Shown: positions 1-37,058 of the stretch, piece after piece
Position numbering within the stretch: the stretch's first letter is position 1
How the letters are laid out: each line of letters opens with the position of its first letter
Assembly: GCA_017477465.1 (NCBI GenBank)
Contig: JAFUVU010000030.1
Coordinates: 1-37,058, forward strand
Length of the DNA: 37,058 nt
Direction of reading: 5' to 3'
Origin: Bacteroidales bacterium
GTDB taxonomy: Bacteria; Bacteroidota; Bacteroidia; Bacteroidales; UBA932
Translations under genes and position numbers: made by a program
The notes under the pieces: generated by a model
What the model was told of the DNA's origin: nothing
The model's database searches: none
What the model saw: only the letters and a program-made list of their open reading frames with translations

Positions 1-85
1 TCAGACCCTCAACAAACTCAACCGCCTGAAGAAAGTCAACACCGAGGCCTTCTTCTACTGCAGGCGCCTGGAAGAACTGAGATAG
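1..85 (+). CDS. C-terminal end of an unidentified protein (cut by window edge)
   Basis: An open frame enters from the left edge (first full codon at base 2) and runs 27 codons to a TAG at 83-85. The tail is basic and hydrophilic, with a Leu/Lys-rich helix-like segment (NKLNRLKKVN) ending in RRLEELR. I do not recognise the family from so little. The same frame stays open after the stop into the small ORF at 167-265. No promoter can be assigned because the start is outside the window. Confidence 0.4.
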   Translation, partial: QTLNKLNRLKKVNTEAFFYCRRLEELR

Positions 86-166
86 ACTCTTTGCCGGATA
101 GTCATCCACAACCGTCCACGCTCCTTCCTTCCGTCCACGCCCCGTGGACGTGGACACCGGCAGGAA

Positions 167-265
167 ATGGCAAAGATGGCCTCCCTCAACCAGGAGAAGC
201 GCTACTTCAACATGACCTACCAGCAGATCAAAGACTGGATGGAAAACTACGAAATCTGGGACTAA
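167..265 (+). CDS. possible 32-residue small ORF
   Basis: ATG at 167, stop TAA at 263-265, 32 residues. It begins MAKMASLNQEKRYF and ends with an aromatic-rich tail (DWMENYEIWD). It lies in the frame of the upstream partial gene, and that frame has no stop between 86 and 167. It could therefore be the last part of one longer protein whose frame is broken at 83-85, or a small gene of its own. Its stop overlaps by four bases the end of the convergent AraC gene. No family is recognised and no promoter box is visible. Confidence 0.25.
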   Translation: MAKMASLNQEKRYFNMTYQQIKDWMENYEIWD

Positions 266-1071
266 ACCTGGCCCATGCGATACTCTGACGGCGTTTTGCC
301 GATGGTGCGCTTAAGATAGCGCGTGAGCATCGGCGGCGCAGGGAAATGCATCCGGTCCGTGACCTCGGTAAGGGTCAGGGCCGGATCATTCAGTAATAGC
401 AGTATCTCATGGACGGCATAATACTCTATCCAGTAAAGGGCGCTCTTGCCGGTGATTTTCTGGCAGATTGCCGACAGGTACTTAGGCGTCACGCAAAGCT
501 CGGAGGCATACCAAGCCACTTCCCTGCTCTCCCGGCAGTTTTGCTGAACAAGAGTCAGGAAACGCATGAAGAGACTTGCTGAATTTTCGTCGGTATCGGC
601 CTTTTCAATTTCGCGGGAATAGATGTCCCACATATCCAGTAGGAGAAGTTGGAATACGCGGCCCACCAGTTCATCGTGGAAGATGACGCGCCCGGAGTGA
701 ATCCGGCGCCAGAACTGGGCGAAATCGGCCTCTATTATGTCCCACTCGTCGGCCTCCAGATGGAAAACCGGATGGGTTTTGATATAGACATAGCCCTTGG
801 TGGCCCACACCTGCTCCGGGTTGTACAGATTCAGGAAAGGATTGGAAATCAGGAGGAAATCAGCATCGAAATCGGCCGAATAACTCACGTTTGAGATGAG
901 CGTTGTCATCTGCCAGATGACAAGGTCACCGGGGCCGGACTTGAAAGGTTTTCCCATGGCCTCGAAGTACATTTCGCCGCTCCGGCACAGGATATGGCAG
1001 TGATAGTTTTCTTTATAGGCATCGGGGGATTTCCCATCACCAAGGGTGTTGAATATCAAAAAATCTTCCAT
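262..1071 (-). CDS. AraC family transcriptional regulator
   Basis: A 269-residue protein with the layout of AraC-type activators. The N-terminal half is a cupin-like sensing domain (YHCHILCRSGEMYFEA, then GPGDLVIW). The C-terminal third is a two-helix-turn-helix domain: the first helix region is CVTPKYLSAICQKITGKS and the second ends TRYLKRTIGKTPSEYR, the usual AraC signature. I chose ATG 1071 (MEDFLIF). The frame stays open further upstream only because it runs into the dead NTF2-like gene, and a promoter-like TTTG-N19-TACCTTCG lies directly before this ATG. It sits beside two flavodoxin genes on the same strand, so control of that flavodoxin group or itself is plausible but only inferred. 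The effector is unknown. Confidence 0.85.
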   Translation of the reverse strand: MEDFLIFNTLGDGKSPDAYKENYHCHILCRSGEMYFEAMGKPFKSGPGDLVIWQMTTLISNVSYSADFDADFLLISNPFLNLYNPEQVWATKGYVYIKTHPVFHLEADEWDIIEADFAQFWRRIHSGRVIFHDELVGRVFQLLLLDMWDIYSREIEKADTDENSASLFMRFLTLVQQNCRESREVAWYASELCVTPKYLSAICQKITGKSALYWIEYYAVHEILLLLNDPALTLTEVTDRMHFPAPPMLTRYLKRTIGKTPSEYRMGQV

Positions 1072-1076
1072 ACCCA

Positions 1077-1107
1077 CGAAGGTACGGAAGATTTCTCGCT
1101 TATCAAA
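1077..1107 (-). promoter_or_regulatory. promoter of the AraC gene, possibly leaderless
   Basis: On the minus strand, TTTG (1107-1104), 19 bases, then TACCTTCG (1084-1077), one mismatch from TAnnTTTG. The box ends only five bases before the ATG at 1071, so the transcript would begin at or within a base or two of the start codon. Confidence 0.4.
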
Positions 1108-1117
1108 ATTTCCGGGG

Positions 1118-1320
1118 CTAATACATAGATGCTTTACTGTAGGTAATTTTCCATGCCCCGTCAATTTTCCGGAGCTCGGAGTCCATCTGGAGCTGCTAGG
1201 TGTGACGCCCGCCGCCATAGACTGCCGCGTTCACCCGGCTTCGGCCAATCATGCGGGCCGATTCACCATTGACCGTAATCTCCAGAGAATCAGTATCTAC
1301 GCTGTAGTAATTCAAATCTG
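1118..1320 (-). pseudogene. decayed NTF2/SnoaL-like protein gene, C-terminal half
   Basis: Reading the minus strand from 1318 gives DLNYYSVDTDSLEITV, then a segment ending VNAAVYGGGRHT, then a stop TAG (1198-1196). The same frame continues QLQMDSELRKIDGAWKITYS to a TAG at 1120-1118. The pattern AAVYGGGRHTW followed by a basic strand ending GAWKI is typical of small NTF2-like (SnoaL/DUF4440-type) proteins. The interrupting TAG sits where the conserved Trp (TGG) is expected. The N-terminal half is missing: the frame runs straight into the 3' end of the flavodoxin gene, overlapping its last bases. I read this as a gene with its front deleted and one nonsense mutation. Confidence 0.65.
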
Positions 1321-1875
1321 CCCCTTTACGAATTCTTCAATCTGCTTATCGGCGGTTTTTACTTTGGAACCTTGGATGGAGAAGCCCTTCTTTACAGTTG
1401 CCTGCGGGATGGCGGCTTTCAGGTCGCGGATACTGCTGCCGAAGCCGCTTCCCTCGTGGGTAGTGAACGGGATCACGGTCTTGCCTGTCCAGTCGTGGGC
1501 CTCCAGGAAGGTGGCCACGCACATAGGGTAAGTGCCCCACCAGCAGGGCCAGCCGAGATAAATCGTGTCGTATTTGGAGATGTCGATATCGGCCTTCAGC
1601 GCCGGACGTGCTTTGTTGTTCAGCTCGGCTTTGGCCTCTTCAATGCAGTCATAGTAGTCGGCCGCATATTGCTTGACGGTCTCCAGCTGGAAGATATCGG
1701 CCCCGGTGAGCTTCTGAATCTGTTTGGCGACGACGGCGGTGTTCCCCACTTTCAGGTTAGCGATTCCGTCGGATGTGTAATTCTGTCCGGTGCGGGAATA
1801 ATAAACCACAAGGGTCTGGGCCGATGCAGACAGCGCCGCAAGGGCAAGGATTGCCGATAGGATGATTCGTTTCAT
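1312..1875 (-). CDS. exported flavodoxin-like protein
   Basis: A 187-residue protein. Residues 1-19 are a signal peptide (MKRIILSAILALAALSASA). A flavodoxin fold follows directly: first strand TLVVYYSRTGQNYTSDG forms the FMN phosphate loop, and LGWPCWWGTYPM and FTTHEGSGFGSSIRDL are the flavin-contacting loops of the short flavodoxin family (Pfam Flavodoxin_4 type). It would carry electrons on FMN, unusually outside the cytoplasm. ATG 1875 is preferred over codons further upstream because it begins the signal peptide. It follows the paralogous flavodoxin gene by four bases, so the two are co-transcribed. Its last codons overlap the decayed NTF2-like gene in another frame. Confidence 0.85.
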   Translation of the reverse strand: MKRIILSAILALAALSASAQTLVVYYSRTGQNYTSDGIANLKVGNTAVVAKQIQKLTGADIFQLETVKQYAADYYDCIEEAKAELNNKARPALKADIDISKYDTIYLGWPCWWGTYPMCVATFLEAHDWTGKTVIPFTTHEGSGFGSSIRDLKAAIPQATVKKGFSIQGSKVKTADKQIEEFVKGQI

Positions 1876-1879
1876 AGTG

Positions 1880-2398
1880 TTATTTGGCTTGTTCAAGGAT
1901 AAGTTTCACTTCACGGTCACAATGGGAGGCGGCGGCGCCATGAATGGCTACGCCTGCGGTAAGGTTGGCATCGGGAACGGTCATTTTGATCTGGCGGATG
2001 CTGCCGCCAAGACCGCTGCCTTCGTGGGAGCAGAACGGAACAATCTTCTTTCCGGCAAAGTTGTAGCTTTCCAGGAACGTGAACACGGCCATCGGCGGAA
2101 GGCCCCACCAATTGGGATAGCCCAGAATGATGGTGTCGTACTGGTCCATGTTCTCCACCGTGGCGGTAAGTTCCGGACGGGCCTTTGCGCGGAGTTCCTC
2201 CTTAGCCTCGTCAATGCAGACCATATAGTCCGTAGAATACTTCTTCACGGTATCTATCTGGAAGACATCGGCATCAGGAAGCTGTGCCTTAATCTTCTCT
2301 ACGATAACTTCATTATTGCCTTTTGCGAGGTTTCGGATGCTGCCGTCAACATAATTCTGCCCGCGGCGTGAATAGAATGCGATAAGAGTCTTTCCCAT
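1880..2398 (-). CDS. cytoplasmic flavodoxin
   Basis: A 172-residue flavodoxin with no signal peptide. MGKTLIAFYSRRGQNYVDGS gives the first strand and FMN phosphate loop, LGYPNWWGLPPMAV the second flavin loop, and CSHEGSGLGGSIRQIK the third. It is a clear paralog of the exported flavodoxin that follows four bases downstream, so the pair likely arose by tandem duplication with a signal peptide gained or lost. ATG 2398 is the first methionine; a TTG further upstream is possible but less likely. It is first in a two-gene minus-strand operon, with a promoter-like box ending 23 bases before the ATG. The redox partner is unknown. Confidence 0.88.
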   Translation of the reverse strand: MGKTLIAFYSRRGQNYVDGSIRNLAKGNNEVIVEKIKAQLPDADVFQIDTVKKYSTDYMVCIDEAKEELRAKARPELTATVENMDQYDTIILGYPNWWGLPPMAVFTFLESYNFAGKKIVPFCSHEGSGLGGSIRQIKMTVPDANLTAGVAIHGAAASHCDREVKLILEQAK

Positions 2399-2420
2399 AG
2401 TTGTAATCAATTAACTGGTG

Positions 2421-2428
2421 CAAAGTTC
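2421..2428 (-). promoter_or_regulatory. promoter -7 box of the flavodoxin operon
   Basis: Minus-strand GAACTTTG, one mismatch from TAnnTTTG, 23 bases before the flavodoxin ATG. I see no good TTTG at the expected upstream distance. Confidence 0.35.
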
Positions 2429-2650
2429 GATGTTTTTGCCGAACATCCCGTTATCGATTTTTCTCAGGAAATTATCGAATTCTCCAAAAATCAAGATAAT
2501 ACATCTGGATGCAAACTCGCCGTTGCCCTAAGAATGGAAGATAGCGTTTATATGAATTGGTGTGAAGAATTCATTCTTCAATATATTATTTGCAATTTAA
2601 AGAATAAACTGTATATTTGCAGTAGCGATTCTACGGATTCGCTGATCTCT

Positions 2651-2675
2651 GGGCTAACGATTTTTTCGTTAGCCC
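2651..2675 (-). terminator. perfect hairpin at the end of the nuclease-domain gene
   Basis: GGGCTAACG and CGTTAGCCC form a perfect 9-bp stem around a 7-base loop, and the gene's TAA stop (2671-2669) lies inside the stem. No clean T-run follows on either strand, so it may act as an RNA 3' end rather than a classical intrinsic terminator. Bases 2429-2650 hold nothing else that I can identify. Confidence 0.45.
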
Positions 2676-3157
2676 TCAGTATTATATATCATTTTAACCT
2701 TTTTTCCATCGAAGACCCAGATACCCAAAACTGGAACTCCATTTTGAATCTGGCCACGAACCTGCTGGATCACATAGCCATCTGTCAGATTGCAATGGCG
2801 TATAATGACTCTATCAGATTGTGCCAAGCCATTATGGAGCATGTTACGTAAAGCATTCTTAGGTTGACTGGACGTATATGATTCATATTCAACAAATTCC
2901 CCGTCAACAAGCAGGTCCGGACACTTTCTGTAGTATCTGGTCCCTATCAATTCGCCAAACACTTTACGGTATAGCGGATCCCTATAATGAACCGCATGGA
3001 GTATCTTTACTTCATGTCCATTTTCCGCCAAGCAATCTGCAACGGCAAGTATGTCATCGTAATCCGTACCGGTTTCGTCAAAACCCAGCATTCGCCAAAT
3101 AGTTCCGCCGCTCGGAAACTGTTTGCAAAGCACAAACAGGTCACAATCATCAATCAT
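2669..3157 (-). CDS. CdiA C-terminal-like (BECR-fold) nuclease domain protein, tentative
   Basis: A 162-residue protein. The second half carries CPDLLVDGEFVEYESYTSS, then KNALRNMLHNGLAQSDRVII, then a final strand (VLGIWVFDGKKVKMIY). A D-L-L-V-D-G/E-x-E core followed by a helix ending in a Q-S-x-x-V/I-I-I strand resembles, from memory, the tRNase domain of CdiA C-termini and of some Bacteroidetes phage-head proteins. The N-terminal part (DYDDILAVADCLAENGHEVK) is the usual preceding helix-strand. No immunity gene is obvious next to it, and there is no secretion domain, so it may be an orphaned domain from a mobile element. ATG 3157 is preceded by an in-frame stop. A TAnnTTTG promoter lies about 115 bases upstream. 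Confidence 0.5.
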   Translation of the reverse strand: MIDDCDLFVLCKQFPSGGTIWRMLGFDETGTDYDDILAVADCLAENGHEVKILHAVHYRDPLYRKVFGELIGTRYYRKCPDLLVDGEFVEYESYTSSQPKNALRNMLHNGLAQSDRVIIRHCNLTDGYVIQQVRGQIQNGVPVLGIWVFDGKKVKMIYNTEG

Positions 3158-3271
3158 GGTGACGAGGAATTAATCAAGAAAAATTGTGAAGGGAGCTGCT
3201 TCCTGGACGCGGAAGACTTACCATACTCCTGATTTCATTACCGGCCGATTCGACGACCGCTCTACTGAGCA

Positions 3272-3302
3272 CAAATATAGACAAAGATTTCGATCCGAAC
3301 AA
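3272..3302 (-). promoter_or_regulatory. promoter of the nuclease-domain gene
   Basis: Minus-strand TTG (3302-3300), 20 bases, then TATATTTG (3279-3272), an exact TAnnTTTG match. It implies a leader of roughly 110 bases before ATG 3157. The rest of 3158-3405 shows no gene or repeat. Confidence 0.6.
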
Positions 3303-3405
3303 GACGAAACAACACCGCCACCCTCGGAACGAAGGATACCGGCTCGGAAGAGCAGAATACTTCGCAGGGAGCTGCCAGAAATGTCGATAGAGTCATTTTA
3401 GCGTG

Positions 3406-3458
3406 GTAGAAATCGGGCCAAAACGAAAAGAATTTCTTTGTTTTGGCCCGATTTCTAC
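3406..3458. repeat. perfect 19-bp inverted repeat
   Basis: The left arm 3406-3424 (GTAGAAATCGGGCCAAAAC) and right arm 3440-3458 are exact reverse complements around a 15-base loop. The loop itself is nearly palindromic (AAAGAA/TTTCTTT). The right arm ends about 19 bases before the -7 box at 3477, so it covers the -33 region of that promoter. It may be an operator, a strong RNA hairpin ending transcription from the left, or a small repeat element. Confidence 0.75.
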
Positions 3459-3476
3459 TGCCGGGTTATTTTTTAT

Positions 3477-3484
3477 TATCTTTG
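3477..3484 (+). promoter_or_regulatory. promoter -7 box of the amidohydrolase-remnant operon
   Basis: TATCTTTG matches TAnnTTTG exactly and ends 21 bases before ATG 3506. Its position excludes any start upstream in the same frame. Confidence 0.6.
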
Positions 3485-3505
3485 CAGCAACAATTTAGCA
3501 TAAAT

Positions 3506-3808
3506 ATGAACCAGGCAACAGTTATTGGAAGAGAAGCAGTGACCAAGCAGGGCTTTATGCATCCTGTTGACGTCGATGCCAACATCTCCCGCCTGTACTT
3601 CGACCTTGCGGGCGCCGCTACGGACGACGCCATCTATATGCTCCTCACCATCACCGAGCCCTCTCACATCCTCTACGGTTCGGACTATCCCTATGTTGCC
3701 GAATCGGCATTGATCGGCGCCAAAAAGGCCTTGGAGGGGCGTCTGGCCAAGCACGGTCTGAACCCGGGAGACATTTTTTCTGATAATGCAAAACTCCTTT
3801 TCAAATGA
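3506..3808 (+). pseudogene. C-terminal remnant of an amidohydrolase (ACMSD/amidohydrolase-2 type)
   Basis: The 100-residue reading frame starts MNQATVIGREAVTKQG. From about residue 27 it is a recognisable tail of a metal-dependent TIM-barrel amidohydrolase: SRLYFDLAGAATDDAI, then HILYGSDYPYVAE, where GSDYP carries the conserved late metal-site Asp, and a final DIFSDNAKLLF. A full enzyme would have about 300 residues, so roughly the first two thirds and its metal-binding histidines are missing. The first 26 residues look foreign to the family. It has its own TAnnTTTG promoter, and its TGA overlaps the next gene's ATG as ATGA. It may survive as a leader ORF that couples translation of the downstream cupin protein, but it cannot be an active hydrolase. 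Confidence 0.7.
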
Positions 3809-4920
3809 AACTGCATAAAGCAATCGTCGTTTTAGCCTTAATGATTATGGCCATTCCCTTAAACGCCCAACTCTCCAACAAACAACAAACTATGAATAAC
3901 GCACTTACACCCCGTCGGCAGGGACTTGCCGTCATAGCCGCTCTGGAAGCTAAAGGCGACCAGGCCGGCCTCGAAAAAGCAGCGGCCGAAGCACTTGATA
4001 ATGGTCTGACTATAAGCGAAGCTAAGGAAGCGCTTTCGCAGCTTTACGCCTACACCGGCTTCCCGCGTTCGCTTAATGCACTGGGGACCCTTCAGCGCGT
4101 TCTGGCCGCCAGGCAAGCAGCTGGAATTCAGGACAATCCAGGCAAAGACGCCTCTCCGCTTCCTGCCGATTACGACGCTCTGAAACAAGGAACTGCCGTG
4201 CAGACCCAGCTATCGGGCAAGCCCTTCAACTACAGTTTTGTTCCAGCGACCGACTATTACCTCAAAGCGCACCTCTTTGGCGACATCTTCGCCCGCAACA
4301 ATCTAAGTTTTGCCGACCGCGAGATTGTTACCGTCAGCGCCATCTCTGCCCTGCCCGGCTGCGAGCCGCAGCTGATTGCCCATGTCTCCGGCGCACGCAA
4401 CATGGGAGTAACTGATGCAGAGCTCCGTGCCTTGCCTTCACTGCTGGAAGAAAAGGTCGGCCAGGCCGAAGCGGAAAGGCTGCGTGGCGCTCTTAAGGCC
4501 GTTCTGGGTGATGAACATACCCCCGTCCAGACCGTTGACTTCTTTGTTTGGCCCAAAGGCCAGCCCAATACGGCTTATGCACAGTACTTTACAGGCAACA
4601 GTTATCTGGCCCAAATGGATGGCGGCATAGCCAACGTCACCTTCGAGCCCGGCTGCCGCAACAACTGGCACATCCATCACAAACAAGTGCAGGTCCTCAT
4701 CTGCGTGGCCGGCCGAGGCTGGTACCAGGAATGGGGCAAACCGGCCGTACCGCTTGTTCCCGGCACCATCATTGAGATTCCGGAAGGCGCCAAACACTGG
4801 CACGGCGCCGCCTCCGACAGCTGGATGCAGCACCTCACCTACCACAAAGACGTCCAAGCAGGCGCCTCCAACGAATGGCTGGAGCCAGTAACCGACGAAC
4901 AATACAATCTGGCACTTTAA
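3805..4920 (+). CDS. exported carboxymuconolactone-decarboxylase-like and cupin fusion protein
   Basis: A 371-residue protein. Residues 1-22 are a signal peptide ending NAQ. Two carboxymuconolactone decarboxylase-like (AhpD-fold) helical halves follow: about 40-110 (EALSQLYAYTGFPRSLNALG) and about 150-230 (DREIVTVSAISALPGCEPQL, then HVSGARNMG). The second half has one Cys rather than the CxxC of true AhpD peroxidase partners. A C-terminal cupin domain spans about 245-360, with metal ligands in NNWHIHHKQVQVLICVAGRG and GTIIEIPEGAKHWHGA. Such CMD-cupin fusions are common in Bacteroidetes, and substrate and reaction are unknown. Its ATG overlaps the stop of the amidohydrolase remnant, so translation is coupled to it. 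Confidence 0.85.
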   Translation: MKLHKAIVVLALMIMAIPLNAQLSNKQQTMNNALTPRRQGLAVIAALEAKGDQAGLEKAAAEALDNGLTISEAKEALSQLYAYTGFPRSLNALGTLQRVLAARQAAGIQDNPGKDASPLPADYDALKQGTAVQTQLSGKPFNYSFVPATDYYLKAHLFGDIFARNNLSFADREIVTVSAISALPGCEPQLIAHVSGARNMGVTDAELRALPSLLEEKVGQAEAERLRGALKAVLGDEHTPVQTVDFFVWPKGQPNTAYAQYFTGNSYLAQMDGGIANVTFEPGCRNNWHIHHKQVQVLICVAGRGWYQEWGKPAVPLVPGTIIEIPEGAKHWHGAASDSWMQHLTYHKDVQAGASNEWLEPVTDEQYNLAL

Positions 4921-4928
4921 TCCCCTTG

Positions 4929-4996
4929 CGACTGGCTCAGGACTAATTTGACACTCCTGAAAGTCAAGCACTTATAAAATGGCCCGAGCCACTCGA
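4929..4996. repeat. 68-bp intergenic repeat, copy 1
   Basis: This copy matches copy 2 (5012-5079) at 66 of 68 positions. It begins CGACTGGCTCAG and ends GAGCCACTCGA, and the ends are partly complementary (TGGCTC with GAGCCA), so each unit could fold back. It lies nine bases after the stop of the cupin-fusion gene. Confidence 0.85.
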
Positions 4997-5011
4997 TCCA
5001 TTGTTTTGTGC

Positions 5012-5079
5012 CGACTGGCTCAGAACTAATTTGACGCTCCTGAAAGTCAAGCACTTATAAAATGGCCCGAGCCACTCGA
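5012..5079. repeat. 68-bp intergenic repeat, copy 2
   Basis: The second copy, offset 83 bases from copy 1 with two substitutions. Copy 2 runs into GAGCCCTTTTTCT, so its last stem (CTCG/CGAG region) plus the T-run could serve as a terminator for the gene upstream. Confidence 0.85.
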
Positions 5080-5160
5080 GCCCTTTTTCTAAGTGCCGCC
5101 GGGCAAAAATCGGCCTTATTTTTCCGCCCGATAAACAATGCAAGAATCAGTGAAAAGTGT

Positions 5161-5168
5161 TATCTTTG
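5161..5168 (+). promoter_or_regulatory. promoter -7 box of the small secreted peptide gene
   Basis: TATCTTTG, an exact TAnnTTTG match, ends 16 bases before ATG 5185. This decides the start: the in-frame ATG at 5062 is upstream of transcription. Confidence 0.6.
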
Positions 5169-5184
5169 CAATAATATTTTTGCG

Positions 5185-5469
5185 ATGAGAATACTGACAC
5201 TGTTTCTTGCCCTTTTTCTGACCTTGTTGCCGGAAAGTGCACACATTGTTGCATCGCCGTGGGGGCAGGATGTCTGCCTGGAAGAGGTGACGGATGTGGA
5301 GGAGGAAGCTGTAATCTGTGCAGAGCGTCTTACACAAAAAGAGGTCCGGACGTCCTCTGAGTATTCTTTCGGCAATTCTCGCAATTATTCTTTACAATCG
5401 ACACCATTGACATTCGTCCATGCATGTTTTGTAGTGCAATGGCTTCGCTGTTGCAGGCTGCGGCTTTAA
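5185..5469 (+). CDS. small exported protein of unknown function
   Basis: A 94-residue protein with an N-terminal signal peptide (MRILTLFLALFLTLLPESAH). The following 75 residues include an acidic run (CLEEVTDVEEEA) and end in a cysteine- and arginine-rich tail (VQWLRCCRLRL). Four Cys in the mature part could form disulfides outside the cytoplasm. I do not recognise a family. It has a clear promoter and lies 51 bases before the Na/phosphate cotransporter gene on the same strand, separated by a hairpin, so the two may share a transcript. A short hydrophobic leader peptide ahead of a transporter is another possible reading. Confidence 0.5.
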   Translation: MRILTLFLALFLTLLPESAHIVASPWGQDVCLEEVTDVEEEAVICAERLTQKEVRTSSEYSFGNSRNYSLQSTPLTFVHACFVVQWLRCCRLRL

Positions 5470-5502
5470 ACTGAGCTGTTCTTTTCGGATCAGCTTCAGT
5501 TT
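5468..5502 (+). promoter_or_regulatory. hairpin between the small-peptide gene and the Na/Pi transporter
   Basis: AAACTGA pairs with TCAGTTT and GCTG with CAGC, with one bulged T and a 12-base loop. It starts at the stop codon of the small gene and ends 18 bases before ATG 5521. There is no T-run directly after it, so attenuation or RNA processing fits better than full termination. Confidence 0.4.
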
Positions 5503-5520
5503 AATTACAAAACATTTTTT

Positions 5521-7200
5521 ATGGATATTATTTCAATAATCACTTCTGTACTGACACTGCTGGCCGGGATAGGCGTTTTTCTCATTGCGTGTCAGATGAT
5601 GAGCTCCAATCTGGAAGCGGCGAGCTCGGAAAAACTTAAACAACTTTTCGCCAGAGCGTCTGACAGCAAGCTGCTGGGCGTAGGGATAGGTGCCCTGGGA
5701 ACGGCTGCAATCCAGAGTTCCGGTGCCACAACGGTCATGGTCATCGGCTTTGTAAATGCCGGTATCATTTCACTGGCCCAGGCTGCAACCATCATCTATG
5801 GCGCCAATATCGGTACCACCGTGACTGCCCAGATTGTGGCCCTGGGTATGTTCGGGGGCAATTCCGTGTCCACGAGCGTGATTTTCTCCGCCTTCGCCGG
5901 CCTGGGTGCCTTCATCAGCATATTTGCAAAACGCAGCACTTACAAAACCATCGGCGGCATACTTGCAGGATTCGGCCTGCTGTTCGTCGGCCTTGAGCTG
6001 ATGAGCGGCTCGATGGAGGAGTTCGCTGCGCAGGAGGGCGTCAAGTCTTTCCTTGCCGGGATCGGCAATCCTCTGCTTCTGGTTCTGCTGGGCGCTGTTT
6101 TTACGGCCATCATCCAGAGCTCGTCCGTCATGACTTCCATCGCGCTTGCAATGGTTGTGACCGGGCTTATCGGCATTGATCAGGGCATTTACCTGACGAT
6201 GGGTTCCAATATCGGATCCTGCGTGGTGGCTGTCATTGCCGGTGTCACCAGCGGCACCAATGCCAAGCGTACGGCCCTCATCCACTTGCTGTTCAACTGC
6301 ACGGGCGTTATTCTCTTCATGCTGGCGGCCTGGGGCCTCGGCATGTTCGACATATCCTATGGGACTATCTTCGAGCGTTTGTTCCCGTCGGCTCCGCAGA
6401 TGCAGCTGGCTATGTTCCACACCTTCTTCAATACGGTGACGGTGCTCATCATGCTCCCGCTTACCGGGCTGCTGGTGAACGTAGTGAAGAGAATGATTCC
6501 GGAGAAACAGGTCGCTGCGTCTTCCGAGTTTACCCTGCACTATGTCAATGACAACATGCTCCGCACTCCTCCTATCGCGGTTTCCCAGGTCAAGCGTGAG
6601 ATACTGAGGATGGCCGATATCGCCCTCCAGAACACCGACCGCAGCCTGGATATGGCCATGCAGCTGGATTTCTCAACTAAGGCTGGTTTTGAAAAAGACG
6701 AGCGGCAGCTCAATTTCATCAATCAGGAGCTGATCGCCTATGTGGTCAAGCTTAGCGGTCGCTCCGGTCTTGGCGAGAAGGACCGCACCTATTTGTCGGG
6801 CACTTACAGGAATATCCGGGATTTGGAAAGAATCGGCGACTATGCAGAAAATATCGTAGAGTATGCCACAGCCCTGGCCGATTCGTCCCAGCAGTTCTCG
6901 GACGATGCCAAATACGAAATCAGCCAGCTGAAGGAACTTCTGCATCAGTTGTACAAAAATGCCTTGACAGCTTATCAGAATGAGGATTTCGATGCTCTCG
7001 GCAAGGCGAATGTCATTGAAGAGGAAATCGACGATTATACCCGCAGGATGGAAGAAGGGCATATCGCCAGGATGGAAAAAGGCATCTGCACGCCTTCTGT
7101 CGGCGCCCAGTATCTGGAACTCTCTTCAAATGCCGAACGTATAGCCGACCACATGATCAACCTTGCAAAATCTATCAAGGCTTTGGTGGTAGTCAAATAG
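5521..7200 (+). CDS. Na+/phosphate cotransporter family protein with PhoU-like domain
   Basis: A 559-residue inner-membrane protein of the NptA/PF02690 family. Residues 1-320 hold two inverted copies of the Na/Pi domain, each with the QSS motif: AAIQSSGATTVM at residue 62 and TAIIQSSSVMTS at 195, each followed by an (A/S)NIG(T/S) turn (ANIGTT, SNIGSC). About 10 hydrophobic segments fit this. Residues 345-559 form a cytoplasmic helical PhoU-like domain (RNIRDLERIGDYAENIVEYA and SSNAERIADHMINLAKSI are its typical E-R-I-(G/A)-D repeats). It would import phosphate with sodium, with the PhoU part regulating flux. Length is normal for the family. It is followed by a strong hairpin. Confidence 0.92.
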   Translation: MDIISIITSVLTLLAGIGVFLIACQMMSSNLEAASSEKLKQLFARASDSKLLGVGIGALGTAAIQSSGATTVMVIGFVNAGIISLAQAATIIYGANIGTTVTAQIVALGMFGGNSVSTSVIFSAFAGLGAFISIFAKRSTYKTIGGILAGFGLLFVGLELMSGSMEEFAAQEGVKSFLAGIGNPLLLVLLGAVFTAIIQSSSVMTSIALAMVVTGLIGIDQGIYLTMGSNIGSCVVAVIAGVTSGTNAKRTALIHLLFNCTGVILFMLAAWGLGMFDISYGTIFERLFPSAPQMQLAMFHTFFNTVTVLIMLPLTGLLVNVVKRMIPEKQVAASSEFTLHYVNDNMLRTPPIAVSQVKREILRMADIALQNTDRSLDMAMQLDFSTKAGFEKDERQLNFINQELIAYVVKLSGRSGLGEKDRTYLSGTYRNIRDLERIGDYAENIVEYATALADSSQQFSDDAKYEISQLKELLHQLYKNALTAYQNEDFDALGKANVIEEEIDDYTRRMEEGHIARMEKGICTPSVGAQYLELSSNAERIADHMINLAKSIKALVVVK

Positions 7201-7225
7201 GCTGGGCTCCGCTCACGACTCGTCT

Positions 7226-7259
7226 GCGAGGTGCGAAAACGGTGGTTTTCGCACCTCGC
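7226..7259 (+). terminator. 15-bp perfect hairpin after the Na/Pi transporter
   Basis: GCGAGGTGCGAAAAC and its exact complement flank a 4-base loop (GGTG). It begins 25 bases after the transporter's stop. There is no T-run after it, so it is a terminator-like hairpin or a REP-type element. Confidence 0.55.
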
Positions 7260-7336
7260 GGTGGTTTGAAGTGGCTTCTCCGGTGCGGAGAGAATGGAAA
7301 AGTGCACTTGGCGGGAATTACTACGGCGTTGTCGTG

Positions 7337-7368
7337 TTTGCATGTGTGCCTTATAATTCTTAACTTTA
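7337..7368 (+). promoter_or_regulatory. promoter of the YhfC-family gene
   Basis: TTTG (7337-7340), 20 bases, TAACTTTA (7361-7368), one mismatch from TAnnTTTG. The box ends 24 bases before ATG 7393, giving a leader of about 20 bases. Confidence 0.6.
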
Positions 7369-7392
7369 GGCCGATAATAAGCCTTTTTGCAC

Positions 7393-8190
7393 ATGGTTCC
7401 CGTAAGTTCAATAGTAATTCTGGCTGTCGATGCCCTTATCGGCATTTCCTTGCCATTATGCCTGTCCTATTATCTGGTGCGAAAGTTCTCCGCAAGAACA
7501 TCTACCATTCTGATCGGCGCAGGCACGTTCATTCTTTTTGCCCTTGTTCTGGAGGCCATCGTGCATCAGCTGGTGCTCAAAGGGCCTCACGGTGAGGCAA
7601 TCATCGGCAATACGCTTTGGTACGCCCTTTATGGCGGCCTGGCTGCCGGCTTATTTGAAGAGACAGGCCGATTCCTTTCTATGAGATTCCTCATGAAGAG
7701 GGAGCCGTCAACGCGCATTCCGGCTCTGGCTTACGGAGTAGGGCACGGAGGCATAGAAATGATTCTCATCTTCGGCCTCACCATGATCAGCAATCTTGCC
7801 CTGGCCTTAATGATAAACACCGGGCAAGCCGATACCATTCTCGCCAACGCCCCTTCCGCTGCCGATCAGATGAAGGTGCAGATTGAGCAGATGCAGGAGT
7901 TGAGTGCCTGGACTTGGCTCATCGGGCTCTGGGAGCGTTTGTCGGCCCTTATTCTTCACCTTGGCCTCTCGCTGATGGTTTGGGCGGCAGTTCGCAAAGG
8001 TGGCAAATGGCTGCTGCTTTTCCCTGCGGCCATTGCCATGCATGCATTTGTCGATGCCAGCGCCGTGATGCTCAATAAGTCCATCGGCATGGTCCCGCTC
8101 GAGATTATAATCTCCGCCGAAGCCATAGCCACCGCCGCCATCGGCTACATGGTAACAAAATCTTCAGGCTCAGATAATACGCCCAGATAA
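7393..8190 (+). CDS. YhfC family intramembrane metalloprotease
   Basis: A 265-residue polytopic membrane protein with about seven hydrophobic segments. The family's proposed active-site pieces are all present: AAGLFEETGRFLSM (paired Glu), GVGHGGIEMILIF (His and Glu) and IAMHAFVDAS (His and Asp), each within a membrane segment. This matches YhfC/PF10086, related to CPBP-type membrane proteases. Substrate is unknown. ATG 7393 is used rather than the TTG six bases upstream, and a promoter box lies 24 bases before it. The stop is created inside a 13-bp tandem duplication, so the last residues (SDNTPR) may be a recent change. Confidence 0.85.
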   Translation: MVPVSSIVILAVDALIGISLPLCLSYYLVRKFSARTSTILIGAGTFILFALVLEAIVHQLVLKGPHGEAIIGNTLWYALYGGLAAGLFEETGRFLSMRFLMKREPSTRIPALAYGVGHGGIEMILIFGLTMISNLALALMINTGQADTILANAPSAADQMKVQIEQMQELSAWTWLIGLWERLSALILHLGLSLMVWAAVRKGGKWLLLFPAAIAMHAFVDASAVMLNKSIGMVPLEIIISAEAIATAAIGYMVTKSSGSDNTPR

Positions 8191-8196
8191 TACGCC
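8171..8196. repeat. 13-bp perfect tandem duplication across the YhfC stop codon
   Basis: CAGATAATACGCC occurs at 8171-8183 and again at 8184-8196. Because 13 is not a multiple of three, the second copy is read in another frame and supplies the TAA stop at 8188-8190. Confidence 0.9.
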
Positions 8197-8211
8197 GATT
8201 TTGAAAGGCGC

Positions 8212-8685
8212 CTAATCCGCATGCTCTATGTGAATGCTAACCGAGCGAAGCTGCTGCCAGCCGGCCGCATCCGTCACGCGCAGCATGAAGTGGTACTCCC
8301 CTTCGGCCGCGTCGGCAGGAATGGGAATGTTCATCTTCACATCATAGCTGGTGCTGCCGGCAGGGATTGCGTAGTCCTTGTTGAACACCCAGAGATTACC
8401 TTCCGCGGCGTGTTCTTCGTGCTCCGCTTCGGGGCAGTCTTCGGCCTCGGTGCTATGGGTATGATGGTCGTGATTACTGTGGACCTCGATGTTGAAGGAG
8501 CCCAGTTCCACATTGTCGGTAAAGGTCCAGGAAACTGGAAGAACGCCTCCCTGATGAAACACCTGGCAATTTAGAGGAGATGTATAGTCGGCCGACGGAA
8601 TGATTTCCGGGGGCGTCATGTCTTTATCGCTGCAAGCGCAAACAGCCGACAGCAACAACAATAAGGAGATAATACTATTTTTCAT
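8212..8685 (-). CDS. DUF4625-type lipoprotein with histidine-rich loop
   Basis: A 157-residue lipoprotein. The signal ends LLSAVCAC, with Cys18 as lipid anchor, followed by SDKDMTPP. The body has the DUF4625 layout: a beta-sandwich with LPVSWTFTDNVELGSFNIEV, a long His/Glu loop (residues about 70-93: NHDHHTHSTEAED, then EHEEHAAEG), and a closing FMLRVTDAAGWQQLRSVSIHI. The loop has nine His in about 25 residues, a likely metal-binding stretch. It is the last gene of a minus-strand operon, two bases after the TonB receptor, so it probably acts at the outer membrane with it. Zinc is the likely ligand by analogy but is not shown by the sequence. Confidence 0.8.
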   Translation of the reverse strand: MKNSIISLLLLLSAVCACSDKDMTPPEIIPSADYTSPLNCQVFHQGGVLPVSWTFTDNVELGSFNIEVHSNHDHHTHSTEAEDCPEAEHEEHAAEGNLWVFNKDYAIPAGSTSYDVKMNIPIPADAAEGEYHFMLRVTDAAGWQQLRSVSIHIEHAD

Positions 8686-8687
8686 AT

Positions 8688-10766
8688 CTAAAAATCAATT
8701 CCAAGCATCAGCGAAGCGTTGATGCCAGGTTCGGGAACACCAATAAGTCTGTAATAACTTGTATGGTCGTAATAACGCCTGTTCAGGAGGTTTTCCACCT
8801 GCAGGCTTGTTTTGAGCAATGTTTTTCCAATGGAGAAGGACTTTCCTGCCGACAAATTGAGGGTGTACCAGCCGTCGGTAGGTTTTTCAGGCGGGACGAT
8901 TTCCCTCTGGGCGCCGGCTACACGGACATCAAGCTTTACGAAGCCGTCCCCGAGGAAAGCATATTTTGCGCTGACATCGGCCTTAAAAGGAGGGCAGAAA
9001 GGCAAGGTGTAGCCCTTCTTGGCACCCGACATCTGGCGGGCGAAGAGATACTCGCCGCTTGCTTCCAGCTCCCAGTGCTTCGATATCTCCCAAACTGCCT
9101 GAATCTCAAAGCCTGTGCGAAGTACCTGAGCCTGAGTATATGTGTACAACTGCAGCCCTTCATAATACTCGGAGGCAGGATTCAGGTAGATATAGTTAGG
9201 GAACCAGTTGAAATAGGGATCAAGCCTCAATGTCAGCTTGTTGCCGACCCAGTTTATGCAAAAATCGGCCTGATAAGATTCCTCCGGATTAAGATCTGAG
9301 GAGCCCTTCTCATATCGGAAAATGTGATAGTTGACTCCATCGGCACCAAGTTCCTTCGCAATGGGTACGCGGAAACTCTTGCCGATGTTGGCCTTGAGCA
9401 CCCACCGCCCGGGGCTCCAGGCTACGCCCACGCTCCAGGTAAAGCTGTCAAAATGCCGCTGGAAGTCGCTGGAGCGCTGTTTATAGACCGGGATGTCGCT
9501 TTCGTCGGGGGTGGTAAACCAATCCTGATAGCCGTGGATGGAAGTGAAAACATGGTCATAGCGGACGCCCGCGTTCAGATTCACCGTCTCCGAGAAGCTG
9601 TGCCTGTCGATGCAGAAAACGCCGCCTGAAAGGGTCTCGAAGTCCGGAATTATGAAGCCCCAGCCGCCACGGCGGTTGTGCTGGAACTCGGCATCGGCCC
9701 CTGTTTGCAACTGATTCTGAGGGGAAAAGTCCACCTTACCGCCAAGCTTTCCGGTGAGAGTGTGCTTGCTGAAATCACGCTCCAAATCATCAGGAGGCAC
9801 GGGCATATAGCCATGAGACACAGGCTCTGACCTTTCCTGCCGATGGTTCCACTGCCAGGCGACATTTGAGTCAATCGTAAAGCCGTCGCCGTGATAATGG
9901 GAGTGATTATGGAGGGTAAGGTGATTCACGCTCTGCCACGGGAGGTCAATGTCGCGGCGGGACGCATCGTAGTCGATATCCGACAGACGCACCTCCAGGC
10001 CGTGCGCATTGGCAAAAAAGCCGCTTTTCGCCCAGGTCTCCGACAGCTTGAAATCGTTGCGGAAACGCTCGCCCACATACCCCAGAGACAGGGAAGCATC
10101 GGCCTCACGCCCTGCAGTATTGCGGAGCGTCCCGTTTTTCAGCGGAATCCGGTATGAGTAATACTCTATCTCGTCCGTGGGGACCTGGTAATCGGCATAA
10201 TCCGTGCCCGTCATGTGCATCCGCCAGTAAAAATGTCCGCTGCGCCCCTGCAGGCGGGCCGATACTCCTGCCGACAGATTATTGCTCCGTCCGAAGAGGT
10301 TGACGCGGCCTTCGAAAGGCTCGACAGGGAGATAGTTAGTGTATATGCCCAACACTCCCCCGATGGCGTCGGAACCGTACATCAGCGCGCCGGGGCCTTT
10401 TATAACCTCGATCCTGTCCACGGCGAACTGGTCTATCTCCAGGCCGTGGTCGTCGCCCCACTGCTGTCCCTCGTGCTTAATTCCGTCCACGGCAACGGCA
10501 ATGCGGTTGAAGCCCAGCCCCCTGATGGCAGGCTTGGACTGTCCGGAGCCGATGGCACGCGCCTGAACGCCGGGGATGGAGCTCAGACTTTGCATGAGGG
10601 TGCCGGAAAAATTATTCTCGATGTAGTTGTGGCCGACCTCCACGCTGCCCAGGGTAAGATGCATTAGTTCCTGGCGCTTCGACTCGCCGTAGATGGTGGC
10701 CGGGCCAAGGGTCTGCGTTGTATCCTGTACCTGCAGCATGACGGCAGCCAGTATGGTTGCAATCAT
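8688..10766 (-). CDS. TonB-dependent outer-membrane receptor, probably for a metal ion or chelate
   Basis: A 692-residue protein. There is a short signal region (MIATILAAVMLQVQD), a plug domain at about 25-150 (SLSSIPGVQARAIG, KPAIRGLGFNRIAVAVDGIK, VDRIEVIKGPGALMYGSDAI), then a 22-strand barrel ending NASLMLGIDF with the usual terminal Phe. There is no N-terminal carboxypeptidase-like domain, and no SusD partner follows, so this is not a glycan receptor. An extracellular-type loop (about residues 280-315) is His-rich (LTLHNHSHYHGDG, NHRQERSEPVSHG), as in ZnuD-like zinc receptors. The flanking operon genes are also His/Cys-rich. Zinc uptake is my inference; copper or a chelate are alternatives. 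Confidence 0.85.
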   Translation of the reverse strand: MIATILAAVMLQVQDTTQTLGPATIYGESKRQELMHLTLGSVEVGHNYIENNFSGTLMQSLSSIPGVQARAIGSGQSKPAIRGLGFNRIAVAVDGIKHEGQQWGDDHGLEIDQFAVDRIEVIKGPGALMYGSDAIGGVLGIYTNYLPVEPFEGRVNLFGRSNNLSAGVSARLQGRSGHFYWRMHMTGTDYADYQVPTDEIEYYSYRIPLKNGTLRNTAGREADASLSLGYVGERFRNDFKLSETWAKSGFFANAHGLEVRLSDIDYDASRRDIDLPWQSVNHLTLHNHSHYHGDGFTIDSNVAWQWNHRQERSEPVSHGYMPVPPDDLERDFSKHTLTGKLGGKVDFSPQNQLQTGADAEFQHNRRGGWGFIIPDFETLSGGVFCIDRHSFSETVNLNAGVRYDHVFTSIHGYQDWFTTPDESDIPVYKQRSSDFQRHFDSFTWSVGVAWSPGRWVLKANIGKSFRVPIAKELGADGVNYHIFRYEKGSSDLNPEESYQADFCINWVGNKLTLRLDPYFNWFPNYIYLNPASEYYEGLQLYTYTQAQVLRTGFEIQAVWEISKHWELEASGEYLFARQMSGAKKGYTLPFCPPFKADVSAKYAFLGDGFVKLDVRVAGAQREIVPPEKPTDGWYTLNLSAGKSFSIGKTLLKTSLQVENLLNRRYYDHTSYYRLIGVPEPGINASLMLGIDF

Positions 10767-10799
10767 ACTTTCTTGATTAAAATGTTCTCAAATCCGATA

Positions 10800-11150
10800 T
10801 CAGGCAAATGAGAACACGGGCGGAGCGCGTGGACGAAGAGTCCGCAGATAAACTCCAATCCTGACGATGCGGGGGAAAAAGTATAAAGTCTTTCCCAGCA
10901 TAGCCGGAGAGAGTATGACAGCGACAAGGCTTGCAATGAACGGAAGTCCAAGGAAATGGCAGAGAATACAGTCCGAGATGCCTCCCTTATACTGGCCGAT
11001 ATGACCCTGATGGGGAAGATGGTGATAGCACTGCACGCATTCTTCCTGAAAATGGACTTCCTCGGGATGTTTATGGATGACAGACGCGACAAATGCCGGC
11101 AGGAATACCGCCAACAGGATAATTGAAGATATGCGCCTTAGCCTTTCCAT
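10800..11150 (-). CDS. small membrane protein rich in His and Cys, first gene of the receptor operon
   Basis: A 116-residue protein with two hydrophobic segments: about 8-25 (ISSIILLAVFLPAFVASV) and about 65-85 (LGLPFIASLVAVILSPAM). Between them lies a stretch dense in metal ligands (HKHPEEVHFQEECVQCYHH, then HQGHIGQY, CILCH). Unnamed proteins of this kind often precede TonB receptors in Bacteroidetes. It may bind or sense the transported metal; no function is established. ATG 11150 is chosen because the promoter box at 11163-11170 excludes the upstream in-frame ATG at 11165. The receptor starts 33 bases after its stop. Confidence 0.65.
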   Translation of the reverse strand: MERLRRISSIILLAVFLPAFVASVIHKHPEEVHFQEECVQCYHHLPHQGHIGQYKGGISDCILCHFLGLPFIASLVAVILSPAMLGKTLYFFPRIVRIGVYLRTLRPRAPPVFSFA

Positions 11151-11162
11151 AAAAAAACAATG

Positions 11163-11170
11163 CAAATATA
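11163..11170 (-). promoter_or_regulatory. promoter -7 box of the receptor operon
   Basis: Minus-strand TATATTTG, an exact TAnnTTTG match, 12 bases before ATG 11150. It sits just downstream of the rubrerythrin terminator. I see no obvious dyad that I could assign to a metal repressor. Confidence 0.6.
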
Positions 11171-11190
11171 ATGATTCTCAGAAAAATACT

Positions 11191-11222
11191 AAAAAAACCT
11201 CGCAGGCTTTGAGGTTGCGAGG
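11191..11222 (-). terminator. intrinsic terminator of the rubrerythrin gene
   Basis: On the minus strand, CCTCGCA and TGCGAGG form a 7-bp stem around an 11-base loop, followed at once by seven T (11197-11191). It begins 22 bases after the rubrerythrin stop. Confidence 0.85.
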
Positions 11223-11244
11223 CTGTAAAACAATCTTAGAAGAT

Positions 11245-11799
11245 CTATTTCTTGAAGTAACGTTTGTAGAGGCCCAGGAAGCCGGCGCCATGGCGGGCTT
11301 CGTCTTTTGCCATTTCGTGGATTGTGTCGTGGATTGCGTCATAGCCGAGGGCCTTTGCGCGAGTTGCAATGGCAAGCTTGCCTTCGCAGGCGCCGGCTTC
11401 GGCTTCGTAGCGCTTCTTGAGGTTGGTTTCGGTGTCCCAGACGACTTCGCCCAGAAGTTCGGCGATGCGGGCGGCATGGTCGGCCTCTTCGAAGGCGTAG
11501 CGTTTGAATGCGTCGGCAATTTCCGGATAGCCTTCACGCTCTGCCTGGCGGCTCATTGCCAGGTACATGCCCACTTCCGAACATTCACCCGTGAAATGCT
11601 CCCTCAAGCCTGCCAGCACCTCCGGATCGCAGCCTTTTGCCACGCCGATTACATGCTCGCAGGCCCACTGGGGCTTGCCTTCTTCCTCTTTGATTTCTGC
11701 GAATTTATCGGCCTTTGCGTGGCAGATGGGGCATTCTGCAGGAGGGTTTTCGCCTTCGTAAACGTATCCGCATACCAGGCATCTGAATCTTTTCTTCAT
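11245..11799 (-). CDS. reverse-order rubrerythrin
   Basis: A 184-residue peroxide-detoxifying protein with the rubredoxin domain at the N-terminus, reversed relative to classical rubrerythrin. [10 protein letters not shown] (residues 7-16) and CPICHAK (23-29) supply the four Cys for the Fe centre. Residues about 45-180 form a ferritin-like four-helix diiron domain with the ExxH ligand pairs EEADHAAR and DEARHG, plus Glu in ECSEVGMY and EAGACEGK. It reduces hydrogen peroxide with electrons passed through the rubredoxin-like iron, a normal oxygen-defence enzyme of anaerobes. It is a single-gene transcript with its own promoter box (11841-11848) and a strong terminator. Confidence 0.93.
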
Positions 11800-11840
11800 G
11801 GTATTGTCCTTTAAAATTGTTGTACAAAAAACTTACAAGA

Positions 11841-11848
11841 CAAATATA
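11841..11848 (-). promoter_or_regulatory. promoter -7 box of rubrerythrin
   Basis: Minus-strand TATATTTG, an exact TAnnTTTG match, about 41 bases before ATG 11799. It overlaps the upstream region of the divergent AddB-like gene. Confidence 0.6.
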
Positions 11849-11870
11849 GACAAATTCCCGGAAAAAATTG

Positions 11871-11878
11871 TAATTTAG
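11871..11878 (+). promoter_or_regulatory. promoter -7 box of the AddB-like gene
   Basis: TAATTTAG, one mismatch from TAnnTTTG, ends 12 bases before ATG 11891. It is only 22 bases from the divergent rubrerythrin box, so the two polymerases would compete. Confidence 0.4.
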
Positions 11879-11890
11879 CGAAAGTAAATT

Positions 11891-14737
11891 ATGACACCAT
11901 TTTTAAAGCAAGTGGCCGCACATTATTACGGCCAGTTACATACCAGGCAAATCTGCTTTGTCTTTCCAAACAGGAGGTCGATGGTATTTTTCAGAAAATA
12001 CCTTGGCGACCTTGTGAGGGAAAGCGGAAACGCCACTCCCCTGCCTGTCCCGTCGATGTACACAGTGAACGACTTCTTCTACAAGATCTCGCACGCTCAG
12101 GTCACAGACAAACTTAACCTGCTGCTGGAGCTTTACAGCGTTTACCGTTCCATCAACCCCCAGGCAGAATCCCTGGACGAATTCATCTATTGGGGAGAGG
12201 TCATGCTATCGGACTTCGACGACATAGACAAATACCTGGTCTCCCCTTCCGCCATACTGCAAAACGTGTCGGAGCTCAAATCCCTGGAAGACAATTTCGA
12301 CTACCTAAGCGACAATCAACGCGCGGCAATCAACAGTTTCCTGTCGCATTTCAGGGACGGGAAAGAGTCGCTGTCGATAAGCGAGGGCTCCGTCAAATAC
12401 AAGTTTCTGCGCATCTGGAACCAGCTCTACCCCATCTACACGCAGTTCAACGCAAGGCTGCAGGAAAAGGGATTGTCCTATGAAGGCATGGTTTACCGCA
12501 GCGTTGCAGGCAAGCTAAAAGAAGGCGCCAGCGTCGCGGACATACTGCATGCGGAACTGCCGGAGGTGGAGTCATACGTTTTCGTCGGCCTCAATGCACT
12601 TAATGAGTGCGAGCGCCTGCTTCTCAAAAAAATGCGCGATGCGGGCCTTGCAAGCTTCGTATGGGACTTCGAAAGCCAGGAAATCCGGAACAAGGAAAAC
12701 CAGTCCTCCTTTTTCATGAGGCGGAACCTGGAAGACTTCCCGCAGGCCTTCCCTTTGGAACCCATCGGCACTAAAAAGCCGGAAATCACCGTCATAAGCG
12801 TGCCGTCGGCCATCGGAGAAGCAAAACTGGCCCCTCAGATTCTGCAGCAAATCAAAGGCGACCCGGTGGAGACCGCCTTCGTCCTGCCAGATGAGAGCCT
12901 GCTCCTGCCGCTTCTGAACTCCATCCCCGAAGGACAGGACAGCATCAACGTCACAATGGGATACCCGATGTCGTCCAGCGCCGTTTTCACTCTCCTGCAC
13001 GCTTTGGGGCAGATGCAGCTGAAAATGCGCAACAAGGGCGACGTCAACTACTTCTATCACAGGCAAGTGCGCGAAGTTTTCTCCTCCGGCATCCTAAGGC
13101 AGCTACTGTCGCAGGAGGAGCAGGAACAAATCCGCAAAATAAAGGCCGATGCCAAATACTACATCCCGGCAAGCGACTTCGTCGGCCCGGTCTTGAAGCT
13201 TCTCTTCCGCCCCGTAATCACCAAGCCCACGGTAGCATCGACCCAGCAGAACCACGCTACGGAGCAATATTTTGCCGATATCGTCACGCTCATCGGGCAG
13301 AGGCTCGCCATTGACGGACAGATGCTTCTGGAGCTGGACTTTGCAAAACGCTGCCTCTCGCAGCTGAACATACTGCAGGGAGTGGACCTTGAAGTTTTGC
13401 CCGGCACCCATTTCCGCATGCTGGAAAGGCTGCTCGAGGGCATCTCGGTCCCCTTCAAGGGCGAACCGCTGAAAGGGCTACAGATCATGGGCCCGCTGGA
13501 AACCAGAGCCCTGGATTTCAAGAATTTAGTCATCCTCAGCGCAAACGAGGGCGTCTTTCCGCGCCGCAGCGTAAGCTCTTCGTTCATACCTCCCCAGCTT
13601 AGAAAAGGCTTCGGCCTGCCTACATACGAGTACCAGGATGCCGTCTGGGCCTATTATTTCTACCGCATGATCCAGAGGCCGGAAAAAATATGGCTCATCT
13701 ACGACAGCCGCACCGAAGGCCTCAAAAGCGGCGAAGAAAGCCGCTACATCAAGCAGCTGGAGTATCATTTCGGCTTCGAGCTCAAGCGAAAGGTCGCATC
13801 GGCCGCCCTTTGCACCGTGCCGCCCAAAAACATCATCCCAAAGACGCAGGAGCACGTTGACGCCATCCGGGCGCGGGAGCTGTCGGCATCGGCATTACAG
13901 AATTATCTTACGTGTCAGGCCAAGTTTTACTACCAGATTGTAGAAAACCTGCAGGTGGAGGACGATGTTGCCGAGTCCCTGGATTCGGGCATGCTGGGCA
14001 ACGCGTTCCACCATGTCATGCAAAGGCTCTACAGCAAGAAGCTCCTGGTGACGGCCGCCGATCTGGACGCCATGATAAAGGACAAGGCCGGCCTAAGGCG
14101 AATGATCCGCGAAGAAGTCCTTGCGGAGCTTCGTTCAATCGAGGTGAGCGGGCGCAATCTCGTGCTCGAAAAAGTGCTTCTTGACTATGTCCTGTCGGTC
14201 CTTAAGCACGACGCTTCGCTCCTAAAGAGCACCGGCGGCTGCGAAGGCTTCCGCATCATCGGCCTCGAGCAAAAGATGAAGACCAAGTGGGAAGGCTTCC
14301 GCTTCAAAGGCTACATAGACAGGATAGATTCCTACAAAGACGGCGAAGTGCGCATAGTGGACTACAAAACCGGAAAAGTGGAAGACGACGACATCCTGAT
14401 AACCGACGACAACGCGGCGGAGGTAGTGGAAAAGCTCTTCGGCGAAAGCAACAAAGGCCGGCCAAAAATCGCCCTCCAGCTATTCATGTACGACCTTTTC
14501 GCCCATGCCGATCCTTCCCTGAAAGACAGGCCGATAGTGAACAGCATCTACAGCACCGGACGCCTTTACACAGGACCGCTGCCCGATATGCCGGAAAGCC
14601 CGGCTTTCACCTCTCTTGTAAAAGAAAGGCTGAAGCTAATGCTGGACGAGATGGTGAACCTTGAAGTTCCTTTCAAACTCACCACCGAAAGCAAAACCTG
14701 CGAGTGGTGCGATTTCAAGGCCATCTGCGGCCGATAA
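11891..14737 (+). CDS. AddB-like PD-(D/E)XK nuclease/helicase-fold protein
   Basis: A 948-residue DNA double-strand-break repair protein of the AddB family. The N-terminal two thirds follow a degenerate superfamily-1 helicase fold (ICFVFPNRRSMVFFRKYL where Walker A would be, so probably no ATPase; later LVILSANEGVFPRR). The C-terminal nuclease domain has GYIDRID (Asp810) and VDYKTGK (Asp824, Lys826). Cys675 together with Cys937, Cys940 and Cys946 (CEWCDFKAIC) form the expected 4Fe-4S staple around the nuclease. It would partner a UvrD-like AddA to process broken ends to recombination hotspots. No AddA lies in this window. Its stop directly abuts the stop of convergent sppA with no base between. 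Confidence 0.85.
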   Translation: MTPFLKQVAAHYYGQLHTRQICFVFPNRRSMVFFRKYLGDLVRESGNATPLPVPSMYTVNDFFYKISHAQVTDKLNLLLELYSVYRSINPQAESLDEFIYWGEVMLSDFDDIDKYLVSPSAILQNVSELKSLEDNFDYLSDNQRAAINSFLSHFRDGKESLSISEGSVKYKFLRIWNQLYPIYTQFNARLQEKGLSYEGMVYRSVAGKLKEGASVADILHAELPEVESYVFVGLNALNECERLLLKKMRDAGLASFVWDFESQEIRNKENQSSFFMRRNLEDFPQAFPLEPIGTKKPEITVISVPSAIGEAKLAPQILQQIKGDPVETAFVLPDESLLLPLLNSIPEGQDSINVTMGYPMSSSAVFTLLHALGQMQLKMRNKGDVNYFYHRQVREVFSSGILRQLLSQEEQEQIRKIKADAKYYIPASDFVGPVLKLLFRPVITKPTVASTQQNHATEQYFADIVTLIGQRLAIDGQMLLELDFAKRCLSQLNILQGVDLEVLPGTHFRMLERLLEGISVPFKGEPLKGLQIMGPLETRALDFKNLVILSANEGVFPRRSVSSSFIPPQLRKGFGLPTYEYQDAVWAYYFYRMIQRPEKIWLIYDSRTEGLKSGEESRYIKQLEYHFGFELKRKVASAALCTVPPKNIIPKTQEHVDAIRARELSASALQNYLTCQAKFYYQIVENLQVEDDVAESLDSGMLGNAFHHVMQRLYSKKLLVTAADLDAMIKDKAGLRRMIREEVLAELRSIEVSGRNLVLEKVLLDYVLSVLKHDASLLKSTGGCEGFRIIGLEQKMKTKWEGFRFKGYIDRIDSYKDGEVRIVDYKTGKVEDDDILITDDNAAEVVEKLFGESNKGRPKIALQLFMYDLFAHADPSLKDRPIVNSIYSTGRLYTGPLPDMPESPAFTSLVKERLKLMLDEMVNLEVPFKLTTESKTCEWCDFKAICGR

Positions 14738-16516
14738 CTACTTAATCTCCAAAGAGTAAGGCATACGGGCGTAAACCACGGCCGGATTGCCTTTGACGGC
14801 AGAGCCAAGGGCCTTGCCCATAGCGGCGAAAGGAGTGCCTGCAAGGATTGTAGGCTCCTCGTTTGTCTGGCCGAAGGAGAGCATCATCTCCTCAAAGAAG
14901 GTAAGCGGCTTGGGATAATTCACAACGCTGTACTCGTCGGAGGCGTGGAAATCGGCAAGAGCCGCAGCGTAGGAAATGGCATCCTGAAGAGTGCCGATCT
15001 CGTCAACAAGGCCGATTTCAAGCGCATCGGTGCCGGTCCACACGCGGCCTTGGGCGATTGCGTCAATCTCAGCAGGTTCTTTGCCGCGGCTGGAGGCTAC
15101 AAGATTCACGAAGCTTTCGTAAATATCTTCCACAGATGCCTGCATATAAGCCAGTTCCGCATTGTCGAAGGGGCGCATCAGTGAGAACATGTCGCTGTGC
15201 TTGTTGGAGCCAACGGTTTCTACGCCTACGCCGACTTTCTTTGTAACCTCGGAGAATTCCGGAATCATTGAGAATACGCCGATGGAGCCGGTAATGGTTG
15301 TTGCGTCGGAATAGATTTTCTGGCAGCCGTTGGAAATCCAGTAACCGCCCGAAGCAGCATAATTGCCGTAAGATGCCACCAGGGGCTTTTCTTTCTGCAG
15401 CAGATCCAGTGCAGTGCGGATTTTAACCGATGCGCTAACGCTGCCGCCGGGAGAATTGACGCGAAGCACCACAGCCTTGACGCTCTTGTCTTTGCGCACC
15501 TCGTCGATTATTTGAACAAAGCGGTCCCCCGCCACTTGGCGATAATCTTTTCCATCCACGATTTCGCCATCCATATAGATGACGGCGACGTTGTTGCGGC
15601 CGGGGAAGCTTTCGCCGATGCGGGCAGTCACATAATCGGGGAAGGCCATCAGGCGAAGGTCCTTGGAGTCGCTCACCTGTGCAAGCGTGCACAGCTTCTG
15701 GACCAGGGCTTCGTGATCCACCAGTTCATCGGCAAGTTTGTTGGCGAGGAAGTCCTCCGGGAAATTGAGGGCCAGGTTGTCGATGAGGCTATTGAATTCA
15801 TCCTCAGGAATTTCACGCGCGGCCGAAATTGCCCCAGAGAACACCTTCCAGGCCGAATTTATCATCACCTGGTTCTGCTCGCGGTTTTCCGGCGAAGCGG
15901 AATTGCGGATGAACATCTCCCCTGCGCTCTTGTATTTGCCGTGGCGGATAAGCTGCACATTCACGCCTACCTTGTCAAGGACATCCTTAACGAAGGTCAG
16001 TTGCCCTGAAAGGCCGATGAGCGAGCTATTCCCGCCATGCTGGGTGCCCATGTAGATCTTGTCGGCAACTGTTGAAAGATAGTAAGAGCCGTTGCCAGGG
16101 TTTTCCATATAGGCGATGACGGCCTTGCCGCTGCGACGGAAGTCCGTGAGGGCTGCACGGAGTTCTTCCAGATCCGACATGCCTGCGGTGGCACCTTCGG
16201 CCCTCAGGAGGATATACTGGACTGCAGGGTCCGACGCAGCTACCTTTATGGCTTCCACAGCGTCACGAAGGCCAACTGCAGGGAGCATGTTGCCGCTGAA
16301 CAGCACCGATGACGAGGCTGTCATATCCTGCGTCTGCTCTGCAATCGTAAAGGCGGAAAGGTCCATGTCCAGGACGCCTCTACGCGGGAGTGAAACGCTG
16401 CCGCCACCGGTTGCAAGCGCGCTGCCGATGAGAATCATGAAGAACAAAAAGCCGATGATTCTGAGCACAATGTAGCCGCAGACTACGGCAAGCATGGTCT
16501 TTACAAAATCTTTCAT
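14738..16516 (-). CDS. sppA: signal peptide peptidase SppA, 67 kDa type
   Basis: A 592-residue membrane-anchored serine protease. One N-terminal transmembrane helix (about 8-34) is followed by two ClpP-like S49 domains. Catalytic residues are visible: Lys196 in GKYKSAGE of the first domain, and nucleophile Ser389 in NYAASGGYWIS of the second. NSPGGSVSAS at 354 is the usual strand turn. It degrades signal peptides left in the membrane after secretion. Length matches E. coli SppA. It lies one base after the clostripain-like gene in a two-gene minus-strand operon of envelope proteases. It has no room for a separate terminator at its 3' end, because it touches the convergent AddB-like gene. Confidence 0.93.
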   Translation of the reverse strand: MKDFVKTMLAVVCGYIVLRIIGFLFFMILIGSALATGGGSVSLPRRGVLDMDLSAFTIAEQTQDMTASSSVLFSGNMLPAVGLRDAVEAIKVAASDPAVQYILLRAEGATAGMSDLEELRAALTDFRRSGKAVIAYMENPGNGSYYLSTVADKIYMGTQHGGNSSLIGLSGQLTFVKDVLDKVGVNVQLIRHGKYKSAGEMFIRNSASPENREQNQVMINSAWKVFSGAISAAREIPEDEFNSLIDNLALNFPEDFLANKLADELVDHEALVQKLCTLAQVSDSKDLRLMAFPDYVTARIGESFPGRNNVAVIYMDGEIVDGKDYRQVAGDRFVQIIDEVRKDKSVKAVVLRVNSPGGSVSASVKIRTALDLLQKEKPLVASYGNYAASGGYWISNGCQKIYSDATTITGSIGVFSMIPEFSEVTKKVGVGVETVGSNKHSDMFSLMRPFDNAELAYMQASVEDIYESFVNLVASSRGKEPAEIDAIAQGRVWTGTDALEIGLVDEIGTLQDAISYAAALADFHASDEYSVVNYPKPLTFFEEMMLSFGQTNEEPTILAGTPFAAMGKALGSAVKGNPAVVYARMPYSLEIK

Positions 16517-16517
16517 A

Positions 16518-17765
16518 TCATTTTACTAGTTTTGTTGCTTCGTTCCAGGAAATCTGCTCCTTGTAGAACTGGTCAAGAACAGTGGTGCCCATAGAAGGCA
16601 GGTACATGGAAAGGCCGCTGTAAGTATTGATGGGGATTGAAAGGAAATACGGCGTCGCTGCCTTGTATATGACACAGCGGTCCAGGGCCTCGTCCAGGGC
16701 CGATTCTTCTTCGGCCGTTATGCCGGCTTTCAGCAGAATGTCCTTGAGGTCGTAGAAAAAATGCCTGTCGAAACGGAAATAGCCTTGTACCAAGTTTCCA
16801 TTAAGGCTTTTTATCTGATCGCGATATTTTTCAAACAAGGTTTCGCAAATCTCAGCCAGGGGCTCCATCTCCCGTGTATCCACAACGGAAATGGTTGCCG
16901 ACCTGCTGGATCCCGTCTGTGCATCGTAGTAAGCAAAATAATCCTTGCATACGGCCACCGGGTCCGGCTCGTCCATCAGCAGATGCTGCGTGATTGTGAG
17001 ATAATCGAAACCGTTTGCCAGCACTTCAGTTGGCGAGAAACCCACGATATCGGCCTTGTCTTTGAAAGCGTAGGCCACTTCTACGCAGCCGGAAAGGCAT
17101 GCATCCAGAAGGAAATAACTGAGTTTGAACGGGATGGCATCTATAAGTTCTTTGAGTTCCATCTCGTATGAGACGGTGCCCATCTTGTCCTGGCCTATGC
17201 TTCGCAGGGACTTTGCCCCATGCTTATATTCATAAGTGTCCGGATCGTTATAATACTCGGCGGGAAGCCAGCCCGATGCGTGGGAGGAAAACACCATGCC
17301 GTAATCCTTGGCGGGGAAACGGTTGTAGATGAATTGCATGGCTTCGTTGAAATTGTCCGCTTTGCATATCGGGGTATCCTGCCAGATTTTCAGGGTGTCG
17401 GCCACGGCGTTGCCGCTGAGGTCCGAGTGCAGTCTGTACAGGACCATAGGCTTTGAGGTATTGTAATCTCCGAAAGAATCGGTGGTGCGGGACAGCACGA
17501 GAAGGACATTTGCCGACCTGTACTTCCCTTTGGGAAGATATCCCTGCGAGAGTTCCTTCAAGTCCTCCTTCAGGTATTCCGACAGGCTGTTATAACCAGC
17601 TGATACCATTATCATTACATGACGCACCTCGTCTGAAGGCAAACGGCTTGCGGAGGGAAGCGATTCGCCGGTGGCGCTGTCCAGCTCAAAGACCGGGTCT
17701 TTGGAACAGGATAAACATGCCAACATAAAGGCAAGCAGCATTGATATGAAACGTGCGCAACGCAT
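16518..17765 (-). CDS. clostripain-like (C11) cysteine peptidase lipoprotein
   Basis: A 415-residue protein. It has a hydrophobic signal ending MLACLSC, with a likely lipid-anchored Cys20 followed by SKD. The catalytic dyad of peptidase family C11 is present: His162 in VFSSHASGW and Cys223 in FLLDACLSGCVEV. The surrounding YGMVFSSHASGW and LLDAC pattern is typical. C11 enzymes cleave after Arg/Lys and may self-process; here it would sit on the outer face of a membrane. It is first in the operon with sppA, one base apart. The promoter box ends seven bases before the ATG, so the leader is only a few bases. Confidence 0.85.
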   Translation of the reverse strand: MRCARFISMLLAFMLACLSCSKDPVFELDSATGESLPSASRLPSDEVRHVMIMVSAGYNSLSEYLKEDLKELSQGYLPKGKYRSANVLLVLSRTTDSFGDYNTSKPMVLYRLHSDLSGNAVADTLKIWQDTPICKADNFNEAMQFIYNRFPAKDYGMVFSSHASGWLPAEYYNDPDTYEYKHGAKSLRSIGQDKMGTVSYEMELKELIDAIPFKLSYFLLDACLSGCVEVAYAFKDKADIVGFSPTEVLANGFDYLTITQHLLMDEPDPVAVCKDYFAYYDAQTGSSRSATISVVDTREMEPLAEICETLFEKYRDQIKSLNGNLVQGYFRFDRHFFYDLKDILLKAGITAEEESALDEALDRCVIYKAATPYFLSIPINTYSGLSMYLPSMGTTVLDQFYKEQISWNEATKLVK

Positions 17766-17772
17766 TATTCTG

Positions 17773-17780
17773 CAAATTTA
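17773..17780 (-). promoter_or_regulatory. promoter -7 box of the clostripain-sppA operon
   Basis: Minus-strand TAAATTTG, an exact TAnnTTTG match, inside a palindrome with the plus-strand box at 17794. It implies a near-leaderless mRNA for the clostripain-like gene. Confidence 0.55.
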
Positions 17781-17793
17781 ACTATATTTTTAT

Positions 17794-17801
17794 TAAATTT
17801 G
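17794..17801 (+). promoter_or_regulatory. promoter -7 box of the M49 peptidase gene
   Basis: TAAATTTG, an exact TAnnTTTG match, 39 bases before ATG 17841. This rules out the in-frame ATG at 17799, which overlaps the box. It mirrors the minus-strand box at 17773-17780. Confidence 0.55.
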
Positions 17802-17840
17802 CACTTTAACCTGCCATCGGCAGGAAAAACAGTCATAAAA

Positions 17841-19847
17841 ATGAATACCATAGCTAAAATGACCTTCCTAACAGGAACAGCTCTTTTCCTCGCAGGCTGC
17901 AACAATCCTTCACAGGAAAACGACACCCCTAAATTCCGTTACACAATCGACAGTTTCGCAGACCTCAAAGTCATGCGTTACCAGATACCGGGCTGGGAAA
18001 ATCTAAGCCTGCAGCAAAAAGAATACGCCTACCACCTTGCAGAGGCGGCAAAATACGGCCGCGACATCCTCTGGGACCAGAACTGCCGCGACAACCTTCG
18101 CGTAAGGCATGCGCTGGAAGCCATCCTCACTGCCCCTGGCATCGACACGGAAACGCCTCAGTACCAGGACTTCCTGGTATATGCAAAACGCGTCTTCTTC
18201 TCCAACGGCATCCATCACCACTATGCCGAGGACAAGATTTTCCCCGCCTGCCCTCAGGAATATTTCGCAAGCCTTCTCTCGCAGGCCGGCGTAGATGATG
18301 AAGGCCTTCTTGATGTAATCTACAACCCCGCCGTGTGGCCGCAGCGCCGCTCCACCGAAACTTCCGGGGACATCGTCAAACAATCGGCAGTCAATTATTA
18401 CGAAGGCGTAACGCGCGAAGAGGTCGAGAAGTACTATCAGGGCATAGTTGACCCTTCAGACCCGGAGCCTATCTCCTGGGGCCTCAACACCAAGGTGGTC
18501 AAAGGACCGGACGGCAAAATCCGCGAACTTCCCTGGAAGGTGGGCGGCCTTTACTCCCCTGCCATCGAAAAGATTTGCGAAGAGCTTGCCCGCGCCCGCG
18601 AAGTGGCCGAAAACGACATCCAGAAGCGAGCCATCGGCCTTCTTATAGAATACTACAACACGGGCGACCTGCACCTCTGGGACAAATTCAACATCGAATG
18701 GGTTAAGGACACCCTCGGCACTGTCGATTTCATCAACGGCTTCATAGAAGACTACAATGACCCTCTGGGCCGCAAAGCCTCCTGGGAAGGCTACGTGAAC
18801 ATTAAGGACTTCGAGGCCTCCAAGCGCACGGAGATCCTGTCGGCAAACGCCCAATGGTTCGAAGACAACTCCCCCGTCGATCCCCGCTTCAAGAAAAAGG
18901 TGGTGAAGGGCATATCGGCAAAGGTTATCAATGCGGTATGCCTGTCCGGGGACAGCTATCCTTCTACGCCCATCGGCATAAACCTGCCCAATGCAGACTG
19001 GATCCGCAAGGAGCATGGCTCCAAGAGCGTCACCATTGCCAACATCACGCACACCTACGATTATGCAGCCCAAGAGCTTCCTACCAGCACGCTCTCGGAG
19101 TTCGCATATAGCAAGAAGGAAATCGAGATGGCCAAGAAATGGGGCACCCTTGCCGATGAAATCCACACCGACCTCCACGAATGCCTGGGCCACGGCTCAG
19201 GGCAGCTGCTGCCTGGTGTAAGCACCACAGCCATGGGCGAATACGCATCGGCCCTGGAGGAAGCAAGGGCAGACCTCTTCGGCCTCTATTATACTGCCGA
19301 TCCCAAGATGGTGGAACTTGGCATAATGCCGGATCCGGAGGCCTACAAGGCCGAATATGCCAACTACATCCGCAACGGCCTGATGGTGCAGTTCACGCGT
19401 GTGGAGCTTGGCCGCCCCAACACGGAAGCCCACATGCAGAACCGCAAACTCATCGCCCAGTGGTGCCTGGAGAAAGGTGCAAAGGACAAGGTCATCGTCA
19501 AGAAGGTCAAAAACGGCAAGACCTATTTCGTAGTCAATGATTACGTGAAACTCCGCGCCCTCTTTGCAGAACTTCTGGCCGAAATCCAGCGCATCAAAAG
19601 CGAAGGTGACTACGAGGCTGGAAAGAACCTTATCGAAACTTACGCGGTAAACATCGACCCTGCCCTGCACAAAGAGGTGAAAGAGCGCTACGAGGCCCTG
19701 AACCTGAAGCCCTACGGCGGCTTCGTGAATCCGGACATCCAGCCGGTAGTTGCAGAAGACGGCACAGTGACCGACTACGTCCCCGTTTACACGGACGACT
19801 ACCTGGGCCAGATGCTTCTGTACGGCAAAAAGTACGGCACACTTTAG
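17841..19847 (+). CDS. M49 (dipeptidyl peptidase III) family zinc lipoprotein peptidase
   Basis: A 668-residue protein. The signal ends FLAGC, with Cys19 as lipid anchor. The family's zinc motif HExxGH is present as HECLGH (His446, Glu447, His451), and the third ligand Glu lies in LEEARADLFG (about Glu473), both in long helices as in DPP III. The region ELGRPNTEAHMQNR is also typical. M49 enzymes release dipeptides from the N-terminus of short peptides. The lipid anchor would place it outside the cytoplasm, useful for peptide feeding. It is divergent from the clostripain-sppA protease operon, with which it shares a compact two-way promoter. It is followed by a hairpin terminator. Confidence 0.9.
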   Translation: MNTIAKMTFLTGTALFLAGCNNPSQENDTPKFRYTIDSFADLKVMRYQIPGWENLSLQQKEYAYHLAEAAKYGRDILWDQNCRDNLRVRHALEAILTAPGIDTETPQYQDFLVYAKRVFFSNGIHHHYAEDKIFPACPQEYFASLLSQAGVDDEGLLDVIYNPAVWPQRRSTETSGDIVKQSAVNYYEGVTREEVEKYYQGIVDPSDPEPISWGLNTKVVKGPDGKIRELPWKVGGLYSPAIEKICEELARAREVAENDIQKRAIGLLIEYYNTGDLHLWDKFNIEWVKDTLGTVDFINGFIEDYNDPLGRKASWEGYVNIKDFEASKRTEILSANAQWFEDNSPVDPRFKKKVVKGISAKVINAVCLSGDSYPSTPIGINLPNADWIRKEHGSKSVTIANITHTYDYAAQELPTSTLSEFAYSKKEIEMAKKWGTLADEIHTDLHECLGHGSGQLLPGVSTTAMGEYASALEEARADLFGLYYTADPKMVELGIMPDPEAYKAEYANYIRNGLMVQFTRVELGRPNTEAHMQNRKLIAQWCLEKGAKDKVIVKKVKNGKTYFVVNDYVKLRALFAELLAEIQRIKSEGDYEAGKNLIETYAVNIDPALHKEVKERYEALNLKPYGGFVNPDIQPVVAEDGTVTDYVPVYTDDYLGQMLLYGKKYGTL

Positions 19848-19897
19848 AAAAATGGCCTGCATTTGCCCGGAACAGGGCGTTAAAGCAGGCCATTTTT
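19848..19897 (+). terminator. terminator of the M49 peptidase gene
   Basis: AAAAATGGCCTGC (19848-19860) pairs with GCAGGCCATTTTT (19885-19897), a 13-bp stem. An inner stem GCCC/GGGC sits in the loop, and T residues close the right arm. It starts at the base after the stop and ends 13 bases before the next ATG. Confidence 0.75.
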
Positions 19898-19910
19898 AAA
19901 ACCATACCAA

Positions 19911-20786
19911 ATGATAATCGACGACTACAGGAACTACCTCAGGCTGGAACGAAGGATGTCTCCCAATACGGTGACCTCCTACTGCCACGACGTCGATGCC
20001 TTTCTGGAAAGTTGCGGCCGCGAGCCATCGCAAATCGGCACGGAAGACATCGAGGCATATCTTGGCAAAGTTTCTGCCGACGGCCTTTCCAAACGCAGTC
20101 TTGCACGGCTTCTGAGCTCCCTTCGCAGTTTCTTCGACTGGTGCGTGGAGGAGGGCGAGGTGAAGGACAATCCCTGCGACCGGGTGGATTCGCCAAAGCT
20201 TGGGAAGTACCTGCCGGCCGTGCTCAGCGTTGAAGAAGTGACGGCAATCCTGGAGTCGGTGGATTTGAAAGCGCCCTTCGGCAAGCGGAACAGGGCTATC
20301 CTGGAGGTTCTCTACAGCTGCGGCCTCCGAGTAAGCGAGGCGGCGGGGCTCAGAATCTCGCACGTTCATCTGGACGAAGGCTTCGTGGATGTCATCGGCA
20401 AGGGCGACAAGCAGCGCCTGGTGCCGATGGGCGAAGTGGCCGCCAATGCCATCCGCGCCTATCTGGAAGACCGGCCGGAGCCTGCATCCCGCGCATGGGA
20501 CGATTATCTTTTCCTGAGCCGCTTCGGCAAGCCGCTCAGCAGGGTTTCCCTTTTCAATCTGGTGAAGGAGCAGGCCATGGCGGCCGGCATTCAGAAGGAG
20601 ATTTCGCCCCACACCTTCCGCCACAGCTTCGCCACGCACCTTATAGAAAACGGGGCCGATCTGCGCACAGTGCAGGAAATGCTCGGCCACGAAAGCATTC
20701 TCACTACAGAAATCTATACCCACATCGACACCCGCACCTGGCATCGCGCCGTGCTGGAGCACCATCCCGGAAAACAAGATTCATAA
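19911..20786 (+). CDS. XerC/XerD-type tyrosine recombinase
   Basis: A 291-residue recombinase with a SAM-like DNA-binding N-domain (about 1-85) and a catalytic domain that keeps every active-site residue: Arg140 ([10 protein letters not shown]), Lys164 (IGKGDKQR), His234 and Arg237 ([10 protein letters not shown]), His260 (MLGHESI) and the Tyr269 nucleophile (IYTHID). Length and C-terminus match chromosomal XerC/D that resolves chromosome dimers at dif. One base separates it from guaA, so it is first in a three-gene operon (recombinase, guaA, DNA glycosylase) rather than part of a mobile element. XerC and XerD cannot be told apart from this sequence alone. Confidence 0.88.
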
Positions 20787-20787
20787 T

Positions 20788-22365
20788 ATGGACAAGATTC
20801 TCATACTGGACTTCGGATCTCAGGTGACGCAGCTTATCGGCCGACGTCTGAGGGAGGCAAATGTCTTTTGCGAAATTTATCCCTACAACAAAATCCCTGC
20901 GCTGGACGCGTCCGTCAAGGGAGTCATCCTTTCCGGCAGTCCCTGTTCAGTGCGCGACGCCAATGCCCCAAAAGCCGATTTGAGCGCCATCCGCGGCCGT
21001 TTCCCGCTTCTCGGGATCTGCTACGGCGCCCAGTATCTGGCCCACACCGGGGGCGGAAAAGTCGAAGCTGCCGACACCCGCGAATACGGCAGGGCCATCC
21101 TCTCCGTCGTGGCCCCTTCTCCCCTCTTTGAAGGCGTGCCGCAGGAAAGCCAGGTCTGGATGTCGCACGGGGACAGCATATCGGCCTTGCCCGACGGCGC
21201 CAAAGTCATAGCCTCCACTGCAGATGTAACCAACGCGGCCTTCGAGTTCACGAACGAGCCCACATACGCCGTGCAGTTCCATCCCGAGGTCTTCCACACA
21301 AGTGAAGGCGCGCGGATGCTGGAGAATTTCGCTATCCGCATCTGCGGCTGCAAGGGCGACTGGACGCCGGACTCTTTCATAGAGACTACCGTGGAGGCGC
21401 TTCGCAGGCAGATCGGCGATGAAAAAGTGATCCTTGGCCTGTCCGGAGGCGTGGATTCCACCGTTACCGGGGTGCTGCTGCATAGGGCCATCGGCAACAG
21501 GCTCACCTGCATCTTCGTGAACAACGGCCTGCTTCGCAAGAACGAGTTCGAGAATGTCCTTGCATCCTATAAAGACATGGGCCTCAACGTAATAGGGGCC
21601 GATGCCTCCGCCGCTTTCCTTGAGGCGCTCAGGGGCGTAACGGAGCCGGAGGCCAAGCGGAAGATTATCGGCAGGAAGTTCGTCGAGACTTTCGACAGCT
21701 ACGCCAAGACCATCGAAAACGCACGCTGGCTGGCCCAAGGCACCATTTATCCCGATGTGATTGAAAGCGCCGGCATCCCCGGCATTGCCTCCAAAATCAA
21801 GAGCCATCACAACGTAGGCGGTTTGCCTGAAGAGATGAATCTCAAGATTGTAGAACCGCTGAGGATGCTCTTCAAAGACGAAGTGCGCCGCGTCGGCCGC
21901 GCCCTCGGCATCAAGGAAGAACTTGTGAACCGCCATCCCTTCCCAGGCCCGTCACTGGCAATCCGCCTTCTGGGCGAAGTCACTGAAGAAAAGCTTGCCG
22001 TGCTTCGCGAAGCCGACGACATCTTCATCCGCGGACTACGCGAGTACGACTGCACCGGCATGGGCTTCCATTCAGCATCGGACCCTCGCTTAATGGCAAG
22101 CAACCTCTACGACGCCATCTGGCAGGCAGGAGTTATCCTGCTTCCTGTCAAAAGCGTAGGCGTAATGGGCGACGAAAGAACCTACGAAAACCCCGTAGCC
22201 CTCAGGGCCGTAATCTCCACAGACGCAATGACCGCCGACTGGTTCCCCCTTCCCTACGACTTCCTGCGTGACATCTCCAACCAAATAATCCGCAAAGTGC
22301 GCGGCGTCAACAGAGTAGTCTACGACATCTCCTCCAAACCCCCGGCAACGATTGAGTGGGAATAG
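20788..22365 (+). CDS. guaA: GMP synthase (glutamine-hydrolysing)
   Basis: A 525-residue enzyme making GMP from XMP, ATP and glutamine. The N-terminal class I glutaminase has Cys78 (LLGICYGAQ) with His165 and Glu167 (VQFHPEVF). The ATP-pyrophosphatase domain has its P-loop LSGGVDST at 218-225. The C-terminal dimerisation domain carries [17 protein letters not shown] and ends PATIEWE as in almost all GuaA proteins. Length is normal. It starts one base after the xerD stop and ends three bases before the DNA glycosylase gene, so all three are co-transcribed. Confidence 0.97.
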
Positions 22366-22368
22366 CGG

Positions 22369-22968
22369 ATGAATACCGAACGTCACCCATTTGAGCCGTT
22401 CCTGCCCGACGGAGCACGCATGCTCTTTCTGGGCAGTTTCCCGCCCCAGCCGCACCGTTGGAGCATTGAGTTCTACTACCCTAATTGGATCAATGACTTT
22501 TGGCGCATCATGGGCCTGATACATTTCGGAGACAAAGACCATTTCTGCATCCCTGCTGCCAAGCGCTTCGACGAAGCCCTCATCCGGCAGTTCTGTACAG
22601 ATGCAGGTTTGGCTTTTTACGACACAGCATGCGAAGTGCGGCGCCTTAAAGACAACGCATCCGACGCCTTCCTGGAAGTGGTCACGCCAAGCGACATCCC
22701 CGCCCTTCTTCGCCGCATCCCATCCTGCCGGAACCTGATTACCACCGGCGAAAAGGCCACCGGCATCATCGCTGAGCGCTTTTCCTGCCCCGCCCCAGCA
22801 GTTGGTGAATACGTAGAGATTCCCTACGATGCCGTCTTTGCTGATTATCCTTCTGCGTCGTCCTTCTCACCTGCCCCCATCCGCTTCTGGCGCATGCCCT
22901 CAACATCCCGCGCCTATCCCCTTCCACTGGAACGAAAAGCCGAATACTATCGGCGCTTGTTCGTTTGA
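22369..22968 (+). CDS. uracil-DNA glycosylase superfamily protein
   Basis: A 199-residue single-domain protein of the UDG superfamily. Motif 1 is MLFLGSFPPQPHRW (residues about 18-31), close to the MUG/family-4-like GxxPG loop. Motif 2, the DNA minor-groove loop, is RMPSTSRAYP near the C-terminus, matching the LPSTSPAN-like motif. Between them a helix reads FYDTACEVRRLKDNASD. It probably removes deaminated or mismatched bases; whether the target is uracil, hypoxanthine or another is not decided by the sequence. It is the last gene of the xerD-guaA operon. 81 bases separate it from the convergent alkD gene. Confidence 0.8.
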   Translation: MNTERHPFEPFLPDGARMLFLGSFPPQPHRWSIEFYYPNWINDFWRIMGLIHFGDKDHFCIPAAKRFDEALIRQFCTDAGLAFYDTACEVRRLKDNASDAFLEVVTPSDIPALLRRIPSCRNLITTGEKATGIIAERFSCPAPAVGEYVEIPYDAVFADYPSASSFSPAPIRFWRMPSTSRAYPLPLERKAEYYRRLFV

Positions 22969-23049
22969 CCAAAGCCTTTAATGCTTTGCTGGTGTCCATA
23001 CCGGTCCACCGGTCTGAGGGCGCTGAGCTGAGTTTGCAGCACCCGGCCT

Positions 23050-23865
23050 TTAGCCGCGCACTTCGCCTTTAAGATAACGTCGCCGCTCTGACTCCGGGAA
23101 TTTTTCAATTGCATAACGGAGCATTGTGCGGGGCATTTGCAGGTAACGCGGCATCTGGCGGTAGCGGGATGCAGATTCTTCGCTTAGCTCAGAATGACAG
23201 ATGCCCGGTTGGCCTTGCAAGTAAGCCTCCAGCGCATCACGGTCACGTTTTCCGGCCTCGCGAAGGAGCCAGCCGACGGCTTTGTGAATCAGGTCGTGCT
23301 GATGATGAAGGAGGATATCGGCAATTGCGAAAGTATCATCAAGCTGCCCGTACCGGATAAAGGTCATAGTGGAAACAATGCCGATGCGCTGCTCCCAGAT
23401 GGTCTTTCCGCTGCGGGCAAGGTCATATAGGATGCTGCGGTCCTTGTCCAGCAGCCATGCCCCAAGAAGCGGATAGCAACTCAGGTCCACCAGGTCCCAG
23501 TTGTTGATGCTGTCGGTGTGGGAGAGGTAGAAGTCGATGCATCTGCTGCGCAGAGATTCTTCGCTGCGCTCAGAATGACAGGCCGCCTCATTCCGTGCGT
23601 ATTGCTTTGCATGCGAGAAGATTTCCACCAGGGTGAGAAGGGCGGCAAGGCGTATTTCATGATACTCGCTGCCTATGCAACGCTCCAACTCTTCGAAGTC
23701 GGTGCTCTTCCAGCACGCCTTTACGATCGAACGTGTTACGGGGACTTTGATCCCCAGGAATTTATCGCCTTCGCCGTACTGTCCCGGGGCCGTCTTGAAG
23801 AATCGGCTCAGACCTTCCACTTGCGACGGATCGGCAGCCGCCAGCATTGAATCATAGAGTGTCAT
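23050..23865 (-). CDS. AlkD-like DNA alkylation repair protein carrying two in-frame repeat insertions
   Basis: A 271-residue HEAT-repeat glycosylase of the AlkD/PF08713 family. Hallmarks are KVPVTRSIVK, SINNWDLVDLSCYPLLG (Asp pair near the lesion site), IWEQRIGIVSTMTFIR and HKAVGWLLREAGKRD. The family normally has about 230 residues. The extra length is largely explained by two segments: residues about 92-105 (ACHSERSEESL) and 221-240 (GICHSELSEESAS), which are translated copies of a dispersed repeat. Both keep the frame and seem to fall between helices, so the enzyme may still work. Its ATG overlaps the stop of the phosphatase gene (four bases), so the two form an operon. Confidence 0.85.
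   Translation of the reverse strand: MTLYDSMLAAADPSQVEGLSRFFKTAPGQYGEGDKFLGIKVPVTRSIVKACWKSTDFEELERCIGSEYHEIRLAALLTLVEIFSHAKQYARNEAACHSERSEESLRSRCIDFYLSHTDSINNWDLVDLSCYPLLGAWLLDKDRSILYDLARSGKTIWEQRIGIVSTMTFIRYGQLDDTFAIADILLHHQHDLIHKAVGWLLREAGKRDRDALEAYLQGQPGICHSELSEESASRYRQMPRYLQMPRTMLRYAIEKFPESERRRYLKGEVRG
23172..23201 (-). repeat. dispersed HSERSEES-type repeat, copy in 3' part of alkD
   Basis: The minus strand reads CTGTCATTCTGAGC, then TAAGCGAAGAATCTG, translated HSELSEES. It shares its core with the copy at 23553-23582. It is preceded by CCGGGCAT, the arm of the intergenic hairpin at 26754-26775. Confidence 0.75.
23553..23582 (-). repeat. dispersed HSERSEES-type repeat, copy in middle of alkD
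   Basis: The minus strand reads CCTGTCATTCTGAGCGCAGC, then GAAGAATCTC, translated CHSERSEES. AGCGCAGCG and similar half-palindromes inside it give it a REP-like fold. Confidence 0.8.
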
Positions 23866-24308
23866 AACGGTAAAAGCATTGCCTCGCAGCCTTCCAGAAT
23901 GTCCTGGAAGGTCGTTTCAAAATCGCCGGTGTACCACGGGTCCGCCACATCGCGGCCTACGCCAGTATAAGACATCATCAGATGAATCTTGCCTTCCGGA
24001 TCTTCGGGCATGAAACGCTTGATTAGCCGAAGGTTAGATGCGTCCATGCAGATAATACGGTCGAAGCGGTCGTAATCGGCCCTGCTGACTTGGCGGGCGC
24101 GTTTTGCCGGGTCGAACCACACGCCGTGCTGGCTAAGACAGCGCTTTGCCGGCGGATAGATTGGGTTGCCAATCTCTTCGTCCGATACGGCTGCAGACTC
24201 GATATAAAACTGATCTTCAATGCCTTTGGCTTTTACCAGCGCCTTCAGGATAAACTCCGCCATGGCGCTTCGGCAAATATTGCCGTGGCAGACAAAAAGT
24301 ACTCTCAT
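23862..24308 (-). CDS. low-molecular-weight protein-tyrosine phosphatase
   Basis: A 148-residue cytoplasmic phosphatase. The P-loop is VCHGNICRSAMAE, with nucleophile Cys7 and Arg13. The general acid is Asp123 in DVADPWYTGDFE. ICMDASNL and the YTGDFETTFQDILEGC tail match bacterial LMW-PTPs. ATG 24308 is used because residues upstream of MRVLFVC do not belong to the family. The alkD ATG overlaps its TGA. A truncated near-copy of its C-terminal half occurs at 36162-36383. Substrates are unknown; relatives act on tyrosine-phosphorylated capsule kinases. Confidence 0.92.
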   Translation of the reverse strand: MRVLFVCHGNICRSAMAEFILKALVKAKGIEDQFYIESAAVSDEEIGNPIYPPAKRCLSQHGVWFDPAKRARQVSRADYDRFDRIICMDASNLRLIKRFMPEDPEGKIHLMMSYTGVGRDVADPWYTGDFETTFQDILEGCEAMLLPL

Positions 24309-24484
24309 ATTCTCAATACTGAACGGAACGCTGCAAAAATACTGAAAATCCACCGGATGCTCAAATCTACTTAATACCCTCCGCGTCATCTTTTACGTAC
24401 AATACATCCCTTTCGCCTCTACCCCTCCGTGTCAACTCTTACGTTCGAAACCTTCGAAAACTTATACTCCGATACGCAAAAAGA

Positions 24485-24508
24485 AAAAGCGCCCCGAAGG
24501 ACGCTTTT
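24485..24508. terminator. hairpin with T-run between divergent genes
   Basis: AAAAGCG (24485-24491) and CGCTTTT (24502-24508) form a 7-bp stem, with a small inner CC/GG pairing around GAA. It looks like a bidirectional intrinsic terminator. It lies upstream of both flanking genes, so it may be left over from a lost gene or may stop stray transcription. Bases 24309-24484 hold nothing else I can identify. Confidence 0.5.
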
Positions 24509-24530
24509 AAAATAATTCCCGAAAAAGTGG

Positions 24531-24538
24531 TAACTTTG
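24531..24538 (+). promoter_or_regulatory. promoter -7 box of the acetyltransferase gene
   Basis: TAACTTTG, an exact TAnnTTTG match, ends 19 bases before ATG 24558. Confidence 0.6.
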
Positions 24539-24557
24539 GTGCTGCAAACTGCACGCT

Positions 24558-25112
24558 ATGACAGAAAAAGAGAAAATGCTTTCCGGACAGGTCTATTCGG
24601 CCACAGACCCTGAACTCCTTGAAGAACTTGGCAGGGTGAAAGAGACCATCCACCGATACAATGCCCTGTCTCCGTCGGCAGGCGATGAACGGCTGAAGAT
24701 ACTCAAATCGCTTCTTGGGAGCATCGGCGATGACGAAATCATTATCAATCAGCCGTTTTACTGCGATTACGGGAAGCAGATCCGCGTCGGGAAGCGATTC
24801 TTCGCAAACTTCCATTTCACTGTGCTGGACGAGGCTCCGGTAACTATCGGCGACGACTGTTTCATCGGGCCGAATGTCAGCATCTACACTGCCTGTCACA
24901 GCACCGATCCCGTGGAGCGCAACAGCCGCAGGGAATGGGCCGATGCGGTCACAATCGGCAACAATGTTTGGATTGGCGGGAGCGTTACCATCCTCCCTGG
25001 CGTGAAGATTGGCAGCAATGTGACCATCGGCGCCGGGTCCGTCGTTACACGGGACATTCCGGATGGGGTCGTTGCTGTCGGGAATCCAGCCAGGGTGATC
25101 AGGAAGGTTTAG
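24558..25112 (+). CDS. maltose/galactoside O-acetyltransferase family protein
   Basis: A 184-residue left-handed beta-helix enzyme. The N-terminal helix pair (MTEKEKMLSGQVYSATDPEL) is the maltose-acetyltransferase cap. From about residue 60 come hexapeptide turns: VTIGDDCFIGPNVSIYTACH carries the catalytic His, followed by VTIGNNVWIGGSVTILPGV, then VTIGAGSVVTRDIP and a closing VAVGNPARVI. It transfers acetyl from acetyl-CoA to a sugar hydroxyl; the natural acceptor cannot be told. It is transcribed alone from its own promoter and ends four bases from the convergent flavin-reductase gene. Confidence 0.92.
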   Translation: MTEKEKMLSGQVYSATDPELLEELGRVKETIHRYNALSPSAGDERLKILKSLLGSIGDDEIIINQPFYCDYGKQIRVGKRFFANFHFTVLDEAPVTIGDDCFIGPNVSIYTACHSTDPVERNSRREWADAVTIGNNVWIGGSVTILPGVKIGSNVTIGAGSVVTRDIPDGVVAVGNPARVIRKV

Positions 25113-25116
25113 CGTT

Positions 25117-25776
25117 CTACTTTGTGAACACCTTGCCGGCATCCCAAGCGCCACCGACGACGTCGCCAACTGCGCGGTAGCAGACGCCCGCGGCATCGAA
25201 CACGATGGGTTTGAGCTTGGCGAAGTCAACCTTGCCGTCGGTCAGGATGCTCTCGTCGGCACTCATGTTTACCACCTCGCCGATAAGGGCTCCGTCCTTG
25301 AAACTCAGCACCTTGCATTCCAACGTCAGCGGATATTCGTTGATGATGGGCGCGTCCACGTTGGGGCTGGGGGTGATGGTGAAGCCGGCGCGGGCCACCT
25401 TGTCCGGCACCTGTTTGCCGCTCACAAGGCCGAAATAGTCGGACTCGGCCACGGTGCGTTCATCGGCAAAACTTACGGTAAAGGCGCCGGTAAGCTCCAG
25501 ATTATCAGTTGTTTTATGCTTAGAGAGGGAGATAACGATCTGTTTTGCGTCGTACTGTCCTGCCCAGGCGGCCATCATCACGTCCGGGTTGTGATCCTTG
25601 TCCCAGGTGGCGATCATCACGCAGGGCTGCGGAACGGTCATGAGGGCATGGTTCGGCCCAAAATTCTTTCGGCCGACAACTTCTTGAAGTTCTTTCATAT
25701 CTTCTTGCTTTTGAGGGTTATTGCCGCACCCCACCAGAACGGCCAGGCATGCGAGAATGGGTAAAAAATTTTTCAT
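25117..25776 (-). CDS. flavin reductase-like FMN-binding lipoprotein
   Basis: A 219-residue protein. The signal ends AVLVGC with a likely lipidated Cys16, followed by GNNPQKQ. The body is the split-barrel flavin reductase fold (PF01613): PQPCVMIATWDKDHNPDVMM, MAAWAGQYDAKQIVISLSKH, ELTGAFTVSFADE, and a closing KLKPIVFDAAGVCYRAVG. Flavin reductases of this kind are normally cytoplasmic; the lipobox makes this an exported version, like the exported flavodoxin at 1312-1875. A start seven codons upstream (25797) is possible, but ATG 25776 begins the signal peptide cleanly. Substrate is unknown. Confidence 0.85.
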   Translation of the reverse strand: MKNFLPILACLAVLVGCGNNPQKQEDMKELQEVVGRKNFGPNHALMTVPQPCVMIATWDKDHNPDVMMAAWAGQYDAKQIVISLSKHKTTDNLELTGAFTVSFADERTVAESDYFGLVSGKQVPDKVARAGFTITPSPNVDAPIINEYPLTLECKVLSFKDGALIGEVVNMSADESILTDGKVDFAKLKPIVFDAAGVCYRAVGDVVGGAWDAGKVFTK

Positions 25777-25812
25777 TTGGTACTTGTATTTACGCATCTA
25801 AAAAATCAGCCA

Positions 25813-25820
25813 CAAAGATA
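25813..25820 (-). promoter_or_regulatory. promoter -7 box of the flavin reductase gene
   Basis: Minus-strand TATCTTTG, an exact TAnnTTTG match, 36 bases before ATG 25776. Confidence 0.55.
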
Positions 25821-25861
25821 CAACTTTTTATCTTCGTGGCCTCGTTTTTGTCCGCCCTATA

Positions 25862-26422
25862 TCAGCGGTCCATAATGCTAAAATATTTCCAAAGCGGAGC
25901 GGCCATGAGGGCCTGGATAATCTGGTTGTTTTCCAGCAGCTCCTTCACGAACGCCGGGCTCTTCAGGTAAACATCTATATCCTCCGTGGCATCAAGGTGC
26001 TGATCGGCCACTTTTTTGACACCGACGGCAAGAAAGCTGTGCGCATAATTGGTGCTTGTGGCCGGATTCGGAGCCAACTTCATCCACTCCTGCCAAGTGC
26101 CGCCGGCATATCCGGTTTCTTCCAAGAGCTCCCGCTTTGCAGCTTCCAGCGGCGTCTCCCCCGCCTCAATGACCCCGCACGGCAATTCATAACAAGTATT
26201 CCCCAGCGCATGCCTGTACTGCCTCTCAAGGACAAAATCGCCCTCCTCCGTGATGGCGATTATATTCACCCAATCAGGATATTCCAGCACATAATACTCA
26301 TTATTGACACGCCCGTCCGGCAGCCGCGCCACATCACGCCGCGCCGTCAGCCACGGCCGCCGAATGATATACTCACTGCTGATTACAGTCCACTTCTTGT
26401 CTTCTGTTATTGTGGTTTTCAT
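25862..26422 (-). CDS. Nudix hydrolase (ADP-ribose pyrophosphatase-like)
   Basis: A 186-residue protein with the full Nudix box: GVIEAGETPLEAAKRELLEE followed by TGY, matching Gx5Ex7REUxEExGU, with the metal-binding Glu residues in RELLEE. The N-terminal domain (VLEYPDWVNIIAITEEGDFV, then QYRHALGNTCYELPCG) resembles ADP-ribose/nucleoside-diphosphate-sugar hydrolases. It would cleave a nucleoside diphosphate linked to another group. ATG 26422 is preferred over 26470 because the extra residues look non-family. The terminal PLWKYFSIMDR segment is unremarkable. A separate promoter is not obvious. Confidence 0.88.
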   Translation of the reverse strand: MKTTITEDKKWTVISSEYIIRRPWLTARRDVARLPDGRVNNEYYVLEYPDWVNIIAITEEGDFVLERQYRHALGNTCYELPCGVIEAGETPLEAAKRELLEETGYAGGTWQEWMKLAPNPATSTNYAHSFLAVGVKKVADQHLDATEDIDVYLKSPAFVKELLENNQIIQALMAAPLWKYFSIMDR

Positions 26423-26490
26423 GGGTCTGTGGTGGTAGTGCGTTGCGCCGGGGAAAGATGGTTGCGACATTTGCGCTATTCACGGCACAA

Positions 26491-26721
26491 TCACTGATAC
26501 TGATTCACGTGTTTATATTTCTCGCCTATCTCCAGCAGCTGCTTAAACATCTCCAGACGTTCCGGCTTCAATTCACCGGCATTCATCAACTTCTTGTTGT
26601 GCTTCCACCATGAGCGCATGTTGCGTTCCTCCGGGATAAACTTGGAGGGTTTGCGGTGGTTGGTTTCAAGAAAGTCGATGGCTTCTTGCCATTTGGCGAG
26701 CCAAAGTTCGTCTTGGGTCAT
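26491..26721 (-). CDS. small helicase-associated (HA) domain protein, possibly a remnant
   Basis: A 76-residue protein consisting of one helicase-associated-like unit: ELWLAKWQEAIDFLETNHRK, then PSKFIPEERNMRSWWKHNKK, then KPERLEMFKQLLEIG. The W-x3-W/F, NHRKPSK and WW pattern is that of the repeated DNA-binding units at the C-terminus of some Bacteroidetes DEAD/DEAH helicases. Here it stands alone without a helicase, so it is either an independent small DNA-binding protein or the tail of a lost helicase gene. A CDS could also begin two codons earlier. No promoter is assigned. Confidence 0.55.
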   Translation of the reverse strand: MTQDELWLAKWQEAIDFLETNHRKPSKFIPEERNMRSWWKHNKKLMNAGELKPERLEMFKQLLEIGEKYKHVNQYQ

Positions 26722-26753
26722 ACTCAATTACTATGCTCTGTTACAAATAAAAG

Positions 26754-26775
26754 ATGCCCGGTCGGAGCCGGGCAT
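26754..26775. repeat. REP-like intergenic hairpin
   Basis: ATGCCCGG, six-base loop, CCGGGCAT: a perfect 8-bp stem between two remnant genes. The same CCGGGCAT arm adjoins the repeat inserted in alkD at 23172-23201, so the two belong to one repeat family. It could also end transcription from the truncated dehydratase gene. Confidence 0.7.
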
Positions 26776-26785
26776 GACTGTGTGG

Positions 26786-27019
26786 TTAGAACTTCCTCCA
26801 CACCATCTTGTTTACGATGCCGGTGTAGGACTTTATCTTGTTCGCCACCTCAGGCATCCTGGCCTGAAAGTCGTGACGCATGTCGTCCTGCTTCTTCTCG
26901 TCTCGGCTGAAAATACGTATCTCGCCGATATCCGTACGCAGAAAACGGTTCAACACTGCATTACCAAAGCTGCCAGTACCTCCGGTAATAAGCAGCGTTT
27001 TGTCTTTGAAAACACTCAT
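26786..27019 (-). pseudogene. N-terminal fragment of a UDP-N-acetylglucosamine 4,6-dehydratase (CapD/FnlA type)
   Basis: The first 62 residues match the start of capsule or O-antigen UDP-sugar 4,6-dehydratases: MSVFKDKTLLITGGTGSFGN, where TGGTGSFG is the Rossmann nucleotide loop, followed by EIRIFSRDEKKQDDMRHDFQ. After ANKIKSY the family resemblance stops and the frame ends TGIVNKMVWRKF. A whole enzyme has about 340 residues, so the catalytic Tyr/Lys and the substrate domain are gone. It keeps a good promoter box (27048-27055). It is a deletion remnant of a polysaccharide gene, with its foreign tail perhaps from the last codons of another gene. Confidence 0.75.
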
Positions 27020-27047
27020 ATAGTTATTGTCTTTGTATTCATTCGTA

Positions 27048-27055
27048 CAAAGTTA
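27048..27055 (-). promoter_or_regulatory. promoter -7 box of the truncated dehydratase gene
   Basis: Minus-strand TAACTTTG, an exact TAnnTTTG match, 28 bases before ATG 27019 and just after the jetD stop (27063-27065). Confidence 0.55.
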
Positions 27056-27062
27056 GTTATTT

Positions 27063-27935
27063 TCAGCGAATATCCGCATATTCTATAAACCCTTCTTGAT
27101 CATAGCCCCGGTGACAAGCGTTGATAAGGTCGACGAGAGGCTGCACACGGGAATCCGTCACCCGCATGTTCCGGAAATGCTGATACTGTTCGTCATAACG
27201 TGCCGCACTGCCTTTGAGAAGCCGCTCCCGGGCATCCGAAGGAACGAGGAAGCGGGCCCGTGGGCCGATTTTAGCATAGAACTCAGTCAGAAAGATATTC
27301 ACCCCTGCAAGGTCCAGGTCCCCGAAATGATAATAATCATTGGGAATGCTTTTCAGCCACTTTACAAGGTCTCCGTTTTGTGGATACCGGCTGACGAACA
27401 ACAGTTTGCGGCCGAACAGAACCTGCCCGAAAAAAGACCGCTGCCTACGGATCAAACGGAAATTCTCTGCATTTTCAATGCCCACTACGGTGACATCCGG
27501 AGCCGGACGGAACGCCTGGAAATCAGAAATATATGTGAATGTCCCCTCCGGAGGGCACACCGTCATAATGCGGTCTTTCAGAAAACACGGCACGGGTTCA
27601 TAACTGTTCACCAGGAAGCCGAACATGCTGCGGTACGCATTGTATTTGGAATCGCCCGTGAGGTGAACAAGACCTGCACGCTCCCCTGCTTTCGTCCCTT
27701 CCAGCAAAGCCCAGACGGACTCCCTCTCCGGAAGATCCAATGTCCTTTGCAGAAAGCCCATCAGCCTCTCCCTGTCTATGGCCTTTACTGTCCGTCTGCT
27801 GCCATGGGAGACCACCGTTACCATGCCTTCTGCTTGGAGCGTTCCAAGCCAATCTGCACCCAGGGCGCTTCCGGGAACAGATTCTCCTTGTAATAGGCGC
27901 CACAGCGTCTCAGACAAAGTCTTATTCAGTTTCAT
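27063..27935 (-). CDS. jetD: Wadjet nuclease subunit JetD
   Basis: A 290-residue nuclease of the Wadjet anti-plasmid system. The N-terminal third is helical (winged-helix-like arm). The C-terminal Toprim domain, related to topoisomerase VI A, has the metal residues Glu154 (VVGIENAENF) and Asp206 and Asp208 (HFGDLDLAGVNIF). In known Wadjet complexes JetD cuts circular plasmid DNA after the JetABC motor has extruded it. ATG 27935 is chosen (MKLNKTL), but 27941 and 27953 are in frame; all overlap the 3' end of jetC (stop 27922-27924), so translation is coupled. It is the last gene of the operon. Confidence 0.88.
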   Translation of the reverse strand: MKLNKTLSETLWRLLQGESVPGSALGADWLGTLQAEGMVTVVSHGSRRTVKAIDRERLMGFLQRTLDLPERESVWALLEGTKAGERAGLVHLTGDSKYNAYRSMFGFLVNSYEPVPCFLKDRIMTVCPPEGTFTYISDFQAFRPAPDVTVVGIENAENFRLIRRQRSFFGQVLFGRKLLFVSRYPQNGDLVKWLKSIPNDYYHFGDLDLAGVNIFLTEFYAKIGPRARFLVPSDARERLLKGSAARYDEQYQHFRNMRVTDSRVQPLVDLINACHRGYDQEGFIEYADIR

Positions 27936-30900
27936 GGGCATTGTGTATGGCAATCAGCGGAATAATCCGGGTGTTGGAATCAACGTCCTTGTCCAGGGCG
28001 TATGTATATTTGTAGTCCCCAACATCGTAGGTAGTTGGCGAACCGTTCACCAGCCAGATGTTGCGGCTGCCGGCAAACTGGAGAATCCCCCGCACATTCC
28101 GGGGATGAAGGCGGCCGATTTCGTCCATCATGCAGTGGAGGCAGAAATCCCCGAACTTCTTGCTGGCCTTCCGCTTGAAAACATTCAGCAGCATGATGTT
28201 CACCATGGCCTTTACCAGAACGTCCGTTCCGTCGGAGCCAACGGTGGAAACGCGCTCCGTCCAGCCGGTATCGTTGTCATTCTCGATGACCCGGAACTGC
28301 AGGGTAAAGGTGTCTCCAAGGTCCAGCATACGTCGCTGCGGATCTGCTTCCAGATGCCGCTGAAGGCTTTTGAGAAACTGGATGGTCTGGTCCGTCAGGT
28401 TTCGCCGGTCTTCTTCCACAGAGAAGAGATTCACCGCTCCGAAACCAAAAGAATTCTCCAGCGTGAAATCCCGTATCTTCACAAGCAGTTGCATCAGCGG
28501 ATCTTCGCTGCTTACCCAACGGAGGGAAATATCCTTGATGACACCAGCGAAATTGCGCTCCCGGAAATCGGCATTGATCTCGCCGATGGTTTTGCTGACT
28601 TCGCTGGAACGGCCGGTCAGATCCCCCACCTCTTTGGAAATGCGCTGGAGGATGTCCTCATACTGATGGCTTACGCGTTCCGAGTAGGTAGAAATCATGT
28701 CGTTCTCCACAAAGTCCGAGAGGTCTGCCGCGAAACTCATATAATCCTCGTCGGAGAACAGCTCCGTGCGGAACTTGAAGGTGTTCCGGGCAGAGAAATT
28801 GCCTTTGAAACTGTTGGTAACGGAACGCAAATCTTCCCGCCGGTTGGTACGGTCGAAGATGAAGGATTTCAGTTCATTCAGGATTCTTGGCAGGTCCTCC
28901 TTGCTCTCTTCTTCCGGGACATCCCGGACTTCCTGCGGACACACGCGGGTGTCATCCAGGAAGAGTTGCGCCTCCTCAAGACCCTTGCGAAGCTCCTGCA
29001 AGGAGCCCGCGACATCATGAAGCCTCTTGTCATTCTCGGCTTTTTGAGCCTGATGCTTTTCGGCAGTTGCCTGATGTCGACGGTCCAAGGAATCCTGTTT
29101 GGCCTGAACCGCTTTCTTTTTCTCTTTGGTTTCCTCCTCCCGGTCCAGATGGTCTTCCTTGTCTTTCAGATAATCATGGTAATCTTTGAGCTTTCCGGCA
29201 ATGTATTGCAGTTCAGCCCTTAGCTGGCTGATTGACGTTTCCAGCTTATGGATGGCCGCGACGTCAGCGCCCTGTCCGGATAGTTCTGCGGTCTCCTGGG
29301 CTTTCAACCGTTCCAGTTTGGATGAAGTATCCTTCTCACGCTCAGATAATTCGACAGCGATTTCATCAGACCGTTCTTTGAGTGCCGCCTCCAGCTCCGC
29401 CTTCCGGGCCTCCCGCTCGCGGAGAGATTCCCGGATTCGCCGGTCACGCTCCCGCATAATCTTCTCCCGCTGTTTTCCGGCGTCATCTTTGCGGGCGGCG
29501 AGGTCCGTCAGGGTGGCCTCGATCTTTACCCTTTCGCTCTCCCGCCAGGCCTTCTCGGCTTCAAGAGCCTGCGAAATCGCCATCTCAACCTGCGAGAGTT
29601 GGGAAGGAATCATGGCGTTTTCCGCCTCTGCGGCATGCTTCTCTTCCCGTAAGATGCGGATCTTGGCCGAATATTCCTGACGCATCTTGTCTATGGCATC
29701 CCGGCAAGCGTTCCAGGAGTCAGCCTGCTGCCTCTTGACGGAATCCCGTTCCCTTTCCAGTCCGGCCTTTTCGGCCGCCAGCTCCTCGGGCGTACGGATT
29801 TGCCGCTCCAAGGAGTCCAAATCCAGACGGACGCCGTAAAAAACACCCTCGTCCGGAGCAAGCTGCGGATTCATCCCGGGAGTGTAGAGAATCTCTTCTC
29901 CCGCCACCTTGCCGATACTCTCCGCCCAACCGGGACGATTCTCTTGAAGCCATCCAAGAAGAGACCCTTTGCTGCGCCCAAGCAGGGTATCCATCGCATC
30001 TATCTGCTTCTGGTAAGCCGCGATTTCCCTCACAAACGCCTCATCGGCATGCTCCCCGGCTGAGGAGAGATCTTTTTCCTTGAGTTCCGCCTCATGAAGC
30101 AGGGAATCGATCTTCGCCCCCAGCGAAAGCGATTTCTGTTTCAGTTCATGAGCCTTTGCCTCCAGGCTGCGCTTCTTTTCCTCCAGGCCGGATGTTTTGT
30201 CCCCATACGGGTGTGAAAGTCCTACGCGCACACGACTCTCCTTCACCCGGCTCTCTTCATCCAAAAGAGCACGGAAAGCGGCATCGGCTTCTGCCGAGGC
30301 TTCATCAAACCACGCATGGGTCTTCTCATCACGAAGGCGCAGGGCATCATCGGCACGAGACAGCTCTGATACATACTTTTCCCGAAGGTCCTGAAGGCGG
30401 GAGCGCTGCTCCGTCTCGAAATCCCTGAGCGTCTGGCGGATGGTATCGGATAACCCTTTGTACTTGTCCCGGACATTCACATAAGCCTTGGTGAGACTTC
30501 CGAGGACGCTTTCCTGCCTGTCGAGTTCCGCCTTTACGCGGCCTTCGGCTTCAATTCTGCGAATCAGCGCAGGGATGTCCATGGAGTCGTATTTTTTCTG
30601 TAGTGCACGAATAGTTGCGAGCTCGGTCTCCACGGTTCCCAGGCTCCGCTGCAGGGAGTCCCGTTCGCTGCGGTAGCTTTTGTCTTCGTCGGCAATGAGC
30701 CGGTCCACGCGCTGCTTTTCTTCCAGCAGCAGTTTTTCCCGGGCCTCCAGCGAGGGAATCACCTCCGAATCCCGCCGCATTGCATACTTGAACTGCGCCC
30801 CCAGCGTGATGATTTTCCCGTTAGAAAAAAGAATGTTACGGTATGCATCTATCACTTTGTCCGCCGCATCCCGGATCCGGATACGCCCGTTTTTTTCCTT

Positions 30901-31593
30901 AATGAACCACTTCTCGATATCGGCATACTGCTGCCTGAACTCCTCCACCGCATGACGGTAGAACCCCAGGTCTATCCCCTCCTCCGCCTCCGTCAGGGAA
31001 CGGATGATGGTCTGCTTGATGAAGTCGGCATCCAGGCGGGAATTCAGGAACACGTTCTGGATGGTGCGCGGGATGTTCTGATAACGGGAACTCTCGGCAA
31101 TGCAGAATTTCCTGTAGGCCGCAGGGAGACCGGCATTGTTCCCGAAGATGATATCCCGGAAAGTGTCATAATGGTCAACGATTCCGCTGATATACACCTT
31201 TTCCGGGATGCGGCTTCGGATGTGCCACCAGTCGGAGTATACCATGTTGTCATCGTCCATAAAAAAGCCGCGGTCATAAGCAGTATCCACAAAGCGGAAG
31301 GCCACGCGGCCTGCATGCCGGAAAGCCACGATGAAGTAGCGGCCCGTCTCCCGCACCACTTCATAAACGATGTAGGAATTATGCTTGTCAAAATAGAAGG
31401 CGTCGAAACTTTTCTTCTCCCGCGGGATGCCCAGCTTCAGTTTATCGGCATTGTAGAAGAACAGCAACGCCCGCAGGACCGTGCTCTTTCCAGCCCCCTG
31501 ATTCCCGATTAGATGCACGTTTCCGTCGAGGCTGACCTCGGCATAGGGAATGTGCGCACTGTTGATAAAAACGATTTTATTGAGGTATCTCAT
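27922..31593 (-). CDS. jetC: Wadjet SMC-like ATPase JetC (MukB-like)
   Basis: A 1223-residue SMC-family ATPase and the DNA-extruding motor of Wadjet. Walker A is GNQGAGKST at residues 30-38. Two long charged coiled-coil arms fill about 240-900, with a hinge region near 560-600 (GWLQENRPGWAESIGK). The ABC signature-like loop is STVGSDGTDVLVKAM, and Walker B is HCMMDEIGRL with catalytic Glu, followed by the late switch (NIWLVNGSPTT). The small unusual hinge and the downstream JetD separate it from MukB. Length is normal for the family. Its start overlaps the end of jetB by 17 bases. A long ORF on the other strand at 27778-29223 is its shadow. Confidence 0.92.
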   Translation of the reverse strand: MRYLNKIVFINSAHIPYAEVSLDGNVHLIGNQGAGKSTVLRALLFFYNADKLKLGIPREKKSFDAFYFDKHNSYIVYEVVRETGRYFIVAFRHAGRVAFRFVDTAYDRGFFMDDDNMVYSDWWHIRSRIPEKVYISGIVDHYDTFRDIIFGNNAGLPAAYRKFCIAESSRYQNIPRTIQNVFLNSRLDADFIKQTIIRSLTEAEEGIDLGFYRHAVEEFRQQYADIEKWFIKEKNGRIRIRDAADKVIDAYRNILFSNGKIITLGAQFKYAMRRDSEVIPSLEAREKLLLEEKQRVDRLIADEDKSYRSERDSLQRSLGTVETELATIRALQKKYDSMDIPALIRRIEAEGRVKAELDRQESVLGSLTKAYVNVRDKYKGLSDTIRQTLRDFETEQRSRLQDLREKYVSELSRADDALRLRDEKTHAWFDEASAEADAAFRALLDEESRVKESRVRVGLSHPYGDKTSGLEEKKRSLEAKAHELKQKSLSLGAKIDSLLHEAELKEKDLSSAGEHADEAFVREIAAYQKQIDAMDTLLGRSKGSLLGWLQENRPGWAESIGKVAGEEILYTPGMNPQLAPDEGVFYGVRLDLDSLERQIRTPEELAAEKAGLERERDSVKRQQADSWNACRDAIDKMRQEYSAKIRILREEKHAAEAENAMIPSQLSQVEMAISQALEAEKAWRESERVKIEATLTDLAARKDDAGKQREKIMRERDRRIRESLREREARKAELEAALKERSDEIAVELSEREKDTSSKLERLKAQETAELSGQGADVAAIHKLETSISQLRAELQYIAGKLKDYHDYLKDKEDHLDREEETKEKKKAVQAKQDSLDRRHQATAEKHQAQKAENDKRLHDVAGSLQELRKGLEEAQLFLDDTRVCPQEVRDVPEEESKEDLPRILNELKSFIFDRTNRREDLRSVTNSFKGNFSARNTFKFRTELFSDEDYMSFAADLSDFVENDMISTYSERVSHQYEDILQRISKEVGDLTGRSSEVSKTIGEINADFRERNFAGVIKDISLRWVSSEDPLMQLLVKIRDFTLENSFGFGAVNLFSVEEDRRNLTDQTIQFLKSLQRHLEADPQRRMLDLGDTFTLQFRVIENDNDTGWTERVSTVGSDGTDVLVKAMVNIMLLNVFKRKASKKFGDFCLHCMMDEIGRLHPRNVRGILQFAGSRNIWLVNGSPTTYDVGDYKYTYALDKDVDSNTRIIPLIAIHNAHETE

Positions 31594-32128
31594 CTTTCAC
31601 CTCCTCCGAAACGGCTATGATATCCATCATTTCTTCGATATAGTGGAAGGCCGCTGTGACGCGGTAGCTCCCTTCCAGCTCATTGAGCATCTCCGCAAAA
31701 CCGATTGCTTCCAGCTCCCGGGTGATCTTTTCCGCCACATCGGAGAAGTTTTTCACCCCCGGGAAAAGCTTTCCGGCCTTGTCCTTGAGCTCTACATCGC
31801 CCGAGATGGCAATCACGATGTCCGACGGCGTGAACTCGAAACCCGGACCGAAGGTGGAATTGAAGGTTTTCAGGAAGTCGATGTAATCGATCCAGCGTAG
31901 CAATGCCTCCAGCTTTCGCTGCAAGTCCGCCTTGCTCTCCTTGCGGCTGAAATAGAAATAGCCGTCGCCGCTTTCCAGGATGAAGCCGACGCCTTCGTAA
32001 TAGGCCCGATACTCCTGGAATCCGTCATCCAGGGCATCGTACCAGCGCCGCACCTGCTGCGAGGTGCTGTCGGCCGATATGAAGGCGCCCTTGGAAAGCG
32101 TATCGAATATTTCCCTTGTGTACTGCAT
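31577..32128 (-). CDS. jetB: Wadjet subunit JetB (MukE-like, DUF4194)
   Basis: A 183-residue protein and the KITE-type winged-helix partner of the Wadjet SMC complex. Features are SQQVRRWYDALDDGFQEYRA, GVGFILESGDGYFYFSRKE (the winged-helix beta-hairpin) and a helical tail (VAEKITRELEAIGFAEMLNE). It bridges JetA to the JetC heads and contacts DNA. Its ATG overlaps the jetA stop by one base (TAATG), and its 3' end overlaps jetC, so subunits are made in fixed ratio by coupled translation. Confidence 0.85.
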   Translation of the reverse strand: MQYTREIFDTLSKGAFISADSTSQQVRRWYDALDDGFQEYRAYYEGVGFILESGDGYFYFSRKESKADLQRKLEALLRWIDYIDFLKTFNSTFGPGFEFTPSDIVIAISGDVELKDKAGKLFPGVKNFSDVAEKITRELEAIGFAEMLNELEGSYRVTAAFHYIEEMMDIIAVSEEVKDEIPQ

Positions 32129-33348
32129 TATTTGGGATAGATTATAGGATGTTCGACAAAACAGTTTTTTTCATGGATGGTCATGGAGCTTTGCTCCCAG
32201 CGTCCAGACTCCAGCTGGATTCCATCGGGATAGAGGGTCGCCAGCTGGCAAAAGAGCACCAGTTTCTGCCCATCATCCATAGGCACCTTATATTCAAAAT
32301 CCACCACGAAAGAGAAAAGGTCCTTACCCTGCGCCCGGAAGAGGTTGTACATTTCCTGCTGGTCCACCATTTCCACCTTTCTGGAGGCCGTTTCCAGGAA
32401 TTCCGGGCCGATGGCGCCGGCGGTTTCCCGGCCGATTGCACCTGTCTTGCCCTTTTGCACGACGCTTCGAAGCACCGACAGAGCATCTTCATCGTTGAGA
32501 AGGCTGTCCAGGGAAAGCTTGAGCCTGTACCGTGGCAGCGGATCCATCCAGACCGGGCTTTCCATGAGCGCCCGACGCCGTATGTCCGTGTATTCCGTGA
32601 TGGTGAGCTGGTCGCGGAGGTACTTGAGCGTGCGGATTTTCTGGAGCAGGCGGTTCTGATACTCGATGAGATTCAGGTATTCCAGGATTTGCCGGTTGAT
32701 CTCGATGAGGCTGTGGTAGGCATCGTTCAGGCTCAGCCGCACTTCACCTACTGCCTGACGCAGGACACCGTCCATGGCCGATGAGAAGAACGCTTTCTGG
32801 CCTTCGTCCATCACCCGTTCGCACTCCACGATAAGTGCTTTGATGATATCGTGTTTCTGGTCCAGATGCACCAGTTTTTCCTTTTTGATCAGGTAGTTGG
32901 GCTCGTTCTTATAGACCGTATCCACATTGCGTTTGAGGTCCACAGTGCTCCGCAGCACGGCCCCTGCAATGTTGTAGAGGGTACGGACGACGGCCCTGTG
33001 ATAGCTGAGCTTCCTTCGCGGGTTGGTTTCCTTGAGCCAGTAGTCGATGTGCTGGTTCAGGGTATCGATGTAATCCTTCACGCTGGAGATGGCTATCTCC
33101 TCATTCACCTGAAGGACCTCTTCGAAGAAGCGCAAATAACTCTCCTCCAGCTCCAGGAAACCGGCATTCTGCCGCAGTACGCCGTATTCCAGCAGCAGGT
33201 CCAGCCGCCTGGCGTCACCGTCCACCAGATCCTCCGCAATATCCCTGCGGAAGGACAGAGATTTCCGTTTTGCGAACATTTCCTTCAGCAGCTCCTTCTC
33301 CCGGGCAAGGACCTTGAGCAGTTCTTCTATGGATCTGAATTGTTTCAT
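32128..33348 (-). CDS. jetA: Wadjet kleisin-like subunit JetA (MukF-like)
   Basis: A 406-residue protein and the kleisin of Wadjet. The N-terminal winged-helix region (residues about 1-90: SLSFRRDIAEDLVDGDARRL) is followed by long helices (DYIDTLNQHIDYWLKETNPR and onward). The C-terminal winged-helix domain that holds the JetC head lies from about 330 (DLFSFVVDFEYKVPMDDGQK) and ends FVEHPIIYPK. I use ATG 33348 (MKQFRS), which overlaps the stop of the upstream 203-residue gene as ATGA; an in-frame ATG at 33357 is also possible. This coupling is the main reason to place the upstream gene in the Wadjet operon. Confidence 0.85.
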   Translation of the reverse strand: MKQFRSIEELLKVLAREKELLKEMFAKRKSLSFRRDIAEDLVDGDARRLDLLLEYGVLRQNAGFLELEESYLRFFEEVLQVNEEIAISSVKDYIDTLNQHIDYWLKETNPRRKLSYHRAVVRTLYNIAGAVLRSTVDLKRNVDTVYKNEPNYLIKKEKLVHLDQKHDIIKALIVECERVMDEGQKAFFSSAMDGVLRQAVGEVRLSLNDAYHSLIEINRQILEYLNLIEYQNRLLQKIRTLKYLRDQLTITEYTDIRRRALMESPVWMDPLPRYRLKLSLDSLLNDEDALSVLRSVVQKGKTGAIGRETAGAIGPEFLETASRKVEMVDQQEMYNLFRAQGKDLFSFVVDFEYKVPMDDGQKLVLFCQLATLYPDGIQLESGRWEQSSMTIHEKNCFVEHPIIYPK

Positions 33349-33956
33349 TGTTCCCAATGTACTTGCAGTGGCGAGAGCGGAACCCTCCTGTGGTGGCCGT
33401 TATTGCCCTGGACCTTGACATCCTGCGCTTGAGTGAGCGGAAGGATTCGGTCCAAGGTTGCATTGAGCACCGAAAGGTTCTCGCTGAATGCGTTTTCTTC
33501 AGAATCGGTCAGTCGTCTCACCCTGCGGCGCCTGTCTTGTGCATCGACATGTGGCGCGATAACTTCGTATATTTCCTCCAGCTCCTCCCGAAAATGGATG
33601 CGCTCCTTGAGAAGAATCCCCTCAGGGTGTTTCAGAAAGAGGATGAACAACGACCGAACCAGCGGCCGGAAAGAAATCTCCTGGCCTTGAGGGCTACCCA
33701 GGCGAATGTGGTATTGCCTGTCGACATAAAGTTCCACGGAACGTTCGTTCCTTACCTCCGAGATGGCTGCATCTTGTTCTTGCCCTATTTCCTTCAGCCG
33801 CCTCTTAGCCTCTCTCACTAAAGAAAGAAGCTCCGCCGCCGCCATTCCTTCCAACATCCCGGCATAGTCAGCAACAGGCTCCATAAGGAGCCCTTCGTCC
33901 ACCTGGAACAACAGTTTCCATACCAACTGCGCTTCTATTCCCACATACTCAACCAT
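33345..33956 (-). CDS. Wadjet-operon leading gene, possible winged-helix protein
   Basis: A 203-residue protein not part of the canonical jetABCD set. The middle reads FRPLVRSLFILFLKHPEGIL, then LKERIHFREELEEIYEVIAP. A helix-turn-helix-strand pattern with a K/HPEGI(x)L(K) wing resembles winged-helix domains of the OmpR/KilA-associated kind. After it, DRRRRVRRLTDSEENAFSEN and a basic tail (HHRRVPLSPLQVHWEQ) follow. I recall similar unnamed proteins in Bacteroidetes but cannot name a family. It is the first gene after the operon promoter, and its stop overlaps the jetA ATG, so it is made together with the complex. It may regulate the operon through the inverted repeats at 34042-34078, or be an extra subunit. 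Confidence 0.7.
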   Translation of the reverse strand: MVEYVGIEAQLVWKLLFQVDEGLLMEPVADYAGMLEGMAAAELLSLVREAKRRLKEIGQEQDAAISEVRNERSVELYVDRQYHIRLGSPQGQEISFRPLVRSLFILFLKHPEGILLKERIHFREELEEIYEVIAPHVDAQDRRRRVRRLTDSEENAFSENLSVLNATLDRILPLTQAQDVKVQGNNGHHRRVPLSPLQVHWEQ

Positions 33957-34041
33957 TTCTCTAGCGGGTGGTTTTCATAACATATCATTTTAGCGATACC
34001 CTGCAGGCTGACCTGACTCAAGTTTTATTACCGCAGCGTGT

Positions 34042-34078
34042 AGATAGTCGATGACCAGACTATCTTTGGCGAAGATAG
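34042..34078. promoter_or_regulatory. interleaved inverted repeats at the Wadjet promoter
   Basis: AGATAGTC (34042-34049) and GACTATCT (34058-34065) form one 8-bp dyad. CTATCTT (34060-34066) and AAGATAG (34072-34078) form a second. They share bases 34060-34065, so as RNA they are mutually exclusive, and as DNA they make three alternating half-sites. The right half-site covers the -7 box (34070-34077). Confidence 0.65.
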
Positions 34079-34100
34079 GTATTGTTTTGAAATTTTCAAA
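34070..34100 (-). promoter_or_regulatory. promoter of the Wadjet operon
   Basis: Minus-strand TTTG (34100-34097), 19 bases, TATCTTCG (34077-34070), one mismatch from TAnnTTTG. This gives a leader of about 110 bases before ATG 33956. Apart from the repeats, bases 33957-34041 show nothing I can name. Confidence 0.55.
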
Positions 34101-34116
34101 ATGAAATGTCAAATGA

Positions 34117-34149
34117 TAGAAACCTTCCGTGAAAGTAGTTGACGAAGGT
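34117..34149 (-). terminator. weak terminator after the tRNA-like cluster
   Basis: On the minus strand ACCTTC-GT pairs with AC-G-GAAGGT (8 bp, one bulge, 11-base loop), followed by TTTCT. It lies 19 bases after the last tRNA-like element and before the Wadjet promoter. Confidence 0.35.
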
Positions 34150-34167
34150 CTGTAAAGGAATTATCGT

Positions 34168-34241
34168 GGCCGCGGTGGGATTCGAACCCACGATTTCGAC
34201 ATTTGCAAGTGTTGTCCTTTAAACCACTAAGGTACGCGGCC
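34168..34241 (-). tRNA. tRNA-like gene with 8-base anticodon loop (Cys GCA-like)
   Basis: A 74-base cloverleaf in normal order on the minus strand. The acceptor is GGCCGCG/CGCGGCC (7 of 7 pairs). The D stem is CCTT/AAGG with a nine-base loop containing GG. The T arm is GTGGG-TTCGAAT-CCCAC (5 of 5), with a five-base variable loop. The anticodon stem CAACA/TGTCG pairs at four of five positions and closes an eight-base loop, CTTGCAAA. A normal tRNA has seven. If the extra base is ignored, the likely anticodon is GCA (Cys), with TGC (Ala) as alternative. Discriminator is A; CCA is not encoded. It may be a frameshift-reading tRNA, a decoy or tRNA-like RNA, or a pseudo-tRNA. It is the last element of a cluster following the 268-residue protein gene. 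Confidence 0.6.
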
Positions 34242-34320
34242 TGGACCGGGTGTCTTATCCTTCTTTCCCGGCCCCAGGTTGGCCGACAGGATTCAGAGTA
34301 TTTCAAGTTGATGCTGATTT

Positions 34321-34405
34321 GCCCATAATCTACCAATTGATCTAACCCGCCGTATAGTAACTTGATTTTGAGGCGGGTGCGGGACTTGAACCCGCAGCCT
34401 TGGGC
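34321..34405 (-). tRNA. candidate circularly permuted tRNA gene (3' half before 5' half)
   Basis: On the minus strand the order is: anticodon-stem 3' strand GCCCA (34405-34401), variable loop AGGCT, T arm GCGGG-TTCAAGT-CCCGC (34395-34379), acceptor 3' strand ACCCGCC (34378-34372), 20-base linker, acceptor 5' strand GGCGGGT (34351-34345), TA, D arm GATC-AATTGGTA-GATT (34342-34327), A, and anticodon-stem 5' strand TGGGC (34325-34321). Rejoined as a tRNA, acceptor 7/7, anticodon stem 5/5, T stem 5/5 and D stem 4/4 (one G-U) all pair, with normal spacing. The break is at the anticodon loop, so the anticodon is not encoded contiguously, and I cannot name it. TTAAGT and ACTTGA in the flanks could pair and close the precursor. 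Two broken tandem tRNA copies would be the simpler alternative. Confidence 0.5.
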
Positions 34406-34463
34406 TTTTTGTCGAAACACTTAACCTCCGAAGAGCCTGTGCTTTGAACCATAATGCAGATGC

Positions 34464-34559
34464 TTTGGCACGATGCTGATGCTCAGATCACAACGAGCGG
34501 GATGATTCCCGCTGCGATGCGGATAAAGCTGATTCATAATGCTGAAGCTTTCTGCCAAA
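34464..34559 (-). ncRNA. cloverleaf-like RNA element directly after the 268-residue gene
   Basis: A 96-base segment closed by a perfect 7-bp stem, TTTGGCA (34559-34553) with TGCCAAA (34470-34464). Inside are AAGC/GCTT (4 bp, where a D stem would be), AGCGGG/CCCGCT (6 bp, 6-base loop) and CTGA-GCA-TCAG. There is no TTCRANY T-loop, so it is not a normal tRNA. It starts five bases after the stop codon of the protein gene. Either a much-altered tRNA or another structured RNA. Confidence 0.35.
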
Positions 34560-34564
34560 CGGGG

Positions 34565-35371
34565 TTATTGATCCCCGTAGAAGATATAATTCAGAAACTT
34601 GTCTACAGCAAGATTCGGCTCCATTGTAGGGGTATCGTTAACGGTCTTTGTCGCTTCGATTACTGCGCTGAGCAGCTTGCTGATACGCTCCTGAACCAGT
34701 TGTTTCTGCCGCAGCGTCCATTCCCCCGAGAACTTTTGGGATGTGTATGAGCCGCGTTTTATTGTCGTTTTAACCTCTTTTGTAATAGGCCGGTAGTTGG
34801 ACGGCAGGTGCTCCTTGTCGATATTGGGATCCAGCAGGATCTCTGTATCCGTAATGGTGGTGAAACTGTCCCCTTCCAGACGAGGCGACTCGTAGATATC
34901 GGCCCGACCCTGATAATCCTCATTGCCACTGACCGACCATATTTCCGAATCTGACCGGACAGGAATATTCTGAACTACCTGCTTAAGATTCTCATCTGTG
35001 AGGATATTCTTGAGCCGCAGAAGTTCCGTTGCCGACAGACTCCCCAGATTGAGCCCGTCAACCACAAAGGGGACCCTTGCCGATCCGGCCGCATTCGTCG
35101 CCTCAATGGCGAACTGGTCCTTAAGATAAGGCAGCAGGGCCCTGTCCACCAGGCGGTCAATCTCTTCCGAAACCGTAGTTGCCACTACCGTATGGCCCAT
35201 CTTGGTCGGATCTTCCAGCTGCCCCTCAGCCGCATGAAACGTCTTTTTCTCACCTTTGAATGAAGAGGGATTCCGCTTGAAAAACTCCCCCTGTTTACGA
35301 AGCGATTCCGTATAAACCGCCCGCTCGTGCTCAGCCTTTGCCAGCGTAACGTTCATCTTTTCCTGTGCCAT
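34565..35371 (-). CDS. conserved protein of unknown function leading the tRNA-like cluster
   Basis: A 268-residue soluble protein. Residues 1-55 are highly charged and helical (ERAVYTESLRKQGEFFKRNP). About 65-135 looks like a compact domain (VVATTVSEEIDRLVDRALLP, then VPFVVDGLNLGSLSATELLR). About 140-215 is strand-rich (SEIWSVSGNEDYQGRADIYE). A helical end (LRQKQLVQERISKLLSAVIE) follows. From memory it resembles a Bacteroidetes and phage family labelled DUF7873, but I cannot confirm this. It has no signal peptide or catalytic motif that I recognise. It has its own promoter and upstream palindrome. The tRNA-like elements begin five bases after its stop, so it probably works with these RNAs. 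Confidence 0.7.
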   Translation of the reverse strand: MAQEKMNVTLAKAEHERAVYTESLRKQGEFFKRNPSSFKGEKKTFHAAEGQLEDPTKMGHTVVATTVSEEIDRLVDRALLPYLKDQFAIEATNAAGSARVPFVVDGLNLGSLSATELLRLKNILTDENLKQVVQNIPVRSDSEIWSVSGNEDYQGRADIYESPRLEGDSFTTITDTEILLDPNIDKEHLPSNYRPITKEVKTTIKRGSYTSQKFSGEWTLRQKQLVQERISKLLSAVIEATKTVNDTPTMEPNLAVDKFLNYIFYGDQ

Positions 35372-35437
35372 GTCATATCGTATTCATATCCCCAAAACAA
35401 GCGGAAAGCGGTGGGGACAGCCCGGCATTTCCAATGG

Positions 35438-35469
35438 CAAAGGTACACCGGCATTTCGCCCTCTGCAAA
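35438..35469 (-). promoter_or_regulatory. promoter of the 268-residue gene and RNA cluster
   Basis: Minus-strand TTTG (35469-35466), 20 bases, TACCTTTG (35445-35438), both exact matches to the Bacteroidetes consensus. The leader is about 60 bases to ATG 35371. Confidence 0.65.
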
Positions 35470-35493
35470 TCGTTGCAAGGTTTGCAACAATTT
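35467..35493. promoter_or_regulatory. 27-bp near-perfect palindrome over the -33 element
   Basis: AAATCGTTGCAA (35467-35478), GGT, TTGCAACAATTT (35482-35493): 11 of 12 arm positions match. It overlaps the TTTG of the promoter at 35466-35469, as a repressor or activator operator would. The remaining bases 35494-35673 contain no gene or repeat that I can identify. Confidence 0.6.
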
Positions 35494-35673
35494 GGAGAAT
35501 CCAGAAGAATTACAGGTTGAAGAGTCTTTTCCGAACGAATACAGTTGGCACGTCGTATCAACTGCCCTACCGGTCCAGCCCGCTGGCAGGGTATCGTCAA
35601 GAACAACCTTTATCGCACATAGGGAGCCAAGCCGATGGATCCTCCGGGGCCGGTACAGCAATCACCAGGACTC

Positions 35674-36165
35674 TCACCGCAGAATTCTCTGGTAGGCCAG
35701 CCGCTCGTCACCGGATTCCAGATAGATGATGCCGCAGTAGCTAAATCTATGTTTGAGGATATTATGCTGCATGATTCGGTTATCCCGATGGGTGTCGATG
35801 CGGATATTTCTGTCGCGGGAGAAGGCGAAGCCCATGATAGCGGAGAACACCCCATGGACTTCAGGGAAACTGCCGATGCGATGTATCACATGGTAGGGAG
35901 CCGTATCGTCCAGCCACTGTCCGCCAAAGATCTCGGCATATGTTGGCTCGGGCGAAGACACAAACGCAAAGTACCCAACAATTCTCCCGTTCTCTTCCAG
36001 CACATGGCCGAAAGAGGCGTCGATATCCTGTCTGATTATTTCCTCCGAAGGATATCCGTTCACCCACTGTCCCAGATTGCCGTCCGAGCGCATAATCCCC
36101 CGGGCCGCCTCCATGACTGTCATGATATCCGTGATGTCGGATGATGTGGCTAACCGTGGGGTCAT
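35674..36165 (-). CDS. GNAT family N-acetyltransferase
   Basis: A 163-residue acetyltransferase. The N-terminus (MTPRLATSSDITDIMTVMEA) is the usual GNAT first strand and helix. A central strand ENGRIVGYFAFV leads to the acetyl-CoA region (HRIGSFPEVHGVFSAIMGFA, a degenerate Q/RxxGxG/A loop), then IRIDTHRDNRIMQHNILKHR and FSYCGIIYLESGDERLAYQR, the common C-terminal strand pair. Such proteins acetylate small amines or protein N-termini; substrate is unknown. Its ATG overlaps the stop of the truncated phosphatase gene (four bases), so it may now depend on translation of that fragment. Confidence 0.88.
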   Translation of the reverse strand: MTPRLATSSDITDIMTVMEAARGIMRSDGNLGQWVNGYPSEEIIRQDIDASFGHVLEENGRIVGYFAFVSSPEPTYAEIFGGQWLDDTAPYHVIHRIGSFPEVHGVFSAIMGFAFSRDRNIRIDTHRDNRIMQHNILKHRFSYCGIIYLESGDERLAYQRILR

Positions 36166-36383
36166 GCGAGCATCGCTTCACACCCCTCCAGCAGGTCCTG
36201 GAAGGTGGTTTCAAAATCGCCCGTGTACCAAGGGTCCGCAACGTCGCGGCCCACTCCTGTATAGGACATCATCAGATGAATCTTGCCCTCCGGGTCATCG
36301 GGCATGAAACGCTTCAAGAGCCGGAGGTTGGACGCATCCATGCAGATGATACGGTCGAAGCGGTCATAGTCGGAGCGACTCAT
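36162..36383 (-). pseudogene. N-terminally truncated second LMW protein-tyrosine phosphatase
   Basis: 73 residues nearly identical to the last half of the phosphatase at 23862-24308 (SRSDYDRFDRIICMDASNLR against SRADYDRFDRIICMDASNLR; DVADPWYTGDFETTFQD is the same). The P-loop with the nucleophilic Cys is absent. Bases just before its ATG still encode RQ in frame, as in the intact copy (ARQVSRADYD). The phosphatase sequence therefore extends a few codons upstream and breaks inside the thioesterase frame. It keeps the general-acid Asp but cannot catalyse. It overlaps the GNAT start by four bases. Confidence 0.85.
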
Positions 36384-37058
36384 CTGGCGGGGTTCCTTAC
36401 GAGATTCACATCGGCAATGTTCGGCAGCGGTTCCTTCGGGGTCCAGTGGCTGGTCACCCGGCAGAGCTCGTCGCCCCTGCCGCTGACTACCCGCCCGACA
36501 AAAGTATCCGGCACATCGGTGGAATAAGTTTCGTTGACAATCTCGTCTCCCATGCGGGATTCGTGGAGGAAACGGATGTTCAGGGAATCAGGCCTGTTTC
36601 GGTCCAGAAATTCCTGATTGAAGGACACAAGCGCCATCTGGACATAACGGCGGTTGTTGGTGTGGCCGTTGAAATCAAGGTCTATGAGGTTGATGCTGTG
36701 GCCGAGGGTATCCGTGGGATTATCCGAGAGCTTCAGCACGGTGCGTTTCTTGTGTGGTCCTGCTGAAAGTTCCTTCACCAGTTCACTCTCCGGAATCAGT
36801 CCTTCGCAGGAGAGTAGTTTCCTCTCCGACATGGAAATCATCGACCAGCAGCTGTTGCCCCGGGCAGTGACCTTCCCGGAATGGACTTCCCTCGCTTCGA
36901 AATCGAACCAAACCCGTAGGGCTCCCATTTCACGAGGGCACTGAAAAAGGGGCCAGTTTTTAAGGCCGTCGAGAGTGGCATATTCAAGCAACCTCGTGAA
37001 GAAGTTCGATTTTCCTTCAGATTTTCGATTCTCACGGGGTAGTTTTGCAAGAATAAGC
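36380..37058 (-). pseudogene. acyl-ACP thioesterase, 5' end outside window, 3' end truncated at a fusion
   Basis: The frame is open from the right edge (first full codon at 37057) to TGA at 36380-36382, 225 residues. It matches the double hot-dog acyl-ACP thioesterase (FatA/PF01643 family). The first hot-dog ends KVTARGNSCWSMISMSERKL; the second begins HSINLIDLDFNGHTNNRRYV, with the conserved Asn/His of the active site, and runs to GDELCRVTSHWTPK. It normally releases fatty acids from acyl-carrier protein. The last residues (ADVNLVRNPAR) end where phosphatase sequence begins in another frame, so the natural 3' end appears lost, perhaps only a few residues. Upstream residues (KLPRENRKSEGKSNFF) do not look like the usual N-terminal hot-dog. 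The enzyme could still be active. Confidence 0.65.

Follow-up and report, generated by a model that had tools for sequence, protein, structure and literature searches.

The 37,058 nt stretch of Bacteroidales DNA that we have analyzed (the window; contig JAFUVU010000030.1) contains a real, conserved, permuted tRNA-like RNA at 34321–34405 on the minus strand. It lies beside a gene for a DUF7873 protein in a compact cassette found in rumen Bacteroidales, and similar modules occur downstream of DUF7873 genes in phages. The recurrent pairing of DUF7873 with a permuted RNA in many unrelated phages points to an undescribed RNA–protein system. The RNA is likely to be a Y-RNA-like tRNA mimic tied to DUF7873, and probably does not belong with the permuted tRNA genes of algae and archaea.

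A sequence-only reading of the DNA had described a tRNA on the minus strand whose 3′ half comes first and is separated by 20 bases from the 5′ half. Direct reading and a geometry scan confirm this permuted order at exactly 34405–34321. The anticodon-stem 3′ strand GCCCA (34405–34401) is followed by the variable loop, the T arm GCGGG-TTCAAGT-CCCGC (34395–34379) and the acceptor 3′ strand ACCCGCC (34378–34372). The 20 intervening bases lead to the acceptor 5′ strand GGCGGGT (34351–34345), the D arm, and finally the anticodon-stem 5′ strand TGGGC (34325–34321). The two halves form all seven acceptor and all five anticodon-stem base pairs, as had been claimed. The same reading held that such matching was unlikely by chance, and this agrees with a scan of 200 order-1 Markov sequences modelled on the window, which gave 0.015 geometry matches each on average. 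Neither ARAGORN nor Rfam at its gathering scores calls the permuted stretch, and standard tRNA searches report only an ordinary tRNA at 34241–34167. A relaxed Rfam search places YrlA, a bacterial Y RNA, on the permuted stretch at 28.1 bits, against a gathering score of 69.

The flanks of the module pair with one another to form closing helices (34286–34440, minus strand), with 34440–34436 paired to 34290–34286, 34431–34427 to 34297–34293, and 34420–34412 to 34306–34298. All are in the predicted fold. The minimum-energy fold of 34450–34255 includes the module structure, and its stability is ordinary (z = −1.07, with 30 of 200 shuffles folding equally well).

The module is part of a cassette of ~1.2–1.33 kb that occupies 34163–35497 on the minus strand of the window, with limits set by blastn similarity to relatives. 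The first element is the DUF7873 gene (34565–35371), encoding 268 amino acids that match PF25283 at 88.5 bits (cut-off 27). This is followed by a leader domain (34465–34558), identified from the alignment and a count of pairs, that is closed by TTGGCA/TGCCAA and contains an inner hairpin. The permuted module comes next, then a hairpin with a loop around AAGGATAA (34242–34278), and lastly the ordinary tRNA (34167–34241) with an 8-base anticodon loop (tgca); the body of this tRNA is conserved and its anticodon varies among relatives. All of these elements are on the minus strand.

A contig scan of genomes gave the loci of 10 relatives, in MAGs of rumen and related Bacteroidales. Some handles denote the same locus (L001, L003 and L020; L002, L017 and the window), and L018 and L019 apparently duplicate L005 and L011, so that each of these pairs was counted once. 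The DUF7873 proteins are 88–94% identical, the match in L012 being partial (residues 174–268 only). In blastn comparisons all 10 loci stop resembling the window at 34160–34168, where the ordinary tRNA has its 3′ end. The 5′ limit is 35494–35509 (~125–140 nt before the gene) in L003–L006 and L010, and coincides with the gene start (35371–35376) in L007, L008, L009 and L011. The neighboring genes are mostly different, and some pairs of loci (L008/L010 and L008/L009) have neighbors in common. The order of the cassette is kept across the 11 rumen loci, and 10 of them have the permuted module. The exception is L012 (5285–5555), where the module has been lost and the leader, hairpin and tRNA are retained; by eye, the loss lies between two copies of AAAGCATC. 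The cassette is rare. With the window's own genome included in the counts, it was found in 2 of 199 family genomes by protein, in 4 of 398 by RNA pattern and in 1 of 395 genomes of a phylum sample. The plasmids searched gave no match.

Alignment of the 11 loci reveals compensatory changes. Standard pairs fill 97.1% of 849 cells, and 12 of 81 pairs have changed on both sides. On four of five covariation measures none of 500 shuffles scored as high; the fifth (further pair types) was not unusual, being reached by 71 of 500. The contributors are the acceptor, T and anticodon stems of the module, the two outer closing helices (three pairs with changes on both sides), the inner hairpin of the leader (83.3% paired, one double change), the second hairpin (94.3% paired, with 2 of 8 counted pairs changed on both sides) and the T stem of the ordinary tRNA. 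Three elements are weakly informative: the inner closing helix, which is near-invariant, the D stem, which changes on one side only, and the outer helix of the leader, which is 96.9% paired with no double change. The sequence-only reading had looked to related loci for compensatory changes in the acceptor and anticodon stems; they are found in both, and in the T stem too.

That reading had also raised the possibility that two damaged tandem copies of one tRNA could give the same picture. Tandem tRNAs can indeed mimic a permuted one in covariance searches, and two examples in one phage record (L024) reach 27.6 bits with YrlA (111–224) and E = 0.003 with R1, a model described below (206623–206838). 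Yet compensatory changes are present, the outer halves that decayed copies would have left are seen in none of the 11 rumen loci, and the same arrangement recurs across many phage lineages. Two complete tandem tRNAs, which had been named as a contrary finding, are likewise present in none of the 11. We therefore reject tandem decay on the basis of the covariation, and regard it as scarcely credible.

The association with DUF7873 extends well beyond the rumen bacteria. A tblastn search found the protein in 88 phage records altogether, those of phages of Vibrio (29), Prevotella (15, all Lak megaphages), Gordonia (12), Rhizobium (12), Klebsiella (7), Serratia (6), Arthrobacter (3), Pseudanabaena (2), Rhodococcus (1) and Microcoleus (1). 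Five giant-phage contigs with DUF7873 came from IMG/VR, where a first protein scan and an RNA pattern scan gave nothing. Several of the phage genes sit inside tRNA arrays. We fetched 19 loci from the phage records together with the five IMG/VR contigs, and scanned 23 of them for the module geometry, excluding a fourth Lak locus (L015). Sixteen of the 23 have one or more permuted tRNAs in the 900 nt downstream of the DUF7873 gene, in phages of Arthrobacter, Gordonia, Rhodococcus, Rhizobium, Klebsiella, Vibrio and Pseudanabaena and in giant phages. The sequence-only reading had picked out the permuted order together with a protein gene, and this association is supported. The 20.7 kb of downstream sequence contains 24 matches. 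The remaining 138 kb has 8 on that strand, seven of them A/T-rich, and 5 were on the minus strands of the scanned loci. Among the 24, one is spurious (the third in L029, which overlaps the second), and the first in L037 has a poor anticodon stem. Two modules each are present in the Arthrobacter, GodonK, NiceHouse, Klebsiella and Pseudanabaena phages. Some of the phages are related pairs and are not independent (L031/L040, L035/L039, L027/L038, L033/L034 and L028/L037).

Stem pairing is no evidence in the phage set because it was a rule of selection in the scan. U8 is present in 20 of 21 phage modules and the D-loop GG in 21 of 21, and the scan required neither of them. Seven of the 23 loci gave no scan match, comprising five Lak or Lak-like loci, L025 and the Microcoleus phage. 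The L025 module was missed by the main scan and is found by relaxed rules and by R1. In the Microcoleus phage DUF7873 is present and a permuted module was not found; by eye, a tRNA-like stretch in normal order, apparently lacking a D arm, follows the gene (L036, about 3290–3400). The tRNA-Sup-TTA annotation in Klebsiella phage FBKp24 (L039, 3518–3597) may be wrong, because it and the 3′ half of a permuted module overlap.

The covariance model R1 was built from 10 rumen modules alone. When it was run over 20 sources, all 12 matches at E < 0.01 outside the window lay within ~400 nt downstream of DUF7873 (L039, L024, L035, L025, L026 twice, L021, L032, L034, L033, L029 and L030). The first match to tandem tRNAs in these sources came at E = 0.029. 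R1 is weak on the Vibrio modules (E = 0.23 in L027 and 0.57 in L038), and the modules of L028, L031 and L037 were not among the matches in the 20 sources. Searching whole records gave matches in 9 of 10 at E = 0.05 or better, and the genome of the window was matched at the window only. The whole L025 record gave nothing, although L025 had been matched in the 20-source run. The whole L024 record was also matched at tandem tRNAs (206623–206838, E = 0.003). The one of the 15 Lak records that was searched, Lak-B5 (MK250024.1), has a match at E = 0.005, which is weak by score because the tandem tRNAs of L024 reach E = 0.003, and which is 160 kb from the DUF7873 gene. The site has a 7 bp acceptor stem and a TACTG/CAGTA anticodon stem; leader-like sequence precedes it, and a hairpin and a tRNA whose loop has 8 bases follow. 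One of the IMG/VR giant-phage contigs with DUF7873 (record G801) has another permuted tRNA-like stretch far from that gene (L043; 28833–28902).

Could these be genuine permuted tRNA genes, as the sequence-only reading had proposed? In that case a functional tRNA would result from cutting and joining of the precursor at the anticodon end, perhaps with the help of DUF7873 or of a ligase from the phage, and from loss of the intervening bases. The modules resemble the permuted tRNA genes of red and green algae and archaea in the order of the halves, the pairing of the stems, a short intervening stretch and a break at the anticodon end, and their acceptor, T and D features are canonical. The intervening stretch is 6–38 bases long, inside the 1–74 quoted for known permuted genes in the part of the source available (PMC3978253). 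The modules differ from those genes in having no canonical BHB motif and no recognized anticodon. The canonical form of the motif was found at the junction in none of 24 modules (the window, three rumen and 20 phage modules, with a shift of one base allowed), where 0.39 would be expected by shuffling, and splicing at a canonical BHB was rejected accordingly. By eye, we recognized neither a consistent anticodon loop (U33/R37) nor a common anticodon in either half. The conserved closing helices also speak against rejoining, and RtcB, the sole RNA ligase searched for, was found in just 2 of 16 phages.

The 3′ ends of the acceptor strands bear on both sides of this question. N73-CCA follows directly in 12 of 24 phage modules, from phages of Arthrobacter, Gordonia (GodonK), Rhodococcus, Rhizobium, Klebsiella and Vibrio. 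This set of 24 includes L025, leaves out the spurious L029 match, and differs from that used for the BHB motif. The other 12 have a tail that is not CCA, with TCTA, TCTG or TCTT in the giant-phage modules and in the second modules of L026 and L030. Eight of the nine rumen modules listed have TCTA and that of L004 has TCCA; the window has TCAA. A permuted RNA has no free 3′ end at this point, and therefore a CCA is present only if encoded. An encoded CCA is equally compatible with a mimic of the acceptor end and with a tRNA precursor. We also considered whether modules carry CCA where the ordinary tRNAs of their phage do, and rejected this, since CCA is encoded by 0 of 7 ordinary tRNAs in L026, 2 of 17 in L029 and 0 of 10 in L030, and modules in all three have it. 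The permuted order of the sequence-only reading stands as real, conserved and covarying, whereas rejoining into a tRNA does not accord with the junctions, the loops or the closing helices. We think it unlikely that real permuted tRNA genes, many of them encoding CCA, are present in DUF7873 phages and some rumen bacteria and are matured by cutting and joining with DUF7873. If they were, they would be the first in the bacterial domain, and DUF7873 would be a new family of tRNA-processing proteins.

A permuted intron–exon arrangement would place the parts of a split self-splicing intron on either side of the halves and generate RNA circles. The flanks are structured and conserved, but unrotated Rfam models of intron families gave nothing at relaxed E-values in the window, L001, L013–L016 or L021–L028. 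We consider this explanation very improbable.

The closest known structure is YrlA (RF02553; PDB 6CU1), which also has a permuted tRNA-like domain closed by a helix of its own flanks. The available part of the ARTEMIS paper (PMC11472068) reports that 6CU1, a bacterial Y RNA, can be superposed on tRNAs once a circular permutation is allowed for. The sequence-only reading had regarded a permuted tRNA in a bacterium as new; on that partial source, the permuted fold was already present in bacterial Y RNA. The pairing of the module ends into a closing helix, a defining feature of YrlA, is seen here in the predicted fold and in the covariation; the duplex of the flanks beats shuffled sequences by a modest margin only (z from 0.8 to −2.9). 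Might this then be a classical Y RNA that uses a Ro60 protein of the host or phage? The fold is the same, and the YrlA model gives 28.1 bits in the window, 33.6 in L001 and 32.9 in L026, all below the gathering score of 69. We rejected the score itself as proof since tandem Asn and Lys tRNAs (L024, 111–224) reach 27.6 bits, a warning for searches for permuted tRNAs. TROVE, the domain of the Ro60 protein that is usually encoded near YrlA, was detected under none of 13 handles of bacterial carriers (probably 11 genomes, mostly incomplete MAGs) and in 1 of 16 phages, and the constant neighbor of the RNA is DUF7873. The rumen RNA differs from YrlA further in being followed by a hairpin and a tRNA, and half of the phage modules differ in their N73-CCA.

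The single phage with TROVE is Rhizobium phage TM61, in which three T-arm/acceptor stretches in permuted order (L042, at 336, 491 and 1078) lie within ~1.1 kb of the TROVE gene, a finding that favors a Ro60 connection. TM61 also carries DUF7873 with its own module. Since both are present, each with permuted stretches, the two systems seem to coexist there. According to partial texts, some jumbo phages have TROVE/Ro60 RNPs with a tRNA-like partner (PMC7824862), and Vibrio phage pir03 has a Ro60-related ORF (PMC7765460). Such RNPs are similar in combining a phage-borne protein with a tRNA-like RNA, and different in that the protein is TROVE rather than DUF7873. Given the Ro60 and score results we do not file the RNA in the Ro60 Y RNA family, and a classical Ro60 RNA seems improbable. 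tmRNA likewise has a tRNA-like domain with the anticodon part replaced, and short stretches match it weakly; the present module is permuted, and the matches are fragmentary (14–23 bits, against a gathering score of 47).

PF25283 scores the phage proteins at 114–358 bits, with 10 of 10 passing the curated cut-off of 27, and the DUF7873 of the window is 45–48% identical to its giant-phage homologs. Searches of PHROGs, PADLOC, NCBIfam and PDB sequences returned no function for it. DUF7873 was named in no paper found by a literature search that was thin on subscription journals. Papers on permuted tRNA with bacteria or phage, and on Y RNA with phage or Ro60, contained no DUF7873-linked RNA that we recognized in the parts available, which mostly did not cover subscription journals. 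Of 14 control genomes, Deinobacterium chartae was the sole carrier of TROVE and the sole carrier of DUF7873.

We suggest that a structured non-coding RNA is encoded alongside DUF7873 and that the module forms the tRNA-like domain of this RNA. The RNA would fold like a tRNA that is open at the anticodon end and continuous at the acceptor end, with a long helix of its own flanks replacing the anticodon loop. The RNA might then work like a bacterial Y RNA, remaining permuted and lacking an anticodon. The locus is presumably transcribed, and DUF7873 may bind the RNA in place of Ro60 to form a ribonucleoprotein. The module may have reached these bacteria from phages. The likeliest use would be as a tRNA decoy or tether, for example in occupying host nucleases that cut tRNA anticodon loops; the decoy role taken by itself is a tentative proposal. 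On this Y-RNA-like reading, an uncharacterized family of phage proteins gains a recurrent RNA partner, and permuted tRNA mimics spread beyond Ro60. If DUF7873 does bind these RNAs there would be a second Y-RNP-like system in phages, probably connected with competition over tRNAs in infected cells.

The ordinary tRNA of the cassette may contribute to processing. Its acceptor, D and counted anticodon-stem pairs are invariant in the 11-locus alignment, and its anticodon is gca in L003, L004 and L007, agt in L005 and L006, tgt in L008–L010 and aat in L011. The 8-base anticodon loop of the window is shared by L012, and an A·C mismatch in the anticodon stem is present in 13 of 13 sequences. The variable anticodon and the mismatch would therefore fit a role in processing more than in decoding, and the tRNA may serve mainly as a cut site for RNase P that frees the 3′ end of the RNA. 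Inspection by eye found no partner for the variable anticodon loop elsewhere in the RNA. In 19 of the 26 loci given, the distance from the last module to the start of an ordinary tRNA is at most 300 nt, and seven have none in range.

Some other features were observed around the cassettes. In the window, a divergent MksB/MksE-type (Wadjet-like) SMC operon lies beside the cassette on the minus strand (27063–33956), with matches to MksE (E = 8.6e-39) and DUF3584 (E = 1.6e-56), weak ones to JetB/JetC, and two genes without a Pfam match. By eye, a T4 Rnl2-type RNA ligase-like gene and two calcineurin-like phosphoesterases are near cassettes (L011, 2000–3193; L003, 6166–7607). A REP-like repeat, a palindrome around GTTGCAANNNTTGCAAC, lies upstream of the cassette gene at about 35490–35460 of the window, and the same palindrome occurs near other genes in related loci (L011, 4917–4933; L019, 321–337).
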